This document shows, one piece after another, positions 1-64,000 of a DNA stretch of 64,000 nt. Numbering within the stretch: the first letter of the stretch is position 1; each line of letters begins with the position of its first letter. The stretch comes from Psychroflexus longus (GTDB lineage: Bacteria; Bacteroidota; Bacteroidia; Flavobacteriales; Flavobacteriaceae): positions 1 to 64,000 of the forward strand of contig NZ_JAIQZE010000012.1 of NCBI RefSeq assembly GCF_020164595.1, given 5' to 3'. The notes below the pieces were generated by a model. The model did no database searches, had not been told where the DNA came from, and was given only the letters and a program-made list of their open reading frames with translations. The position numbers were made by a program, and so were the translations under genes.

Positions 1-43
1 TGCACAAGCAAAACAAACTCAAAAGAAAATCGTATAAATCAAA

Positions 44-75
44 AAACCTTAACGATGCTAGCATCGTTAAGGTTT
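44..75 (-). terminator. Palindromic terminator after ctlX
   Basis: A perfect 32-base inverted repeat (16-base arms centred on GCTAGC). On the minus strand it is followed by a run of six T, so it should end the ctlX transcript. The T-run on the other side is weak. Confidence 0.85.
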
Positions 76-142
76 AAATTATAAATTTAATGGCTAATAA
101 TCTGTATCGGTTATTTAGGACGAGACACTTATTTAGCCTATG

Positions 143-1075
143 CTAGTCAACTTTAGGTATAAAAACCTCTGCAAGCATACACCTTGCACTGCCTCCTCCA
201 TGAGTTTCTATGGTGGTTAGATCACTGCTTAAGATTTTAGAATATTTCTCTATAGCTTGAATTTGCTTATCAGTAAGTGAATCATAAGCCGCCTGACTCA
301 TTATCGTATACTTATCTGTTTCACCTTGAACCTGCAGCATATTTCCAGCGAAATTATTCATTTGCTCTTCAGAAATTGTAATGATCTCTTTACCATCCTG
401 AGTGAGACTGTCAGCCACTAGTTTTCTCTCTTTTTTATCATCGATGGTATCCAGACAAATCACTGCAAACTCTTCGGCGACACACATCATCACATTAGTA
501 TGATAAATTAACAAGCGCTCTCCATCGTGGGTTTGATAGGCTTTAAAAATTATAGGAGTATATTCAAAATCTTCACAGAATTCGATCACTAAATCTTCAT
601 CAGCTCTTGGAGACAAAGCGCAGTAAGCTTTTCTATTTTCTCTATCCAAAATTAAGCTTCCTGTTCCCTCCAGGAAGACATTTTCCATTTCTGCGGAAGT
701 ATAATCTACAAAATTTCTTATGAAGTAACCTTCTGCTTCAATTTTTTCAAAAACATCTTCACGTCTTTCTTTGCGCCTATTTTGGGCAAACATTGGATAT
801 AAAGCAACATCTCCGTTTTCATGAAAGGACACCCAATTGTTTGGGAATATTGAGTCTGGTGTATCCTGACTAGCAATATCATCAATCACGATTATATTTA
901 CTCCAACTGCTTTTAGTTGATCCACAAATGCATCAAATTCATCTTGTGCTTTTTTATTAACAGTTGCTTGGAGATCGCTCGTAGATTTCTGGAAGTAATT
1001 ATTGACAGCTGTTTCTTCATTCATTCTGAAGATGACTGGTCGAATCATTACTAATGTATCTGTAATTTGTTTCAT
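143..1075 (-). CDS. ctlX: CtlX-type citrulline/arginine hydrolase (amidinotransferase fold)
   Basis: This is a guanidino-group-modifying hydrolase of the arginine deiminase superfamily, related to CtlX (citrulline utilization hydrolase). Visible motifs are the N-terminal FPNNWVSFH segment, the GTGSL and ALSPRADE stretches, the YHTNVMM motif that holds the catalytic His, and THGGGSARCML near the C-terminus with the catalytic Cys. The protein has about 310 residues, the usual family length. I chose the ATG at 1075 rather than the codon ten residues upstream, because it gives a one-base TAATG overlap with the stop of the preceding gene. That gene belongs to the same superfamily, so the pair is probably translationally coupled. 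Family is clear; the exact substrate is inferred. Confidence 0.88.
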   Translation of the reverse strand: MKQITDTLVMIRPVIFRMNEETAVNNYFQKSTSDLQATVNKKAQDEFDAFVDQLKAVGVNIIVIDDIASQDTPDSIFPNNWVSFHENGDVALYPMFAQNRRKERREDVFEKIEAEGYFIRNFVDYTSAEMENVFLEGTGSLILDRENRKAYCALSPRADEDLVIEFCEDFEYTPIIFKAYQTHDGERLLIYHTNVMMCVAEEFAVICLDTIDDKKERKLVADSLTQDGKEIITISEEQMNNFAGNMLQVQGETDKYTIMSQAAYDSLTDKQIQAIEKYSKILSSDLTTIETHGGGSARCMLAEVFIPKVD

Positions 1076-1986
1076 TATTCTCTTATTAATGGTAAAGTCG
1101 AGCATCTTAAAAGACCCTCTTGTTTGGCAATTTCTCTATAATTGACAGTTTCAACTAAAATCCCTTTTGATCTCAGCCATTCATTTAGTCGTGTAAAATA
1201 TCCATCTGAAATCACTACAGTTTCTGAAATAGAAAAAATGTTGCTGTTCATGTCGTACATTTCTTGGGCAGTAATTTCAAAAACATTTTCTTTTCCGTAA
1301 AGGTTGATCAGCCACTGGTACTCTTCCTCTTCCAGAAACCCGTTTTTGTGAATAATCGCATACTTACTTCCAACAGGCTGAAAACAGCAATCTAAATGTA
1401 ATGCATTGGCTTTTGGGTCTGTATTAGACTTCCTTAAGTTAAAGGATTTTACTTGTTTACCCGGAAACAATTTCTGTAATTCTTCAACTGCCTCAACGTT
1501 TGTTCTGGCTGTGATGTAGTCTGAATAATCTTTTCCCCTATAAGTTCCAACCAAAATGTAATCTCCATGAGGCATCACATCGCCACCTTCAATATGGCAG
1601 TGCTCTGGAAGTCTTATCTTTTTATCAGCATCAATTTTATCTAAAACATGCTCAATAGCCTTGATTTCTTTTTCTCTATCTGGGAGAATATTGGCGAATA
1701 TAAATTTATCTTCTATGACAAACCCGATATCTCTGGAAAAAATTTGATTGTAATCTTTTAAGATAACTGGTCTTAGAACTTCAACATGATGTTTTTTGAA
1801 AATGTCGGCCACAGACTCTATTTCTTTAATCATATCTTCTTCTTCCGGGTAGGTCCCTTCTTTGATATGTTTTATGGATTTAGGGTCGTAAGCATCCTCC
1901 AACTTTGGTTGATCGCCAATAGAATTGGCAACACCCAAGACCACGGTTTTTAACCTTGAGGTCTCATTAGAAATATGTAGTTTCAA
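1075..1986 (-). CDS. Arginine deiminase/DDAH-like amidinohydrolase
   Basis: This is a second member of the arginine deiminase superfamily, resembling dimethylarginine dimethylaminohydrolase and amidinotransferase proteins. It shows FSRDIGFVIED (substrate-binding Asp region), HIEGGDV (Glu/Asp of the guanidinium pocket), HLDCCFQPVG (catalytic His) and LLRCSTLPL at the C-terminus (catalytic Cys). At 303 residues it is full length. The start codon is TTG, as no ATG lies in frame near the N-terminus. It is the first gene of a two-gene unit with ctlX, so the two enzymes probably act on related guanidino or ureido compounds. The substrate (arginine, citrulline, methylarginine) cannot be read from the sequence. 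Confidence 0.82.
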   Translation of the reverse strand: MKLHISNETSRLKTVVLGVANSIGDQPKLEDAYDPKSIKHIKEGTYPEEEDMIKEIESVADIFKKHHVEVLRPVILKDYNQIFSRDIGFVIEDKFIFANILPDREKEIKAIEHVLDKIDADKKIRLPEHCHIEGGDVMPHGDYILVGTYRGKDYSDYITARTNVEAVEELQKLFPGKQVKSFNLRKSNTDPKANALHLDCCFQPVGSKYAIIHKNGFLEEEEYQWLINLYGKENVFEITAQEMYDMNSNIFSISETVVISDGYFTRLNEWLRSKGILVETVNYREIAKQEGLLRCSTLPLIRE

Positions 1987-2050
1987 TGTATTTTATTTTT
2001 TTGCGCGAATATACTTACTTAGAAACAAATCCTTGAACTATTGTTAAAAA

Positions 2051-2734
2051 TCAAGCCTTGAAATTCAGAAAAATATTAGGATCTGGGCAATTTTTTCTGT
2101 AGAAATCAAGATCTACCTGAGAAGAAACCCCTGGATAATCGCCATAATAATCATCGATATCCATTATAATTTGAAAATGTAAGTGCGGGGCATAATTCCC
2201 GTTGACTTCGTTGCTTCCAAGAAAGGCCAGAGGTTCTTCTATGGTGACTCCCTCTCCTACTTGATGCAGCTGCAAGGATTCTCTTGACAAATGACCGTAT
2301 AGTGAATAAAATTTTAGGTCTTTTATATGATGTTCCAAAATTATTGTTGGTCCGTAATCTCCAAAATTCAAGTTATCCTTTTGACTATGGATTTTTCCAG
2401 GTAATGGAGTAAAAACTGGTGTTCCTGCTTCTACCCACACATCTATACCAAGATGAACATTTCGTTTATGAGAATGAGAATTGACCCCAAAATATGAGCT
2501 TCTGTCATATAAACTTCTCTTTTCCAAATATCCGCCATAAGCAGCTTTCGCATTTTTATTTTTTAGATAATCTTTCAAATAAGCCTGAAGAGCAAATTCA
2601 GCTGATAAATCAATTTTCAGTTCAGAAGTCTTGGTATCTGAAAGGTCTAGTGGAGCATAATCAGATTCAGAAAAAGAAAGTCCTAAAATAGAAAAGAATG
2701 AACTCTTAATATGGTCTTTTATCAAATTCAGCAT
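2051..2734 (-). CDS. M23 family metallopeptidase (LytM domain)
   Basis: This is a peptidoglycan endopeptidase-like protein. The LytM core shows the zinc ligands HLGID (around residue 94) and HLHFQI near the C-terminus, with YGHLS between them supplying the remaining catalytic His. The order matches active M23 enzymes. There is no clear signal peptide or membrane segment, and the first 80 residues match no domain I know. A cytoplasmic or non-peptidoglycan role is therefore possible. It stands alone between the ohr terminator and the amidinohydrolase pair. Confidence 0.85.
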   Translation of the reverse strand: MLNLIKDHIKSSFFSILGLSFSESDYAPLDLSDTKTSELKIDLSAEFALQAYLKDYLKNKNAKAAYGGYLEKRSLYDRSSYFGVNSHSHKRNVHLGIDVWVEAGTPVFTPLPGKIHSQKDNLNFGDYGPTIILEHHIKDLKFYSLYGHLSRESLQLHQVGEGVTIEEPLAFLGSNEVNGNYAPHLHFQIIMDIDDYYGDYPGVSSQVDLDFYRKNCPDPNIFLNFKA

Positions 2735-2762
2735 AATGTAAAACCTTATATATTAAACTAAC

Positions 2763-2787
2763 AAAACCCCAATAAAATTGGGGTTTT
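2763..2787 (-). terminator. Terminator after ohr
   Basis: Inverted repeat AAAACCCCAAT / ATTGGGGTTTT with a three-base loop. On the minus strand the stem ends in TTTT. It lies 26 bases past the ohr stop codon. Confidence 0.8.
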
Positions 2788-2812
2788 AATATTATTCAAT
2801 AATAGATAATTT

Positions 2813-3241
2813 TTATTCGTCTCTTAAGACATTGAGTGTAACATCTATATTATCTCGTGTTGCTCGGGAAAATGGGCATACTACATGAGCTTCGTTGACC
2901 AATGTCTCAGCCGTCTTGATATCATCCACGCCTGGCAAGTAAGAATCTAAAATTGCTGAAAGTAGCAGACTTCCATCATCTTCTTTATTGATACTAATAT
3001 GTGCTGTAACGCTAAAATCTCCTAAATCTACTTTGTGTTTTTCGGCAACCAAGCTCAAAGCACTTCCAAAACATGCGGAGTACGCTGATCCAAAAAGTTG
3101 CTCTGGATTCACTCCGTCTCCACCATCACCACCGAGACCTTTAGGCATGCTCAACGGCATATCAATAGGACCATTTTCAGTTTTGACGTGACCTTTACGA
3201 CCTCCGGTTGCTGTAGCTTTCGCTGTATAAAGTGTTTTCAT
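2813..3241 (-). CDS. ohr: Organic hydroperoxide resistance protein (Ohr/OsmC family)
   Basis: Ohr is a thiol peroxidase that reduces organic hydroperoxides in the cytoplasm with lipoylated partners. The two redox cysteines are visible: C57 in SACFGSAL and C122 in VCPFSRATRDN. The GGDG.GVNPEQLF segment is characteristic of Ohr rather than OsmC. Length is 142 residues, as in known Ohr. It has its own terminator. No OhrR regulator is adjacent. Confidence 0.93.
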   Translation of the reverse strand: MKTLYTAKATATGGRKGHVKTENGPIDMPLSMPKGLGGDGGDGVNPEQLFGSAYSACFGSALSLVAEKHKVDLGDFSVTAHISINKEDDGSLLLSAILDSYLPGVDDIKTAETLVNEAHVVCPFSRATRDNIDVTLNVLRDE

Positions 3242-3327
3242 GAGTTTAAATTTTAATTTAATCGAATATACTAACTACACGACCTTAGTGAAAAAATGAA
3301 TTCATAAATTTGTACTAAATCTAAATT

Positions 3328-4410
3328 ATGTCTTCGTCTAAAAATAAAAAATCTGCGCTTCATGAAACCAAAAGTGATCCGAGTTTGAATTTGAGTCAAA
3401 CCTCGGCTGAGCGCATTAAAAATTTGAGACGACAATCTAAAGATATTAAAAAACTTACTGAAGGTATTTTAAGTGGAAATAAGACAGATTTAAGTCAGGC
3501 AATTACGCTTATTGAAAGTCAAAGTAAACGTCATACAGAAGACATAAAAACTATCATTTCTACTTGTTTGCCGTACTCCAACAAATCGCTAAGAATTGGT
3601 ATCACTGGTGTGCCAGGAGTTGGAAAAAGTACATTTATAGAGCAGTTAGGATTGTTGTTGGTTAAGAAGGGGCATAAAGTAGCAGTCCTGGCTGTAGATC
3701 CGTCTAGTTCGGTCACAAGAGGAAGCATTCTTGGAGATAAGACCCGGATGGAAAAATTGGTTCAGCATCCCATGGCTTATATAAGGCCTACAGCCTCGGG
3801 CGAATCTCTGGGCGGAGTAGCTAGAAAAACCCGCGAAAGCATTTTGCTTTGCGAAGCCGCTGGATATGACATACTTCTTATAGAGACAGTTGGGGTTGGA
3901 CAGAGTGAAACTGCTGTGCATAGCATGACAGATTTCTTCTTACTATTAAAACTCGCAGGTGCTGGAGACGAATTACAAGGCATCAAACGCGGTATTATAG
4001 AAATGGCAGATGCCATAGTTATCAATAAAGCAGATGGAGATAATATAAAAGCAGCTAAAAAAGCTAAAGTTGAATTCAATAGAGCTTTGCACATGTATCC
4101 TTCAAAGTCCAATGGCTGGGATCCTAAAGTAAAACTAGCCAGTGCCTTGCAAAATGAAGGCATCGACAAGGTTTGGAAAATGCTTACTGACTACTTTGAA
4201 AAGGCTAAACAAAACGGATATTTTGAAGAAAAACGAGCTGATCAAAATAAATTCTGGCTGACCCAAACCATTGAAGATTCTCTCAAAAAAGAGTTCTACC
4301 AGAATGAAGTCATCAAGAGTGAGTTTCCAGAAGTTCTTGAGAAAATTCATAATCAGGACTTAAGCCCTTTTGAAGCAGCGGAATATCTTTTAAAAAAAGC
4401 AAAAATTTAG
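3328..4410 (+). CDS. meaB: Methylmalonyl-CoA mutase-associated GTPase MeaB
   Basis: MeaB is a G3E-family GTPase chaperone that guards adenosylcobalamin loading of methylmalonyl-CoA mutase. Visible are the Walker A motif GVPGVGKST (around residues 93-101), AVDPSSS..RGSILGDKTRM, the IETVGVGQSE motif and the NKADG guanine-specificity motif. The length of 360 residues is typical. The mutase subunits are not next to it. It faces the PAP2 phosphatase gene tail to tail with seven bases between the stops. Confidence 0.95.
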   Translation: MSSSKNKKSALHETKSDPSLNLSQTSAERIKNLRRQSKDIKKLTEGILSGNKTDLSQAITLIESQSKRHTEDIKTIISTCLPYSNKSLRIGITGVPGVGKSTFIEQLGLLLVKKGHKVAVLAVDPSSSVTRGSILGDKTRMEKLVQHPMAYIRPTASGESLGGVARKTRESILLCEAAGYDILLIETVGVGQSETAVHSMTDFFLLLKLAGAGDELQGIKRGIIEMADAIVINKADGDNIKAAKKAKVEFNRALHMYPSKSNGWDPKVKLASALQNEGIDKVWKMLTDYFEKAKQNGYFEEKRADQNKFWLTQTIEDSLKKEFYQNEVIKSEFPEVLEKIHNQDLSPFEAAEYLLKKAKI

Positions 4411-4417
4411 GAATAAG

Positions 4418-4987
4418 CTATTGAGCTGTATCAAATCTTGATTTTAAATAGCTATGGAATTTGGAGAATAAATACCCTGTTAAAATTCCGAGCAAAGCAC
4501 CAGTGATAATATCTCCCGGATAGTGCACACCCACATAAATACGACTGTAGGTAACCATAAAAGCCCAGAAAAATATCCAATAGAAAGCATTTTTATAATG
4601 GGGCTTAAGAAGATTGGAGACTAAAGTCGCCACAGCAAAAGAACTGATTGCATGCCCAGAAAAATATCCGAATTTACCGCAGCGTTTCGCTAAAAATCGA
4701 CCGTATTCAATAAAAGGTTCATTACATGGCCTTAGCCTTTCGAAAGTATCCTTAAAGAAGTTTGCCAGCTGATCTGTGAAAGCTATCATCAATCCCACTA
4801 CAACGACTGTAATTAGCAAGCCTTTTAATTTTATTTTTTGATAAATCAGAAACAAAAGAATCCCATACAGTGGATATGAAGTTTCCTTTTCTGTCAATAA
4901 TACCCAAAACCAATCCCATTCTTTAACCCCAAGGTTATTGAGAAAAAGAAACAATTCTCTGTCTAAAGTCTGAAGTTGTTCTAGCAT
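4418..4987 (-). CDS. PAP2 family phosphatase (lipid phosphatase)
   Basis: This is a membrane phosphatase of the type-2 phosphatidic acid phosphatase family, possibly undecaprenyl-diphosphate phosphatase. The three signature parts are KDTFERLRP (K-x6-RP), FSGHAIS (usually PSGH; here F replaces P) and SRIYVGVHYPGD (SR-x5-H-x3-D). About five hydrophobic helices fit the family, and 189 residues is normal length. It follows the small acidic gene and MATE gene with a three-base gap, so the three may be one transcript. The substrate is inferred. Confidence 0.88.
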   Translation of the reverse strand: MLEQLQTLDRELFLFLNNLGVKEWDWFWVLLTEKETSYPLYGILLFLIYQKIKLKGLLITVVVVGLMIAFTDQLANFFKDTFERLRPCNEPFIEYGRFLAKRCGKFGYFSGHAISSFAVATLVSNLLKPHYKNAFYWIFFWAFMVTYSRIYVGVHYPGDIITGALLGILTGYLFSKFHSYLKSRFDTAQ

Positions 4988-4990
4988 ATT

Positions 4991-5215
4991 CTATTGGTAA
5001 CGATCCACTTCTCTATCGTAAAACTCTGAAGCCTCTTTGATTAAATTATTAGTCTCCTCTACCATTTCCTCTTCGTTTTCAACATCAAACTCCTCAAGCC
5101 ATTCAATATCATCTGTCTTGAGGTCAATAATGAATCTTGGAAACTCGGTGTGGATGATGAATATAGACTCAGGAAAATCAGTATTGTCACCTAATATAAA
5201 TCTTGGTAATTTCAT
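4991..5215 (-). CDS. Small acidic hypothetical protein
   Basis: This 74-residue protein is rich in Glu and Asp (segment DVENEEEMVEETNN), with an N-terminal part of alternating hydrophobic residues that may form a beta hairpin. I do not recognise a domain. It is probably real because its ATG overlaps the stop of the MATE gene by four bases (ATGA) and its own stop is followed three bases later by the PAP2 gene. Function unknown. Confidence 0.7.
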   Translation of the reverse strand: MKLPRFILGDNTDFPESIFIIHTEFPRFIIDLKTDDIEWLEEFDVENEEEMVEETNNLIKEASEFYDREVDRYQ

Positions 5216-6645
5216 GATTGTGATAATTTAGTTTCGCCAAAAGTATGAATTTGTTTCTTGGAGAGCATATTAAATCTGATATACAACATAATAGCAGATG
5301 CCGTAAGACCAGAAAGAAGCCCAAGCCAAATACCTACACTTCCCAGCACCTCCTCTTTTCCAGTAAAATAAGATATTGGAAGGCCAATAAGCCAATAAGC
5401 GATAAAACAAAGTAAGGTTGGAACTTTTACATCTTGTAATCCCCGTAATGCTCCAAGAATAGCCACTTGTAAGCCATCACTTAATTGAAAAAGTGCTGCC
5501 ACAATAAGTAACTGAGATGCTAGAAGTATAACCTCCGAGTCATCGATGTATAAAGTGGGCAGGAATCCTTTCAAAAGGATAAAACCAATAGCAAAAACGC
5601 CTTCGATAAGAAAAACCTGAAGGAAAATAGAAAAGGCTACATCTCTAAGGGTTTTAAATTGGCGTTTACCTTTTTGATTAGCTACTCTTATCGTAGCAGT
5701 TACGCCAAGCCCTACAGCAATCATAAAAGTCATAGAGGCCAGATTGAGAGCAATCTGATTTGCAGCTTGAGGTTTGGTACCCAAAGTTCCAGCCAAAAGT
5801 ACAGTTGCCGTGAAAATCCCTCCTTCAAACAACATTTGCAAAGCGGTAGGAAACCCAAGGTTAATCAATCTTTTAAAAATAGCTTTATCCAGGGACTTCT
5901 TCATTAAAATAAAATAAGGCTTCAATTTAGGCCTTCTGCTTAAGATAAGATATAGTAAAATCAGCATGAAAACTCGTGAAATCAATGTACCAATTGCAGC
6001 TCCTTCCAGCTCCAGACGTGGAAAAAACCAAACTCCATATATCAGTAAATAATTAAATATTACGTTCACAATGTTAGCTAAAATAGTAGCATACATAGCA
6101 TATTTGGTCATAGAAAGCCCGTCTGCAAATTGCTTGAATCCTTGAAAAATCATAAGTGGAATGAGAGAAAACGCCACGATATCCAGATAGGGTAAGGCGA
6201 GCTCAACAACATCTTTGGGTTGATCCAGATGATGAAGTATAGGCTTTGCTAGCAATAGCAATAAAAACAAAACAATGCCATTGACCGTACACATGACCAG
6301 ACCATGCTGGAAAAAAAAACGCCCTTTGGTGGTATCTCCTTCTCCATCTGCTTCAGCAATTAGTGGAGTAATGGCGAAGCTGAATCCAATTCCTAAAAAA
6401 AGTGCAAAAAATATAAGTGTATTCCCTAATGAAACAGCAGCGAGGGGTGCAGCTCCAAGCTTTCCGATCATCAAATTGTCAACAAATCCTACAAGGACAT
6501 GCCCAAGTTGACCAAGCATTATCGGAAATGCTAGACTGAAATTTTTTGAAAACTCCCTGGTGTAAATAGATAAATTCAAAAGTCTTTTTATTTTTTCAAA
6601 AGGCAAAAGTACACTTTGAGAATAGAATATATAATCTAGCCTCAT
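5212..6645 (-). CDS. MATE family efflux transporter
   Basis: This is a multidrug and toxin extrusion exporter, a cation-coupled membrane antiporter. The protein has about twelve hydrophobic segments in two related halves, beginning with the FPIMLGQLGHVLVGFVDN pattern typical of MATE helix 1. Length 477 residues. The ATG at 6645 adds some 30 residues before helix 1 compared with usual members, so a downstream TTG before NLSIYTREF is an alternative start. The ATGA overlap couples it to the small acidic gene. Confidence 0.9.
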   Translation of the reverse strand: MRLDYIFYSQSVLLPFEKIKRLLNLSIYTREFSKNFSLAFPIMLGQLGHVLVGFVDNLMIGKLGAAPLAAVSLGNTLIFFALFLGIGFSFAITPLIAEADGEGDTTKGRFFFQHGLVMCTVNGIVLFLLLLLAKPILHHLDQPKDVVELALPYLDIVAFSLIPLMIFQGFKQFADGLSMTKYAMYATILANIVNVIFNYLLIYGVWFFPRLELEGAAIGTLISRVFMLILLYLILSRRPKLKPYFILMKKSLDKAIFKRLINLGFPTALQMLFEGGIFTATVLLAGTLGTKPQAANQIALNLASMTFMIAVGLGVTATIRVANQKGKRQFKTLRDVAFSIFLQVFLIEGVFAIGFILLKGFLPTLYIDDSEVILLASQLLIVAALFQLSDGLQVAILGALRGLQDVKVPTLLCFIAYWLIGLPISYFTGKEEVLGSVGIWLGLLSGLTASAIMLYIRFNMLSKKQIHTFGETKLSQS

Positions 6646-6702
6646 TATTTAATCAGTTAAAGTCTTTGAATATAGATTAGCCCCAAAAAGTTGAATTTAC
6701 TT

Positions 6703-6710
6703 TATATTTG
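6703..6710 (+). promoter_or_regulatory. Candidate Bacteroidota -7 promoter element
   Basis: TATATTTG matches the TAnnTTTG -7 consensus of the Bacteroidota primary sigma factor and lies 26 bases before the TTG start of the following gene. No good -33 TTTG is at standard spacing. Confidence 0.4.
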
Positions 6711-6736
6711 AGAATTAATTCTGAAAATAAAGAAAC

Positions 6737-7342
6737 TTGAAAAAAGATTTTGACAAGGAAGAAGTTATCAAGCATGTAGCCACTTTACTACAAGAGATTC
6801 CCACATCAATGGAAATCGTAAAAGATGACTCCAAAAAAGAACAACGTTTTCTTTATTTAGCGAAACATATGGTTGAAAAGGCCATTAAGAAAGACGCACT
6901 TCTCGTTTCTGACGATGGAAGAGGAATCGCTATTTTCTTTAGAATGGATGGAAAAAGTGAAGGCTTCTGGACTGAACTGATAAGTGATCTCAAACTAGCC
7001 ATAAATGTTACTGGAATTACTAAAGGGCTGAAAGCTTTAAAATCTCAGAAATTTGTTCGTCAACAGCGCCCCAATGATGGTGAGTTTTTATATTGTTGGT
7101 TTTGGGGAATTTTACCCGATGCCAGGGGAAATACTAGTGACAAAACGCCCTATAAGATGAAAGACGAAATGTTTCGTATTTCCAAGGCTTTACAATTACC
7201 TATTTATGCGGAAACTCGTATTAGAAAAGTAAACATTGCTTACAGAAGGTATGGTTTTGAATTGCTCAAGGAATGGAAACATCCTAGTGGTGATAAAATG
7301 TATTTTTTAAAATATACCCCACCGCAACTGGATTCTAACTAG
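6737..7342 (+). CDS. GNAT-like acetyltransferase family protein
   Basis: A 201-residue protein whose C-terminal half has the shape of a GNAT fold: a KMKDEMFRISKAL helix, the LPIYAETRIRKVN strand and the YRRYGFELL ending common in GNAT proteins. The usual acetyl-CoA loop (Q/R-x-x-G-x-G/A) is not clear; the stretch LPDARGN may replace it. The start is TTG, since no in-frame ATG is available near the N-terminus. Its end overlaps the convergent NtrC-like gene by eight bases. The substrate is unknown. Confidence 0.6.
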   Translation: MKKDFDKEEVIKHVATLLQEIPTSMEIVKDDSKKEQRFLYLAKHMVEKAIKKDALLVSDDGRGIAIFFRMDGKSEGFWTELISDLKLAINVTGITKGLKALKSQKFVRQQRPNDGEFLYCWFWGILPDARGNTSDKTPYKMKDEMFRISKALQLPIYAETRIRKVNIAYRRYGFELLKEWKHPSGDKMYFLKYTPPQLDSN

Positions 7343-8507
7343 TTTTAAGTTGAACAAATTTCTTCACATCGTCTTCAGTAATCTGCTGATCCCCAAGGAT
7401 AATAAGGCGTTCCACGACATTACGCAACTCCCTTATATTCCCTGTCCAGTTCAGCTTTTCTAAAAGTGAAACAGCTTTCGCTTCAAAAACTTTTGGCTTT
7501 GTGCCTTGTTCTTTAGCTATTTTTTCTGTGAAGTGATGAATCAGCTCAGGAATGTCTGCTCGCCTATCTTTAAGCGCAGGCACATGAATAATGATCACGG
7601 CTAGTCTATGGTATAGGTCTTCTCTAAAGTTCCTCTCATTTATTTCTTCCTTTAAGTTCTTGTTGGTTGCTGCAATTACTCTCACATCTACTTTTATATC
7701 CTTATCACTTCCTACGCGTTGAACTCTGTTTTCTTGTAAAGCTCTCAAGACTTTTGCCTGGGCGGACAAACTCATATCACCAATCTCATCGAGGAAAATT
7801 GTCCCTCCATTAGCAGCTTCAAATTTTCCAGCTCTATCTTTATTGGCAGAAGTAAATGCTCCTTTTACGTGTCCAAACAATTCACTCTCAATTAATTCTG
7901 AAGGAATCGCAGCACAGTTCACCTCTATAAAAGGCCCTTTATTCCTGTTGCTTTTTTCATGCAGCCAATGAGCTACCAGCTCTTTACCAGTACCATTTTC
8001 ACCTGTGATTAAAACCCTGGCTTCAGTTGGAGCAACTTTATTGATCATTGATTTAATTTGATCGAGCTCCTCTGACTTACCTACCATTTCAAATTGTTTT
8101 GAAACTTTCTTTTTCAATTGCTTGTTTTCTTGAGCAAGCTGAGTGTGGTCAAGGGCAATTCTCACTGTATTAAGCAATCGGTTCAAATCTGGAGGCTTCG
8201 AAATGTAGTCAAAAGCACCCATCCTCATAGTTTCAACAGCAGTTTCCAGATCCCCGTGTCCCGATATCATTATTACAGGAAGTTCAGGCTGAAGTTTTTG
8301 ACAAGCAGATAAAACTTCCATTCCATCCATCTTTGGCATTTTAATATCGCACAAAACCAAGTCATAAGAATTTTTCTTGATCAGTTCTATCCCTATTAAA
8401 CCATCCTCAGCCTCATCAATATTGTAATTCTTCTCTTCCTCTGAAAGAATTTTTTTCAGTACTCTTCTTATCGCATCTTCGTCTTCAATAATGAGTAATC
8501 TTGGCAT
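7335..8507 (-). CDS. NtrC-type sigma-54 activator lacking the HTH domain
   Basis: A response regulator that should activate RNA polymerase carrying sigma-54. Residues 1-120 form a receiver domain with the phospho-acceptor D54 in LVLCDIKMP and a switch Lys in SKPPD. Residues 140-380 form the AAA+ domain with GENGTGKE (Walker A), the sigma-54-contacting GAFTSA loop and LDEIGD (Walker B). The protein ends at residue 390, right after the AAA+ lid, so the usual Fis-type helix-turn-helix is absent. No frameshift is needed to explain this. No partner histidine kinase is adjacent. Confidence 0.92.
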   Translation of the reverse strand: MPRLLIIEDEDAIRRVLKKILSEEEKNYNIDEAEDGLIGIELIKKNSYDLVLCDIKMPKMDGMEVLSACQKLQPELPVIMISGHGDLETAVETMRMGAFDYISKPPDLNRLLNTVRIALDHTQLAQENKQLKKKVSKQFEMVGKSEELDQIKSMINKVAPTEARVLITGENGTGKELVAHWLHEKSNRNKGPFIEVNCAAIPSELIESELFGHVKGAFTSANKDRAGKFEAANGGTIFLDEIGDMSLSAQAKVLRALQENRVQRVGSDKDIKVDVRVIAATNKNLKEEINERNFREDLYHRLAVIIIHVPALKDRRADIPELIHHFTEKIAKEQGTKPKVFEAKAVSLLEKLNWTGNIRELRNVVERLIILGDQQITEDDVKKFVQLKTS

Positions 8508-8614
8508 AATAATTTTAATTTATGAAATTAAATATAAGTTTTATCTGAAGTTTAAAGTTGCAACCTCAACATTTTTTGGAATATTTTAAAAGCTAAGAGG
8601 CTTTAAAAACAAAA

Positions 8615-8639
8615 CCCACCCTGCGCAATGAAGGGTGGG
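8615..8639 (-). terminator. Terminator after dnaJ
   Basis: Stem CCCACCCT / AGGGTGGG with a nine-base loop, followed on the minus strand by TTTTGTTTTT. It separates grpE-dnaJ from the NtrC-like gene. The remainder of the 209-base spacer is AT-rich with no gene. Confidence 0.88.
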
Positions 8640-8716
8640 AAAAAAATTGCTATGAAAAAGAAAAAACACCGCTGAATTTAACGGTATTCAAATATATATA
8701 ATATTCTGTTAACAGC

Positions 8717-9844
8717 TTAAGAAAACATGTCTTTTACTTTCTCAAAGAAAGATTTATCAGACTTACTTGGATTAGGTTCAAAATTGAAATCACCAAGATT
8801 TGTTTCAAAGAATTCTTTTTGTTCTTTGGATAAATCCTGGGGTGTCCATAAATTGATATGTACAAGCAAGTCCCCTATTCCATAACCATTTAAGTTTGGT
8901 AAACCTTTATTTCTCAATCTTAAAATTTTTCCACTTTGAACGCCAGGTTCTACTTTTATTCTCACTTTTCCACCTACGGTTTGTATCTCTTTACTAGCTC
9001 CTAAAGCGGCTTCAGGGAAACTGATAAATAAGTCATAATGTAAGTTTTCGCCATCCCTCTGCAGGTTTTCATGATTTTTAACTTCAATAAGCACAATCAA
9101 ATCTCCGGGAACTCCATCTCCAACAGGTTCATTTCCTTTATTTCCAACTTTCAACTGCATGCCGTCTTCAACACCAGCTGGAATTTTAATTGAAACGGTT
9201 TCCTCTGTCATCTTCAGACCGTGTGCATCGGTACCTTGACCTTTCTTGTCTATTATTTGACCAGACCCACTACAAGCTGGACATGCAGAAGCGGTCTGCA
9301 TCCTTCCCAGAATAGTATTAGTTACTCTTGTAACCTGACCGGACCCCTTACAGGTTGTACAAGTTTTAAAAGTTGTGTCTGATGGCTTTTTCTTTCTAGA
9401 AACTTTTACCTTTTTCTCTACACCTTTAGCAACCTCTTCTAAGGTAAGACTCACTCGAATTCTTAAATTTCCACCTTTAGCTCTATGACGTCCACCGCCA
9501 AAGCCGCCGCCAAATCCAGAGAAACCTTGGCTTCTTCCGCCAAAACCACCTCCAAATATATCACCGAACTGACTGAAGATATCATCCATATCCATACCTC
9601 CGCCGCCAAAGCCTTGAGAACCGTCAAAAGCACTATGACCAAATTGATCGTATTTTTGTCTTTTCTCTTCGTTTCCTAAAACTTCATAAGCTTCCGCAGC
9701 TTTTTTAAATTTATTTTCGGCTTCAGCATCGTCAGGGTTCTTGTCAGGATGGTATTTTACAGCCATCTTTCTGTAAGCCTTTTTAATTTCGGCTTGAGAA
9801 GCACCTTTTGATAAGCCTAATATGTCGTAATAATCTTCTTTCAT
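8717..9844 (-). CDS. dnaJ: Chaperone DnaJ (Hsp40) with two of four zinc motifs
   Basis: DnaJ delivers unfolded clients to DnaK and stimulates its ATPase. Domains in order: J domain (residues 1-70) with the HPD motif in YHPDKNP; a Gly/Phe-rich linker (about 72-120); a zinc region; and the C-terminal substrate-binding domains. The zinc region holds only two CxxCxGxG motifs (CTTCKGSG and CPACSGSG) where classical DnaJ has four, so only one zinc site can form. Length 375 residues. It lies six bases after grpE and is followed by a terminator. Confidence 0.95.
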
Positions 9845-9850
9845 AACTTA

Positions 9851-10459
9851 TTATTTTCCAGTAACTACTTTAGGATAACGTATGATTTTATCACCAAGAG
9901 TGTATCCTTTTTCTACAACATCCACAATTTTTCCTTTCATATCATCACTTGGAGCAGCAATCTGTGTAATCGCTTCGTGCAGTTCGGAATCGAAGACATC
10001 TCCAGCTTTCACCGACATAACTTCCAATCCTTTATTATTAAGAGTTTCTCTCAATTTGTTGCTTATGAGCTCAAGTCCTTCGACCAAAGATTGATCACTG
10101 GATTTTTTAACTTCTTGCATCGCCCTGTCAAAATCATCCAATACAGGAAGTAAAGACTGCATTACGTCTTGACTTGCTGTTTTAAATAATTCTATGCGTT
10201 CCTTAGACGTCCTACGTTTGTAATTTTCAAACTCTGCAAATAATCTTAAGTATTTGTCATCTTTTGCATCAAGCTCTTGTTGTAATTGTTCTTCTTTAGA
10301 TAATTCTACTTCAGAAGCACAATTTTCAACCTCCTCAGCTTCATTGTGTTCAACTGTGGAAGCATCTTCTCTTTGAGATTCTTGAGCATCGTTTTGCTTT
10401 TCTTTACTTTCCATTTCTACTGGATCTTTATCTTCTGATTTTATATTTTCTTTACTCAT
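9851..10459 (-). CDS. grpE: Nucleotide exchange factor GrpE
   Basis: GrpE releases ADP from DnaK. The first 70 residues are very acidic and low complexity, followed by the long helix (KDDKYLRLFAEFENYKRRTSKE) that pairs in the dimer and the C-terminal beta domain ending in GYTLGDKIIRYPKVVTGK. Length 202 residues is usual for this phylum. It is the first gene of grpE-dnaJ; dnaK is not in the window. Confidence 0.95.
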   Translation of the reverse strand: MSKENIKSEDKDPVEMESKEKQNDAQESQREDASTVEHNEAEEVENCASEVELSKEEQLQQELDAKDDKYLRLFAEFENYKRRTSKERIELFKTASQDVMQSLLPVLDDFDRAMQEVKKSSDQSLVEGLELISNKLRETLNNKGLEVMSVKAGDVFDSELHEAITQIAAPSDDMKGKIVDVVEKGYTLGDKIIRYPKVVTGK

Positions 10460-10483
10460 TACTTACTAATTTATTCAAAATAG

Positions 10484-10499
10484 GCAAATGTACTGCCAA
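10484..10499 (-). promoter_or_regulatory. Candidate grpE promoter, sigma-54-like (-24/-12)
   Basis: The minus strand reads TTGGCAGTACATTTGC, with GG and GC exactly ten bases apart as in sigma-54 promoters, and 24 bases before the grpE start. The same bases include TACATTTG, which fits the -7 element of the primary sigma factor, but no TTG lies at the -33 spacing. Which factor uses it is undecided. Confidence 0.45.
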
Positions 10500-10510
10500 T
10501 AACAGTTTAA

Positions 10511-10523
10511 TGCCACAATGACA
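10511..10523. promoter_or_regulatory. Near-palindromic candidate operator upstream of grpE
   Basis: TGCCACAATGACA is a 13-base inverted repeat with one mismatch (TGYCA-N3-TGRCA), placed between the divergent grpE and YceI genes just upstream of the grpE promoter candidate. A regulator site or an alternative upstream promoter box are both possible. Confidence 0.3.
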
Positions 10524-10579
10524 GATACAAATAATGGAATGTTTTTAGCTACGTTGACTGAAACTTAAATAAACATAAA

Positions 10580-11254
10580 ATGAAAAAAAGAGTAATTAAT
10601 TCAATGTTGGTTTTATCATTGATCGTCACTGCCTTAAGCTGTAAGAGTGACAAAAAAACTGAAACCTCTGATGCTAAAGATGCTAAGGAAACGACCGAAA
10701 TGGCAGACACTTACAATGTAAACGTAGAACAGTCTAAGATTAATTGGGTGGGTTCTAAACCAGCTGGACAACATAATGGTATAGTTCCTTTATCTGAGGG
10801 TAGCTTAATGGTGTCTGATGATCAGGTCATTGGTGGTGAAGTCACTCTAGACATGACAAGTATCGAAGTTCAGGACTTGGAAGGAGAAGATAAAAAAGAT
10901 CTTGAAAATCACTTAATGGGATATTCCAATGGAAAAGAAGATCACTTCTTTAATGCCACTAAATACCCTGAAGCCAAATTTGAAATTACTGGTTTTGAAA
11001 CTGTTGAAGATCAGGCTATGTTATCTGGTAATCTAACATTAAAAGAGATAACCAAAAACATAACTTTTCCTGTAAACGTTTCGATGAATGATGCTGATGA
11101 GTCTTTATTATTAACCTCAGAAGAAATTATTTTGGATAGAACTGAATGGGGGATAAAATTTATGTCAAAATCATTTGTTGAAAATCTTGGGGATAACTTT
11201 GTAAGCGATCAGATGAAAATATCGTTTGATTTGAAAACGTTTAAAGCTGAATAA
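10580..11254 (+). CDS. YceI family lipoprotein
   Basis: A YceI-like beta-barrel protein, a family that binds isoprenoid-type lipids in the periplasm. The N-terminus has a lipoprotein signal (hydrophobic core, then lipobox TALSC with Cys at about residue 21), followed by an acidic Lys/Glu/Thr linker. The YceI domain runs from about residue 50 (SKINWVGSKPAGQHNG) to the end, with the typical FFNATKYPEAKFEIT and LTLKEITKNITFPV segments. It is divergent from grpE and has its own terminator. Confidence 0.9.
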   Translation: MKKRVINSMLVLSLIVTALSCKSDKKTETSDAKDAKETTEMADTYNVNVEQSKINWVGSKPAGQHNGIVPLSEGSLMVSDDQVIGGEVTLDMTSIEVQDLEGEDKKDLENHLMGYSNGKEDHFFNATKYPEAKFEITGFETVEDQAMLSGNLTLKEITKNITFPVNVSMNDADESLLLTSEEIILDRTEWGIKFMSKSFVENLGDNFVSDQMKISFDLKTFKAE

Positions 11255-11282
11255 AATTAGTTCAGATACTACCAAAATAAAA

Positions 11283-11310
11283 AATCCCTCAAAAATAAAT
11301 TTGAGGGATT
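11283..11310 (+). terminator. Terminator after the YceI gene
   Basis: Stem AATCCCTCAAA / TTTGAGGGATT with a six-base loop, followed by TTCTTTTTT. Confidence 0.9.
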
Positions 11311-11333
11311 TTCTTTTTTAGCCTAAAAGAGAA

Positions 11334-11648
11334 TCAAGCTTCTCCTGTAGGTCCAAAGTTCATCGGAACATTGGGTTTATCTTGTTCTTTAATCTTGCCC
11401 TGACTTTTTTCAAAACGATTGATATTATCACTCAAAGCTCTTAACAAACGCTTCGCATGTTGAGGAGTAAGTATAATTCTGGATCTCACTTTATTCTTAG
11501 GAGAACCAGGCATTATATTCACAAAATCCAAAACAAACTCAGTTTGTGAATGATTAATGATGGCTAGGTTACTGTATATTCCCTGAGCTACATCATCATC
11601 AATTTGGATATTTAGCTTTTGTTGCTTTTTATCGTCTTGATCACTCAT
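11334..11648 (-). CDS. DUF3467 family protein
   Basis: A 104-residue protein of the DUF3467 family, recognised from QIDDDVAQGIYSNLAIINHSQTEF and the LTPQHAKRLLRAL segment. Function unknown. It begins two bases after the rpoC stop, which is the usual position for this family in Bacteroidota, and so is the last gene of the rpoBC transcript. Confidence 0.88.
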   Translation of the reverse strand: MSDQDDKKQQKLNIQIDDDVAQGIYSNLAIINHSQTEFVLDFVNIMPGSPKNKVRSRIILTPQHAKRLLRALSDNINRFEKSQGKIKEQDKPNVPMNFGPTGEA

Positions 11649-11650
11649 AT

Positions 11651-14600
11651 TTAATTAAAGTTTACATTCACTTCTTGTTTCTTTTCCATCATTGTGGCCA
11701 ATTCTTCCTTGGAACCTACAATAATATCGTCGAATTCTCTAAGTCCAGTACCTGCTGGAATTCTATGTCCTACAATTACATTTTCTTTTAAGCCTTCCAA
11801 GTAATCCACTTTACCGCTTACCGCAGCTTCATTTAATACTTTGGTAGTTTCCTGGAAAGAAGCAGCAGAAATAAACGACTTAGTCTGTAACGATGCTCTT
11901 GTAATACCTTGCAAGATTGGTGAAGCGGTTGCAGATTCAGCATCACGTGCTGTCACTAGCTGCTTATCTTCACGCTTCAAGATTGAATTCTCGTCTCTTA
12001 AATCACGTAGAGTGACAATTTGACCAGGTTTCAATGTTGTACTATCGCCAGCATCTTCGACAATTTTCTTTCCGAAAATGTTATCATTTTCTTCAATGAA
12101 ATCCTCTTTGTGCACCAATTGATTTTCTAAGAAAATAGTATCACCAGAATCCTGAATTCTCACTTTTCTCATCATTTGTCTCACAACAACTTCAAAGTGC
12201 TTATCGTTAATCTGTACACCTTGTAGTCTGTAAACTTCCTGAACTTCGTTCACTAAGTATTGCTGTACTGCACTAGGTCCTTTGATATTCAAGATATCTT
12301 CAGGAGTTACAGAACCGTCAGACAACGGCATACCTGCTTTGACATAATCGTTTTCCTGTACCAGAATCTGGTTGGAAAGTTTGACCAAGTATTTCTTGAC
12401 CTCACCTAGTTTAGATTCGATGATGATCTCACGGTTACCTCTTTTGATTTTTCCGAAAGAAACAACACCATCAATTTCACTTACTACAGCAGGATTTGAA
12501 GGATTTCTCGCTTCAAACAATTCTGTTAGACGAGGAAGACCACCAGTAATATCACCAGCTTTAGATGATTTTCTAGGAATTTTTACCAAAATCTTTCCGA
12601 TTTTGATTTCCTCATCATCGTCCACCATCAAGTGAGCTCCAACTGGTAAGTTGTAAGATCTCAAGATTTCATCACCATCACTCTTGATATGAAGAGTTGG
12701 TATCTTACGCTTGTTCTTGGATTCTATAATTACTTTCTCCTGGAAGCCAGTTTGCTCATCGCTTTCAACTTCGTAAGTCTGTCCTTGAGTAATGTTCTCA
12801 AATTCAATTTTACCAGAGAATTCAGAAATAATTACACCGTTGTATGGATCCCATTTACAAATGACATCGCCTCTTTTGACTTTGTCACCAGGACTGATTA
12901 ATAATTCAGAACCGTAAGGAATAACATTTGTACTGAGTGCTATTCCAGACTTCTTATCTATAACTTTAACTTCTGAAGTTCTTGAAATAACAATGTCAAC
13001 TTTATTTCCTTCGCTATTTTTACCTTCAACAGTTTTAAGATCTTCAATCTCTGCAACACCATCAAATTTAGCTTCGAGTTTGTTCTCTTCTGAAATGTTA
13101 CCTGCAATACCTCCAACGTGGAAGGTTCTTAAGGTCAACTGAGTACCTGGCTCACCAATAGACTGAGCAGCAACTACACCAACAGCTTCACCTCTTTGTA
13201 CAGTTTTATTAGTAGATAAATTTCTACCGTAACATTTCACACAAATACCTTGTTTTGCTTCACAAGTTAATGGGGAACGCACTTCTACTGAATTTAATGC
13301 AGATGCTTCTATTTTATCTGCAGCGTCTTCAAGTATTTCTTCACCCGCTGTAGCCAATAGTTCTTGAGAAATAGGATCTACAATATCGTTTAAAGCAGTT
13401 CTACCTACAATTCGCTCACCAAGACTTTCTACAACTTCATCATTTTTCTTCAATGCTGAAACTTCAATACCTCTTAGTGTACCACAATCTTCTTCTCTTA
13501 CGATCACATCCTGAGATACATCCACCAATCTACGAGTTAAGTAACCTGCATCGGCAGTTTTTAATGCTGTATCGGCAAGACCTTTACGAGCACCGTGAGT
13601 AGAGATAAAGTATTCTAGAATTGAAAGACCTTCTTTAAAGTTAGATAAAATTGGGTTTTCAATAATTTCACCACCTGCAGAAGTTGATTTTTTAGGCTTA
13701 GCCATCAATCCACGCATACCTGTTAATTGGCGAATTTGTTCTTTAGAACCCCTTGCTCCAGAATCAAGCATCATGTAAACTGAGTTAAAACCTTGCTTAT
13801 CTTCTCGAATTCGCTTCATAGCCAATTCAGTCAAGTTAGCATTGGTTGCCGTCCAGATATCAATAACCTGATTGTAACGTTCGTTGTTGGTTATAAGACC
13901 CATGTTATAATTTCCTATAACGCCTTCAACTTGTTCGTTGGCATCATCAATCATGGTTTGCTTCTCCTCTGGGATAATAATATCACCCAAAGAGAAAGAT
14001 AACCCACCTCTAAAGGCGAAGTTATAACCCAAACTCTTTATTTCATCAAGGAATTCAGCCGTTTCAGGAACAGACGTTTTCTTTAATACTCTTGCGATTA
14101 CATCACGAAGAGCTTTTTTAGTCATGACATCGTTTATAAAACCAACACTATCTGGGATAGATTCGTTAAATAATACACGTCCAACGGTTGTTTCAATATT
14201 TTTCTTAACGATCTCACCATTTTCATCAACATCATTCGTTCTGATCGTGATCAAAGCATTTAAATCAACTTGCTTTTCATTGTAAGCAATATTAACTTCT
14301 TCAGGTGAATAAAACTTCAGACCTTCTCCCTTCACTTTATGTTCAGGAGTAGATGATCTTGGTTTAGTCATGTAATACAGTCCAAGAACCATATCCTGAG
14401 AAGGTACAGTAATAGGAGATCCATTTGCTGGATTCAAAATACTGTGTGATGCCAACATCAAGAGTTGAGCTTCCAAAATAGCTTCAGGTCCCAATGGAAG
14501 GTGAACCGCCATCTGGTCACCGTCAAAATCGGCGTTAAACGCAGTACATACCAATGGGTGTAATTGTATCGCTTTTCCTTCGATTAATTTAGGTTGGAAA

Positions 14601-15958
14601 GCTTGTATACCAAGTCTGTGAAGAGTTGGTGCACGGTTAAGTAGGACGGGATGTCCTTTTAACACGTTTTCCAATATATCCCAAACTACGGGCTCTTTTT
14701 TGTCTATTATTTTCTTAGCAGATTTTACAGTTTTAACAATTCCTCTTTCTATCAGTTTTCTGATGACAAAAGGCTTGTAAAGTTCTGCTGCCATATCTTT
14801 TGGCAATCCACATTCAAACATTTTCATTTCTGGTCCAACAACAATCACAGAACGGGCAGAATAATCCACACGCTTACCAAGAAGGTTTTGTCTGAAACGT
14901 CCTTGCTTTCCTTTTAGGGAATCAGAAAGGGATTTCAATGGTCTGTTAGAATCTGTTTTGACTGCAGAAGATTTTCTGGTGTTGTCAAATAACGAATCCA
15001 CAGATTCCTGAAGCATACGCTTCTCATTTCTAAGAATTACTTCAGGAGCTTTTATCTCCATCAATCGCTTCAAACGATTGTTTCTAATAATTACTCTTCT
15101 GTAAAGATCATTCAAATCTGAAGTCGCAAAACGTCCACCATCAAGTGGTACAAGAGGTCTTAATTCTGGTGGAGTTACTGGGATCACTTTCATGATCATC
15201 CACTCAGGATTGTTTTCTCTATTGTTTTTTGAATCTCTAAGGGCTTCAACAACTTGAAGACGCTTTAAAGCTTCAGTTTTTCTTTGCTTAGAAGTTTCGT
15301 TGTTGGCTTTGTGTCTTAAGTCATAGGATAATTCATCAAGATCTAATCTTTTCAAAATTTCCAAAAGACATTCAGCTCCCATCTTCGCTAAGAACTTATT
15401 AGGATCATCATCATCCAAATATTGGTTTTCCTGTGGAAGTTCTTCTAATATATTTAGATATTCTTCTTCAGTTAAGAAATCCATCTTCTTCAGTGGCTCA
15501 CCTTCTTCATTCTTCGCATTACCTGGCTGAATCACGACATATCTTTCGTAATAAATGATCATGTCTAATTTCTTGGAAGGAATTCCAAGAAGGTATCCAA
15601 TTTTGTTAGGTAAAGATCTGAAGTACCAGATATGAGCTACAGGAACCACTAGATTAATGTGTCCAACACGGTCTCTTCTTACTTTTTTCTCAGTAACTTC
15701 TACACCACAACGGTCACAAACGATTCCTTTGTAACGTATTCTCTTATATTTTCCACAAGCACATTCATAATCTTTGACCGGGCCAAAAATTCTTTCACAA
15801 AACAGTCCATCTCTTTCTGGCTTGTGTGTTCTGTAATTAATAGTTTCAGGTTTTAAAACTTCACCTCTGGATTCTGCTAGAATCTTTTCTGGGGAAGATA
15901 AACCTATAGAGATTTTATTAAATCTCTTTTGTGTATTCTTATCATTATTTCTTGTCAT
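11651..15958 (-). CDS. rpoC: RNA polymerase subunit beta prime
   Basis: The catalytic beta prime subunit. Visible are the N-terminal zinc ribbon ([17 protein letters not shown], about residues 66-86), the magnesium-binding NADFDGDQM in the active centre, the second zinc site ([13 protein letters not shown]) and the trigger-loop region. Length 1435 residues is normal for this phylum. It is preceded by rpoB with a 67-base spacer that carries a small hairpin. Confidence 0.98.
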
Positions 15959-16001
15959 AATACAAGTGCTAAAGAATTATTGTAATAAATGTGATAACAT
16001 C

Positions 16002-16019
16002 TCCTGCCCGAAGGCAGGA
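16002..16019 (-). ncRNA. UUCG tetraloop hairpin in the rpoB-rpoC spacer
   Basis: On the transcript the stem CCTGCC / GGCAGG closes a TTCG loop with C-G closing pair, a very stable form. There is no T-run after it, so it is not a terminator; it may be an RNA processing or stability element, or a dispersed repeat unit (a related CCTGCC/GGCAGG element is at 34227-34256). Confidence 0.55.
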
Positions 16020-16025
16020 TTGCTA

Positions 16026-19000
16026 TTACTCTTCTAATCTGATATCTAATCCTAGACCTTTCAATTCATGCATCAACACGTTGAAAGATTCTGGCAATCC
16101 TGGTTCTGGCATTGGTTCACCTTTTACGATGGCTTCGTAAGTTTTGGCTCTACCGATAACATCATCAGATTTTACAGTTAAGATCTCTCTCAAGGTAGCT
16201 GAAGCTCCATAAGCTTCAAGTGCCCAGACTTCCATCTCACCAAAACGCTGTCCACCAAATTGTGCTTTACCACCAAGTGGTTGCTGCGTGATCAATGAGT
16301 AAGGTCCGATAGATCTTGCGTGCATCTTATCTTCAATCATATGTCCCAGTTTCAACATATAAATGACACCTACTGTTGCAGGTTGGTCAAAACGTTCACC
16401 AGTTCCACCATCATAAAGATATGTATGTCCAAATCTTGGAATTCCTGCCTCGTCGGTGAGTTCATTGATTTGATCTAAAGTCGCACCATCAAAAATTGGT
16501 GTTGCGAACTTTCTACCTAATTTCTGACCTGCCCATCCAAGAACAGTCTCATAAATCTGACCGATGTTCATACGAGATGGTACACCAAGTGGATTCAATA
16601 CGATATCAACTGGAGTTCCATCATCTAGGAATGGCATGTCCTCTTCTCTTACGATCTTGGCAACAATACCTTTGTTACCGTGACGACCCGCCATCTTATC
16701 TCCTACTTTCAACTTACGTTTCTTGGCAACATAAATTTTAGCAAGTTTTAAAATTCCAGATGGAAGTTCATCTCCAACTGTAATAGTAAATTTCTCTCTT
16801 CTTAGGTTCCCCTGAAGATCGTTTTGCTTTATCTTATAATTGTGTAAAAGATCTGCAACTAAAGCATTTGTTTCTTTATCTGTAGTCCAAGTCCCTTTGG
16901 TTAAGTGACTAAAGTCTTCTACAGAGTTTAGCATTTTAAGCGTATACTTTTTACCTTTTGGTAACGTATCTTCACCTAAATCATTTTGAACACCTTGAGC
17001 AGTTTTACCGCCAACGATTCCAAATAATTTTTCAATTAATCGGTTTCTTAGTTCTTCAAATTTGACTTGGTACTTAGACTCAAGTGCATCAATTTCTTGC
17101 TTGTCCTGAGCTCTCTTGCGCTTATCTTTTACTGCTCTGGTAAACAATTTCTTGTCTATTACAACACCGTTAAGCGATGGAGAAGCTTTTAAAGAAGCAT
17201 CTTTTACATCACCAGCTTTGTCACCAAAGATAGCTCTCAGTAATTTTTCTTCTGGTGTAGGATCGCTTTCACCTTTTGGAGTAATCTTACCAATAAGAAT
17301 ATCTCCTGGCTTAATCTCAGCACCGATTCTGATCATACCATGCTCATCCAAATCTTTCGTCGCTTCTTCTGAAACGTTTGGAATATCACTGGTTAATTCT
17401 TCATTACCAAGTTTTGTATCTCTTACCTCTAAAGAATATTCATCAATATGAACTGAAGTTAAAAGATCATCCTTAACCACACGTTCTGAAATCACGATCG
17501 CATCCTCAAAGTTGTAACCTTTCCATGGCATAAAGGCCACTTTCATGTTTCTACCCAAGGCTAATTCTCCATTATCAGTTGCATAACCTTCACAAAGCAC
17601 CTGACCTTTAGTCACTCTATCTCCAACTCTAACGATTGGTTTTAGGTTAATAGTAGATCCTTGGTTTGTTTTTCTGAATTTGATCAAGTCATAAGTCTTA
17701 TCATCATCGTCAAAACTTACTAATTGTTCATTCTCAGTTCTATCGTAAGAAATGATGATTTTTCTTGCATCGACATAATCAACAGTTCCTGCACCTTCAG
17801 CGTTAATTAAAACTCTTGAATCCTGAGCAACACGTCTTTCCAGTCCAGTTCCAACAATAGGAGCATCGACTCTTAATAAAGGAAGAGCCTGACGCATCAT
17901 GTTGGATCCCATCAACGCACGGTTAGCATCATCATGTTCTAAAAACGGAATCAATGAAGCTGATATTGACGAAATCTGGTTTGGAGCAACGTCAATATAA
18001 TCCACTTGTTTAGGATCTACAACAGGGAAATCACCTTCCATACGAGCAATAACTCGTTCTGAGGTCATAGTTCCGTCTTCAGCAACAGGAATATTTGCCT
18101 GTGCAATCAACTTATTTTCTTCTTCTTCAGCAGAAAGGTAGAGTGGTTCTGATTCAAAATCAATTTTACCATTTTCAACTTTACGGTATGGAGTCTCGAT
18201 AAATCCCATGCTGTTCACTTTTCCATAAACAGACATAGAAGATATCAAACCAATGTTTGGTCCTTCAGGAGTTTCAATAGGACAAAGTCTTCCATAGTGA
18301 GTGTAGTGAACATCACGTACCTCAAAACCTGCTCTTTCTCTAGATAAACCTCCAGGTCCTAATGCAGAAAGTCTTCTTTTGTTGGTCAACTCTGCCAATG
18401 GATTGGTTTGATCCATGAACTGAGACAATTGGTTTGTACCAAAGAATGAATTAATAACTGAAGACAAGGTCTTCGCATTAATTAAATCAATAGGAGTAAA
18501 GACCTCATTATCTCTAACATTCATTCGTTCTCTTATGGTTCTAGCCATTCTTGCCAGACCTACACCAAATTGTTGAGACAATTGCTCACCAACTGTTCTA
18601 ACACGACGGTTAGAAAGGTGGTCAATATCATCTACTTCAGCTTTGGAGTTAACCAGTTCTATAAGGTACTTGATGATAGTAATAATATCAAGCTTAGTAA
18701 GAACTTTGCTGTCCATACTAATATCAAGTCCTAATTTTTTGTTCATTCTGTAACGACCAACTTCACCTAAGTTGTAACGTTGATCTGAGAAGAACAATTT
18801 ATCAATAATACCACGAGCAGTCTCTTCATCAGGCGGCTCAGCATTACGTAATTGTCTGTAGATATGCTCTACAGCCTCTTTTTCTGAGTTAGTAGGATCT
18901 TTCTGTAAAGTGTTATATATAATAGCATAGTCACCAGTCAAATTCTCTTCCTTATGAAGAAGGACAGTTTTTGAACCAGTTTCTAAAATCTCTTCAATAT

Positions 19001-19838
19001 GGTCTTTTTCTAAAATGGTATCACGGTCAAGTACGATTTCATTTCTTTCGATAGAAACAACTTCACCTGTATCTTCATCAACAAAATCCTCATACCAGGT
19101 ATTCAATACTCTTGCAGCTAATTTTCTACCGAGGTACTTTTTCAAACCAGTTTTAGAAACTTTCACCTCTTCTGCAAGGTCAAAAATCTCTAAAATATCT
19201 TTATCTCTTTCAAAGCCAATAGCTCTGAAGAGTGTTGTAACAGGTAATTTCTTTTTACGGTCTATGTATGCGTACATCACAGAGTTGATGTCTGTAGCAA
19301 ATTCAATCCAGGATCCTTTAAAAGGAATTACTCTAGCCGAGTAAAGTTTAGTTCCATTGGCGTGAAAAGATTGCCCAAAGAAAACACCAGGGGATCTGTG
19401 TAATTGAGAAACTACGACTCGCTCTGCTCCATTGATCACAAACGTTCCACTTGGAGTCATGTAAGGGATAGTACCTAAATAGACATCCTGCACGATCGTC
19501 TCAAAATCTTCATGTTCTGGATCGGTACAGTAAAGTTTTAATCTGGCCTTAAGAGGCACACTGTAAGTAAGTCCTCTCTCTATACACTCTTGAATGGAGT
19601 ATCTGGGAGGATCTACAAAGTAATCTAAAAATTCAAGTACAAATTGATTTCTCGTATCTGTAATTGGAAAATTTTCCTGGAAGGTATTATATAATCCTTC
19701 GTTGGATCTTTCTTCTGGCTTAGTTTCAAGCTGGAAAAAGTCTTGAAAAGACTTTACCTGAATATCCAAAAAATCTGGATAATCTGGCTTGTTTTGTACG
19801 GAAGAAAAACTAATTCGTTCATTATGCATTGCTAACAT
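16026..19838 (-). CDS. rpoB: RNA polymerase subunit beta
   Basis: The beta subunit of RNA polymerase. It opens with the Bacteroidota pattern ([19 protein letters not shown]), includes the rifampicin region ([34 protein letters not shown] in parts, residues near 470-500) and the [12 protein letters not shown] motif towards the C-terminus. Length 1270 residues. An in-frame ATG three codons downstream (19829) is an alternative start. The rif region shows the sensitive-type residues in outline. Confidence 0.98.
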
Positions 19839-19918
19839 CTAAGAAAGATTTTAATGCTTTGAATTCAATGAAAATTCATCAGCAATATTAACTTGTAAAA
19901 AAGTAAAATAAACACGTC

Positions 19919-19975
19919 GCGTATAGATACGCAAAATGGTTTAGACCTACAAGACTAAATCTTGTGGTCTAAACC
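19919..19975 (-). ncRNA. Two hairpins in the rplL-rpoB spacer (possible attenuator)
   Basis: Bases 19938-19975 form a 16-bp stem with one bulged base (GGTTTAGACC...GGTCTAAACC). Bases 19919-19932 form GCGTAT-AG-ATACGC. Only short T-runs follow. The same spacer in Escherichia coli holds an attenuator and RNase III site, so a partial terminator or processing site is a reasonable inference. Confidence 0.55.
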
Positions 19976-19998
19976 TAATAATATAAGTGAGAGTGAGC

Positions 19999-20373
19999 TT
20001 ACTTAAGCTCAACTTCAGCACCTGCTTCTTCTAGTTGTGCTTTAAGTGCTTCTGCTTCATCTTTAGCAACACCTTCCTTTACTGGAGCTGGCGCACCATC
20101 AACTAATGCTTTAGCATCTTTAAGACCTAAACCTGTCAATTCTTTAACAAGCTTAACAACTGCTAGTTTAGAACCACCTGGAGCTTTTAGAATTACGTCA
20201 AATTCTGACTGCTCTTCAGCTTCTTCAGCAGCAGCACCGCCACCACCTGCTACAGCTACAGCAGCAGCTGCAGGCTCTATACCATATTCTTCTTTTAAAA
20301 TATCAGCTAACTCATTTACTTCTTTAACAGTAAGGTTAACTAATTGTTCTGCGAAATCTTTTAATTCTGCCAT
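19999..20373 (-). CDS. rplL: Ribosomal protein L7/L12
   Basis: The L12 stalk protein that recruits translation GTPases. N-terminal dimerisation region ([24 protein letters not shown]), an Ala/Gly-rich hinge (about residues 36-52) and the C-terminal factor-binding domain ([34 protein letters not shown] in parts). 124 residues. Confidence 0.97.
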
Positions 20374-20419
20374 TTTCTATCGTTTTAGTGTAATTTATTA
20401 TTTAGTAATTAGTGCGTGT

Positions 20420-20941
20420 TTATTCCTCTCTTTTTGAAAGTGTTGTAAGAATTCCAGAAAGTTTACCACCACTTGATTTTAGTGCTGATATAACGTTTTT
20501 AGCTGGAGATTGTAATAATCCTATGATATCACCTATCACCTCTTCTTTAGACTTAATGTCTACTAAAGCATCAAGATTTTCATCACCAACATAAACTGAT
20601 TCTGCAACGTAAGCCCCTTTCAAGATAGGCTTTTCATTTTTCTTTCTAAAGTTTTTAATAACTTTAGCTGGAGCATTTCCAGTTTCGGAAAGCATTATTG
20701 AAGTACTTCCTTTCAAAATACCTGTTAAGTCTCCGAATTCTTTATCTGTACTTTCCATAGCTTTAGCTAGGAGAGTGTTTTTAACTACCATCAACTTTAC
20801 GTCTGCTTTAAAGCAGGCACGTCTCAAGTCCGATGTTAAAGATGCGTTCAATCCTGAAATATCTGCTAAATATACATTTGATGAATCCGCTAACTTAGTA
20901 GTTAAATCTTTTATTACTATAGATTTCTCTTCTCTTGTCAT
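20420..20941 (-). CDS. rplJ: Ribosomal protein L10
   Basis: L10 anchors L12 dimers to the large subunit. Begins MTREEKSIVIKDLT and has the NTLLAKAMEST segment typical of L10. Length 173 residues. It follows rplA by nine bases and precedes rplL by 46. Confidence 0.96.
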   Translation of the reverse strand: MTREEKSIVIKDLTTKLADSSNVYLADISGLNASLTSDLRRACFKADVKLMVVKNTLLAKAMESTDKEFGDLTGILKGSTSIMLSETGNAPAKVIKNFRKKNEKPILKGAYVAESVYVGDENLDALVDIKSKEEVIGDIIGLLQSPAKNVISALKSSGGKLSGILTTLSKREE

Positions 20942-20950
20942 AACTTAAAA

Positions 20951-21649
20951 TTATTGCTCGGTAAATCGTTTAGTATCGATTTCAATACTTGGACTCATTG
21001 TGGAAGCGATATGGATACTTTTTATGTATGTACCTTTCACAACCTGAGGCTTAAGCTTGACGAGCGTCGTTAGTAATTCTCTTGCATTTCCAGCAATTTT
21101 TTCTGCATCAAAGGATACCTTACCTACAGCAGCATGAACGATACCAGTTTTATCAACTTTAAAGTCAATTTTACCAGCTTTTACGTCAGATACTGCTTTA
21201 GCGATATCCATAGTTACTGTACCGGTTTTAGGGTTGGGCATGAGCCCTCTTGGACCTAAAACTCTGCCTAACGGGCCTAATTTACCCATTACACTTGGCA
21301 TAGTGACAATAACGTCTACATCTGTCCATCCACCTTTGATTTTCTCAAGGTATTCATCAAGACCAACGTAGTCTGCACCAGCATCTTCAGCTTCTTTAGC
21401 TTTATCTGGAGTTACAAGAGCTAAGACTTTTACATCTTTACCTGTTCCGTGAGGTAGGGTTACTACACCACGAACCATTTGGTTAGCTTTCCTAGGATCA
21501 ACGTTAAGTCTTACAGCTAGATCAACTGACTCGTCGAAATTAGCGTAAGCCACATCTTTCAATAAAGCGGAGGCATCAGCTACTGAATAAGTTTTTGACT
21601 TATCCACTTTACCAACTGCTTCTTTTTGCTTCTTAGTTATTTTTGCCAT
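20951..21649 (-). CDS. rplA: Ribosomal protein L1
   Basis: L1 forms the mobile E-site stalk. Recognised by the signature around [17 protein letters not shown] with GPRGLM before it, and [18 protein letters not shown] near the N-terminus. Length 232 residues. It lies 15 bases after rplK. Confidence 0.97.
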
Positions 21650-21664
21650 GTTAATTTCGTTTTG

Positions 21665-22102
21665 TTAAAATGGTGCATTACCTTTTACAGTTATACCCAT
21701 CGATCTTGCTGTACCGGCTACCATTTTCATTGCAGATTCGGTTGTAAATGCATTTAAATCTTGCATTTTGTCTTCAGCTATTGCTTTTATTTGATCCCAA
21801 GTTACAGAACCTACTTTTTTAGAGTTTGGTTCACCAGAGCCTTTCTTTAGTTTTGATGCTTCCATCAATTGTACTGCTGCAGGTGGAGTCTTGATAATAA
21901 AATCAAATGACTTATCTTTATAAACTGTTATTTCAACAGGTAAGATTTTTCCACTCTTATCTTGAGTTCTACCATTGAATTGCTTACAGAACTCCATGAT
22001 ATTTACCCCAGCAGCACCCAAAGCAGGTCCAACCGGTGGGGATGGGTTCGCTGCACCACCTCTTACCTGGAGTTTTACTACTTTACTTACTTCTTTTGCC
22101 AT
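21665..22102 (-). CDS. rplK: Ribosomal protein L11
   Basis: L11 binds the GTPase centre of 23S rRNA. Shows the Pro-rich [17 protein letters not shown] segment, [10 protein letters not shown] and the C-terminal RNA-binding motif ending in [12 protein letters not shown]. Length 145 residues. Confidence 0.97.
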
Positions 22103-22176
22103 TTTTCAAAATTTAGTTGAATTGTTTTCAGTGGGAAGCATTATATTTAAAAACAACTCTATATTATATGTAACAT

Positions 22177-22728
22177 TTAAACTTTTTCTACTTGCATATA
22201 GCTAAGCTCAACTGGAGTTTTACGACCAAAAATCTTAACCATAACTTGTAATTTTCTTTTGTCTTCATTAATTTTTTCAATAGTTCCTGTAAAACTGTTG
22301 AAAGGGCCATCCACAACTTTAACGGATTCTCCTATATTGAATGGTATGGCGACATTTTCTGTTTGTACAGAAAGTTCGTCAACTTTACCAAGCATTCTAT
22401 TAACTTCTGATTTACGCATAGGAACTGGCTCACCTCTTTTAGTTTCACCTAGAAAACCTATAACTCCATTTACACCCTTAATAATATGACCAACTTCACC
22501 TTCAAGGTTTGCGTTAACCATTATATATCCTGGGAAATAAACTTTTTCTTTTGTTATTTTTTTTCCATTACGGATTTGAACAACGTTTTCTTTAGGCACC
22601 AAAATATCATCAACATAATCACTAAGACCTTGATGAGCAATTTCTTTTTCTATATAATCCTTGATTTTGCTTTCAGAGCCACTTATTGCTCTTACGACAT
22701 ACCATTTTTTTAAACCAGTCTCAGACAT
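22177..22728 (-). CDS. nusG: Transcription termination/antitermination factor NusG
   Basis: NusG binds the polymerase clamp and couples it to Rho or the ribosome. NGN domain (KKWYVVRAISGSESKIKDYIEKE), VYFPGYIMVNANLEGEV, and a C-terminal KOW domain (GESVKVVDGPFNSFTGTI). Length 183 residues. It follows secE by three bases. Confidence 0.97.
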   Translation of the reverse strand: MSETGLKKWYVVRAISGSESKIKDYIEKEIAHQGLSDYVDDILVPKENVVQIRNGKKITKEKVYFPGYIMVNANLEGEVGHIIKGVNGVIGFLGETKRGEPVPMRKSEVNRMLGKVDELSVQTENVAIPFNIGESVKVVDGPFNSFTGTIEKINEDKRKLQVMVKIFGRKTPVELSYMQVEKV

Positions 22729-22731
22729 GTA

Positions 22732-22929
22732 TTATGATTTAACCCAATTAAAATATTGCTTTACAGCGGCACTAAATACTTCATCAACTCCCCAAATAGC
22801 AAGCGAGAAAAGTATAGAAAAAACCGCAACAATTACCATGAGTTTTTGCCCCTCAGCCCAGGTTGGCCAAGTCACATGATTTCTTAATTCGTTGTAAGAC
22901 TCGCTTACGTAATTTTTAAAATTTGACAT
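22732..22929 (-). CDS. secE: Preprotein translocase subunit SecE
   Basis: A 65-residue single-span SecE: amphipathic N-terminal helix (YVSESYNELRNHVTWPTWAE) followed by one membrane helix. The ATG at 22929 is chosen, because a longer reading frame would run back into tRNA-Trp. Confidence 0.94.
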   Translation of the reverse strand: MSNFKNYVSESYNELRNHVTWPTWAEGQKLMVIVAVFSILFSLAIWGVDEVFSAAVKQYFNWVKS

Positions 22930-22944
22930 CTTCTTTAAGATTTG

Positions 22945-23017
22945 CACGGGTTGAGAGGCTCGAACTCCCGACACCTGGTTTTGGAGACCAGTGCTCTACC
23001 AACTGAGCTAAACCCGT
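22945..23017 (-). tRNA. tRNA-Trp (CCA)
   Basis: A 73-base cloverleaf with acceptor ACGGGTT / AACCCGT, discriminator G and an anticodon loop CTCCAAA. The 3' CCA is not fully encoded. It sits between tuf and secE, the usual position. Confidence 0.97.
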
Positions 23018-23084
23018 ATATTTTCATTTTTTAAAGCGTGCAAAGAAACAAAAATTCCTGCAGATAAAAAAGAAAATTTAAAAA

Positions 23085-23117
23085 GTTAAGGTATTCACCT
23101 TAAGTGAACACCTTAAC
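23085..23117 (-). terminator. Terminator after tuf
   Basis: A 14-base inverted repeat with one mismatch (GTTAAGGTATTCAC / GTGAACACCTTAAC), followed on the minus strand by TTTTTAAATTTTC. It lies between tuf and tRNA-Trp, so tRNA-Trp/secE need their own promoter or readthrough. Confidence 0.85.
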
Positions 23118-23140
23118 TGTATTATAGATATTAATCTAAA

Positions 23141-24325
23141 TTATAGTATTTCTGTAACCTGACCAGCACCTACTGTACGGCCTCCTTCACGGATTGCAAA
23201 TCTTAAACCAACGTTCAATGCAATTGGTTGAATCAATTCAACAGTGATGGTTAAGTTGTCACCTGGCATAACCATTTCCACTCCATCAGGAAGGTTGATT
23301 GTACCTGTAACGTCTGTTGTTCTTACGTAAAACTGTGGTCTGTAGTTATTATGGAATGGAGTGTGACGTCCACCTTCTTCTTTTTTCAAGATATAAACTT
23401 CAGCTTTGAATTTTCCATGTGGCTTGATAGAACCTGGCTTAGCGATAACCATACCTCTAGAGATTTGGCTTTTCTCAATACCTCTCAACAAGATACCAAC
23501 GTTATCACCAGCTTCTCCTCTATCAAGGATTTTACGGAACATTTCAACACCAGTAATTGTTGATTTCATGTTCTCTGCACCCATACCGTTGATTTCAACA
23601 GGGTCACCAGTATTAGCAACACCAGTTTCAATACGACCAGTCGCAACAGTTCCACGACCAGTAATAGAGAATACATCTTCAACAGGCATTAAGAAAGGCT
23701 TTTCAACATCTCTCTCTGGAAGTTCGATATATTCATCAACTGCCTCCATTAAGTCAAGAACAGTTTTTGACCACTTCTCATCTCCTTCCAATGCACCAAG
23801 TGCAGAACCAGAAATGACAGGAGCATTATCTCCATCATACTCGTAGAAAGAAAGCAAATCTCTTACTTCCATTTCAACTAATTCCAAAAGCTCCTCATCA
23901 TCAACAAGGTCAACTTTGTTTAAGAAAGTAACAATTCTTGGAATTCCAACTTGACGTCCTAAAAGAATATGCTCACGAGTTTGTGGCATTGGACCATCAG
24001 TTGCAGCAACAACAAGAATAGCACCGTCCATTTGAGCAGCACCAGTTACCATGTTTTTCACGTAATCGGCGTGACCTGGACAGTCAACGTGGGCGTAATG
24101 ACGATTTGCAGTTTGATATTCAACGTGAGAAGAGTTAATAGTAATACCACGCTCTTTTTCCTCAGGTGCATTATCAATTTGATCAAAAGCACTAGCTTCA
24201 GAATATCCAGCATCTGCCATTACTTTAGTGATAGCAGCTGTAAGTGTAGTTTTTCCGTGATCGACGTGTCCAATCGTACCTATATTAAGGTGTGGTTTGG
24301 ATCGATCAAAATTTTCCTTTGCCAT
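23141..24325 (-). CDS. tuf: Elongation factor Tu
   Basis: EF-Tu brings aminoacyl-tRNA to the ribosome. All G motifs are present: [28 protein letters not shown] and SGSAL. Length 394 residues. It is flanked by four tRNA genes upstream and tRNA-Trp downstream. Confidence 0.98.
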
Positions 24326-24419
24326 AGTAGTAAATTATTTAATCTTAGTTATATATTAGTGTTAATGTTTATAACAACATAAAAAGCCAACAAAACCAGG
24401 TTTTGAGACTTTAAAATTG

Positions 24420-24491
24420 AGCCAACGACGAGAATTGAACTCGTGACCTTTTCCTTACCAAGGAAACGCTCTACCCCTGAGCTACGTCGGC
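24420..24491 (-). tRNA. tRNA-Thr (GGT)
   Basis: Cloverleaf of 72 bases with acceptor GCCGACG / CGTTGGC and anticodon loop TTGGTAA. Confidence 0.96.
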
Positions 24492-24519
24492 AAGCAGATA
24501 TTGCATTAGATAAAAATAG

Positions 24520-24592
24520 AGCGGAAGACCGGGTTCGAACCGGCGACATTCAGCTTGGAAGGCTGACGCTCTACCAACTGAGCTACTTCCGC
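24520..24592 (-). tRNA. tRNA-Gly (TCC)
   Basis: Cloverleaf of 73 bases with acceptor GCGGAAG / CTTCCGC and anticodon loop CTTCCAA. Confidence 0.96.
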
Positions 24593-24642
24593 TTATTTAA
24601 TCAATATGTCAATGCAAAGTCTGGTGTTAACCGACTTGGTTG

Positions 24643-24724
24643 TGGGGAGAGCAGGATTCGAACCTGCGAAGGTAAAACCAACAGATTTACAGTCTGTCCT
24701 CGTTGGCCGCTTGAGTATCTCCCC
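24643..24724 (-). tRNA. tRNA-Tyr (GTA)
   Basis: A type II tRNA of 82 bases with long variable arm, acceptor GGGGAGA / TCTCCCC, discriminator A and anticodon loop CTGTAAA. Confidence 0.96.
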
Positions 24725-24757
24725 AAAATCTGATAATAGAACTAATTGAGGGACTCC

Positions 24758-24774
24758 CCTCGACTTCGCTCAGG
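24758..24774. repeat. Dispersed repeat core between tRNA genes
   Basis: CCTCGACTTCGCTCAGG lies between tRNA-Tyr and tRNA-Thr. The core TCGACTTCGCTCAG is present in reverse orientation at 63679-63692 and, with one change, at 63959-63972. Confidence 0.6.
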
Positions 24775-24847
24775 ATAAACTTCTCATCCTTAAACGAAAT
24801 AACTTCTATTTTCAACAATCATAAAATGAACATCGTCCTACACTTTG

Positions 24848-24921
24848 AGCCGATAGAGGGACTCGAACCCACGACCTGCTGATTACAAATCAGCTGCTCT
24901 AGCCAGCTGAGCTACATCGGC
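24848..24921 (-). tRNA. tRNA-Thr (TGT)
   Basis: Cloverleaf of 74 bases with acceptor GCCGATG / TATCGGC and anticodon loop TTTGTAA. It is the first gene of the tRNA-tuf cluster. Confidence 0.96.
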
Positions 24922-24959
24922 TTATCAGTATGTCAAACGCTACTTTTCGTAACGGACTG

Positions 24960-24990
24960 CAAATATAAAACGAATATTGGTATCTGAAAA
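24960..24990 (-). promoter_or_regulatory. Promoter of the tRNA-tuf cluster
   Basis: On the minus strand TATATTTG (-7) stands at 24960-24967 and TTTT at 24987-24990 with 19 bases between, fitting the Bacteroidota primary promoter pattern. The -7 element ends 38 bases before the tRNA-Thr. Confidence 0.6.
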
Positions 24991-25042
24991 TTATTTACCT
25001 CTTTTTTTTACAGAAAAAAGTGAATTTTCATTTCATTCTGAT

Positions 25043-25939
25043 TCAGTCTTCCTCTTTCCCTATGGATCTAGGGTGTGCTGCTGCATGAGCTTTACTTAAC
25101 TCCTTAAAATTTGAATGCGTATACACTTCTGTTGAAGCTAAACTGCTGTGTCCCAATAGTTCTTTAATCGCTGTAATTTCAGCACCCTTCTCTAAAAGAT
25201 GAGAAGCGAAGGCGTGACGAAGCAAGTGCGGACTCAACTTTTGCTTTATAGATACTTTTTTAAAATAAGAAGTGACCGTTCTGTAAACGAGATTGGGATA
25301 GATAGGTTTACCCTTGCTGGTGACGAATAAATCATCGCCAGTGTTTTCCACAGATTCTCGCACCTTCAAATAGTGATTGATAAGCGCCATAGTTGTTTTC
25401 ATCAAAGGAACTATTCTCTCTTTGTTTCTCTTACCAAGTACTTTCAACTGCTTTTGGCTAAAATTTACACTGGAGACTTTCAGGTCGATCAATTCCTGTC
25501 TTCGCATTCCTGTGGAATACAAAAGATCAATGATGAGATGATCCCTAAGTCCTACAAAGGTTGAATCCTCAAAATAGTTTGAGATGTCTTCAAGTTCCTT
25601 AAGCGAGAAGACTTCCTGCTCTCGCTTGGGAAGCTTTAGAGATTTGTGCTTAAGCATAGGATTAACCTCAATTGCTTTAATTTTCATTAAAAACCTGTAA
25701 AAAGTTTTAAGAGATGATAACTTCCGGTTGATCGTTTTGTGAGTCAAATCTTTATCAACAAAACTAACAACCCATCGCCTTATCATGGGATAATTGACTT
25801 CAGCTAAATCTTTGGTGTCATAATTTTCAGAAATAAACGATTGAAATTGATTTAAATCTGAAGCATAAGAAGTCAATGTATGCTGAGCATAATTTTTCTC
25901 AAACTGAAGATAATCTGTAAAAGCTTGAATATGTTCCAT
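25043..25939 (-). CDS. xerC: Tyrosine recombinase XerC/XerD family
   Basis: A site-specific recombinase, probably the chromosome-dimer resolving Xer protein. N-terminal SAM-like domain (residues 1-90), catalytic domain with Arg in TGMRRQEL, HLLRHAFASHLL (HxxR), LGHSS and the nucleophile Tyr in TEVYTHSNF. At 298 residues it matches XerC/D rather than phage integrases, and no att-like repeats surround it. The ATG immediately follows the T-run of an upstream terminator. Confidence 0.88.
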   Translation of the reverse strand: MEHIQAFTDYLQFEKNYAQHTLTSYASDLNQFQSFISENYDTKDLAEVNYPMIRRWVVSFVDKDLTHKTINRKLSSLKTFYRFLMKIKAIEVNPMLKHKSLKLPKREQEVFSLKELEDISNYFEDSTFVGLRDHLIIDLLYSTGMRRQELIDLKVSSVNFSQKQLKVLGKRNKERIVPLMKTTMALINHYLKVRESVENTGDDLFVTSKGKPIYPNLVYRTVTSYFKKVSIKQKLSPHLLRHAFASHLLEKGAEITAIKELLGHSSLASTEVYTHSNFKELSKAHAAAHPRSIGKEED

Positions 25940-25944
25940 AAAAA

Positions 25945-25973
25945 AACCATGTGCTCTTTAGAAACACATGGTT
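25945..25973 (-). terminator. Terminator after the acyl-CoA dehydrogenase gene
   Basis: Stem AACCATGTG / CACATGGTT with an 11-base loop, followed on the minus strand by a run of T that ends at the xerC start codon. Confidence 0.8.
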
Positions 25974-25996
25974 ACAAATTTATCAATTAAAAGCAA

Positions 25997-27163
25997 TTAG
26001 GTCGCCGGCTTATAGTCTTTGTTATCAATTACCATTTTTGCAATGATTTCTTTCAAAATTTCTGAAGTTCCACCACCAATAGGACCTAGTCGGCTATCAC
26101 GGAACATTCTTGCTAAAGGATAATCTTCTACATAGCCATAACCACCCAGCATTTGTAAGCAATCATAAATCACCTCATCTGCAATTTTAGTGGAAAGCAA
26201 TTTGGACATGGTGGCTTCTTTAACCACATATTCGCCTTCATCCAGACGTTTAGCTGTTGTATAATTGAAGGCTTTAGCCATTTCCACTTCACTAGTTCTT
26301 TCAGCAATTTTATGTCTTAATGCCTGAAATTTATTTATAGTTTGTCCAAAAGCTTCTCGCTCAGACATGTATTGCATAGCGTAATCCAAAGCATATTCAG
26401 CTCTGGCATGCGCATTCACTCCCATGATCAAACGCTCCAAGGCAAAGTGCTGCATAATGTAGGGGAATCCTTGATTACGTTCTCCCATCAAGTGAGATTT
26501 TGGTATCTCGACATTATCAAAAGCCAACTCTGCTGTATCAGATGCTCTCCAGCCTAGTTTGTTGAGTTTGGTTGCAGAAATTCCGGGGGTATCTCTATCT
26601 ACCAAGAAAATACTCATGCCTTTTCCGCCTTTTTCCGGAGCGGTTTTGGCGGCAACTATAAGATAATCTGAATATACACCATTGGTGATAAAAGTCTTAG
26701 ATCCGTTGATCACGAATGAATCGTCTTTTTCTACGGCTGTTGTTTTCATCCCGGCAACATCAGACCCTCCAAAAGGTTCTGTGATACACAAACAACCTAT
26801 CATATCTCCATTGATAGAGGCCGTGAGGTATTTTTCTTTGATTTCTTCGCTACCTTCTTTGTTCACGTGGGTCATCGCCAAGTAAGCGTGAGCCCAAATA
26901 GCTGCAGCAAATCCTCCTGAATTTATCTTCTGTAATTCTTCTAAAAGTATAATGGTGTAGAATAAATCTAAATCTAAGCCTCCATATTTTTCTGGGTAAG
27001 CCAGGCCGAAGTAACCCATTTCGCCAAACTTCTTCCATATAAAACGCTCTATCGTTCCTTCTTCTTCCCACTTATCCAGATGCGGAACTACTTCTTTCTG
27101 AAGAAATTCCTGTAAACTTTTTCTGAACATCTCGTGTTCTTCACTAAAATACATATGATTCAT
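25997..27163 (-). CDS. Acyl-CoA dehydrogenase
   Basis: An FAD flavoenzyme that oxidises acyl-CoA to the 2-enoyl form, passing electrons to ETF. Signatures visible are CITEPFGGSDVAGMKTTA (flavin/substrate contact) and the C-terminal QMLGGYGYVEDYPLARMFRD with the GGTSEI loop. Length 388 residues. The catalytic base is expected in the GPIGGGTSEI region, which here carries no Glu before GGTSE other than the one after it. Substrate chain length is not evident. Last gene of a three-gene unit. Confidence 0.92.
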   Translation of the reverse strand: MNHMYFSEEHEMFRKSLQEFLQKEVVPHLDKWEEEGTIERFIWKKFGEMGYFGLAYPEKYGGLDLDLFYTIILLEELQKINSGGFAAAIWAHAYLAMTHVNKEGSEEIKEKYLTASINGDMIGCLCITEPFGGSDVAGMKTTAVEKDDSFVINGSKTFITNGVYSDYLIVAAKTAPEKGGKGMSIFLVDRDTPGISATKLNKLGWRASDTAELAFDNVEIPKSHLMGERNQGFPYIMQHFALERLIMGVNAHARAEYALDYAMQYMSEREAFGQTINKFQALRHKIAERTSEVEMAKAFNYTTAKRLDEGEYVVKEATMSKLLSTKIADEVIYDCLQMLGGYGYVEDYPLARMFRDSRLGPIGGGTSEILKEIIAKMVIDNKDYKPAT

Positions 27164-27187
27164 ATCTTATTATCTAATTTTTGAGTA

Positions 27188-28072
27188 TTATTCTTTAATT
27201 TCCAAATATAATTGAATTCTATCTAATTTATAGTTAGGAAAATCTTCAATTTTTGACAATTCTTCAAAATCATCAATACCTTCTCTTAATTTTATGAAAT
27301 TGACAATAACTCTCGCCTGTTCATAATCAAAATACGGTAACTCAGATAATTCCAAAACACTTATAGTATTGATATCTTTTTTCTGTACTTCCATCGGACT
27401 CTTGAGCGCAATTCTCTCTTTGAGATTTTCAATGACGTCGTATTTTAATCCATAAACGTCTTTCAATTGAATCATATCTACAAAGCCTCCCAACTTATCT
27501 CTATAGGTTATGATTCGACTGGACAAAGCCTCACCAATTCCCGACACCTCCATCAAATCAGAGGCTGTAACTGTATTGAGGTCTTTCTTTTCAGCGTAAG
27601 TCAACAAATTGATACTTTTGGCATTAGACTTCCTTTGTTCTGCCATAACAACCCACTCAGGGAATTTAAAATATGGACCATATTCTTTCATCCATTCGTC
27701 AGTAACCTGTGTAACTTTTTGGAAGTCGGCTTTAGAGTTGATCCACTTATCTTCAGCCCTGTAGTCTAATAATCTATCAATTTGATCAACCGTCATCTCT
27801 AAAGTATAGCCTTTATAATCATCGATAAAATTAGGATTAAAAGGATAAATGACTCGCTGAGACTCAAGGCTTTGTTTAATTTTTAACGAATCTACAAGGC
27901 GTTGAATAGAATCTTCTATTTTGGTTAATTCGTCAGCTCGATGAGTCTTTGAAAAAGAATTCAAACTCCAGTAGTTAAGACCTACACCCAAAATCAAGAT
28001 CAGACAAAACAAAAAAATTCCGTTTCGATCACCTTTAGTGTAGCCGAAACGGAATTTTTTAGTCGTATTCAT
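27188..28072 (-). CDS. Membrane-anchored helix-hairpin-helix protein (ComEA-like)
   Basis: One N-terminal membrane helix (about residues 18-38), a charged linker, then two helix-hairpin-helix modules, the first in VSGIGEALSSRIITYRDKLGGF and the second near LPYFDYEQARVIVNFI. Such proteins resemble the DNA-uptake receptor ComEA. DNA binding outside the cytoplasmic membrane is inferred. It starts nine bases after the symporter gene and ends 24 bases before the dehydrogenase gene. Length 294 residues. Confidence 0.8.
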   Translation of the reverse strand: MNTTKKFRFGYTKGDRNGIFLFCLILILGVGLNYWSLNSFSKTHRADELTKIEDSIQRLVDSLKIKQSLESQRVIYPFNPNFIDDYKGYTLEMTVDQIDRLLDYRAEDKWINSKADFQKVTQVTDEWMKEYGPYFKFPEWVVMAEQRKSNAKSINLLTYAEKKDLNTVTASDLMEVSGIGEALSSRIITYRDKLGGFVDMIQLKDVYGLKYDVIENLKERIALKSPMEVQKKDINTISVLELSELPYFDYEQARVIVNFIKLREGIDDFEELSKIEDFPNYKLDRIQLYLEIKE

Positions 28073-28081
28073 CAGTAGTTA

Positions 28082-30157
28082 TTATTTCTTCAACACTTCT
28101 TTTTTGAAGATTTCACCAGACTTTAATTTTGACATATATTCTCTGAGGTCATTTCTCACCTCTCCAGACATTATATATAAACCTATGATGTTAGGAAATG
28201 ACATTGCTAAAATCATCATATCTGAAAAGTCCAGTACAGCACCTAAACTTACAGACGCTCCAAGAACTACAAAAAATAAGAAAATCACTTTGTAAATAAT
28301 TTCAGAACGGTTACTTCTTCCGAAAATATAAGTCCAGGCTCTCATACCATAATATGACCAGGAAATCATTGTTGAAAAGGCAAATAAGAATACCGCTGCA
28401 GAAAGAACATAAGGAAACCAGGAGATCACACTACCGAAAGCTTCTGTAGTTAGCTGAACACCAGACACACCTTCAACTTCGTGCATTCCTGTAAAAATAA
28501 GAACCAGAGCAGTAAGTGTACAAACAACTACGGTATCTATAAAAGGTTCTAGTAAAGCAACAAAACCTTCTGAAGGTGGGTGATTTGTTTTGGCTGCTGA
28601 GTGAGCAATTGCTGCAGAACCAACACCTGCTTCGTTGGAAAAGGCGGCACGCTGGAAACCTACGACAAGAACTCCTATAAATCCACCTTTGAGGGCAGTT
28701 GGAGTAAAAGCACCGCTTAATATAGCATCAAAGGCTGGTCCTATATTATCAATGTTTATTCCTATAACTACCAGAGCTCCTAAAATATAAACACCCGCCA
28801 TTACTGGCACAATTTTACCCGTTACTTTCGCAATACTATTGATTCCTCCTATAATAACAACACCAACTAAAATCGCGAGAAAAACACCAAAAAAGAATCC
28901 GCTTTCACTATCTAAAAAAGGAATCTGGTTGGATAAAATCTCAAAAGATTGGTTGGCCTGGAACATATTACCTCCACCAAATGAGGCACCGATGGCAAGA
29001 ACGGCAAATAGACCTGCAAGAACTTTTCCTAGCTTACCTAAGTTTCTTTTTTCAAGCCCGTACCTCAGATAGTTCATAGGCCCTCCAAAAATTCTACCTT
29101 CCTTGTTAATGAATCTGTATTTCACCCCCAGTGTACATTCTACAAATTTGGAAGACATTCCTAATAGACCGGCCAAAATCATCCAAAATGTTGCTCCTGC
29201 ACCACCCAAAGAAACGGCAATAGCTACACCGGCTATGTTACCCAAACCTACAGTTGCAGACACAGCCGTGGCTAGCGCTTGGAAGTGAGTGATACTTCCT
29301 GGAGCATTAGGCTCATCATATTGGCCCTTAGCAAGCTGTATGGCATGCTTAAACCCGCGAATATTGATAAAGCCCATTCTAAACGTAAAGAATGCCGCTC
29401 CAAAAATTAACCATATCACAATAAAAGGAATCCCTTTTTCAAGTGGCGTTCCGTTAGGATTGGTTAATGCAATAGGTTCATCATAAATAATTGAACCGAA
29501 TTTATGTGCGTTTTGAGCAATAACATCTTCCTGATTTTCCGGATTATAAATGTATTCACCCTGAGGTGTTATGAAATGAATCTTACCGTTTGCAGCTGCC
29601 TGCACAGTCTGTGTTTGCCCATCAATATCAATAATGGCCACATCCTGGCCTTTTTCAACGTGCTCATTTTCCGTAACCAGCCATTCTTTAAGTAAGAATT
29701 TACTCGAAGTATTTGGCTCCCAGGATGGAGAAAATAGAAGCTTTTGGTCTGTGTAAACAACAGGATCATAAATGCCTATAGCAGCAAAAGGGTCCCAGAA
29801 CAATACACTTCCCATGGCATCAACCACAGGCTGGAAAGTTCCATTAAAATTTTCTACAATAGAAACCGCATCTACTTTGTATGACTTTTCTACGGAAGCG
29901 CCACTAGCGTCGGACACTTTTACCGTGTAAAAAATCCCTTCTGTAAGATCACTGGCTTTACTGGAGGTGAGAGGTACATCATCTTTAGACCATTGAAACT
30001 CGTATGGAGGTGTTCCTCCGGTGACAGTCAGTTCAATCTGTCCATTGTTAATTTTATCTGATGGATTAATTTTAGTTCCTTCAACTTGCAAATCCTGTGC
30101 AGAGATAAACGAAATAGTAAACAATAGAAAAGCAATCAGCGTGATATTTCTTAACAT
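28082..30157 (-). CDS. AGCS family sodium:amino acid symporter with large exported N-terminus
   Basis: A sodium/alanine-type amino acid carrier. The transporter core begins near residue 235 and holds about ten membrane helices, including GNIAGVAIAVSLGGAGATFWM, typical of AGCS. Before it are a signal peptide ending FISA-QDL, a short SprB/PKD-like beta module (LTVTGGTPPYEFQWSKDD) and a lipoyl/biotinyl-like hammerhead (NEHVEKGQDVAIID...AAANGKIHF). This extension of some 230 residues is not in classical AGCS carriers. ATG at 30157 is preferred to a TTG nine codons upstream, since it starts the signal peptide. Confidence 0.88.
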   Translation of the reverse strand: MLRNITLIAFLLFTISFISAQDLQVEGTKINPSDKINNGQIELTVTGGTPPYEFQWSKDDVPLTSSKASDLTEGIFYTVKVSDASGASVEKSYKVDAVSIVENFNGTFQPVVDAMGSVLFWDPFAAIGIYDPVVYTDQKLLFSPSWEPNTSSKFLLKEWLVTENEHVEKGQDVAIIDIDGQTQTVQAAANGKIHFITPQGEYIYNPENQEDVIAQNAHKFGSIIYDEPIALTNPNGTPLEKGIPFIVIWLIFGAAFFTFRMGFINIRGFKHAIQLAKGQYDEPNAPGSITHFQALATAVSATVGLGNIAGVAIAVSLGGAGATFWMILAGLLGMSSKFVECTLGVKYRFINKEGRIFGGPMNYLRYGLEKRNLGKLGKVLAGLFAVLAIGASFGGGNMFQANQSFEILSNQIPFLDSESGFFFGVFLAILVGVVIIGGINSIAKVTGKIVPVMAGVYILGALVVIGINIDNIGPAFDAILSGAFTPTALKGGFIGVLVVGFQRAAFSNEAGVGSAAIAHSAAKTNHPPSEGFVALLEPFIDTVVVCTLTALVLIFTGMHEVEGVSGVQLTTEAFGSVISWFPYVLSAAVFLFAFSTMISWSYYGMRAWTYIFGRSNRSEIIYKVIFLFFVVLGASVSLGAVLDFSDMMILAMSFPNIIGLYIMSGEVRNDLREYMSKLKSGEIFKKEVLKK

Positions 30158-30259
30158 AAGGCTATTTATGATTTGATATTTCAAAGTGAAACGTTAACTT
30201 AAATTCAATTAAGTATAAAATGTCCCGCAAGATGCAAAAAATATGGTTTCCATTCAAAC

Positions 30260-30289
30260 GCTAAGTCTTAAAATCTTTAAGACTTTAGC
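30260..30289 (-). terminator. Hairpin after mnmD, likely terminator
   Basis: A 13-14 base inverted repeat (GCTAAGTCTTAAA / TTTAAGACTTTAGC, one bulge) 20 bases past the mnmD stop. The T-run after it is short (GTTTG). Confidence 0.6.
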
Positions 30290-30308
30290 ATCTGTTTCAG
30301 ATCATAGA

Positions 30309-30989
30309 TTATTTTGGTTTAATAGCACGCATCATATGGCGTTTTCCGGGCGGCCCTTCTATAATATCCACCTCAAAACCAATAGCCTGCAATGCTCTCC
30401 TTGCAGTTCCTTTTACGCAGTAGGTCACAAACACACCACCCGGCTTCAGTGCCTCATAAAACCCCTCAAAGATGTTTCTTTCCCACAACTCTGGCTGAAC
30501 TGCTGGTCCAAAAGCATCATAAAACACAATATCAGCAGCATTTTTTAGTTGGATTTCAGAGAAACAGGTTTGTTGTTTTTTGATTCTAAGGGTGTATGTA
30601 ATTTGCTGCCACTCCTCCCACTGAGCCTGATGAAATTTTTCATAAATCTCTTCTGAAGTTGACTCTCCTAAAACCTTATCATACTGCAAAGCCTGTACTT
30701 CCTCTTCTGAAATTGGATAGGCTTCTATCCCCAGATAATCAATTTTTATGTTGTTTGTTGATGACCAATGTGCTGCTAGCAAAGCATTAAGACCGGTACC
30801 AAAACCAGCTTCTATGACGGATATAGATTCAGATGTTGGATATAAGGAAAAAAAATGATCTAAGCCTGCGTGGATGTAAACATGCATGGATTCTTGAACT
30901 GCACCATGAGTAGAGTGGTAATGCTCGTCCCAGTATTCTATACGTATGGTCTTGGACCCATCACTGGTGGTGACTATACTTCGTTTCAT
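30309..30989 (-). CDS. mnmD: tRNA mnm5s2U34 methyltransferase MnmD
   Basis: An S-adenosylmethionine methyltransferase that completes the wobble uridine modification. Recognised by YHSTHGAVQESMHVYI, VIEAGFGTGLNALL (SAM loop), DAFGPAVQPELW and the C-terminal GPPGKRHMMRA. It corresponds to the methyltransferase half of MnmC without the FAD half, as usual in this phylum. Length 226 residues. Confidence 0.92.
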   Translation of the reverse strand: MKRSIVTTSDGSKTIRIEYWDEHYHSTHGAVQESMHVYIHAGLDHFFSLYPTSESISVIEAGFGTGLNALLAAHWSSTNNIKIDYLGIEAYPISEEEVQALQYDKVLGESTSEEIYEKFHQAQWEEWQQITYTLRIKKQQTCFSEIQLKNAADIVFYDAFGPAVQPELWERNIFEGFYEALKPGGVFVTYCVKGTARRALQAIGFEVDIIEGPPGKRHMMRAIKPK

Positions 30990-30998
30990 AGAGAAAAA

Positions 30999-31229
30999 TT
31001 AAAGATCAAACACTGAGGTACGCTTGGTATACACCAAATCCTTGAGCTTTAGCCAGAAAGCTAATGTAAGATATAGGCCAAACCCAAACCCGAAAGTAGC
31101 AAAGGAGACGTAAATGAAAAATATCCGTACAGATTTTGCTTTCATCCCCAGCGTATCTGCCAGTCGTGAACTCACATAAAAACCGTGCTTCTCAAAAAAA
31201 GTTCTAAGATTGTATATAAAATTTTTCAT
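30999..31229 (-). CDS. PspC domain protein
   Basis: A 76-residue protein with a PspC-like core: RLADTLGMKAKSVRIFFIYVSFATFGFG followed by a membrane helix. The ATG at 31229 overlaps the DUF2851 stop by four bases (ATGA), which decides the start. PspC proteins sense envelope stress in other bacteria; here the role is unknown. Confidence 0.82.
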   Translation of the reverse strand: MKNFIYNLRTFFEKHGFYVSSRLADTLGMKAKSVRIFFIYVSFATFGFGFGLYLTLAFWLKLKDLVYTKRTSVFDL

Positions 31230-32509
31230 GAGTGTATCAATTCTAATCCGACTTGGCACTTTAAACAGCGGTTCACATCGCAATACTGAGTCTTCAACTG
31301 AATAAATGCCTGACTTTCCAAAGCTGACTTGACTACCTTAGTTTTTAATTCTTCGAAGCCTTTAGTAATGCTGTTAGCTTCAAGTTTTAGACTGGTGATC
31401 AAAGGATAAATGCTCTCCTCAAAACCCAGCTGACCTTTAAAAGACAGGTAGGCAAATTTCAATGGCAGAAGCGTATTGATGATGACCAAGTCTTTAAAGG
31501 GAACACTTAGCTTTTTGACTTTAGACTTACTTTCTTTTTCAAAGGTATAATGAGTTTTCCAATAGTCGGAGGTTTGAGCATCTAAAATTTTGTAAATGTC
31601 TTTTGGGGTTTTACACTGAATCAGTTCAGAAAATAAATTAGGTCGTTGAGAGTATAGCTTACAAAACTGAGATAACCTGATGCTCGGGAAGTTGTCTGGT
31701 CGAAGCCTGAAGTATTTTACCTGACTTGTCTCCGGCGCGTTCAACTGAAATTTTTGTTTCAGAAATCTAAATTCCTGCTGAAGTTGTTTAGGGTAAGCTT
31801 CCTCACTTTCAGCAGGTAACATCCCACATAAGCCAAAGCATAAAGCTTCCAGCTGATTAGGATTTTGGAAGCATTTCTGAAAAACCTTAAAATCTGCAGA
31901 GGAACTCATCTGCAGAAAAGCTTCCCCATTCACGTTTAGTCCAAAAGCCTTTGCCATTAGCTTAAAACAAACCTCATCCCAGTTATTATTAGAGACTTTC
32001 AATAAATTCAGAATTAACTGATTTTTTTCTTCCAGGCGTTCTATATACAAACGTTCTAGCCAGCTATTCAATTTAAAATCATCAACCTCATGAAAATGCT
32101 TCTCACAATTGATCCACTTTTGAGAGGTCTTGTCAAACAAATCCTTGTAGGCCTGAAGTTGCTGTTCGGAGACGTAATGCTTCAATTCCAAACAAGGAAT
32201 CTCAGTGTTATCTTTTCTGAAAATGCTCACGTCATCTTCCCAAACCACATGCAAAATCACATTATCGTAGGCCGGATCAATTTCATGATGATGCGCATAC
32301 CAATCTGAAGATTTTAAATGAATTTCAAGATTGCCTACCCAGTGCTGACCTGCAATAATAATTTCAGCTTTAAAGAAATCCGGACCTGATTCTGTTTCAT
32401 TGTGAAGCCCCGTATTCAACACCTGAAGTTCTTCTCCAGTAGTGGTTTTGAGCTGACTTAAATTCAGCTTTTTGTATTTCCACAAACTATGAAGAAAGGC
32501 TTCCTGCAT
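31226..32509 (-). CDS. DUF2851 family protein
   Basis: A protein of about 427 residues of the Bacteroidota family DUF2851, recognised from LNTGLHNETESGPDFFKAEI and NVILHVVWEDD. It ends with DVNRCLKCQVG, a Cys pair that may bind metal. Function unknown. The ATG at 32509 is preferred over one eight codons upstream because it lies just after the stop of the preceding gene. Confidence 0.85.
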   Translation of the reverse strand: MQEAFLHSLWKYKKLNLSQLKTTTGEELQVLNTGLHNETESGPDFFKAEIIIAGQHWVGNLEIHLKSSDWYAHHHEIDPAYDNVILHVVWEDDVSIFRKDNTEIPCLELKHYVSEQQLQAYKDLFDKTSQKWINCEKHFHEVDDFKLNSWLERLYIERLEEKNQLILNLLKVSNNNWDEVCFKLMAKAFGLNVNGEAFLQMSSSADFKVFQKCFQNPNQLEALCFGLCGMLPAESEEAYPKQLQQEFRFLKQKFQLNAPETSQVKYFRLRPDNFPSIRLSQFCKLYSQRPNLFSELIQCKTPKDIYKILDAQTSDYWKTHYTFEKESKSKVKKLSVPFKDLVIINTLLPLKFAYLSFKGQLGFEESIYPLITSLKLEANSITKGFEELKTKVVKSALESQAFIQLKTQYCDVNRCLKCQVGLELIHS

Positions 32510-32510
32510 T

Positions 32511-33179
32511 TTACAAGTTATTAAGTTGTTCAACTACCCGGTCTTTAAAACTATCCACCCAAACCCGATACTGTTCACCACTCGGGTGCAAAAGATCTTC
32601 TGCGAGCATGTCTTGATCTTTATGCAAAGGCTTACTGAGTTTTTGCAAAGGATAGAAAGCCACTCCATAGCGTTGACTCATTTTCTGGATGTATCTGTTG
32701 TAACGTTTTAGTCGGGAAGATACTCTTTTCAATTTTTCATCCCGGGCAAATTTTGACAAGCTATAATCTGGAATCCCAACGATAAAGACTCCTTTTTCAT
32801 CATGAGCACTTAGCGAAATCGCGGTTTGCAACAGCTCTTCAAACTCTTTCTTAAATTGTTTGAAAGGCTTTTTTTGATATTGATTGTTAACACCAATCAA
32901 GAGGGAAACCAGGTCAAATTGATTGGCTTTGTAATCCTGAACAGCAATAGAGTCCTGAAGCTCATCCGTTCGCCATCCGGTAACAGCGATAATTTCAGGG
33001 TCTTCTACAGCAAATGAATTAGTATTTAGATACGATGTCAGTTGAAAAGGCCAGGAGTCTTCCTTAGTCACTTGTTCTCCAATGGTGTAAGAATCCCCTA
33101 AAGCGAGGTATTTAAGTGGCTCCTGACTAAAAGACTTTGACATGACTAATAAGCTAATAAATACTATAATTTTTTTCAT
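32511..33179 (-). CDS. Exported SGNH/GDSL hydrolase
   Basis: A secreted esterase-like hydrolase. A signal peptide covers about residues 1-19. Block I is ALGDSYTIGEQ with the nucleophile Ser, block III is GVNNQYQ, and block V is DLLHPSGEQY with Asp and His. Length 222 residues. First gene of the SGNH-DUF2851-PspC-mnmD unit. Confidence 0.9.
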   Translation of the reverse strand: MKKIIVFISLLVMSKSFSQEPLKYLALGDSYTIGEQVTKEDSWPFQLTSYLNTNSFAVEDPEIIAVTGWRTDELQDSIAVQDYKANQFDLVSLLIGVNNQYQKKPFKQFKKEFEELLQTAISLSAHDEKGVFIVGIPDYSLSKFARDEKLKRVSSRLKRYNRYIQKMSQRYGVAFYPLQKLSKPLHKDQDMLAEDLLHPSGEQYRVWVDSFKDRVVEQLNNL

Positions 33180-33227
33180 AACTAAACCTAGCTTTTAAAA
33201 ATAAGAAAGATTTTGAAATAAGATAAG

Positions 33228-34130
33228 TTATAACAAATCTGCAATCGCAGGCTTTAACTGAGCGTATCTAAACTGAAATCCTGTCGAAAGGATTTTCTTG
33301 GAACTCACCAGCTGACTTCCCAGCACTATAGTTGCCATCTCCCCAAGCATTAGTTTAAGTACAAATCCGGGAACATTAGGCAGTACAAGAGGTTTTTCTA
33401 ATTGAGTAGCGATGCACTCCGTAAGTTCTTTGTTATTAACCGGGTTTGGTGAAACTGCATTGAAAACCCCTTCCAGCCGGTTGATCATCACATGATGAAA
33501 AAGTCGGGCTAGATCTGAAATATGTATCCAGGATTGCCACTGCTTACCACTTCCGAGCGGAGCGCCGATGTATTTTTCAATAGGTTCTTTGATTTTTTCG
33601 AGGGCACCGCCATCACCAGACAGCACTACCCCAATTCTGATTTTGGTCACTTCAAGTCCTAATTCTCCAACTTCATCAGCGGCAGTTTCCCACTTTTCGA
33701 CCACATCGGCCAGAAAGTTATCTCCTTTCTCATAATCGTCTTCCTCATGAAATTTAGTTAACGAGTCTTCGTATAATCCAATGGCACTCGCTGAAATCAA
33801 ATGCTCCACCTCATGGTCTTGTTTTGATAAAGCTAACTTTAAAGTCATCAAACTGTCGACTCGACTGTTCAAAATCGCTTTTTTGTAGGAAGATGTCCAT
33901 CGCTTAGCTACGCTGGCTCCGGCAAGGTTGATGATGGTGTTTACCCCTTTTAAGCTATCGAGATCCAATTCAGAAGTTGAAGGATTCCAGTAATAGCCCT
34001 TATAATTGGATTTTATTTCAATTTTGGATCGGCTTGTCGTCAAATAATTAACCTCAATGTCTTGTTCGTGAAACAAATCGACTAAAGCTTGACCTACCAA
34101 ACCCGTTGCACCCGTAATTAAAACTTTCAT
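33228..34130 (-). CDS. TIGR01777 family NAD-dependent epimerase
   Basis: A short-chain dehydrogenase-like protein. The Rossmann motif TGATGLVG is at the N-terminus, LAGASVAKRWT follows, and the C-terminal FRYAQLKPAIADLL ends the family. Substrate unknown. 300 residues. The gap of 48 bases to the SGNH gene allows a common transcript. Confidence 0.9.
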   Translation of the reverse strand: MKVLITGATGLVGQALVDLFHEQDIEVNYLTTSRSKIEIKSNYKGYYWNPSTSELDLDSLKGVNTIINLAGASVAKRWTSSYKKAILNSRVDSLMTLKLALSKQDHEVEHLISASAIGLYEDSLTKFHEEDDYEKGDNFLADVVEKWETAADEVGELGLEVTKIRIGVVLSGDGGALEKIKEPIEKYIGAPLGSGKQWQSWIHISDLARLFHHVMINRLEGVFNAVSPNPVNNKELTECIATQLEKPLVLPNVPGFVLKLMLGEMATIVLGSQLVSSKKILSTGFQFRYAQLKPAIADLL

Positions 34131-34528
34131 ACTCTTATTTTTATTAAAATTAGCGCCTTTGTTCTATCTCCAGCCTAGGTTTAGTATGGTTTTAACTTGA
34201 AAAAGTCGTGAGTCGTGAGTCGTGAGCCTGCCTGCGTTTCCTTGGCAAAGGCAGGTCGTGAGTCGTGAGTCGAATTTAAAATTTTTAATTCGTTATTCAG
34301 TATTCAGTATTCGATATTCGTAATCAGTAAAAAGTAATTAGTAACTGGGAATAAGTAAAAAGTCACTCACCTCTCACCACTATTCACTATTAACTGGTGG
34401 ACTGGTGGACTTGTAAACATAAAAGAGCCCAATGAATTAAATCATCAGGCTCATATTTTATTTTATTTGTTATAACGTTGCACTAGTCACGATTCACTAA
34501 AAACAGTCAACTGTCAACTGTGAACTAT
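34131..34528. repeat. Gene-free spacer with degenerate short tandem repeats
   Basis: No gene is seen. From 34206 the spacer has three copies of GTCGTGA, a CCTGCC...GGCAGG fold-back (34227-34256), two more GTCGTGA, then CGAATTTAAAATT and degenerate TATTCAGTATTCAG units. Further to the right are GACTGGTGG and GTCAACTGTCAACTG doublets. Confidence 0.75.
34425..34452 (-). terminator. Probable terminator after ilvE
   Basis: GAGCC and GGCTC flank an 18-base loop. The minus strand continues with TTTTATGTTT. It lies about 77 bases past the ilvE stop. Confidence 0.5.
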
Positions 34529-35596
34529 TTAAAAAGCTTTCATAGTCCAACCGTGTGGATCTTCAACTCTATTGTATTGAATATCTTGCAGAGCTTTTTT
34601 AAAGAAGGTTCCGTAAGGTTCGTTAATCGTTGGTAAATCGTGATACGTTCCATCGTACTCAAAACCATCAACTCTCACTACAGTCGCTGCGGTTCCTGCT
34701 CCAAAAATTTCTTTAAGCTCACCTTTTTTGGCTGCATTCACAATTTCCTTGACTGATACTTTTTCAACGACAACTTCAACACCATTGTCTTTAGCCAGCT
34801 GAATGATACTCTTACGAGTAACACCATCCAGAATTCTGTCATTGGTTGGTGCAGTGAGTAACTTGTCTCCCACTCTAAAAAAGATATTCATCGTTCCAGC
34901 TTCTTCCAGATATTCGTGTGAACTGGCATCCGTCCAGATGATCTGGTCAAGGCCTTTGGCTTTTGCCAGTTTAGTCGGGTAAAACTGAGCCCCATAGTTT
35001 CCGGCTGCCTTAGCGTAACCAACACCACCATCGGCTGCTCTGCTGTATTCCTGTGCAAAAATCACTTTAATAGGCTTGTTGTAGTAGGCCTGAGCAGGGC
35101 AAGTGATGATCATAAATCTATATTCATCAGATTCTGAGGCAGATACTCCATTTTCTGTAGCAATCACAAATGGACGTAAGTAAAGCGAATTACCCTCTCC
35201 TTTCTTCACCCAGTCCTTATCGAGTTCCAATAAAGTTTTTAAAGATTCAAAAAAGTAATCCTTTGGGAATTCAGGAATAGCCATACGCTTAGAGGACTTA
35301 TTGATGCGCTCAAAGTTCTGATCTGGTCTAAACAACCAAACTTCATCGTTTTCATCTTTAAAGGCTTTCATCCCTTCAAAAACCGCCTGACCATAATGAA
35401 AAACTTTAGCAGAAGGCTCAAATTCCATTGGACCGTAAGGCACGATTTTAGGCGTTTGCCATTCTCCATCTTTATAGTCACAATACATCATATGATCTGC
35501 ATTGACTTTTCCAAATTGGAGATTATCAAAATCAACCTGATCGATTTTTGAAGAGGCAGCTTTTGTAATATCCAGTTCTATATTGGTACTATTCAT
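34529..35596 (-). CDS. ilvE: Branched-chain amino acid aminotransferase
   Basis: A PLP fold type IV transaminase for Leu, Ile and Val. The PLP-binding Lys lies in GYAKAAGNYGAQ, and EYLEEAGTMNIFF, TPTNDRILDGVTR and GAGTAATV are diagnostic. Length about 355 residues, matching the eukaryote-like class. ATG at 35596 is preferred over one nine codons upstream. Confidence 0.95.
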   Translation of the reverse strand: MNSTNIELDITKAASSKIDQVDFDNLQFGKVNADHMMYCDYKDGEWQTPKIVPYGPMEFEPSAKVFHYGQAVFEGMKAFKDENDEVWLFRPDQNFERINKSSKRMAIPEFPKDYFFESLKTLLELDKDWVKKGEGNSLYLRPFVIATENGVSASESDEYRFMIITCPAQAYYNKPIKVIFAQEYSRAADGGVGYAKAAGNYGAQFYPTKLAKAKGLDQIIWTDASSHEYLEEAGTMNIFFRVGDKLLTAPTNDRILDGVTRKSIIQLAKDNGVEVVVEKVSVKEIVNAAKKGELKEIFGAGTAATVVRVDGFEYDGTYHDLPTINEPYGTFFKKALQDIQYNRVEDPHGWTMKAF

Positions 35597-35695
35597 CGGT
35601 ATTATTTTTTTGCAAATGTACAAAATTAAATAAGCTTAATTCCGTAAGATTCCTAACTTTGACATTATGCATCTTATAAATTTTTAATAATTATC

Positions 35696-36229
35696 ATGAA
35701 AAACCTGATTTTATTACTAATTCTATTGATGATTTTGGCTTGTGGTCAAAACCATTCAAAGCAAGAACACACCACTTCTGAAACTACCACTGAAAACACT
35801 TCTCAAGAAAAGGACTTGAGCATTCAAACCGATAAGCAATTTGGTGATGAATTTGAGCTGGCTGAAGTGAAAACAGGTACTGAAATGCTTGCTACCTACC
35901 AAAGCCTAAAGCCTGGAGACACATTGAAAGTTCAGTTTCAATCTGAAGTTCAAAGCGTATGTGCTAAGAAAGGCTGCTGGATGAAGCTTGACTTACCCGA
36001 TGATCAGAATGCACACGTCACCTTTAAAGATTACGGCTTCTTCGTGCCTAAAGACAGTCAGGGTCACAATATGCTGGTCAATGGTGTCGCTTTTATCGAG
36101 CAAACCGATGTAGAAACTCTGAAGCACTACGCTGAAGATGCCGGCAAAAGCGAAGCAGAAATCGCTAAAATAACTGAACCAAAGTTGAATTATAGGTTTA
36201 TTGCGGAGGGAGCTAAAGCAGTGAAGTAG
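35696..36229 (+). CDS. DUF4920 lipoprotein
   Basis: Lipoprotein signal with lipobox ILAC (Cys near residue 16), a Thr/Glu-rich linker, then the DUF4920 domain with VCAKKGCWMKLDLP and VTFKDYGFFVPKD. The family is common in Bacteroidota and has a Cys pair that may be metal- or redox-active. Function unknown. 177 residues. Confidence 0.88.
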   Translation: MKNLILLLILLMILACGQNHSKQEHTTSETTTENTSQEKDLSIQTDKQFGDEFELAEVKTGTEMLATYQSLKPGDTLKVQFQSEVQSVCAKKGCWMKLDLPDDQNAHVTFKDYGFFVPKDSQGHNMLVNGVAFIEQTDVETLKHYAEDAGKSEAEIAKITEPKLNYRFIAEGAKAVK

Positions 36230-36242
36230 GTTTTAGGTGGTT

Positions 36243-36319
36243 GTCGGTAGTCGGTTGTCGGTAGTCGGTAGTTGGTAGTCGGTAGTCGGTAGTCGGTAGT
36301 CGGTAGTCGGTAATCGGTA
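36243..36319. repeat. Heptamer tandem array (GTCGGTA)11
   Basis: Eleven consecutive 7-base units; eight are exactly GTCGGTA and three differ by one base. It begins 14 bases past the DUF4920 stop and passes into CGAATTTAAAATTC. Confidence 0.95.
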
Positions 36320-36627
36320 GTCGAATTTAAAATTCTTTATTCGATATTCAGTGTTCTTTTTTTAATTTTCGTTTAATGCATATCAATGAGATAGTTTGGA
36401 TGCTATAGCCCATGAATTTACAAATAAGTTGACTCCAGCTCACATGGAAATGTCAGGGTTACACCCCTTATTTGCTCTTTCACATGTTTTTTATGAAGAT
36501 AGCAGGGCTAGCGACCCTGACTGAAAATTAAAGTACAAAGACCTCACAGAGGACTAAAAAAGATGATCTAGGGGGCAGAGCCAAAAGCCTAGGGTTAAAA
36601 ATAATGAAGATGCTGAAACCTTAAATG

Positions 36628-36850
36628 AGGTCTCGCAATGTCTCCTCGAGTGTCCGCTTTTTTTTAGCGGATGTATCGAGAGGTGGTTTAATACGAAGAG
36701 CTTTAATGAGGTCTCGATACAAATTTTACTTTTTCTCAAAAGCAAAATCCACTCGACATGACATTACCTCAGTTAACAAATCACTAGTCACCGATAACTT
36801 ATGGTAGCTTCGATACGTCCGCCAGAGGCGGACACTCAGCCACCAACTCA
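36628..36850. repeat. Dispersed repeat, copy A
   Basis: About 223 bases from AGGTCTCGCAATGTC to CAGCCACCAACTCA, nearly identical to copy B at 36991-37213. It has internal fold-backs GTCCGC...GCGGA(T) and GTCCGCC-AGA-GGCGGAC. Confidence 0.9.
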
Positions 36851-36990
36851 CGACTCATAATTAATCAACATCTATAAAAAGTAGGCCGTTTATTTTATAG
36901 ATTTTAATTTAAAACTCTGATGCCACTTTGAGTACATGCTTTTTTTCAGCGCGTGTATCGAGAAGTGGTTTAAAACGAAGAACTTTTACC

Positions 36991-37213
36991 AGGTCTCGCA
37001 ATGTCTCCTCGAGTGTCCGCTTTTTTTTTTAGCGGATGTATCGAGAGGTGGTTTAATACGAAGAGCTTTAATAAGATCTCGATACAAATTTTACTTTTTC
37101 TCAAAAGCAAAATCCACTCGACCTGACATTTCTCAGTTAACAAATCACTAGTCACCGATAACTTATGGTAGCTTCGATACATCCGCCAGAGGCGGACACT
37201 CAGCCACCAGTTC
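36991..37213. repeat. Dispersed repeat, copy B
   Basis: Same orientation as copy A with few differences, mostly in the length of its T-run (10 rather than 8 T). Confidence 0.9.
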
Positions 37214-37317
37214 ACAATTTATTTCAAATTTTACAACCCTACTACCCAACCTGATAGCATTGTCACCCTGAACTTGTTTCAGGGTCTTTGCTTAAGGTTA
37301 ATTGAGATGCTGAAGAG

Positions 37318-37459
37318 AGGTCTCGATACAAATTTTACTTTTTCTCAAAAGCAAAATCCACTCGACCTGACATTACCTCAGCCAACAAATTACTAGTCAC
37401 CGATAACTTATGGTAGCCTCGATACATCCGCCAGAGGCGGACACTCAGCCACCAACTCA
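37318..37459. repeat. Dispersed repeat, copy C (partial)
   Basis: Contains only the right two thirds of copies A and B, starting at GGTCTCGATACAAATTT and ending CAGCCACCAACTCA. Confidence 0.88.
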
Positions 37460-37601
37460 ATCAACAATTAATTTTAACGACAAGTCCCTTCACTATCCAC
37501 TATTGACTGAAGACCATTATGCTACTATACCACTAAACTATTACACCGTTTACCAATCACTATTTACTATCCACTACTCACTATCCACTACTCACTGTTC
37601 A

Positions 37602-38645
37602 CTAATCACTAATCACTGCGTGCCACTTCTCCTTCACCACTTCCCAGTCGAAATGCTCAACTTTTTGTCTTCCGGCTTTGGAGAGTTTTCGAGCGAGTTC
37701 TGGATTCTTCAGGAGTTTTAACACAGCTTCGGTAAATGAATGGACATCATCGGGATTTACCAGTAAGGCATCTTGTTCATCTTTCAGCAAAAAAGGAATT
37801 CCGCCCACATTGGTACTCACAACTGGTAGTCCAAGCGCCATGGCTTCAATCACACTAACGGGCGTATTGTCCACATTGGTGGTATTGATAAAGATGTCAA
37901 AGTCTTTGGCGTACTCGAGCCAGTCTTCTTTAGGTATTCCGCCTGTAAAGGTTACTGGTAAATTATGCTCATTGGCGTAAGTTTTACAGTCCTCTATAGA
38001 ATCGTCTTTAAACGGCCCGACCATACTCAGTTTTGCGTCTGGATAACTCTTTAGGAGTGCTTCCAAAACCTTAAGGGCTAATAAAGGATTATAGATGTGG
38101 GCGAAAGAGCGTACCCATAATAAGTTAGGCTGAAGTTGTTCGCGTTGTTGAAATTTATAGTTCTCTAAATTAATGGTATTAGGAATATAGCTTAAGTTGG
38201 TATAGCCTGCCTTTTCAAAATGATGCAACAGATAAGGAGACGGAGCCACATTGACTTTAGCTCTGCTAAATAAACGCTGGCAGTGTTTAGGATGGGATTG
38301 TAGACGTTTTGGTAAGTCACCACCATGTAAAATAGTAATATAGTCCAGCTTTAAGGCATAAGCTAACTGACTCAACAGATAGGCATACCAAAAAGCGGAG
38401 GTGCTGTAGGTGTCAATCAATAAAATATGAGTCCTGGAATGGTGTTTTAGAACCATCAAAAGCATATCAGCTAGTCGAAGCGCCTGATTTTTCTGGCTGG
38501 ATCCAGAGATGACTTTATAGCCTTCAGCTTCTAACTGACCAGACAAAAACTCAACCGTGGACACATTTCTTCCTTTAAGCGACAGCTTGTTGCCGAGGTA
38601 CAGGAGCTGTTTTGACTTTAGTTTTTTTCTTTTTTTTGGAAGCAT
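37602..38645 (-). CDS. Glycosyltransferase family 4
   Basis: A retaining GT-B transferase for polysaccharide assembly. The C-terminal nucleotide-sugar motif is NTPVSVIEAMALGLPVVSTN (E-x7-E). Length 347 residues. The start at 38645 makes a 71-base overlap with the upstream O-antigen ligase gene; no closer in-frame ATG or TTG exists, so the overlap seems real. Sugar specificity unknown. Last gene of the locus. Confidence 0.88.
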   Translation of the reverse strand: MLPKKRKKLKSKQLLYLGNKLSLKGRNVSTVEFLSGQLEAEGYKVISGSSQKNQALRLADMLLMVLKHHSRTHILLIDTYSTSAFWYAYLLSQLAYALKLDYITILHGGDLPKRLQSHPKHCQRLFSRAKVNVAPSPYLLHHFEKAGYTNLSYIPNTINLENYKFQQREQLQPNLLWVRSFAHIYNPLLALKVLEALLKSYPDAKLSMVGPFKDDSIEDCKTYANEHNLPVTFTGGIPKEDWLEYAKDFDIFINTTNVDNTPVSVIEAMALGLPVVSTNVGGIPFLLKDEQDALLVNPDDVHSFTEAVLKLLKNPELARKLSKAGRQKVEHFDWEVVKEKWHAVISD

Positions 38646-39966
38646 AAGTTATAGATAATAAGGCAAATCCGTACATAAATCCAGGTAGCGCCACTCGCAT
38701 CGCCGAGTGGTTAATGGTCAGAAACCAAAAAGCTACAAAAGGCAGCATAAGCAGGTTTCTATTTTTAGAGAGTAGAAACCCTAAGGGAATCAAAAATAAA
38801 ATAGCTAAAGCTAAAACCCCTAGCAAGCCATGCTCAGCCAGCATTCTAGCTACTTCGTTATGACTAGCCCCACCTCCGCCTTCTTCTTCTATTCTGAAAA
38901 ACTTACCCATGCCCACTCCTACCCCTAAAAAAGGATCTTCTAAGAAAGCAGACAATTCTTCACTTATGATTTCACCACGACCAGTGGTAATATCTTTTTC
39001 TTCGCCTAAGGCATTTTCTCCGGCATAGCGGTTGACAATCAGACCTCCGGTAACAGCAACTACTAATCCCCATAATAAAAAGCCCCCTACACCTAGCCCA
39101 ACCAGCTTGACCGTAGCCTTCGCCTTCTTAGCTAATGGCGCCCAGTTGATAAATAAGACTGTAAAAACAGCCATCATCAATATAGCTGTGATAAAGCCAC
39201 CTCTGGAAAAGGTCAGCAAACAGCGATAAGTAAGAAGCCCTAAAAGACCAATGTTAACTATATTCAGAAGTGAATTCCTATATGGGATTAGAAATCTCAC
39301 ATAAGTCAAAAACATACCTAAGCCTAGAACTGTAGCGACCTGATTACCGCTATAACCACCAGAAGCTGCCTGATTGGACTCTGTAGTAAATACAATTTGT
39401 TCGAGCGGAGGAGCGTAAAGAATAATATAAACCACCATAGATATAATAGGCAATATCATCATATCTACAACTTTTAACAAAGTCTTGAATTTTATTTCTC
39501 TATGATAGCAAAACAAGGCTGTAGCAAACAAAGATAAGGGACCAGATAAATTGAATAAGATGGCTTTTCTAAAGCTTTCTTCAAAATAATCAAAATTGAG
39601 ATAAGTAATCACCACACCAGGCAACAACAAGCCTAGGAAAACTAAAACAGGCCAGGCCTTTAACTTAAAACCTTCATAGAACATGCCCAGCAACATAAAG
39701 AAAATCACCGTATACTTTCCCAGTTCCCAAAAGGGCATGGCTTTAGTCATTCTTAGGAATATTTCAGCCGCGGCTATATACCCGGCAGCACCAAGCGCAT
39801 AATAAGTTTTATCTTTTTTGGATATAATTTGGTAAACAAAGTAAACTACGATACCTAACAAATAAAGCTGCGCCATAGCTCTCACCTGACTCACCACAAA
39901 CCCAATACCGACATGAAATGCCAATAGTTGTAATTGCTTATAACTTGTTTTATCTAAGCCGAACAT
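38575..39966 (-). CDS. O-antigen ligase/polymerase family membrane protein
   Basis: A Wzy/WaaL-like protein with about eleven membrane helices and a large periplasmic loop holding ITTGRGEI and DPFLGVGVGMGKF..GGGASHNEVARMLAEHG, the conserved His-containing region of Wzy_C. It polymerises or ligates polysaccharide repeats. 463 residues with a basic tail (KKKKKTKVK). It overlaps the preceding GT4 gene by 17 bases. Confidence 0.88.
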   Translation of the reverse strand: MFGLDKTSYKQLQLLAFHVGIGFVVSQVRAMAQLYLLGIVVYFVYQIISKKDKTYYALGAAGYIAAAEIFLRMTKAMPFWELGKYTVIFFMLLGMFYEGFKLKAWPVLVFLGLLLPGVVITYLNFDYFEESFRKAILFNLSGPLSLFATALFCYHREIKFKTLLKVVDMMILPIISMVVYIILYAPPLEQIVFTTESNQAASGGYSGNQVATVLGLGMFLTYVRFLIPYRNSLLNIVNIGLLGLLTYRCLLTFSRGGFITAILMMAVFTVLFINWAPLAKKAKATVKLVGLGVGGFLLWGLVVAVTGGLIVNRYAGENALGEEKDITTGRGEIISEELSAFLEDPFLGVGVGMGKFFRIEEEGGGGASHNEVARMLAEHGLLGVLALAILFLIPLGFLLSKNRNLLMLPFVAFWFLTINHSAMRVALPGFMYGFALLSITYASKKKKKTKVKTAPVPRQQAVA

Positions 39967-41092
39967 TTAGAATTTTTTCTTTAAGCGCTTTGTTGTAATA
40001 CGCATAGGTAAATCGCTGGGCAAAGGTATAATTTTTAAGCCTAAGCTCATTGAGTTCTGAGTTCGTAAAACCCGACAATTGAAGTAAGCTTTGAACTAAA
40101 GCTTTTGCAGATAATTCCTTTAAAAGAAATCCATTATCGCCATTAGTGATGTAGTCTTCAATGCAGGACACCTTTGAGACGATAGGCACACAGCCAAACG
40201 CCATCGCTTCTCCTACGACTTTAGGGAAGCCTTCAGATTTTGAAGGTAATACTAAAGCATCCGACTGGGCTAAGATATCATGCACTTCAGGTTTGGGTAA
40301 AAAGCCATGAAAGTAAATGTCCATCTTCAATTGTTGAGCCAGCTCTTCATATTTAGCCCGTTCAGGCCCATCTCCAACAAAATGAATAGTTTTAACCTGA
40401 ATATGCTCAGGAAGCTTTTTTAATGCCTCCAGAATTAGGGGTACGCCCTTATGTTCATTTAAAGCGCCTACAAAACAAAGCGTCCAGCCCTGGTCTTTTG
40501 GATTTGACTTTTGGTTAATTGCTGATTTGGCTTGTGTATAGGTCTCTTTTGTAAAACATGGATTATCAAAACTTAAAAACTGAGGTTTAGTTTCCCAATT
40601 ACCGTTGTAAGTGACCTGAGTTTCAAGTTCAATGTAATTTTGAAGCCATTGTTTCTGAAGTCGATTACCTAAGGGCATCTCAGGATCTACCCAGTTGCCG
40701 GCATACTTCACCCAGTAAGGTTTGGCAGTGAACCACTTCAAATACGGTAATACATAAAGTCCCATTCCGGTAGGCGCCCGAAAATGTATAATATCAGCTT
40801 TCTGAATGCCCTTCTGAATTTGTCTCAGATTGGATAAAGCTGTGAAACCGATACTTAATTTCCTCAAACCTTTCCCTCCAGAAGGTTTTAAAGGGATAAA
40901 TATTATGTTTTCAGTATCTGCATAGGCCAGACTACTTTTAGGAGGTTGTCCCTCATGCAAAGGCGCCACATGAATAATGCGATCAAAGATGCCCAGTAAA
41001 TGATTGATCTCCGTCACAGTCGATCCCCAGGCTTTGATGATACCGTTTTCATCTTGATAATGTTCAGTATGGGAGATGATGCAGAGGGTCAT
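39950..41092 (-). CDS. Glycosyltransferase family 4
   Basis: A GT-B transferase of 380 residues. The C-terminal motif is SEGFPKVVGEAMAFGCVPIVS, and CFVGALNEHKGVPLILEAL opens the second Rossmann domain. It overlaps the O-antigen ligase gene. Two GTGTATTC units lie about 30-48 bases upstream. Confidence 0.9.
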   Translation of the reverse strand: MTLCIISHTEHYQDENGIIKAWGSTVTEINHLLGIFDRIIHVAPLHEGQPPKSSLAYADTENIIFIPLKPSGGKGLRKLSIGFTALSNLRQIQKGIQKADIIHFRAPTGMGLYVLPYLKWFTAKPYWVKYAGNWVDPEMPLGNRLQKQWLQNYIELETQVTYNGNWETKPQFLSFDNPCFTKETYTQAKSAINQKSNPKDQGWTLCFVGALNEHKGVPLILEALKKLPEHIQVKTIHFVGDGPERAKYEELAQQLKMDIYFHGFLPKPEVHDILAQSDALVLPSKSEGFPKVVGEAMAFGCVPIVSKVSCIEDYITNGDNGFLLKELSAKALVQSLLQLSGFTNSELNELRLKNYTFAQRFTYAYYNKALKEKILNVRLR

Positions 41093-41123
41093 ATGCGTTT
41101 TTAGTTGAGTGTTTACTGTTGTT

Positions 41124-41691
41124 CGTGTATTCGTGTATTCGAAATTTAATATTTGGTTTTTACATATTTCTTATAACCTGATAATAATTTTCTTGTTTTT
41201 TCAAGGATTTCAAATACTTCATGAACTGTTTTATCATCTATGTATTTTAGATTTTTTGCTATTATAATTTGAGTATCTAATTCAGCCGCTGAACCAATCG
41301 CATATCCTATAAACTGATGTAACTCTTTCCAACTATTTCGACCACTCCCTTCTGCTATGTTTGAGGGTATTGAGACTGCAGATCTTCTCATCTGATTAAC
41401 CAGTCCGTAGTGTTCAGATTTAGGAAAAGCTTCTGTTAGCTTATATACCAGTGTAACTAGATCAATTGAAACTTTCCAAACATCTAATTCTTTATGATTC
41501 ATAATACTTCGTTTATTCGTTTATTCGTGTATTCGAGTAATTGTGTATTAGTCTATTGGTGTGTTGGTGCAATAGCCAACAAGTATATACAGAACACTCA
41601 ACTTCACAAATATACGGCTGGAAATATAAATCAAATCTTTCTGCTATCCGACTATTCGAATACACGATTATACCATTATACGACTATTCGA
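41124..41691. repeat. Duplicated unit, copy 1 (intact four-helix gene)
   Basis: About 560 bases from the two GTGTATTC units before 41141 to CGACTATTCGA at 41691. A second copy is at 42846-43671. Both share the left GAAATTTAATATTT, the four-helix gene, and on the right a segment ACTTCACAAATATACGGCTGG and CCATTATACGAC. Confidence 0.85.
41146..41502 (-). CDS. Four-helix bundle protein (S23/IVS type)
   Basis: An 118-residue protein of the family first seen in intervening sequences of 23S rRNA (TIGR02436). Visible are LDVWKVSIDLV, FPKSEHYGLVNQMRRSAVSIPSNIAEGSGR and a C-terminal helix with LSGYKKY. The family forms pentameric four-helix bundles of unknown role. This copy is intact; an interrupted copy lies at 42859-43506. 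Confidence 0.92.
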   Translation of the reverse strand: MNHKELDVWKVSIDLVTLVYKLTEAFPKSEHYGLVNQMRRSAVSIPSNIAEGSGRNSWKELHQFIGYAIGSAAELDTQIIIAKNLKYIDDKTVHEVFEILEKTRKLLSGYKKYVKTKY

Positions 41692-42778
41692 ACTCCCCCA
41701 ACACCTCCACATATTGCTTTCCGATTTTATCCCAGGTAAAATGAGTGCTCCAGGCTTTAGCCTGTTTAGCATATTGACTTTTGTTAGTAATGATTTTATT
41801 GACTGCCGTGAAAATTTGAGTGACATCATGAGGATTAACCAGAAGTCCAGAATACTCCTGCCTAATCGCATCTTCAATGCCACAGTTGATGCTGCCGATG
41901 GCTGGTAAACCTACTGAATTGGCTTCCAGAATTGCAATCCCAAAACCTTCCACATCGCCAGTGGAGGTTTGCTCACTGAGCATCATAAAGACATCGGATT
42001 GTTGCAGCAGTTGAAATTTCTCTTTTTCTGTCACTCGGCCGTGAAATTGCACATACTCTTCAACGTTTAAGCTTTTAGCCAACTCCATCAACTGCTTTTG
42101 ATTGGTCGGAATGCCGACACAATGGTAAATCAGTTTTGGATAAGCCTTTAAAAGTTGAGGCAGAGCTTTAATGACATTATGTTGCCCTTTACGCTGGGTC
42201 AGATTGCCGACGGTGATAAGCTGTATAGCCTCTGAATGTTGAATAGATAAATCCTCAACTTCAAATTTCGGTTTGTCAAATCCGTTAGGAATCACACTGG
42301 TGGATGTTAAACCTAAATCTTCAATCAATTTTAATGTGAATCGAGACACAGAAATCACATGATCCAAGCGTTTTAAAGACCAATCAGTTAATTTTTTGGC
42401 TAACGGATTGGATAACTGAACTTCGCTACCATGAATGATCGCCACTATAGGCTTTAAAGAGAACAAGGATAAAACTCCACCCACCCACAACGGAAATTTA
42501 CCAGAGACTAACATCAGGTCGTTTGACTTCAGCAACTTAAAACTGGTCAATAAACGTTGGATGTAAGTAATCACTATGGTTGACTTACGTTTGACCCGAA
42601 CCACTGAAAACTTTTGCTTGCTATCAAACTCACGTTCTTCTCCTCCATCTTCAGAGCGCTGATCGGCTACCACACTCACCTCATAAAACTCAGATAAATA
42701 GTTCGCCAGCTGATGGGCATGATTGCCAATTCCCCCTGGTTGGGGTGGAAGTTCGGAAGTGAGGAAGAGGATTTTCAT
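41684..42778 (-). CDS. Glycosyltransferase family 4
   Basis: GT-B transferase of 364 residues. N-terminus LTSELPPQPGGIGNHAHQLANYL, C-terminal motif DVEGFGIAILEANSVGLPAIGS. Its last four codons (GEFE) and stop lie inside duplicated repeat copy 1. A perfect nine-copy octamer array ends three bases before its start codon. The gene lies between the two copies of the duplicated unit. Confidence 0.9.
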   Translation of the reverse strand: MKILFLTSELPPQPGGIGNHAHQLANYLSEFYEVSVVADQRSEDGGEEREFDSKQKFSVVRVKRKSTIVITYIQRLLTSFKLLKSNDLMLVSGKFPLWVGGVLSLFSLKPIVAIIHGSEVQLSNPLAKKLTDWSLKRLDHVISVSRFTLKLIEDLGLTSTSVIPNGFDKPKFEVEDLSIQHSEAIQLITVGNLTQRKGQHNVIKALPQLLKAYPKLIYHCVGIPTNQKQLMELAKSLNVEEYVQFHGRVTEKEKFQLLQQSDVFMMLSEQTSTGDVEGFGIAILEANSVGLPAIGSINCGIEDAIRQEYSGLLVNPHDVTQIFTAVNKIITNKSQYAKQAKAWSTHFTWDKIGKQYVEVLGEFE

Positions 42779-42781
42779 TTC

Positions 42782-42853
42782 GTGTATTCGTGTATTCGTG
42801 TATTCGTGTATTCGTGTATTCGTGTATTCGTGTATTCGTGTATTCGTGTATTC
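42782..42853. repeat. Perfect octamer array (GTGTATTC)9
   Basis: Nine identical 8-base units, read GAATACAC on the minus strand. The array ends three bases upstream of the ATG (42778) of the glycosyltransferase gene. Confidence 0.97.
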
Positions 42854-43067
42854 GAAATTTAATATTTCGTTTTTACATATTTCTTATAACCTGATAATAA
42901 TTTTCTTGTTTTTTCAAGGATTTCAAATACTTCATGAACTGTTTTATCATCTATGTATTTTAGATTTTTTGCTATTATAATTTGAGTATCTAATTCAGCC
43001 GCTGAACCAATCGCATATCCTATAAACTGATGTAACTCTTTCCAACTATTTCGACCACTCCCTTCTG

Positions 43068-43361
43068 TCTAACCTGTGAAATACGATTTGAGTCTATTTT
43101 TCAAGAACATTTTACCATAATGTGTTTTAAAGTACTTCTCTCTTCTCAATGCATCATTTTGACATAAACAAGCTTCAAAATAAATCATCTTAAATGGTCT
43201 TCTATTTTTTGTAGATTCTACGTAACCTTTATTATGTTGCTCAAATCGTAAATTCAAATCCTGAGTGTAACCCGCATAATTTTTGCCGTCGGTTTCACTT
43301 TGAAGAATGTAAACGTAATAAAAATCTTTCATTAAGCTTTGCATTTATTTCACAGGTCAAG
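43068..43361. mobile_element. Minimal GIY-YIG element with terminal inverted repeats
   Basis: About 294 bases that replace three bases (CTA, 41355-41357) of the intact four-helix gene. Ends carry perfect 12-base inverted repeats: ACCTGTGAAATA at 43072-43083 and TATTTCACAGGT at 43346-43357. The only gene inside is the GIY-YIG nuclease, whose last codons lie in the left repeat. No transposase and no clear target duplication. Confidence 0.8.
43069..43332 (-). CDS. GIY-YIG family nuclease
   Basis: An 87-residue stand-alone GIY-YIG domain of the UvrC/URI class: YVYILQS and YAGYT form the first two strands (with variation of G-I-Y), LRFEQHNKG holds the catalytic Arg, and EKYFKTHYGK holds the catalytic Glu. 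The ATG at 43332 is preferred over an ATG four codons upstream because the conserved strand starts close behind. The C-terminus YFTG is written by the left inverted repeat. It may act as a homing endonuclease for its target. Confidence 0.88.
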   Translation of the reverse strand: MKDFYYVYILQSETDGKNYAGYTQDLNLRFEQHNKGYVESTKNRRPFKMIYFEACLCQNDALRREKYFKTHYGKMFLKNRLKSYFTG

Positions 43362-43655
43362 TGTTTGAGGGTATTGAAACAGCAGACCTTCTCATCTGAT
43401 TAACCAGTCCGTAGTGTTCAGATTTAGGAAAAGCTTCTGTTAGCTTATACACAAGAGGAACTAAATCTATAGATACTTTCCAAACATCTAATCCTTTATG
43501 ATTCATAGTATTTCGTTTATTCATTTATTCGTGTATTCGTATATTAGTCAACAAGCATATACAGAACAATCAACTTCACAAATATACGGCTGGAAATATA
43601 AATCAAATCTTACTGCTATCCGACTATTCGAATACACGACTATACCATTATACGA

Positions 43656-44483
43656 CTAAACGACTATTCGATTCTCCAAATCCATCGGCCTTACAAACTC
43701 AATGTCTTGACCAGAAGCTGTCAACTGTTCCAAGAAGTTTTTAAAATTCGCCAGGCTCTCTTTTTTGCTAGGGAAATCCAACATTAAAGGGTGGGCGCTG
43801 ATGGTGTAGGTTGGATGATTGGTGTTCAGAATATGATCTACGATATAAGAATCAAAACCCGTATAGTGATTTTCCAGGACTGTAATTCCTTTATAACTGA
43901 TCACTCGCCCAGTGGGGTTGCGCTTAACTCTAAATAGCTTTTGAACTATGGTTTTAAACGTCACCCTTACCCAGGTATATTGGTTCTTTTTCAACAATTT
44001 AATAATCGACTCATTATCTGCAGCCTTAAAAAAAGGATACACACCGCGATCTCCCCAACTAAAAGCGCCACGCCTTAGCCAGGACATAGGACGATTATGC
44101 GGAGGCACAAAGCCTGTTACTTTTTGTTGATTTCCAATCGCTTTTTCCAGCACTAACTGACTTCTTTTTAAACTCTTATCTACCTGATTCCACTGAAAAA
44201 TCGAGGACCATTCGTGTCGCCAGGAATGCGAAGCGATTTCATGTCCCCGTTCGTGAATTTCTTTGATAAGATTCGGAAAGGTATAAGGCTCTATCCCTTC
44301 TTCTGCTGAAAATCCAGTAATCGCAAAACAGCATTTGATAGCATAGTCATCCAATATATCCAGAACAAGTCTCACTTGATCCTGCTCCCGTTTGAGATTT
44401 TGAAAATTATAATTGTAAGGATAAGATGCATTGATAAGTCCAATGGCTCCATCAAAATCCCAGATTAATATGATCTTTTTCAT
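43656..44483 (-). CDS. Polysaccharide deacetylase-like protein
   Basis: A NodB-type carbohydrate esterase of 275 residues. Visible are WDFDGA near the N-terminus (metal Asp pair), HEIASHSWRHEW (metal His residues) and VPPHNRP. No signal peptide, so it probably acts on lipid-linked or nucleotide-linked sugar in the cytoplasm. The ATG at 44483 follows the GNAT stop after three bases. Its last codons lie in repeat copy 2. Confidence 0.85.
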   Translation of the reverse strand: MKKIILIWDFDGAIGLINASYPYNYNFQNLKREQDQVRLVLDILDDYAIKCCFAITGFSAEEGIEPYTFPNLIKEIHERGHEIASHSWRHEWSSIFQWNQVDKSLKRSQLVLEKAIGNQQKVTGFVPPHNRPMSWLRRGAFSWGDRGVYPFFKAADNESIIKLLKKNQYTWVRVTFKTIVQKLFRVKRNPTGRVISYKGITVLENHYTGFDSYIVDHILNTNHPTYTISAHPLMLDFPSKKESLANFKNFLEQLTASGQDIEFVRPMDLENRIVV

Positions 44484-44486
44484 CAA

Positions 44487-45479
44487 CTAAATATTTTCAT
44501 CAGAATCTTGAAATGTATAATAAAAATACCTGTCATTAATTAAATCTGCCAAAGCCTTATCTTCAGTATAATAGATAATCGACGTTTTTGTAGAATATTC
44601 TATAGTGGTCAGCTTACTTCCTAACTTACTGGAATTAATATTATTCTGAAATCTGATGCGGTCTATTTTTTTTGGAATTAGGTTTAAAATAAAATTTATG
44701 ATCGAATAAAAATGCGATGCTTCTTCCAGTTCTAAATCGGTGATAAAATAGATACTGCCATGGTAGTAGCCAGAGAAGAACGTCCTGGTATTTGATAGAT
44801 TATATAAGCGCACACCTGGATAATAATCCTTAAATCTCTGAAACCGCCATTCTTTAAAACGATCATTTACATAGATTCTTAAATCATTATCAGATTTCAT
44901 TCGAAATAGCTCATGATGATTTTCCTTTACAATATCGAGTTCTTTAAACTCATTCTGATATTTTTTTTGGCCATATACCGATAAAAATGGATTTTTTACA
45001 GATTTTAAAAGCTTATACGGCATTCCTTTCATTTGTAGAGGCACTCCAAGATAGACAGGAATAAACTGCTTTGAGGAACTTTCAAGTTTTTTGTATCCAG
45101 CTCTAAGCATTGATTTAGTAGCCGCAGGACTTGGATCACTACCTAAAGTAATTGGCTTTTGGCGATGAGCAGCTTCATAAAGTTGATTTGCTACGCCTTT
45201 ACCTCTAAAATCAGGGTCTACCATTATATCACAAATCCACTGTGCATCAATTGAACTATTGTCGATTTTTAATGAACAGGGAATTAAACCTACTTGCCCA
45301 ATAACTTTGTTATGTTCTATAGCTAATTTAAGAGATGTCATCTCTTTTTGAAACTCTCCTCTAAATTTCCAGTAGATATAATCTGGATTTCGCCGTTTTC
45401 TCCGCTTGCCAAATAGTTTAGTCGCAAACTCAAAATGCTGCTTTTCATACTTTGGAGAATAGTTGACTATTTCAATCAT
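44487..45479 (-). CDS. GNAT family N-acetyltransferase
   Basis: A 330-residue protein with an N-terminal GNAT domain: WICDIMVDPDFRGKGVANQLY gives the acetyl-CoA loop (R-G-K-G-V-A), followed by ATKSMLRAGYKKL. The C-terminal 180 residues have no domain I recognise. Probably modifies an amino sugar of the polysaccharide; coupled to the deacetylase gene. Confidence 0.8.
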   Translation of the reverse strand: MIEIVNYSPKYEKQHFEFATKLFGKRRKRRNPDYIYWKFRGEFQKEMTSLKLAIEHNKVIGQVGLIPCSLKIDNSSIDAQWICDIMVDPDFRGKGVANQLYEAAHRQKPITLGSDPSPAATKSMLRAGYKKLESSSKQFIPVYLGVPLQMKGMPYKLLKSVKNPFLSVYGQKKYQNEFKELDIVKENHHELFRMKSDNDLRIYVNDRFKEWRFQRFKDYYPGVRLYNLSNTRTFFSGYYHGSIYFITDLELEEASHFYSIINFILNLIPKKIDRIRFQNNINSSKLGSKLTTIEYSTKTSIIYYTEDKALADLINDRYFYYTFQDSDENI

Positions 45480-45665
45480 GGTTGTAATTTATAATACTTT
45501 ATTTCACGCGTTTATGATTAGTGTGACTTTGTCACTAGTGGTATATTCGTATAATCGTATAATAGTACAATCGCTTTGACGATTACACGACTATTCTACT
45601 ATACGAATATACGATTGATGATCATAACCTATTTGACACACGACCCATGACTATTTGACTAATGA
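45480..45665. repeat. Spacer with degenerate TATACGA/ATTCGTA repeats
   Basis: No gene. From 45540 to 45620 the sequence is built of overlapping variants of GTATATTCGTATAATCG and its complement, followed by GACTATTTGACTAATGACT. Confidence 0.65.
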
Positions 45666-46997
45666 CTACGTTAATTTCTCAATCTTCGCGCCTTCCTTCA
45701 GCTTATCACTCGACAAGGACCAGGATTTAAAGACCTGAACCAATACTAAAGGGGAGATCAAAACACTTATCAACACACCCACCACCATCATCAATGAGTT
45801 ACTCTTATAACGATAAGGCATGATGGAACTGGGTACGGTTTTAAGTAAGGCTAGTCTGGCGGCTTGATTGCCGTGGTATTTTCTAAACAGGTAGACCACA
45901 CTGGGAATGGGACGGGGATCCAGCCATTTTTTAGGTCGAAATCCATCCCAGCTTCCCATCTGGCGCAAGCCTCCAGAACCGACTTTTAAGTGCAGCCGCT
46001 TAGCGTAAGGATTAGAAATGTTTAGATAGCCTGCCAGATAAGCTCGCAGTCCAAACTCACCATCGCCCATACGTTGCTTTTCGAATTGGCGATCAAATAA
46101 ACCGATGCCTTTAAAAATGCTTTTTTTCAATAAGACATTACCAGTATCCAGCTGACTACTAATCCCGAAATGAGCATAATTAGCAGGTACTTTGGCCCCA
46201 TGAGTTGAAATCGACACCCCTGAGGACAAATCAGCCTTAAAATAATCTAAGGTTTTAAGGTGTTCAGCGATCCAATCGGCATCCACTCGCGAGTCATCGT
46301 CAAAGAGTAAAATGTAATCGCCCTGACTTTTTTTAATAGCTCGATTTCTAGCTAACCAAAGTGCTTTCTCTTCCTGGTACATCAAATTGATCTTAAGTTG
46401 GAACTGATCATAAAATTCTTTTTGAAAAGGCTCCGACTGGTCTACCACAATCACTTCAAAGTTGGTATACTTTTGTTGCTCTAAATCCTTCAGCACATCT
46501 TTGAGGTAGGAATAACGATTTAAGGTCGGGATGATGACTGACACCAATGGCTTTTGCTGAATCAATTCAGATTGAAAGTTCTTATACTCTGGGTAAGGTA
46601 TGGGATGTTGATGTTCATCCATACGTTTTACATGTCGTGTCTTAAAATAGGCTGTTACTTCTTTAAACGGATTTTTAAACGAGGCTAGTCGAATGAGTAA
46701 TACATAAAACACCCAGACTTTATGGAAGTTCTTACGGATAAAACGGTATTCATCGATAATTGGTAACTTCTCAAAGTTTTGATAGGTCTCAGTATCTCCG
46801 ATATAGCCTTTCTGGATCATCCGCCAGGATTGGTCATAGCTTTGTGCTTGCTCAGACTTATAGCTGTTGTCTTTGTTTACCATTTTCAATAAAGACTCCT
46901 CAACAGACTGTACATCAGGAAAGATATATCTGGAATCTTTTCGTTGTAGACGAAAATAGTGGGTGGGTTGAAGGTAAGACAGGAATCGGAAAGGCAT
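45666..46997 (-). CDS. Glycosyltransferase family 2 with N-terminal extension
   Basis: An inverting GT-A transferase of 443 residues. The GT2 core starts near residue 150 (PLVSVIIPTLNRYSYLKDVL), with the metal motif DDDSRVD and a C-terminal membrane helix (LMMVVGVLISVLISPLVLV). The first 145 residues match nothing I know. It directly follows the sulfotransferase gene with no spacer. Confidence 0.88.
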   Translation of the reverse strand: MPFRFLSYLQPTHYFRLQRKDSRYIFPDVQSVEESLLKMVNKDNSYKSEQAQSYDQSWRMIQKGYIGDTETYQNFEKLPIIDEYRFIRKNFHKVWVFYVLLIRLASFKNPFKEVTAYFKTRHVKRMDEHQHPIPYPEYKNFQSELIQQKPLVSVIIPTLNRYSYLKDVLKDLEQQKYTNFEVIVVDQSEPFQKEFYDQFQLKINLMYQEEKALWLARNRAIKKSQGDYILLFDDDSRVDADWIAEHLKTLDYFKADLSSGVSISTHGAKVPANYAHFGISSQLDTGNVLLKKSIFKGIGLFDRQFEKQRMGDGEFGLRAYLAGYLNISNPYAKRLHLKVGSGGLRQMGSWDGFRPKKWLDPRPIPSVVYLFRKYHGNQAARLALLKTVPSSIMPYRYKSNSLMMVVGVLISVLISPLVLVQVFKSWSLSSDKLKEGAKIEKLT

Positions 46998-47795
46998 CTA
47001 TATAGTGTAATTTAGTGCGTTTAGTTCTTCTTTAAGAGTTGAATTGAAAAGCTCAATTTCCTTCAGCGTATATTTCTTTGAATAGTCATCCCAACTGACC
47101 GTTTTTAGATCCCAGTCTTTGATGATAGTTCTATGACTATCGTAAAACTTAAGTCCTAAATCATTGAATAAATTTTCAAAAAACACTAGTGGCTCCTTGC
47201 ATAAGTCCTCGTATTTCAGAATCTTCCTATCAAGTAATTGAGCGCCATCAAAGTGTTTCTTATAAAATGCAGCATAAAATTTTATCTTCTCTTCCATACT
47301 CAATTTCGCAAATTCCTTTGGTTTATTTTTGTAAAACCACCTCTGCTTCATATATGAACTTATAACGACTCTGGGATCTCTTTCTATCCATAAAACAAGG
47401 TAGTCTCGGTCAAATACTTCATCCAAAATTGTTTTTCTTGAATTCCCTGTAAGCTTAGTAACAAAATTCTGCTTCCCGGATATTTGTTTAAGAGACTTGA
47501 TAAATTTTTTACAATCTTCAACCTTTTCAGGTTCTAAGTTAGCATCTGTGATAAAATGCTGAAAATAATGAGTCCAAAATCCATAAGCTTCTGCTGGCTT
47601 AGGGATATGTCTAGCAGACGACCAATCTTTACCAAACCATTGATTTTGGTATATCGTATTTAGAACTCCAAGCCAGGCTTGATTTGGAAACCGATTATGC
47701 CAGGAGGATAGCCAAACAAAATCTGGATGATAAGAAAACATTTTATTGAATAAAGTAGTCCCTGATCTTCCAGGACCGTGAATAATAATATTCAT
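46998..47795 (-). CDS. PAPS-dependent sulfotransferase
   Basis: Transfers sulfate from PAPS to a sugar hydroxyl. The 5'-phosphosulfate loop is GPGRSGTTLFNKM (residues 7-19) and the 3'-phosphate motif is IERDPRVVISSYM. Length 265 residues. It overlaps the exostosin-like gene by four bases (ATGA). It indicates a sulfated polysaccharide, common in marine bacteria. Confidence 0.88.
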   Translation of the reverse strand: MNIIIHGPGRSGTTLFNKMFSYHPDFVWLSSWHNRFPNQAWLGVLNTIYQNQWFGKDWSSARHIPKPAEAYGFWTHYFQHFITDANLEPEKVEDCKKFIKSLKQISGKQNFVTKLTGNSRKTILDEVFDRDYLVLWIERDPRVVISSYMKQRWFYKNKPKEFAKLSMEEKIKFYAAFYKKHFDGAQLLDRKILKYEDLCKEPLVFFENLFNDLGLKFYDSHRTIIKDWDLKTVSWDDYSKKYTLKEIELFNSTLKEELNALNYTI

Positions 47796-48841
47796 AAAAT
47801 GCTATTTTTAAAAAAATTCCCATTTCTCAAATTATTTTCCCATAATTTTCGATTGGCCTGCATTAAGCTGTATAAACTTTCTTGTGAATGAGCCTCATGA
47901 AAGGCTTTAACTTTTTCTGAAACTTTACCTCTATCTTTAAAGTCAACCCAAACACAGTGTTTCTTCCAGTCTATCTTAGTTTCTAAAGGTAGTAAACAAT
48001 CCGTATTGACAAAAACAGGAATGCGCCCCATGGCCACGATCTCATAAAAGCGAACTGAAAAATTACCGCCGCCTCTAACGCAGATTACATAGTGCGAATC
48101 TTTGATGTTATCGTAAAATTCCTGTGTCGTTTTGTGATTATCTTTATGTTTAGTAACCCCTGCCCTATACTTTTCTCTTCTAATAAAATTAGTGGTCACT
48201 TCTTTAGAAGCTTCCAATCTATCCAAAAGCTGAGCCCTTAAGAGGGAAGTCGATTGAATTGGTTGAGGAGAAGTTTTCGTTTGTCCAAATTTAAATTTCA
48301 ACATATAATTAATTCGGATAACATATTCCTTTAAAATTTGTTTCGCACTTGAATTGGCTTGGCCACAAAACCCAACCACAGGTTTATAATCATAGTCAGG
48401 CAAATGTAATTCTGAAGTCTTATAGATCTTTTGGAGGGGATCGCTAATAAATACGGGCATTCCTATATGCTGTTTTGACAACTGACTTTTATGTCCAGAG
48501 TTGCGAAAAACTAGATAATCTGCTTCTAACTTCAAATCTACTCCAAAATCACCAGACATCCAGGACCACACCCGCTTACCTTTAGCGTTTGCCTCTAAAA
48601 TATACTGTTTGGCTTTATCAAGTAAATTATATTCTACATAGTAATTCCAGGACATAGTCAATATGCAGATGTCTGCAGCCTTAATATTGGTAACAAATTC
48701 AACCTCTGTTTCAGAAACCTGATAAATTTCTTTTCGTTCATGGTCTGTAAAATGATTAGACTTAATGAAAGGTTTTAAGAAAGGAAAAAGTTGTCCACGA
48801 TGGTTTTTAGTATAATGGCAAGACAAGTAGTGGATATTCAT
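47792..48841 (-). CDS. Exostosin-like glycosyltransferase (GT47 type)
   Basis: A 349-residue protein with the exostosin C-terminal signature: SHYVICVRGGGNFSVRFYEIVAMGRIPVFVNTDCLLPLE (conserved parts ICVRG and RFYE..AMGRIPV). ATGA overlaps tie it to both neighbours, so the three gene products should be made together. Donor sugar unknown. Confidence 0.8.
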   Translation of the reverse strand: MNIHYLSCHYTKNHRGQLFPFLKPFIKSNHFTDHERKEIYQVSETEVEFVTNIKAADICILTMSWNYYVEYNLLDKAKQYILEANAKGKRVWSWMSGDFGVDLKLEADYLVFRNSGHKSQLSKQHIGMPVFISDPLQKIYKTSELHLPDYDYKPVVGFCGQANSSAKQILKEYVIRINYMLKFKFGQTKTSPQPIQSTSLLRAQLLDRLEASKEVTTNFIRREKYRAGVTKHKDNHKTTQEFYDNIKDSHYVICVRGGGNFSVRFYEIVAMGRIPVFVNTDCLLPLETKIDWKKHCVWVDFKDRGKVSEKVKAFHEAHSQESLYSLMQANRKLWENNLRNGNFFKNSIL

Positions 48842-49806
48842 TTTAAACTTTCTAAATCGGTAACTTTATATGTACTATTATTCAATATAGATGCATATTT
48901 AGGAAAACCACTTGAATAAAGATATTTATGATCGACAAAATGGTGTATTTCATCACAGGAAGCCAAAAACATGAAATCAAATAAGGTTCGCTCTAATGTG
49001 TCTTTAGCCTTATTTTTAGGTTGATTTTTGTAATGAATAAAATTACGTTTCAAAGGGTTAATATTAATAATTTGTGGAAACTGATGAGTTACTCGAGTTA
49101 AAAAAATATCACTATCAGAAAAAGCATAGATATTTAACTTTTCTTCTTGCTCTATTTTTCCTAAATACTTAGAAACCTTAACTAGATAATTATTTATAAT
49201 TTTTTCTTTTTTTAGCTTACTTAAACCTTTTCTTCTATCTAGTTTAAAATCGCCTAAGTGATTCAAAAACCGAAAAACAAATGCTATGTTTTGTGGATTA
49301 CTTTTTAAAAGTTCATTAACTTTATTTTCCACTATTTTATTGTCCTTAAATATTTCTTTATACGTTGCCCTCCATTCACTTTGTGAATTTAATTCATCAA
49401 TGTTATAATAAATAAAATTTTTCCCTTTTCTCGTTAACTTTTTGACTATTAGGGCGTTGTTTTTATCGATCAAGTAATGTATTCTATCTTTTAATGGGTT
49501 GTACCTTTTATCTGAATCTGAACTTGATAAGTTAGGGTTAAATGGTAATACCTCATTTAATTCGCAAGGGAAATCGTACCATAATTTATATTGAAAATTG
49601 TGTTTTTTTGCAAAATGATAAGTGCTTATAATACCTTTTAATCTATCCGTCCAACCACCATGATGCCCCCAACCATTGACACAAAAGATGATTTTATTTT
49701 CATCCTTATAATTGTATTTAAGTGAACCAAATCTAGTAAGATGTTTGAATTTTAGCTTTATTAATCGGACTGATTGTAATACCTTTTTTTTATTTTTTTT
49801 AATCAC
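48838..49806 (-). CDS. Unrecognised protein, possibly a fucosyltransferase-like GT
   Basis: A 322-residue protein that starts with GTG. Segments GGWTDRLKGIISTYHFAKKHN, YAFSDSDIFL and LFDFMFLASCDEIHHF recall the shape of NodZ/alpha-fucosyltransferase proteins (a donor site loop and a late SxFS-like motif), but I cannot identify a family with confidence. It is strongly AT-rich compared with the core genes, suggesting transfer. Overlaps the exostosin gene by four bases. Confidence 0.5.
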   Translation of the reverse strand: MIKKNKKKVLQSVRLIKLKFKHLTRFGSLKYNYKDENKIIFCVNGWGHHGGWTDRLKGIISTYHFAKKHNFQYKLWYDFPCELNEVLPFNPNLSSSDSDKRYNPLKDRIHYLIDKNNALIVKKLTRKGKNFIYYNIDELNSQSEWRATYKEIFKDNKIVENKVNELLKSNPQNIAFVFRFLNHLGDFKLDRRKGLSKLKKEKIINNYLVKVSKYLGKIEQEEKLNIYAFSDSDIFLTRVTHQFPQIININPLKRNFIHYKNQPKNKAKDTLERTLFDFMFLASCDEIHHFVDHKYLYSSGFPKYASILNNSTYKVTDLESLK

Positions 49807-49819
49807 TTATTTTTTTGAA

Positions 49820-50917
49820 TTAAAAGTTATTCACTTGATCACAGATTTTTACTAAATCTTGATGTGCTATCAAAGGACTTAACGGCAAACTTAAAACTTC
49901 GTCATGTAGCTGCTCAGTCAAAGGAAATAACAACTGATTCCATTCTGAATAGGCTTCTTGTTTATGTGGAGGAATGGGGTAGTGAATAACCGTCTGTATG
50001 CCTTTATCACTAAGATACTGTTGAAGCTGATCCCGCTTCTGGCAGCGAATGACGTATAAATGAAACACATGATCTTTAACTTCTGGATCCCATTTAGGTA
50101 AATTAATCTTGGGATTTTGGATATGCTGCTGATAATATTGAGCTGTCTCACGACGTTTAGTGATTTCCTGATCTAAATATTTAAGTTTCACATCAAGGAT
50201 AGCCGCCTGCATTTCGTCCAGACGTGAATTTAAGCCTTGTAATGAATTATGGTATTTTTTCTCACTACCATAATTACCCAATTGCTGAATTAGCAAAGCT
50301 AAATCTTTATCATTGGTAGTGACTGCTCCAGCATCACCTAAAGCTCCTAAGTTTTTTCCTGGATAGAAGGAAAAACCAGCTGCCATACCAAAACTACCAG
50401 CCTTTTGACCTTCCTTATTTTTTGCTCCATGAGCCTGGGCGGCATCTTCTATCAAAAGTAAATTATGTTCTTTGCAATACTGACTTACATCTTCAGCTAA
50501 CTGCCCGTATAGATGAACACTTAAAACCGCTTTGGTTTTTGAGGTTATTTTTGATCTGATTCCTTCTAGACTCAAGTTAAAAGTTACAGGATCAGGCTCT
50601 ACTAGTATTGGTTCAAGCTTATTCTCGGTTAGAGCAAGTATACTGGCGATATACGTATTTGCGGGAACGATGACTTCATCTCCTTCTTGAAGCTTTCCTT
50701 GAATGATCAAGGCTCTAAAAATTAAGATTAAAGCATCCAAACCATTAGCAACGCCAATACAATGTTTGGTTCCGCAATACTTAGCGAAATTGTTTTCAAA
50801 ACTAGAAACAGCACTACCCTTAATATACCAACCTGAATTTAAGACGCTATTCATAGCATCAATTATCTCTACCTGATATTGCTCATTTATAGCTTTCAAA
50901 TCCAAAAACTTAACCAT
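49820..50917 (-). CDS. fdtB: dTDP-3-amino-3,6-dideoxyhexose transaminase (FdtB/QdtB type)
   Basis: A DegT/DnrJ/EryC1-family PLP sugar aminotransferase, 365 residues. The PLP Lys lies in [15 protein letters not shown], with EDAAQAHGA and the C-terminal [12 protein letters not shown] typical of the FdtB/QdtB group. It aminates the 3-keto sugar made by the ketoisomerase. Its ATG overlaps the acetyltransferase stop by one base (TAATG). Galacto or gluco product cannot be told apart here. Confidence 0.88.
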
Positions 50918-51462
50918 TATTCTTCAAGTTTTTTGAGTCTATCGTTTTCATAGACAAACTTATTCCCATGCTCATCTTCCAAATTTAAGGAAATCTTTTG
51001 TCCTGTTTCTGTGATGTACCCAATATGCCTAGCTGGATTTCCAACCACAAGCTGATAAGGCTTTACATCTTTAGTGACAACAGAACCAGCTCCAATCATA
51101 GCATAACTTCCAATATTCAAATTAGGTAGTATTGTGGCATTTGCACCAATAGAAGCGTAGTCATTAATTTTGGTTTTCAAAAATTGATCAGGATAAGCCT
51201 TAGATCTTGGTAGCTTATCATTGGTAAAAGTCACATTTGGTCCTATAAATACATTATTTCCCACTCTGGTACCATCCCACAATTGGACTCCAGGCTTTAT
51301 GGTTACATTATCACCGACCTGTACATCATTTTCTATAAAAACGTTCATATTGATATTGCAGTTGGAACCAATTTTTGCTTCTTTCAAAATAACCACAAAC
51401 TGCCAGACTGTGGTATTGTTGCCAATATTTGAAGTTTGCACCTCTGCTAAAGAATGAATCAT
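50917..51462 (-). CDS. fdtC: dTDP-3-amino-sugar N-acetyltransferase (FdtC/QdtC type)
   Basis: A left-handed beta-helix acyltransferase with hexapeptide repeats through most of its 181 residues ([38 protein letters not shown] in parts). It acetylates the 3-amino group to give dTDP-Fuc3NAc or dTDP-Qui3NAc. Overlaps fdtA by four bases (ATGA) and fdtB by one. Confidence 0.88.
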
Positions 51463-51875
51463 GACTTAGCGTTTAAACTTAAAAAATAATCATAATCTCT
51501 TATATAGTCTTCTTGCAGGTAGACCTCTGAAGCTAAACATAATAAAACAGCGCTATGTGAAAATTGAATTGTTCTCCAGTGCATTGGCGGAATGTAAAGG
51601 CCTTTTTCTGGAGTGTCCAAAGTGAAAAAAAAATTTTCACCAAATTGATTGACCAGTTCAAAATCAATCGTACCACTTACAGCAAAAATACACTGTTCAA
51701 GTTTTTTGTGAGCATGATGTCCTCGCGTCACTTTGTTTGGAGTATAATACGTCCAGTAAACCCGTTTAATATCAAATGGAATATCTTTTTGATACTCAGC
51801 TACTGTGATATAACCTAAATCTGAAGATCCTATAGAATTCAATTCTATAAAGCAAGGCTCTTTAAATGGTGTCAT
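51459..51875 (-). CDS. fdtA: dTDP-4-keto-6-deoxyglucose 3,4-ketoisomerase (FdtA/QdtA type)
   Basis: A 138-residue cupin of the WxcM/FdtA family. The signature GHHAHKKLEQ holds the active-site His pair, followed by YIPPMHWRTIQFS. First of the three sugar genes fdtA-fdtC-fdtB. The needed precursor enzymes RmlA and RmlB are not in the window. Confidence 0.9.
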   Translation of the reverse strand: MTPFKEPCFIELNSIGSSDLGYITVAEYQKDIPFDIKRVYWTYYTPNKVTRGHHAHKKLEQCIFAVSGTIDFELVNQFGENFFFTLDTPEKGLYIPPMHWRTIQFSHSAVLLCLASEVYLQEDYIRDYDYFLSLNAKS

Positions 51876-51911
51876 TTAGTTTTTTTTATAATTAATTTTA
51901 AAAGAATCGAA

Positions 51912-53084
51912 TTAACATTCATAGAACGCATTAAACTTCTCCTTTTGCTGCTCCAAAGTAAACTGATTTTGAACTCTCTTTATCGCGTTTTCTTGAATTT
52001 TTCTCTTATCCTCTTCATCAAGTAGTATCACTTCCATAATTTTATCAACTAATAATTCAGGCTGGCTTTTTGGAACGACCCAACCCGTCTCTTGATCTAG
52101 CACATTTTCAGACAAACCTTCTGCATCAGAAACAACACATAACTTTCCTAAAGCCTGAGCTTCTAAAACTGAATTACAAAAGCCTTCTTGTATACTATAT
52201 TGAAGGTATAGATCTGTTTTTATCAATTCCGTTTTTACTTCTTGATGATCTAGTCTTCCTAAAAAAACCACCTCATCTTTTAAGTTTAATTGATGGGCAG
52301 CGTAAGCAACACGTTCATAGTCTTTTCCTTCTCCAATGATATAGTATTTAAATTTAATTGACTTCATTTTTAGTAAACTTAAAGCCTCTAAAGTATCTAC
52401 GAAACCCTTTTTCCAGTGTAAGCGGCCAATAGTAAGAATATAAAGATCTCTCGATTTATTATTAGCATCAATAGCTTCACTACTGAATTGCTCTGTATTT
52501 ATAGCCGGAGTTATTTTTTTATACGCAGTTTTTGAAGAGAGGCCATGTTTTAGAGCTTTTTTATATAAGTCATCTGAAATGACATGAACTTTATCTATAT
52601 ACTTCCATAACCTATTATAGCAATTAGGTTGTTTTAAAGGATATACTCCTATGTCGTAACCTCTTAAGCTAACCGCTAATTTAGCACCTATGGCTTTAGC
52701 CACTAACTCACGCTCTATAGCCATGGTTGCAAACCCAAAATGCAGCCAGTGGGTTTTGATCTTTAATAAGGTAGAGTTGATGTATAGCTTTTCTATAATA
52801 CGTTTAAGACCAGTACCTTCTATGCGTTCAAGCTTAACGTACCTCAACACCTGTTTCAAATAAGTCAACAGACTTAACAAAATAATCAACATTTGCAGAA
52901 GTTGTACCAAAGAGTTTTTGTGAACTTTTGGATGTTGTAGATGCAAACAAGACTCAAATTTTGCATCTGTAGCCGCCGTCACCAAAATCACTTGATGCCC
53001 ACTTTCTTGAAGCCCCTTGATCTTAGATCGAAAAAAGGTTTCAGAATATCCTGGGGGTTTGGATAAAGCGACTACAATATTCAT
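51912..53084 (-). CDS. Glycosyltransferase family 4 (WcaL/AmsK-like)
   Basis: GT-B transferase of 390 residues. N-terminus KPPGYSETFFRSKIKGL as in WcaL-type exopolysaccharide transferases; C-terminal motif EGFCNSVLEAQALGKLCVVSD. It is three bases from the GT61-like gene. Confidence 0.9.
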   Translation of the reverse strand: MNIVVALSKPPGYSETFFRSKIKGLQESGHQVILVTAATDAKFESCLHLQHPKVHKNSLVQLLQMLIILLSLLTYLKQVLRYVKLERIEGTGLKRIIEKLYINSTLLKIKTHWLHFGFATMAIERELVAKAIGAKLAVSLRGYDIGVYPLKQPNCYNRLWKYIDKVHVISDDLYKKALKHGLSSKTAYKKITPAINTEQFSSEAIDANNKSRDLYILTIGRLHWKKGFVDTLEALSLLKMKSIKFKYYIIGEGKDYERVAYAAHQLNLKDEVVFLGRLDHQEVKTELIKTDLYLQYSIQEGFCNSVLEAQALGKLCVVSDAEGLSENVLDQETGWVVPKSQPELLVDKIMEVILLDEEDKRKIQENAIKRVQNQFTLEQQKEKFNAFYEC

Positions 53085-53087
53085 TTA

Positions 53088-54218
53088 CTAAGCTATTTCT
53101 TTAAGAAGAATATTAATTTCATTTATATTATAAGAAGTATCCTTTAATTTCTGTTGAAAAAAACTTCTACTTTCAATATAAGGATGCTTTATTTTGTCAA
53201 AATCAAACTCATTGGGTAAAATATAATAATAATTCAGGTTCAACTGATGTGAAATCATAAAATAGGTAGTTACATTCACTAAATTTTGAAGTTCAATTAT
53301 TTTAGTGTTTGGTTCACAAAAAATCAAATTAGTGAACCCAGCGCCATGTAAACCTGCAATGTAATTAGCATTATTAAATAAATAAGCCTGTTCAGGTATG
53401 GAAAAGTCTTCTAAGTAAATAACCTTAAAATTAAAATTCTCAAATACAGAAATTATTTCTTCATCATTTTTAATCTTTCGATTAGTAGTATTTCGCCTTC
53501 CAATAAAAATCTTTTCGTAAGTTTTTATCTTATAATTTTGATTGAGAATCCTCTTCTTAAAAAAATTAGCAATGTCAGGAGTAATTAATGGAGCATGTTT
53601 AGCCCAGCTGACGTGTTTGAATTTGTAAACATTTTTTAAATATAAAAATCTGTCGTCTATAAATTTAAAGTCAAACTCTTCTTTAAAATTTAGTAGCAGA
53701 TTTTTAATTTTCAATGAAGTACCCTCAGGTATAAGAATGATACAACTTTCATTTAAGGCTTTTACATAATACAATTGAATTAAACCGTCAAACCATTTGT
53801 GAAAATATGCGGAATCAAGATTTGATATAAAAACATATTTTCTGGTTTGATCTAAAGAATAATCAACGTTCTGAACTTTCGATAAGTACGTATATGGCAC
53901 CTGTGATTTAAATTTCAGAGAACTATTTAATATTTCCAAGTTTGTAGATATTAAGGTTCCGTTGAAGGAGTCTAAAATCACATCTGTGTAATAATAAAAT
54001 TCAAGTTCTACTTCTTGTACTTCATTAGTAAAATTCATTAGCTTTTGACTTTCCAAGTACTTTAGGTCTAAATCATTTAAAATAAGTTCTGATTTAAAAA
54101 GTTTTAAGCTAGATGGTAAGTCATTTATATATTCTACAACATATTTCTTTTGCTGAAAATTTAAAACTCTATAAACTAAAAGTTTGACTTTTTTCTTAAT
54201 ACTTTTACTTATTAGCAC
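53088..54218 (-). CDS. Glycosyltransferase family 61 protein
   Basis: A 376-residue protein of the DUF563/GT61 group. The conserved parts are SAYFHKWFDGLIQLYY, IFIGRRNTTNRKI and the late YIAGLHGAGFTNLIFCEPNTKIIE. The start is GTG, since no in-frame ATG is near. Very AT-rich. Sugar specificity (xylose in plant members) cannot be inferred. Confidence 0.85.
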   Translation of the reverse strand: MLISKSIKKKVKLLVYRVLNFQQKKYVVEYINDLPSSLKLFKSELILNDLDLKYLESQKLMNFTNEVQEVELEFYYYTDVILDSFNGTLISTNLEILNSSLKFKSQVPYTYLSKVQNVDYSLDQTRKYVFISNLDSAYFHKWFDGLIQLYYVKALNESCIILIPEGTSLKIKNLLLNFKEEFDFKFIDDRFLYLKNVYKFKHVSWAKHAPLITPDIANFFKKRILNQNYKIKTYEKIFIGRRNTTNRKIKNDEEIISVFENFNFKVIYLEDFSIPEQAYLFNNANYIAGLHGAGFTNLIFCEPNTKIIELQNLVNVTTYFMISHQLNLNYYYILPNEFDFDKIKHPYIESRSFFQQKLKDTSYNINEINILLKEIA

Positions 54219-54237
54219 ATATACTTTTTTAAGTTAA

Positions 54238-55635
54238 TTAAAAATTTACTTTTTTCTTATCTAGTTTACTCCACCAAACACTCAAGGTTAACAACATACT
54301 TACAGCATGTGAGTAGTAAACTTGATTTTCGTTTTGAAATTTATGATACGCCTCTTTAACCACCGAGGCATCTAAGAATGTTTTGAAATCTTGGCTGAAC
54401 AAATAAGACTCCAACTGCTTTTCATTCTCCTTACCTAGAAACTGTAATTCCCAGTTACGCTGAATGTATTTCCTCCCCGTTTTCTCGTTTAAAACTCGCT
54501 TAAGTTTATCGGTAATTCGGTAAGGCAAATTATAAGGAGCTTTATTTTTATGAAAATTAGTCAAATTAAATGGCTTCTGATCCTGCCAAGTAATTTTGGC
54601 GACTTCATGGCTATTTTGCAAAATGTAGGCAATCTGTAATTTTCGATTGGCCAAATGTTCTTCAGGAATTTGACATATCAACTCACACATACGATCGTCA
54701 TAATAAGGAAGAGTAATAGTATGGGCGGCTTCAAAAACACTTAAATTAATACTCGACCAACGTGGTACATAATTTAAACATTTAAAGGCTCTTAATTTTG
54801 CTGATTTGTTTTCAATATTTATACTCCTCAAACTTTTTAATATCAGATCATCAAGATACGATTCAAAATCACCATCCAGGTCCCAAGACTTCCACATTGA
54901 ATTTGCTAACAAAAAGCCCCCTTTCTTAATAATATTTTTTTTAATATATACTAGATCGGCATTTTTTTTGTTTTTACCAACTTCATCAAACAGCAAATCT
55001 CCTAAATGCCCTAAGCAAAATACGCCACTCATTTTCTCCAATTCATTAAGTATGGCCATTTGTCGAGGATGTGTAAATTCTGAGTAGCACTGATTGATCT
55101 CAGCTAGTTCATCAATACATTTCCAAAGATAATTCGGCGGAATTTCAAAGGCTTGAAAATCAAACTCACAAGCTTTAGCAACTTGCTGACTGATCTGATG
55201 TTCTTTATAGCCATCTTGAAAAGAGTACGAATACGACGTCACCTGCTTTCCTAATTTATGAAGAGCCACCGCCTGACTCCTGCTATCCAGCCCACCCGAC
55301 AAAGGTAAAATGGCCTGCTGATCACCAATTTGCTCGTCGACAATTTGCTCAAACAACTCCTCGTATTGTTTTAAAGAGGCATCAAAACTTTGGTTTTGGG
55401 GTTTATAATACCACTTAAACCAAGGCTTTGAGCTGAGTAGGTAACCGTCTTCATCAATTTCATTAATAGTACCTGGTCTTAATACTTTTTGATACTTCCA
55501 ATACGTAGAATCCTCCCAAAAGAATCCCGTGGCTGCAAACACACAAATGGCCTTGTAGTCCAGTTCTTCTGGCTCACCTTTGATCTTGACGAAGGTTTGG
55601 CGAATGGGGATGATGGGGGTTTTTATGGTTGGCAT
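54238..55635 (-). CDS. Asparagine synthase-like amidotransferase domain protein
   Basis: A 465-residue protein with an AsnB synthetase domain: ATP-binding LPLSGGLDSRSQAVAL near residue 110 and CLGHLGDLLFDEVG further on. There is no N-terminal Cys and no glutaminase domain, only about 95 residues resembling a degenerate one. Proteins like this occur in surface-glycan loci, where they may amidate sugar acids; that role is inferred. Confidence 0.8.
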   Translation of the reverse strand: MPTIKTPIIPIRQTFVKIKGEPEELDYKAICVFAATGFFWEDSTYWKYQKVLRPGTINEIDEDGYLLSSKPWFKWYYKPQNQSFDASLKQYEELFEQIVDEQIGDQQAILPLSGGLDSRSQAVALHKLGKQVTSYSYSFQDGYKEHQISQQVAKACEFDFQAFEIPPNYLWKCIDELAEINQCYSEFTHPRQMAILNELEKMSGVFCLGHLGDLLFDEVGKNKKNADLVYIKKNIIKKGGFLLANSMWKSWDLDGDFESYLDDLILKSLRSINIENKSAKLRAFKCLNYVPRWSSINLSVFEAAHTITLPYYDDRMCELICQIPEEHLANRKLQIAYILQNSHEVAKITWQDQKPFNLTNFHKNKAPYNLPYRITDKLKRVLNEKTGRKYIQRNWELQFLGKENEKQLESYLFSQDFKTFLDASVVKEAYHKFQNENQVYYSHAVSMLLTLSVWWSKLDKKKVNF

Positions 55636-55998
55636 ATTCGTGTATTGGTTTGATCGTCTATTAGTATATTCGGGTAAGCGTTTCTTTGGTTAAAAGTGTA
55701 ATAACTAAGTTTAATCTACGTGTATTTATTAATCATTAAAAGAATACGTTTTTTGATTTTTACTATTAAACACCCCTATAATCCCCTCAAGGGGATAGTT
55801 GCTTTCAGTTTCCTCCCTTGAGGGAGGATTAAGGTGGGTACATTTATCATATTAAAACTATTATTCGAATTTACTGTTAATTGAATTTAAATCATAATTG
55901 AATCTTAACTAAAATGTTCGCATCGCCATCTTTCCCCAGCCCTAAAGGGTGGATGGCTTGATTTCTTGACTAAAATATTCGCTGTCATTACCCAAGCA
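55636..55998. repeat. Spacer with palindromic repeats
   Basis: No gene. It holds ATCCCC-TCAA-GGGGAT (55781-55796), TCCTCCC-TTGA-GGGAGGA (55811-55828), and an imperfect direct repeat of about 50 bases: 55908-55959 and 55967-56015 (core CTAAAGGGTGGATGGCTT), the second overlapping the end of the next gene. Confidence 0.75.
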
Positions 55999-56403
55999 CT
56001 AAAGGGTGAATGGCTTTACCTTTACAATATGTTTTCTGATTTTTTCTAATACTTTTTCAATGCCATTATTAACTTCATCATTCGTGAATCTTAAAACTGT
56101 AACATCATTAAAATCAATAAACTTATCTCTATCCTTATCCCTAGCTTTTTGGTCAACCGACTGATGATAACCACCATCAATTTCAATACATAGTTTTAAC
56201 TCGTGGTTATAAAAGTCTAAGATATAGTGGCCAAAAGGATGTTGCCTTCTAAATCGATAGCCTAATGCGTCTTTCTTTCTTAGAAGTTTCCATAATTTAG
56301 TTTCTGACTCTGTCGTAGTTTCTCTAAGCAATTTAGCTTTGTCGAATAGATCAGGCTTTGCTCCTTTATGCATGCTTTCATCATGATATAAATTATCCTT
56401 CAC
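55999..56403 (-). CDS. DUF559 endonuclease domain protein (Vsr-like)
   Basis: A 134-residue PD-(D/E)xK nuclease-like protein: YRFRRQHPFGHYILDFYNHELKLCIEIDGGYHQ (Asp in ILDFY, E-x-D in IEIDGG) and a late FTNDEV. The start is GTG; an ATG ten codons in (56373) is possible. Such proteins are frequent, isolated and flanked by repeats in many genomes. It lies alone between two polysaccharide operon segments. Mobility or repair role unknown. Confidence 0.85.
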   Translation of the reverse strand: MKDNLYHDESMHKGAKPDLFDKAKLLRETTTESETKLWKLLRKKDALGYRFRRQHPFGHYILDFYNHELKLCIEIDGGYHQSVDQKARDKDRDKFIDFNDVTVLRFTNDEVNNGIEKVLEKIRKHIVKVKPFTL

Positions 56404-56440
56404 AATTAAACTTCATTTGGTTTCTTCTTTTCTTTTTTGC

Positions 56441-56457
56441 ACCCGCCTAAGGCGGGT
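56441..56457. repeat. Palindrome upstream of the DUF559 gene
   Basis: ACCCGCC-TAA-GGCGGGT, a GC-rich fold-back in an AT-rich spacer, 38 bases before the DUF559 start. Possibly a terminator of the upstream GT gene (TTT-rich sequence follows on the minus strand). Confidence 0.65.
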
Positions 56458-56541
56458 TGGGTAATCAAAAAAGTAATTAGATTAATATCTCTAACCATAT
56501 ATAAGATCGCACACACTAATTACAACTAATGTACTTGACCA

Positions 56542-57699
56542 TTACTCGATTACACGATTATACAACCTTAACATCCCCTCTACCATTTGTCTCTCATTAT
56601 GTTGCTGCTCAACTTTTTGTCTTGCAGCTACTTTAATAAGTCTTATCTCATCCTCTTCCAACTTACTAAAGCTCAGAACTTGTTCCGCCATAGCTTCTGC
56701 ATCACGTTTTGGAACAATCCATCCTTCTTCACCATGCGTAGTCAATTCTTCCATCCCCCCACAATCGGTGGAGATGACTGGTGTACCTAAAGCCATAGCT
56801 TCTACGGCGACGTTGGCGATGCCTTCTTCCAGACTTGGTAGTAAAAATAAGTCTGAAGCTTTCATCATTTCAAACACTTTGGTTTGAGGCGATTTAGGTG
56901 TTAATATTACCTTATCCCTTAACCCCATATCATCGATTAAAAATAACAATTCTTCATCCCCTAAAGCACCTACAATGGTGTACTTAAAATCAATTCCTTT
57001 TTGACGTAATATAGAGCAAGCTTTAATCACGTAGTTATAGCCTTTGATCCAATGTGAACGACCCACAGAAATGAGTTGTAAGGTCTCATTTTTGATGACT
57101 TCAGACTGAAAATTGAATTCAGCTAAATCTAAGCCTGTATAGACTACCTGGTCAATTTTATTAGGATGCGTATAGAGGTCATCTCCAACTTTTGAAATGG
57201 CTTTGGAGACGGAATGAAAGCCATCAAATTCGGGAAGCCACTTATGTAAATATTCGAAACTCTTTTGATTCACAAACGGACGGACATTAGTTTGAAATCC
57301 TCTTTGAGATAATATAAATTTAAATTCTTTCTTATTCAAATGCTCTTCAAACAAAGATATGTTAGACACCCATTGCACTTGAATCAGATCAGGCTGAATT
57401 TGCTCTAAAGCTGCACTTAAATTTTGTCGCTTAAGTTCTGATTTTTTTTCTTTAGTCAAAAGTCTAATCGCCTTCAGTAAATTTCCATGTTTCAATCCCC
57501 ACTTTAAACTCGTCCAAGCAAATTTGATTCGACTTTGACTGCTTCCCAGACCTACATAATGAACCCCTTTAAGTTTTTCATTTACCTCTTCGTTAAAGCC
57601 TAAGACATAAACTTCCACATCATGATTCACCAAACCTTGAATTAGCCGATTGATAAATGTCGTCGTTTTGAAAGTACCGTCGAAGATGATTAATTTCAT
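56542..57699 (-). CDS. Glycosyltransferase family 4
   Basis: GT-B transferase of 385 residues. C-terminal motif EEGIANVAVEAMALGTPVISTDCGG and SVGRSHWIKGYNYVIKAC at the start of the second domain. Spacers of more than 100 bases on both sides suggest its own transcription or internal processing. Confidence 0.9.
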   Translation of the reverse strand: MKLIIFDGTFKTTTFINRLIQGLVNHDVEVYVLGFNEEVNEKLKGVHYVGLGSSQSRIKFAWTSLKWGLKHGNLLKAIRLLTKEKKSELKRQNLSAALEQIQPDLIQVQWVSNISLFEEHLNKKEFKFILSQRGFQTNVRPFVNQKSFEYLHKWLPEFDGFHSVSKAISKVGDDLYTHPNKIDQVVYTGLDLAEFNFQSEVIKNETLQLISVGRSHWIKGYNYVIKACSILRQKGIDFKYTIVGALGDEELLFLIDDMGLRDKVILTPKSPQTKVFEMMKASDLFLLPSLEEGIANVAVEAMALGTPVISTDCGGMEELTTHGEEGWIVPKRDAEAMAEQVLSFSKLEEDEIRLIKVAARQKVEQQHNERQMVEGMLRLYNRVIE

Positions 57700-57804
57700 T
57701 TGTTCTTTAACTGTTTTTCGTTTAACGCTGCTCGTTTAGCGTTTTTTGTTGAGCGATTATTTTTCAAAGTAAGCTATAATTCGTTTTCTGTAAACAGCAA
57801 ACTG

Positions 57805-58827
57805 TCAACTGTGAACAGATTTATGAAACTCTTCAATTTGTTTAGTCACTACTTTCCAGTCTAAATCTAAAGCTCTTTGTCTTAGTACAATTGACCTTTT
57901 CTCTCTCTGTTTTTTATTTTCCAGCAAGTTAATCACTTCCTGAAACAAAAACTCAGCACTATTTTTAAAACAAGACTGTGTTCCTTCTAAGTAAGCTTCA
58001 TTTCCACCAACTCTATTGGTTACGATAGGCAGGCCACAAGCCATGGCTTCCAAAATAGAATTACAGGCCGTTGCATCTTGTAAAGGCAAAAACAAAAGCT
58101 TGGAGGTTTGGTACAAATGCTTTAGGTCTTCATCTCCTACCCCTGAAAGTTTTATTACATTCTCAGCTTCTTTTACTTTTTTTAAAGCAAAGGGTATCCC
58201 CACAACTTTTATTTTCAAACTCTTATCATAATTGTATAACCTAGATACAATTGCATTCAACATCTCAAAATCCCTGAGGTGCTGACCGACAAATAAAATA
58301 CAGTGTTCTTTTTCTACATCTGGGTCTGGTTTGAAAAACTCTGTATCCACTCCATGAGGTATATAAGCCACCCGGTCTATGTCCAACCAGTCTTTAATAA
58401 AGTTCACCTGATTTTCACCCACACAAATTGCCCCATCTAATTTTTTCAAATACTTGGTTTCAGTGATTTGCTCTTTTAAAATAGCTGGCGGTTTATGAAA
58501 AGTAGCTATAAACCTAGTGTTGGGATATTTTCTTTTAAACTTCAAATTATAACGAATGTCCCGTTCCGCGTTGAGATAATGCACTAAACACTCCTCTTTT
58601 TTTCTTTTCTGGAGGACTTTATACAATTCTACTTCTTTTTTTATGCTTTGACTATTGTAAGTGCCACCTGATTTTGAGGTTTTTTTTGAAATAAACTTTG
58701 AAATAGAATAGGGCATAGAGGTACCCATACCATCTATCACTTTTGCATCCACATAATCTAAAAGCTTAGCATAGCCAGAATAAACCGAATGATGTGGTGA
58801 TCTATGGTGTACAAATAGTTTATACAT
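57805..58827 (-). CDS. Glycosyltransferase family 4
   Basis: GT-B transferase of 340 residues. Motifs YIPHGVDTEFFKPD and DATACNSILEAMACGLPIVTNRVGG. It overlaps the upstream gene by eight bases. Confidence 0.9.
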   Translation of the reverse strand: MYKLFVHHRSPHHSVYSGYAKLLDYVDAKVIDGMGTSMPYSISKFISKKTSKSGGTYNSQSIKKEVELYKVLQKRKKEECLVHYLNAERDIRYNLKFKRKYPNTRFIATFHKPPAILKEQITETKYLKKLDGAICVGENQVNFIKDWLDIDRVAYIPHGVDTEFFKPDPDVEKEHCILFVGQHLRDFEMLNAIVSRLYNYDKSLKIKVVGIPFALKKVKEAENVIKLSGVGDEDLKHLYQTSKLLFLPLQDATACNSILEAMACGLPIVTNRVGGNEAYLEGTQSCFKNSAEFLFQEVINLLENKKQREKRSIVLRQRALDLDWKVVTKQIEEFHKSVHS

Positions 58828-59953
58828 GAATTTGTTTTAGTAAGGTCTCAAAATAAATTTTTGGCGAGATATTTTCCTCATAATATTGTCTTGCATTTTT
58901 AGATAGACGCTTTACCTCAGAAGGATTATCTATCAAATATTGGACTTGACTTTTCAGCTCTTCAGTACTATCAAAATACAACAAATGTACATTATGTTTT
59001 AATGCTTTAGGAAATACCACATCTTGTCTTTCTGCAATAATAGCTTTACCCTGAGACAAAAATTCTGATAAGGTCCAACCTACAGAATTGGAAAGACCTC
59101 TGGTATAAATACAAATACCACTTTCTTTTGTAATCTCTAAAAATTCTTTTTGAGACCCTTTTATACTAGAAGCACAATCTTTATATTTTAAAGGTAAATT
59201 TTCATCATCTTTAATACCTCCTTTAAATTGATTTGGAAACTCCTTTTTAAGTAGTCGCACAAGTTCGGCTCTCTGACTATGAACAGTTCTGGTTTCTATA
59301 GTTTTTTCATTTGGAAAAAACCGCTTTTGATAAAAAACACTTTTGAAGTGTTTAGGTGTTTCAAAATTTTCAAAATCTGATAACGTACGAGTAGAAATAA
59401 AAGAATTCCAATCTTCTTTTGCATTTTCTATTCCAATTTGGAATCTTCCAAAAAGATTTCTATCCAATTTGAGTGCACTTCTTAATCGATTCCAGTAAAA
59501 ACAAGATTTCAATTTTCTATAATATTTAATACTGTCCGGCTTTACCATAAATGAAATTCCTAAAGGACATATTTTGGTATTGAACTCTATTTGTATTAAA
59601 TTAATGTTGTTTTGAACATAAGTCCTCTTAAAATAGTAATCTGATTTATACAAACCTTTTAATGAAAAAAAACTGTAAGAATCATCAAAGTCAAAAACTA
59701 GGCAAATAGATTTACCACTTTTTAATTTTAAATTAATAAAAGCTATTTTTTTTGGAATTTGTAAAGTCTCGTATAAACGATTATCCTTCAATTTCACACA
59801 CCCTCTATTGTCATTTGCTTCTTTTACATAATTTAATTTTACATTATGTTTTAAACAAAACTCTTGAACTGAAGTTATCAAATAACTAACATGTGCAATA
59901 TCAAAACCTAGTTGAAGTTGCAATGATTCAATTTGATTAGCCATCGAGTCCAT
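58820..59953 (-). CDS. Unrecognised protein, probable GT-B-like transferase
   Basis: A 377-residue protein. Only the C-terminal 100 residues are suggestive: GICIYTRGLSNSVGWTLSEFLSQGKAIIAERQ followed by LIDNPSEVKRLSKNARQYYEE, which resembles the donor-binding end of GT-B enzymes but lacks the usual Glu pair. The N-terminal part matches nothing I know. A second ATG three codons in (59944) is possible. It overlaps both neighbours (17 and 8 bases). Confidence 0.55.
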   Translation of the reverse strand: MDSMANQIESLQLQLGFDIAHVSYLITSVQEFCLKHNVKLNYVKEANDNRGCVKLKDNRLYETLQIPKKIAFINLKLKSGKSICLVFDFDDSYSFFSLKGLYKSDYYFKRTYVQNNINLIQIEFNTKICPLGISFMVKPDSIKYYRKLKSCFYWNRLRSALKLDRNLFGRFQIGIENAKEDWNSFISTRTLSDFENFETPKHFKSVFYQKRFFPNEKTIETRTVHSQRAELVRLLKKEFPNQFKGGIKDDENLPLKYKDCASSIKGSQKEFLEITKESGICIYTRGLSNSVGWTLSEFLSQGKAIIAERQDVVFPKALKHNVHLLYFDSTEELKSQVQYLIDNPSEVKRLSKNARQYYEENISPKIYFETLLKQIHV

Positions 59954-61082
59954 CTTCTATACTTTTAGATAAAATAGATGTTGTTACTTCAATACTCCAG
60001 TTTTGTTTTACAGATTCCAAAGCATTCTGCTTTAAAGATTGTAAATATTCTTTATCCTTCAATAATTTCAAAATAGTGTCTTCAAATTCATCTTTTTCTA
60101 GCAATAGTCCGTTTTTTCCATTCACAATAATTTCATCAGTACCTCCAGATCCTTTAAAACCGACAACAGGACAACCGCAAGCCATCGCTTCTATCATTAC
60201 CATGCCAAAGGATTCATGATGACTAGGCATTAATAGTAAATCTGAAACTTGATAAAACTCAACCAGCTTTTCCTGCTCTACCGCATCAATAAAACTAATA
60301 TTGTCTTCCAGTTGTAATGTTTTTATAAGAAAGGACAATTTTTTGTAATAAGATTGATCACTTATAGCTCCAATAAGTTTTAGCTTTACATTTAATCCAC
60401 TTTTCTTCAAAAAAGCAATTAGATTAATGGAACATTCAATATTTTTTACTTTAGAAATTCTTCCGACTTGTATAAGAGAAAAATAAGCTGAACTATGAGT
60501 TGCACTTTTTGCTGGTTTAAACAGGCTGATGTCTACACCTAATGGTAAAACCCTTATATCTAGATTTTTAAATTGATCTTTGAGAAGTAAATTCTTCTTT
60601 TGAACTTGCGTATGAACTATTATATGGTGCGCATTTTGATAATAGTTGATTAAATCTTCCGAAACTTTAAAGTGTATGCCACCTAGCATAGGTATATACT
60701 TCATTTTTTGTTTATTTATAAGCCTTGCTAGTTTGAAAACATATTCTGAAGCATAGGCTGACATATTGATAATGGTCAACTCAGCAGGATGTTTTTGTTG
60801 GTGCTTATAATGCCAAACCGATTCTTGTTGTCGCCATTGATGTCGTTTATTAAACAACGGACGTGTAACAGGCCAGAATTTTTTGGTAAGGTTGTGAATT
60901 AATTTTTGATAAGGCAGTACCTTACCAGTAAAGTAATCTATTGAAATATTAATGTTTTGGTTCTTACTTTGAATGTGTTGTAAGGCCAGTTCCTGAGACT
61001 TGCTATGGGAATGGTACAAATCTTTCTCTTCCAGACCAATGGCCTGTGCTGTAAACGGATGAAGTAGGGAGATGAATTTCAT
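59937..61082 (-). CDS. Glycosyltransferase family 4
   Basis: GT-B transferase of 381 residues. Motifs LPLGVDISLFKP and MPSHHESFGMVMIEAMACGCPVVGF. It follows the DUF6625 gene by eight bases. Confidence 0.92.
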   Translation of the reverse strand: MKFISLLHPFTAQAIGLEEKDLYHSHSKSQELALQHIQSKNQNINISIDYFTGKVLPYQKLIHNLTKKFWPVTRPLFNKRHQWRQQESVWHYKHQQKHPAELTIINMSAYASEYVFKLARLINKQKMKYIPMLGGIHFKVSEDLINYYQNAHHIIVHTQVQKKNLLLKDQFKNLDIRVLPLGVDISLFKPAKSATHSSAYFSLIQVGRISKVKNIECSINLIAFLKKSGLNVKLKLIGAISDQSYYKKLSFLIKTLQLEDNISFIDAVEQEKLVEFYQVSDLLLMPSHHESFGMVMIEAMACGCPVVGFKGSGGTDEIIVNGKNGLLLEKDEFEDTILKLLKDKEYLQSLKQNALESVKQNWSIEVTTSILSKSIEDGLDG

Positions 61083-61090
61083 TGGTTAAA

Positions 61091-62026
61091 TTAAGATTGT
61101 TTTAAACTTCTGAGCTTCATTTTTATTCGCTTTTTATAACTTTTAAGTCTTAAACTTAAAATTCTTCCTTTTTCTTTTTGCCAATATCCAAAAAACACAT
61201 TCTTAAATGCATTAAGCTTTAGTCTGAGCTTAGAAAATGGCTTGTAATGCATTCCAGAATAAGACACATAAAAAGATTTTAGTTTATCAGTGTAGTTAAC
61301 TTCACTAAACTTCATTGTTCTTTTCCAATTGATAAAGTGTAAGTACATGACCTCTTCATTGGTTTTTGTGTTGATTAGCTTGCCTTTATTCCAGAACCAG
61401 CGGTTTAGCTCATATTCCTGATGCGAATCTCCGCCTTTCTCTTGATTACACAAAATCTCGTTCCATTTGATAGTAAAATCGTGTTGTGTGGTCTTCAAGT
61501 AATTTGATAGTATATGCTCATCAAACCACATAAATCGTTCTTTTTCAAACAAACTTTGATAGTTAGGAATTTGCTTATAGAGTTGCTTGAGTTCAGCTGT
61601 GTTTTTAAAAAGGTTAAAATGACCTGAAATATTTTCCTTTCGGCTGGAGATAATGTCGTACTTGTCTATAATTTCAGGAGTCATAAATTTCCTGATATCT
61701 CCCCAAATGATATCCATATCACAAAAGCCCCAAAAGTTATAATTTTTGATCTCCTCCTGAAATATCTCACCATACGCTGGCTTTAAATCGCAGAATTTTC
61801 TTGGAGTTAATGGAACATTAGCTTTCACGACTTGGTTGACCTGTTGATTGAGTTCTGGTAAAGTAGTCTTTAAAAATTTTAGGTTTTCAGGGTAGTCTTC
61901 TGGTAATTCACAATCGGTTGGGCATAACCAATTAACGGTTGGATTAGCTTTAATAGACACTAGATACGCCTCGAACCAAAGTGGCCATTGTCCAAAGTAA
62001 GGAATGATAAGAAGGATGGATTTCAT
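61091..62026 (-). CDS. DUF6625 family protein
   Basis: A 311-residue protein with the pattern of DUF6625 in glycan clusters: LLIIPYFGQWPLWFEAYLVS, WGFCDMDIIWGDIRKFM (a DxD-type motif), and SGHFNLFKN, RFMWFDEHILSNYL. Probably a GT-A transferase. Basic C-terminus (KKRIKMKLRS). Confidence 0.8.
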   Translation of the reverse strand: MKSILLIIPYFGQWPLWFEAYLVSIKANPTVNWLCPTDCELPEDYPENLKFLKTTLPELNQQVNQVVKANVPLTPRKFCDLKPAYGEIFQEEIKNYNFWGFCDMDIIWGDIRKFMTPEIIDKYDIISSRKENISGHFNLFKNTAELKQLYKQIPNYQSLFEKERFMWFDEHILSNYLKTTQHDFTIKWNEILCNQEKGGDSHQEYELNRWFWNKGKLINTKTNEEVMYLHFINWKRTMKFSEVNYTDKLKSFYVSYSGMHYKPFSKLRLKLNAFKNVFFGYWQKEKGRILSLRLKSYKKRIKMKLRSLKQS

Positions 62027-62035
62027 TAAATTATA

Positions 62036-62977
62036 TTATACAATTTTCATTCTGTCAAATCCCTTTTTGGTTATAATGTTTAAGGCCAAAAAATATAGAA
62101 ATTCGAAGTATGACAACTTAAATGTTTTACGAAAAATATTAAAATGTAAAAAAATGAATTCTGGCCTATTTGCTAATATATAAGTTTTATAAAGTTTTTT
62201 GTTTTTTCTATCATATTCAAACACTATATCCTTATCATCACAGAATTTAGATTGTATTTCGATATTTAATTTTAATTGAGCATTTGCGAATCTAAAACTT
62301 AAACTACTTGCTTTTCTGGTAATTGAGTTATCGGTTTGCCTGTAAAAATAAAGTTGATTATCAATCTTAGAAATTTTTAATGGTTGATGAAAAAGTCTAA
62401 TCAAATAATCATGATCTTGACCACGAATTAATTTTTCTCTAAATCTTAATTGTTTTGTCACTTCGCTTTTAATCAATGGATCACCAATCAAAATTTGGTT
62501 TCTTGATTGAATAAATTCTTTATAAAATTTGTTTGTAATGCTATTTGATGGCCTCAAAGTTTTTTGTATAACAAAATGATCTTTAAAATCTGTAAGCAAC
62601 TTCGTGTTTTTAGAAATTACTATATCCGATTTTTCAATTACAGCTAGTTCAACTTTCAATTTTAGATTTATTGGAGATATAAAATCATCACTATCTAACC
62701 ACTGGATATAATCTCCACTACTCATCTTAAAGCCATAATTCCGCGCTCCATTTCCTCCTGGTAAATGTTCGTCTGGTCTATGAAAGTATTTAAAACGCGA
62801 GTCTTTTTCAACATAAGCCCCTACGACCTCATCGGTGTTATCGCTTGAGCCGTCATCCACAATAATACATTCCCAATTTTGGTAGGTCTGTGCCAATACA
62901 GAGTTAAGCGTCTCGCCAATGAGGTGCGCGCGATTGTAAGTCGGGATAATCACAGAGACTAAAGGCTGGGTGTTCAT
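62036..62977 (-). CDS. Glycosyltransferase family 2
   Basis: An inverting GT-A enzyme of 313 residues, starting PLVSVIIPTYNRAHLIGETLNSVLAQTY, with DDGSSDNT and the metal motif LDSDDF. ATG at 62977 is preferred over a TTG seven codons upstream. First gene of the locus in this window. Confidence 0.93.
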   Translation of the reverse strand: MNTQPLVSVIIPTYNRAHLIGETLNSVLAQTYQNWECIIVDDGSSDNTDEVVGAYVEKDSRFKYFHRPDEHLPGGNGARNYGFKMSSGDYIQWLDSDDFISPINLKLKVELAVIEKSDIVISKNTKLLTDFKDHFVIQKTLRPSNSITNKFYKEFIQSRNQILIGDPLIKSEVTKQLRFREKLIRGQDHDYLIRLFHQPLKISKIDNQLYFYRQTDNSITRKASSLSFRFANAQLKLNIEIQSKFCDDKDIVFEYDRKNKKLYKTYILANRPEFIFLHFNIFRKTFKLSYFEFLYFLALNIITKKGFDRMKIV

Positions 62978-63582
62978 GGCATTCGATTGGTATTGCAAGT
63001 TTACGAAATTTTCAGTTGACGGTTGACAGTTTTCTGTTGTCGGTTTGTAGAGTCCTAAATAGAGTTGACCTTTTTAGAGTTGTTTATTTGATTCAAAGTT
63101 ATTAATTTTTTGCATAGTAGAGTGGTGTAATAATTTTCGGTTATCAGCTTTCTGTTATCTGTTGTCCGTTGTCTGCTCTTCGGTGATTAGTGAATAGTGA
63201 GTCGGTAGTCGGGAATTAGGTTTTAGGTGTTAGTGATTAGGCGTTAGGAATTAGGAAATGAAAAATATAAAATTTGAAATTTGAAATAAGTCTTGAGTCA
63301 GTGAATCAGTGAGTTGAGGAGTCAGTAGCCAAAAGTTAGGTTTTAGGTGTTTGGGATTAGATAATAGGGATTAGGAATTTTTGAAATAATTTGTAAATGT
63401 AAATTAGTGGCTTGAAAATCATCGTAATCATAAAAAACGGCCTACTTTTTATGGAATCATAAAAACCAGAAAGCGGTGAGGATAGGACTAAGGAGCAAAG
63501 CACTAGTGAAACGGTTTGCTTTGCGTGGAGGAGCCGCTTTTGTAGTTTTTAAAGACATAAAAATAAGCCTAGACCTTTTTGG

Positions 63583-63611
63583 TTACTTTTTACGGCAATG
63601 GTAAAAAGTAA
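63583..63611. repeat. Perfect hairpin TTACTTTTTAC / GTAAAAAGTAA
   Basis: Perfect 11-base arms around GGCAATG, inside a segment that reads like a dispersed non-coding repeat (63478-63620). Confidence 0.75.
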
Positions 63612-63650
63612 TGAAGCATGAGTTAAATTCAAAACAAAAATAGAACATGT

Positions 63651-63704
63651 AGCATTAAACCACTTCTCGATAGCTCTGCTGAGCGAAGTCGAAGTGCAAT
63701 TTTA
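63651..63704. repeat. Dispersed repeat, first copy at window end
   Basis: AGCATTAAACCACTTCTCGATAGC... to GAAGTGCAATTTT; nearly identical to 63931-63984 and related to the inverse of GTATCGAGAAGTGGTTTAA at 36954-36972. Confidence 0.85.
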
Positions 63705-63930
63705 TTTCGTTTAACTTCATTAAATTACTCTAAGTAACATTTCTCTCGATACAGGCAATGAAAAGTGTTAGAATCCTCAAGAAGACATTAACTAATGTCA
63801 TGCTGAATTTATTTCAGCATCTTCATTAGCCTATTTTTAGACCCTGAAACAAGTTCAGGGTAACAACGCTGTCAGGTCGAGTGTCCTGGCAAGATTTATC
63901 GGGATGTATCGAGACCTCATTCGAGGTTTC

Positions 63931-63984
63931 AGCATTAAACTACTTCTCGATAGCTCTGCTGAGCGAAATCGAAGTGCAATTTCT
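63931..63984. repeat. Dispersed repeat, second copy at window end
   Basis: Same element as 63651-63704 with two or three base differences, preceded by GTATCGAGACCTCATTCGAGG. Confidence 0.85.
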
Positions 63985-64000
63985 TTCCTTCGCAATCAAG

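What the first reader, a model, noticed from the sequence alone, without database searches (positions are those of the whole stretch)
43068..43361. A 0.29-kb GIY-YIG nuclease element inserted in the conserved motif of a four-helix-bundle gene
An intact four-helix gene (41146-41502) and a second copy (42859-43506) allow a direct before/after comparison. In the second copy the codons for SIPSN-IAEG, the most conserved part of the family, are split by about 294 bases that hold only a small GIY-YIG nuclease gene. The insert has perfect 12-base terminal inverted repeats (ACCTGTGAAATA / TATTTCACAGGT), and one of them writes the last codons of the nuclease. GIY-YIG enzymes are known as homing endonucleases of introns; an insertion without intron or intein, in a conserved site of a multicopy gene family, would be a minimal homing-type element. 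The mobility is inference.
Basis: partly seen in the sequence, partly recalled or inferred. Interest (0 to 1): 0.87.

Follow-up and report, generated by a model that had tools for sequence, protein, structure and literature searches.

The report
Palindrome-ended miniature GIY-YIG homing element
A 294-base piece of DNA that holds one small DNA-cutting enzyme and matching mirror-image ends has landed in the most conserved spot of a gene; dozens of relatives with the same kind of ends sit in the conserved spots of other multicopy genes across several bacterial phyla, so this looks like an undescribed family of very small mobile elements.

Summary
Window 43068-43361 interrupts a four-helix-bundle (PF05635) gene at SIPSN^IAEG. 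It holds one 91-aa GIY-YIG gene between perfect 12-bp inverted ends, and an intact paralogue (96%) lies 1.7 kb away. Relatives carry the same kind of ends (TTYA-CCCNGTGAAATA ... TATTTCACNGGG-TRAA; 72 compared, median 285 bp) in Bacteroidota, Cloacimonadota, Patescibacteria, Elusimicrobiota and others. Fourteen other copies sit in four-helix genes, most at the same N-I-A-E-G codons; others sit in conserved motifs of epimerases, tyrosine recombinases, YhcG nucleases, ORF6N, RAYT and IS5-type genes. The two arms co-evolve (at least 10 independent changes at one position) even where the 3' arm is non-coding. In one genome two recombinase paralogues carry copies 98.4% identical in flanks only 88-93% identical: evidence of movement. 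In the epimerase class the element also brings a replacement gene start, as fungal mitochondrial mobile endonuclease ORFs do for gene ends. Best reading: a new family of intron-less homing-type elements. Cleavage and mobility are inferred, not shown; an intact target in the same genome counts against a simple homing model.

The parts
43068..43361 (-). whole element, 294 bp: CTTG-ACCTGTGAAATA ... TATTTCACAGGT-TAGA on the minus strand
   Evidence: comparison with the empty paralogue 41146-41502; conserved termini in 72 relatives, information content falls to background beyond 4 nt outside CCC/GGG
43069..43344 (-). GIY-YIG nuclease ORF, 91 aa
   Evidence: PF01541 E 3.7e-17; dN/dS about 0.05-0.2 in most pairs of relatives
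43346..43357 (-). 5' arm of the terminal inverted repeat (ACCTGTGAAATA)
   Evidence: co-varies with the 3' arm in relatives
43072..43083 (-). 3' arm of the terminal inverted repeat (TATTTCACAGGT), also coding Y-F-T-G
   Evidence: kept in relatives whose ORF stops before it
43358..43361 (-). 5' terminal tetranucleotide CTTG (TTYA/CTTG class)
43068..43071 (-). 3' terminal tetranucleotide TAGA (TRAA class), supplies the stop codon
43362..43506 (-). 5' part (N-terminal half) of the interrupted four-helix gene, ending ...SIPSN
   Evidence: 95.8% identical to paralogue residues 1-48
42859..43067 (-). 3' part (C-terminal half) of the interrupted four-helix gene, beginning EGSGRNSW...
   Evidence: 98.5% identical to paralogue residues 50-118
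41146..41502 (-). intact four-helix paralogue (empty site at 41355-41357)

Best explanation
The insert is one copy of an undescribed family of about 0.28-0.37-kb mobile elements. Each consists of a single-domain GIY-YIG endonuclease gene bounded by co-evolving palindromic ends. It most likely spreads as an intron-less homing element: the nuclease cuts an uninterrupted copy of the conserved gene motif, and the break is repaired from an occupied copy or relative, which copies the element in with a little flanking sequence. Where the host gene is needed (epimerases), surviving insertions also carry a fresh copy of the gene start behind the element, so the gene is restored. Where it is dispensable and multicopy (four-helix gene, as here), the gene is simply broken. 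Shown by sequence: the ends and their co-variation, recurrent same-site insertion, transfer between paralogues, purifying selection on the nuclease. Inferred: cleavage, repair-mediated copying, the role of the palindromic ends.
For: Same ends on relatives in many phyla. Arms co-vary: core pairs 6-9 Watson-Crick in 163/164 cells against 141.7 +/- 2.3 shuffled; on the nuclease tree at least 11 changes between Watson-Crick states at position 1 and 10 at position 7; the 3' arm is kept in elements whose ORF ends before it. Recurrent insertion in the same motif of homologous genes, joined flanks matching Pfam or NCBIfam across the junction. Target class follows the nuclease tree: 17 changes against 31 shuffled, minimum 27. 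Genome G338: element 98.4% identical in two paralogous recombinase genes, 150-nt flanks 88.0% and 92.7%, p = 1e-5; left-flank differences rise with distance (2, 7, 10, 9, 23 per 50 nt) although against the intact paralogue the bin next to the site is high (19 of 50). Window copy and Haloflavibacter copy: element 88.8%, flanks 59% and 49%, same codons. dN/dS about 0.05-0.2. Gene restored behind the element in 9 of 10 epimerase loci.
Against: No cleavage or mobility experiment. The same genome keeps an intact, 96% identical target 1.7 kb away, and G338 keeps an intact paralogue, so the enzyme is not cutting every homologous site. The 91-aa protein has no DNA-binding domain beside the catalytic fold; its nearest folds are UPF0213 and the structure-specific Slx1, ahead of I-TevI. 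Co-evolving palindromic ends are unexplained by plain homing. Jumps to unrelated genes need a second, ectopic process.
Confidence: 0.62

Rival explanations
1. A transposon-like element: the GIY-YIG enzyme acts directly on the palindromic ends (as duplex ends or as a hairpin in single-stranded or cruciform DNA), excises or copies the element and joins it at new sites; homology-driven homing is secondary.
For: Strict co-evolution of the arms with no excess of G-T over A-C one-sided deviations, so the symmetry looks read as DNA. No shared target sequence beyond the 4-nt ends. Jumps into unrelated genes. Slx1-like fold, which in Slx1 acts on branched DNA.
Against: No consistent target-site duplication; 0-5 nt of the target are replaced. 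Copy number per genome is mostly one or two. Recurrent hits on the same codons of homologous genes. Target sites are not hairpin-rich.
Confidence: 0.22
2. The element is removed from RNA (an unknown type of intron, or RNase III-type excision as for 23S rRNA intervening sequences), so the host gene still works.
For: Complementary ends could close an RNA stem; most host genes keep both halves open; the element is co-directional with the host gene in all classes except IS5.
Against: No Rfam match. No G-U wobble excess in the stem. 294 bp almost filled by the ORF leaves no room for a group I or II core. The number of target bases replaced varies (0-5), so exact excision would often shift the frame.
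Confidence: 0.06
3. No mobility: the insert and its relatives are an old conserved gene arrangement or an assembly artefact.
For: Single copy in this genome.
Against: Same ends in unrelated genes and phyla, element more alike than flanks, many independent assemblies including complete genomes such as Draconibacterium orientale.
Confidence: 0.02

Closest known systems
Mobile endonuclease ORFs (mORFs) of fungal mitochondria (Allomyces atp6; Glomus atp6, atp9, cox2, nad3; PMC3630166)
   Same: Intron-less endonuclease gene inserted in a conserved gene; in the epimerase class it is accompanied by a replacement piece of the host gene that restores the reading frame and displaces the native piece
   Different: Bacterial, about 0.3 kb, replaces the gene start rather than the C-terminus, bounded by co-evolving palindromic ends; the window copy has no replacement piece and breaks its gene
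Free-standing homing endonucleases of T4-like phages (SegA-G, MobE; intronless homing; PMC2988022)
   Same: GIY-YIG or HNH nuclease genes without intron; mobE of phage Aeh1 sits in and splits a conserved gene (nrdA)
   Different: Seg genes lie mostly between genes and cut a neighbouring gene; no conserved terminal palindromes reported there; these elements were not found in phages, plasmids or viral contigs
UPF0213-type small GIY-YIG proteins and Slx1
   Same: Closest solved folds (1zg2, 1ywl; Slx1-Slx4)
   Different: Known as stand-alone or repair nucleases, not as cargo of a palindrome-ended element
Insertion sequences / MITEs with terminal inverted repeats
   Same: Short element with terminal inverted repeats and one enzyme gene
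   Different: No DDE or HUH transposase, no consistent target-site duplication, same-site recurrence, low copy number
Group I introns and inteins with homing endonucleases
   Same: Insertion at the most conserved codons of a gene; GIY-YIG enzyme
   Different: No intron core (no Rfam match); stops at the junction rule out an intein

Membership tests
GIY-YIG nuclease superfamily | Pfam PF01541 above cut-off, conserved Tyr, Tyr-x-Gly, Arg, Glu, GIY-YIG fold | tested here: met
   62.8 bits against cut-off 22.6; Y10 and Y12 at least 90%, Y23, G25, R33, E69 invariant; model pLDDT 88 matches UPF0213 and Slx1
Intron-less homing endonuclease element | Endonuclease gene inserted in a conserved coding sequence with no intron or intein | tested here: met
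Intron-less homing endonuclease element | Recurrent insertion at homologous sites and transfer with co-converted flanks | tested here: met
   15 four-helix sites, most at the same codons; G338 paralogues 98.4% against 88-93%, with a gradient on the left side only
Intron-less homing endonuclease element | The enzyme cleaves the empty allele and not the occupied one | not testable with these tools
   needs protein; an intact paralogue persists in the same genome
Insertion sequence / transposon | Terminal inverted repeats at both ends | tested here: met
   co-varying arms; recognition by the enzyme not tested
Insertion sequence / transposon | Known transposase and target-site duplication of fixed length | tested here: not met
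   only a GIY-YIG gene; no consistent duplication, 0-5 nt replaced
Group I intron | Catalytic intron core | tested here: not met
   no Rfam match up to E 0.5 in 8 loci including this one; ORF fills the insert
Intein | In-frame fusion with both host halves | tested here: not met
   stop codon directly after SIPSN-T and before TEGSGRN
Fungal-type mobile endonuclease ORF with replacement host segment | Element followed or preceded by a divergent copy of the host segment it displaces | tested here: inconclusive
   met in 9 of 10 epimerase loci, not in the window copy or other four-helix copies

The most novel reading that the evidence does not exclude
A new class of bacterial mobile element in which a lone Slx1-like GIY-YIG domain works on its own co-evolving palindromic ends, while the target is chosen by nucleic-acid homology of the flanks (no DNA-binding domain and no common target motif), and which can carry a replacement piece of the gene it invades. 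A sister branch that does the same in tRNA genes would make gene-restoring GIY-YIG elements a general feature of Bacteroidota genomes.
Probability: 0.3. Interest if true: 0.92.

Novelty: new variant of a known kind. Interest (0 to 1): 0.83.

Why it matters
At about 0.29 kb this would be among the smallest autonomous-looking mobile elements, with almost no sequence apart from the enzyme gene and its ends. It shows homing-type behaviour in bacterial chromosomes outside introns and inteins, with two strategies for tolerating the host gene (hit a dispensable multicopy gene, or bring a replacement start). It gives a test bed for how a single GIY-YIG catalytic domain without a DNA-binding module finds its targets, and why homing elements acquire transposon-like ends. 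It also supplies clear paired occupied/empty sites in one genome.

Tried and rejected
Relatives in phages (two 39% hits without annotation), plasmids (none) and viral contigs (none): no vehicle found. Solo or empty palindromes (MITEs) in this genome: none; the exact ends occur only at this element. RNA stem hypothesis: no wobble excess and no Rfam match. Hairpin-loop target hypothesis: target sites are not more hairpin-prone than neighbouring positions (mean -2.85 against -2.89 kcal/mol; in a loop 16% against 26%). Fixed target motif: none beyond the 4-nt termini. Fixed target-site duplication: none. Literature searches for this element found nothing; most subscription journals and all preprints are not held, so absence is weak evidence.

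Full report
OBSERVATION. The window region was read and its ORFs listed. The four-helix-bundle gene 41146-41502 (-) is intact (118 aa; PF05635 E 3.2e-37; TIGR02436 E 2e-35). A second copy, 42859-43506 (-), carries a 294-bp insert, 43068-43361, exactly as reported. Read on the minus strand, the empty site TCAAACA-TAG-CAGAAGGG (SN-I-AEG) has become TCAAACA-CTTG-ACCTGTGAAATA ... TATTTCACAGGT-TAGA-CAGAAGGG; three bases of the target are replaced or displaced. The only gene inside is a 91-aa GIY-YIG nuclease (PF01541, E 3.7e-17). The exact 12-mer end occurs twice in the whole 2.95-Mb genome, once at each end of this insert, so the inverted repeat is not a chance feature. The joined flanks find the intact copy at 96% identity and only a 65% relative elsewhere.

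THE FAMILY. A scan of 85,000 species genomes with the nuclease gave 51 loci, and 8 of 199 genomes of the same family (this one included) hold a near relative. Aligning the surroundings showed that nearly all carry the same architecture: CCCNGTGAAATAATTTTAAAT at the 5' end and CTCAAATCKTATTTCACNGGG at the 3' end. Two further surveys (22 of 391 and 8 of 395 genomes) added relatives down to about 50% identity. A de novo search for inverted repeats in them found ends at the same place with different cores: CCCCGTGAGATA/TATCTCACGGGG, CCCCGTCAAATA, CCCCGTTAGATA, CCCCGTAGGATT and others. Over 72 elements (264-365 bp, median 285) the information content outside CCC/GGG is confined to exactly four bases on each side (TTYA or CTTG before, TRAA after) and is background beyond. 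This fixes the boundaries and shows that there is no common target sequence.

THE ENDS ARE A NUCLEIC-ACID SIGNAL. In most copies the 3' arm codes for the last residues (S-Y-F-T-G), so coding constraint had to be excluded. In several elements (L044, L056, L058, L061, L063, L075 among them) the ORF ends before or within the arm's outer part and the arm is still there. The arms co-vary: among 41 elements the core positions 6-9 pair in 163 of 164 cells (shuffled 141.7 +/- 2.3), while positions 14-22 and the flanks do not exceed shuffles. On a nuclease tree at least 11 changes between Watson-Crick states are needed at position 1 and at least 10 at position 7. One-sided departures (position 4 left out) are about as often A-C (8) as G-T (10), so there is no sign of RNA wobble pairing; the symmetry looks read as DNA. 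Relatedness can inflate shuffle tests; the tree count is the safer figure, although the tree rests on 87 columns and many forks are open.

WHERE THEY SIT. Reading the two flanks as one interrupted protein shows insertion in multicopy genes, mostly in their conserved motifs, confirmed across the junction by Pfam or NCBIfam for representatives: four-helix bundle genes (15 loci; most at the N-I-A-E-G codons, some at the equivalent motif of other subfamilies), sugar-nucleotide epimerases at GGAGF^IG (10), tyrosine recombinases (11; for example in LGHS^VKTT and HTFR^HSFATHLL), YhcG PDDEXK nucleases (2), ORF6N (1), REP-associated tyrosine transposases (5; two of them, L117 and L122, judged by eye), Fib_succ_major gene ends (3; one tested, below Pfam cut-off), IS5-type transposases (3) and a phospholipase-like gene (1, by eye, no family hit). 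Fifty-one of 75 elements could be assigned. Target class follows the nuclease tree (17 changes; shuffled mean 31, minimum 27 of 200), so lineages specialise but switch. The element points the same way as its host gene in every class except the IS5-type genes. Zero to five target bases are lost, depending on the locus, and no fixed duplication is made.

EVIDENCE OF MOVEMENT. (i) In genome G338 two paralogous recombinase genes carry the element at the same site: elements 98.4% identical (5/313 differences), 150-nt flanks 88.0% and 92.7% (29/300), Fisher p = 1e-5. On the left side differences rise with distance (2, 7, 10, 9, 23 per 50 nt), although against the intact third paralogue the bin next to the site is high (19 of 50). 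This is what homing with co-conversion, or gene conversion, would leave; the right side shows no gradient. (ii) The window element is 88.8% identical to that of Haloflavibacter putidus, while the flanking four-helix sequences are 59% and 49% identical, at the same codons. (iii) dN/dS of the nuclease is about 0.05-0.2 in most pairs of elements in different places, so its function is selected. (iv) In the window the two four-helix copies differ at 1/209 positions on one side of the insert and 12/145 on the other, compatible with a repair tract ending at the insert, but a single case.

GENE-RESTORING INSERTIONS. In nine of ten epimerase loci the element is followed by a second gene start that restores the reading frame, while the displaced start lies before the element. 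In L075 the repeated 97 bp are 99% identical; in L042 and L075 remnants of a further upstream copy show tandem insertion; elsewhere the two starts differ in sequence (L009, L042), as if brought from another source. The closest documented parallel is fungal mitochondrial mobile endonuclease ORFs that bring a replacement C-terminus (PMC3630166). Splitting of a conserved gene by a free-standing nuclease is known for mobE in nrdA of phage Aeh1 (PMC2988022).

MECHANISM. The best-supported reading is intron-less homing: cut of an empty conserved motif, repair from an occupied homologue. Shown: architecture, recurrence, transfer between paralogues, selection. Inferred: cutting, repair, how the enzyme finds the site. 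Against the simple model: an intact, nearly identical target persists 1.7 kb away, the enzyme is a bare catalytic domain (model pLDDT 88) closest to UPF0213 and the structure-specific Slx1, and the palindromic ends need a role. A transposon-like action on the ends is the main rival. Target sites are not hairpin-prone.

NOVELTY. No paper on such an element was found in the held library, which is incomplete. Each part has a known parallel, so it is filed as a new variant of homing endonuclease elements. The combination (minimal size, co-evolving palindromic ends, many host-gene motifs, restored gene starts, bacterial chromosomes) appears undescribed.

Noticed in passing
L002-L035, L139-L141 (own genome: contig C42 about 82354-82596; contig C7 about 39655-40294): The next subfamily of small GIY-YIG genes (about 30-55% identical, without the CCC..GGG ends) sits at tRNA genes in 24 of 26 loci tested, against 1 of 33 loci of the palindrome-ended family. 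Typical order for tRNA-Arg/Ala/Met: tRNA 5' part, GIY-YIG gene, intact tRNA. For tRNA-Asn: intact tRNA, then the GIY-YIG gene, in some loci with a tRNA 3' part behind it. This looks like insertion inside the tRNA with the gene restored.
   Followed up: partly
L139 (G174:C34, 6988-9781): Eight tandem GIY-YIG units of about 364 bp in a species of the same genus, each followed by a copy of a tRNA-like 3' end (GGTTCGAGTCC...CGCTACTA).
   Followed up: partly
window 41109-41691 and 42822-43663: The four-helix gene lies in a duplicated segment of about 0.6 kb on both sides of a glycosyltransferase gene, bordered by 8-bp tandem repeats TTCGTGTA (42779-42856); the segment itself may be a repeat element.
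   Followed up: no
window 42859-43506 against 41146-41502: Divergence of the two four-helix copies changes abruptly at the insert: 1/209 on one side, 12/145 on the other.
   Followed up: partly
G338 (L110, L124, L128-L130): One Bacteroidota genome holds five copies of palindrome-ended elements, four of them in tyrosine recombinase genes; a good genome for studying movement.
   Followed up: partly
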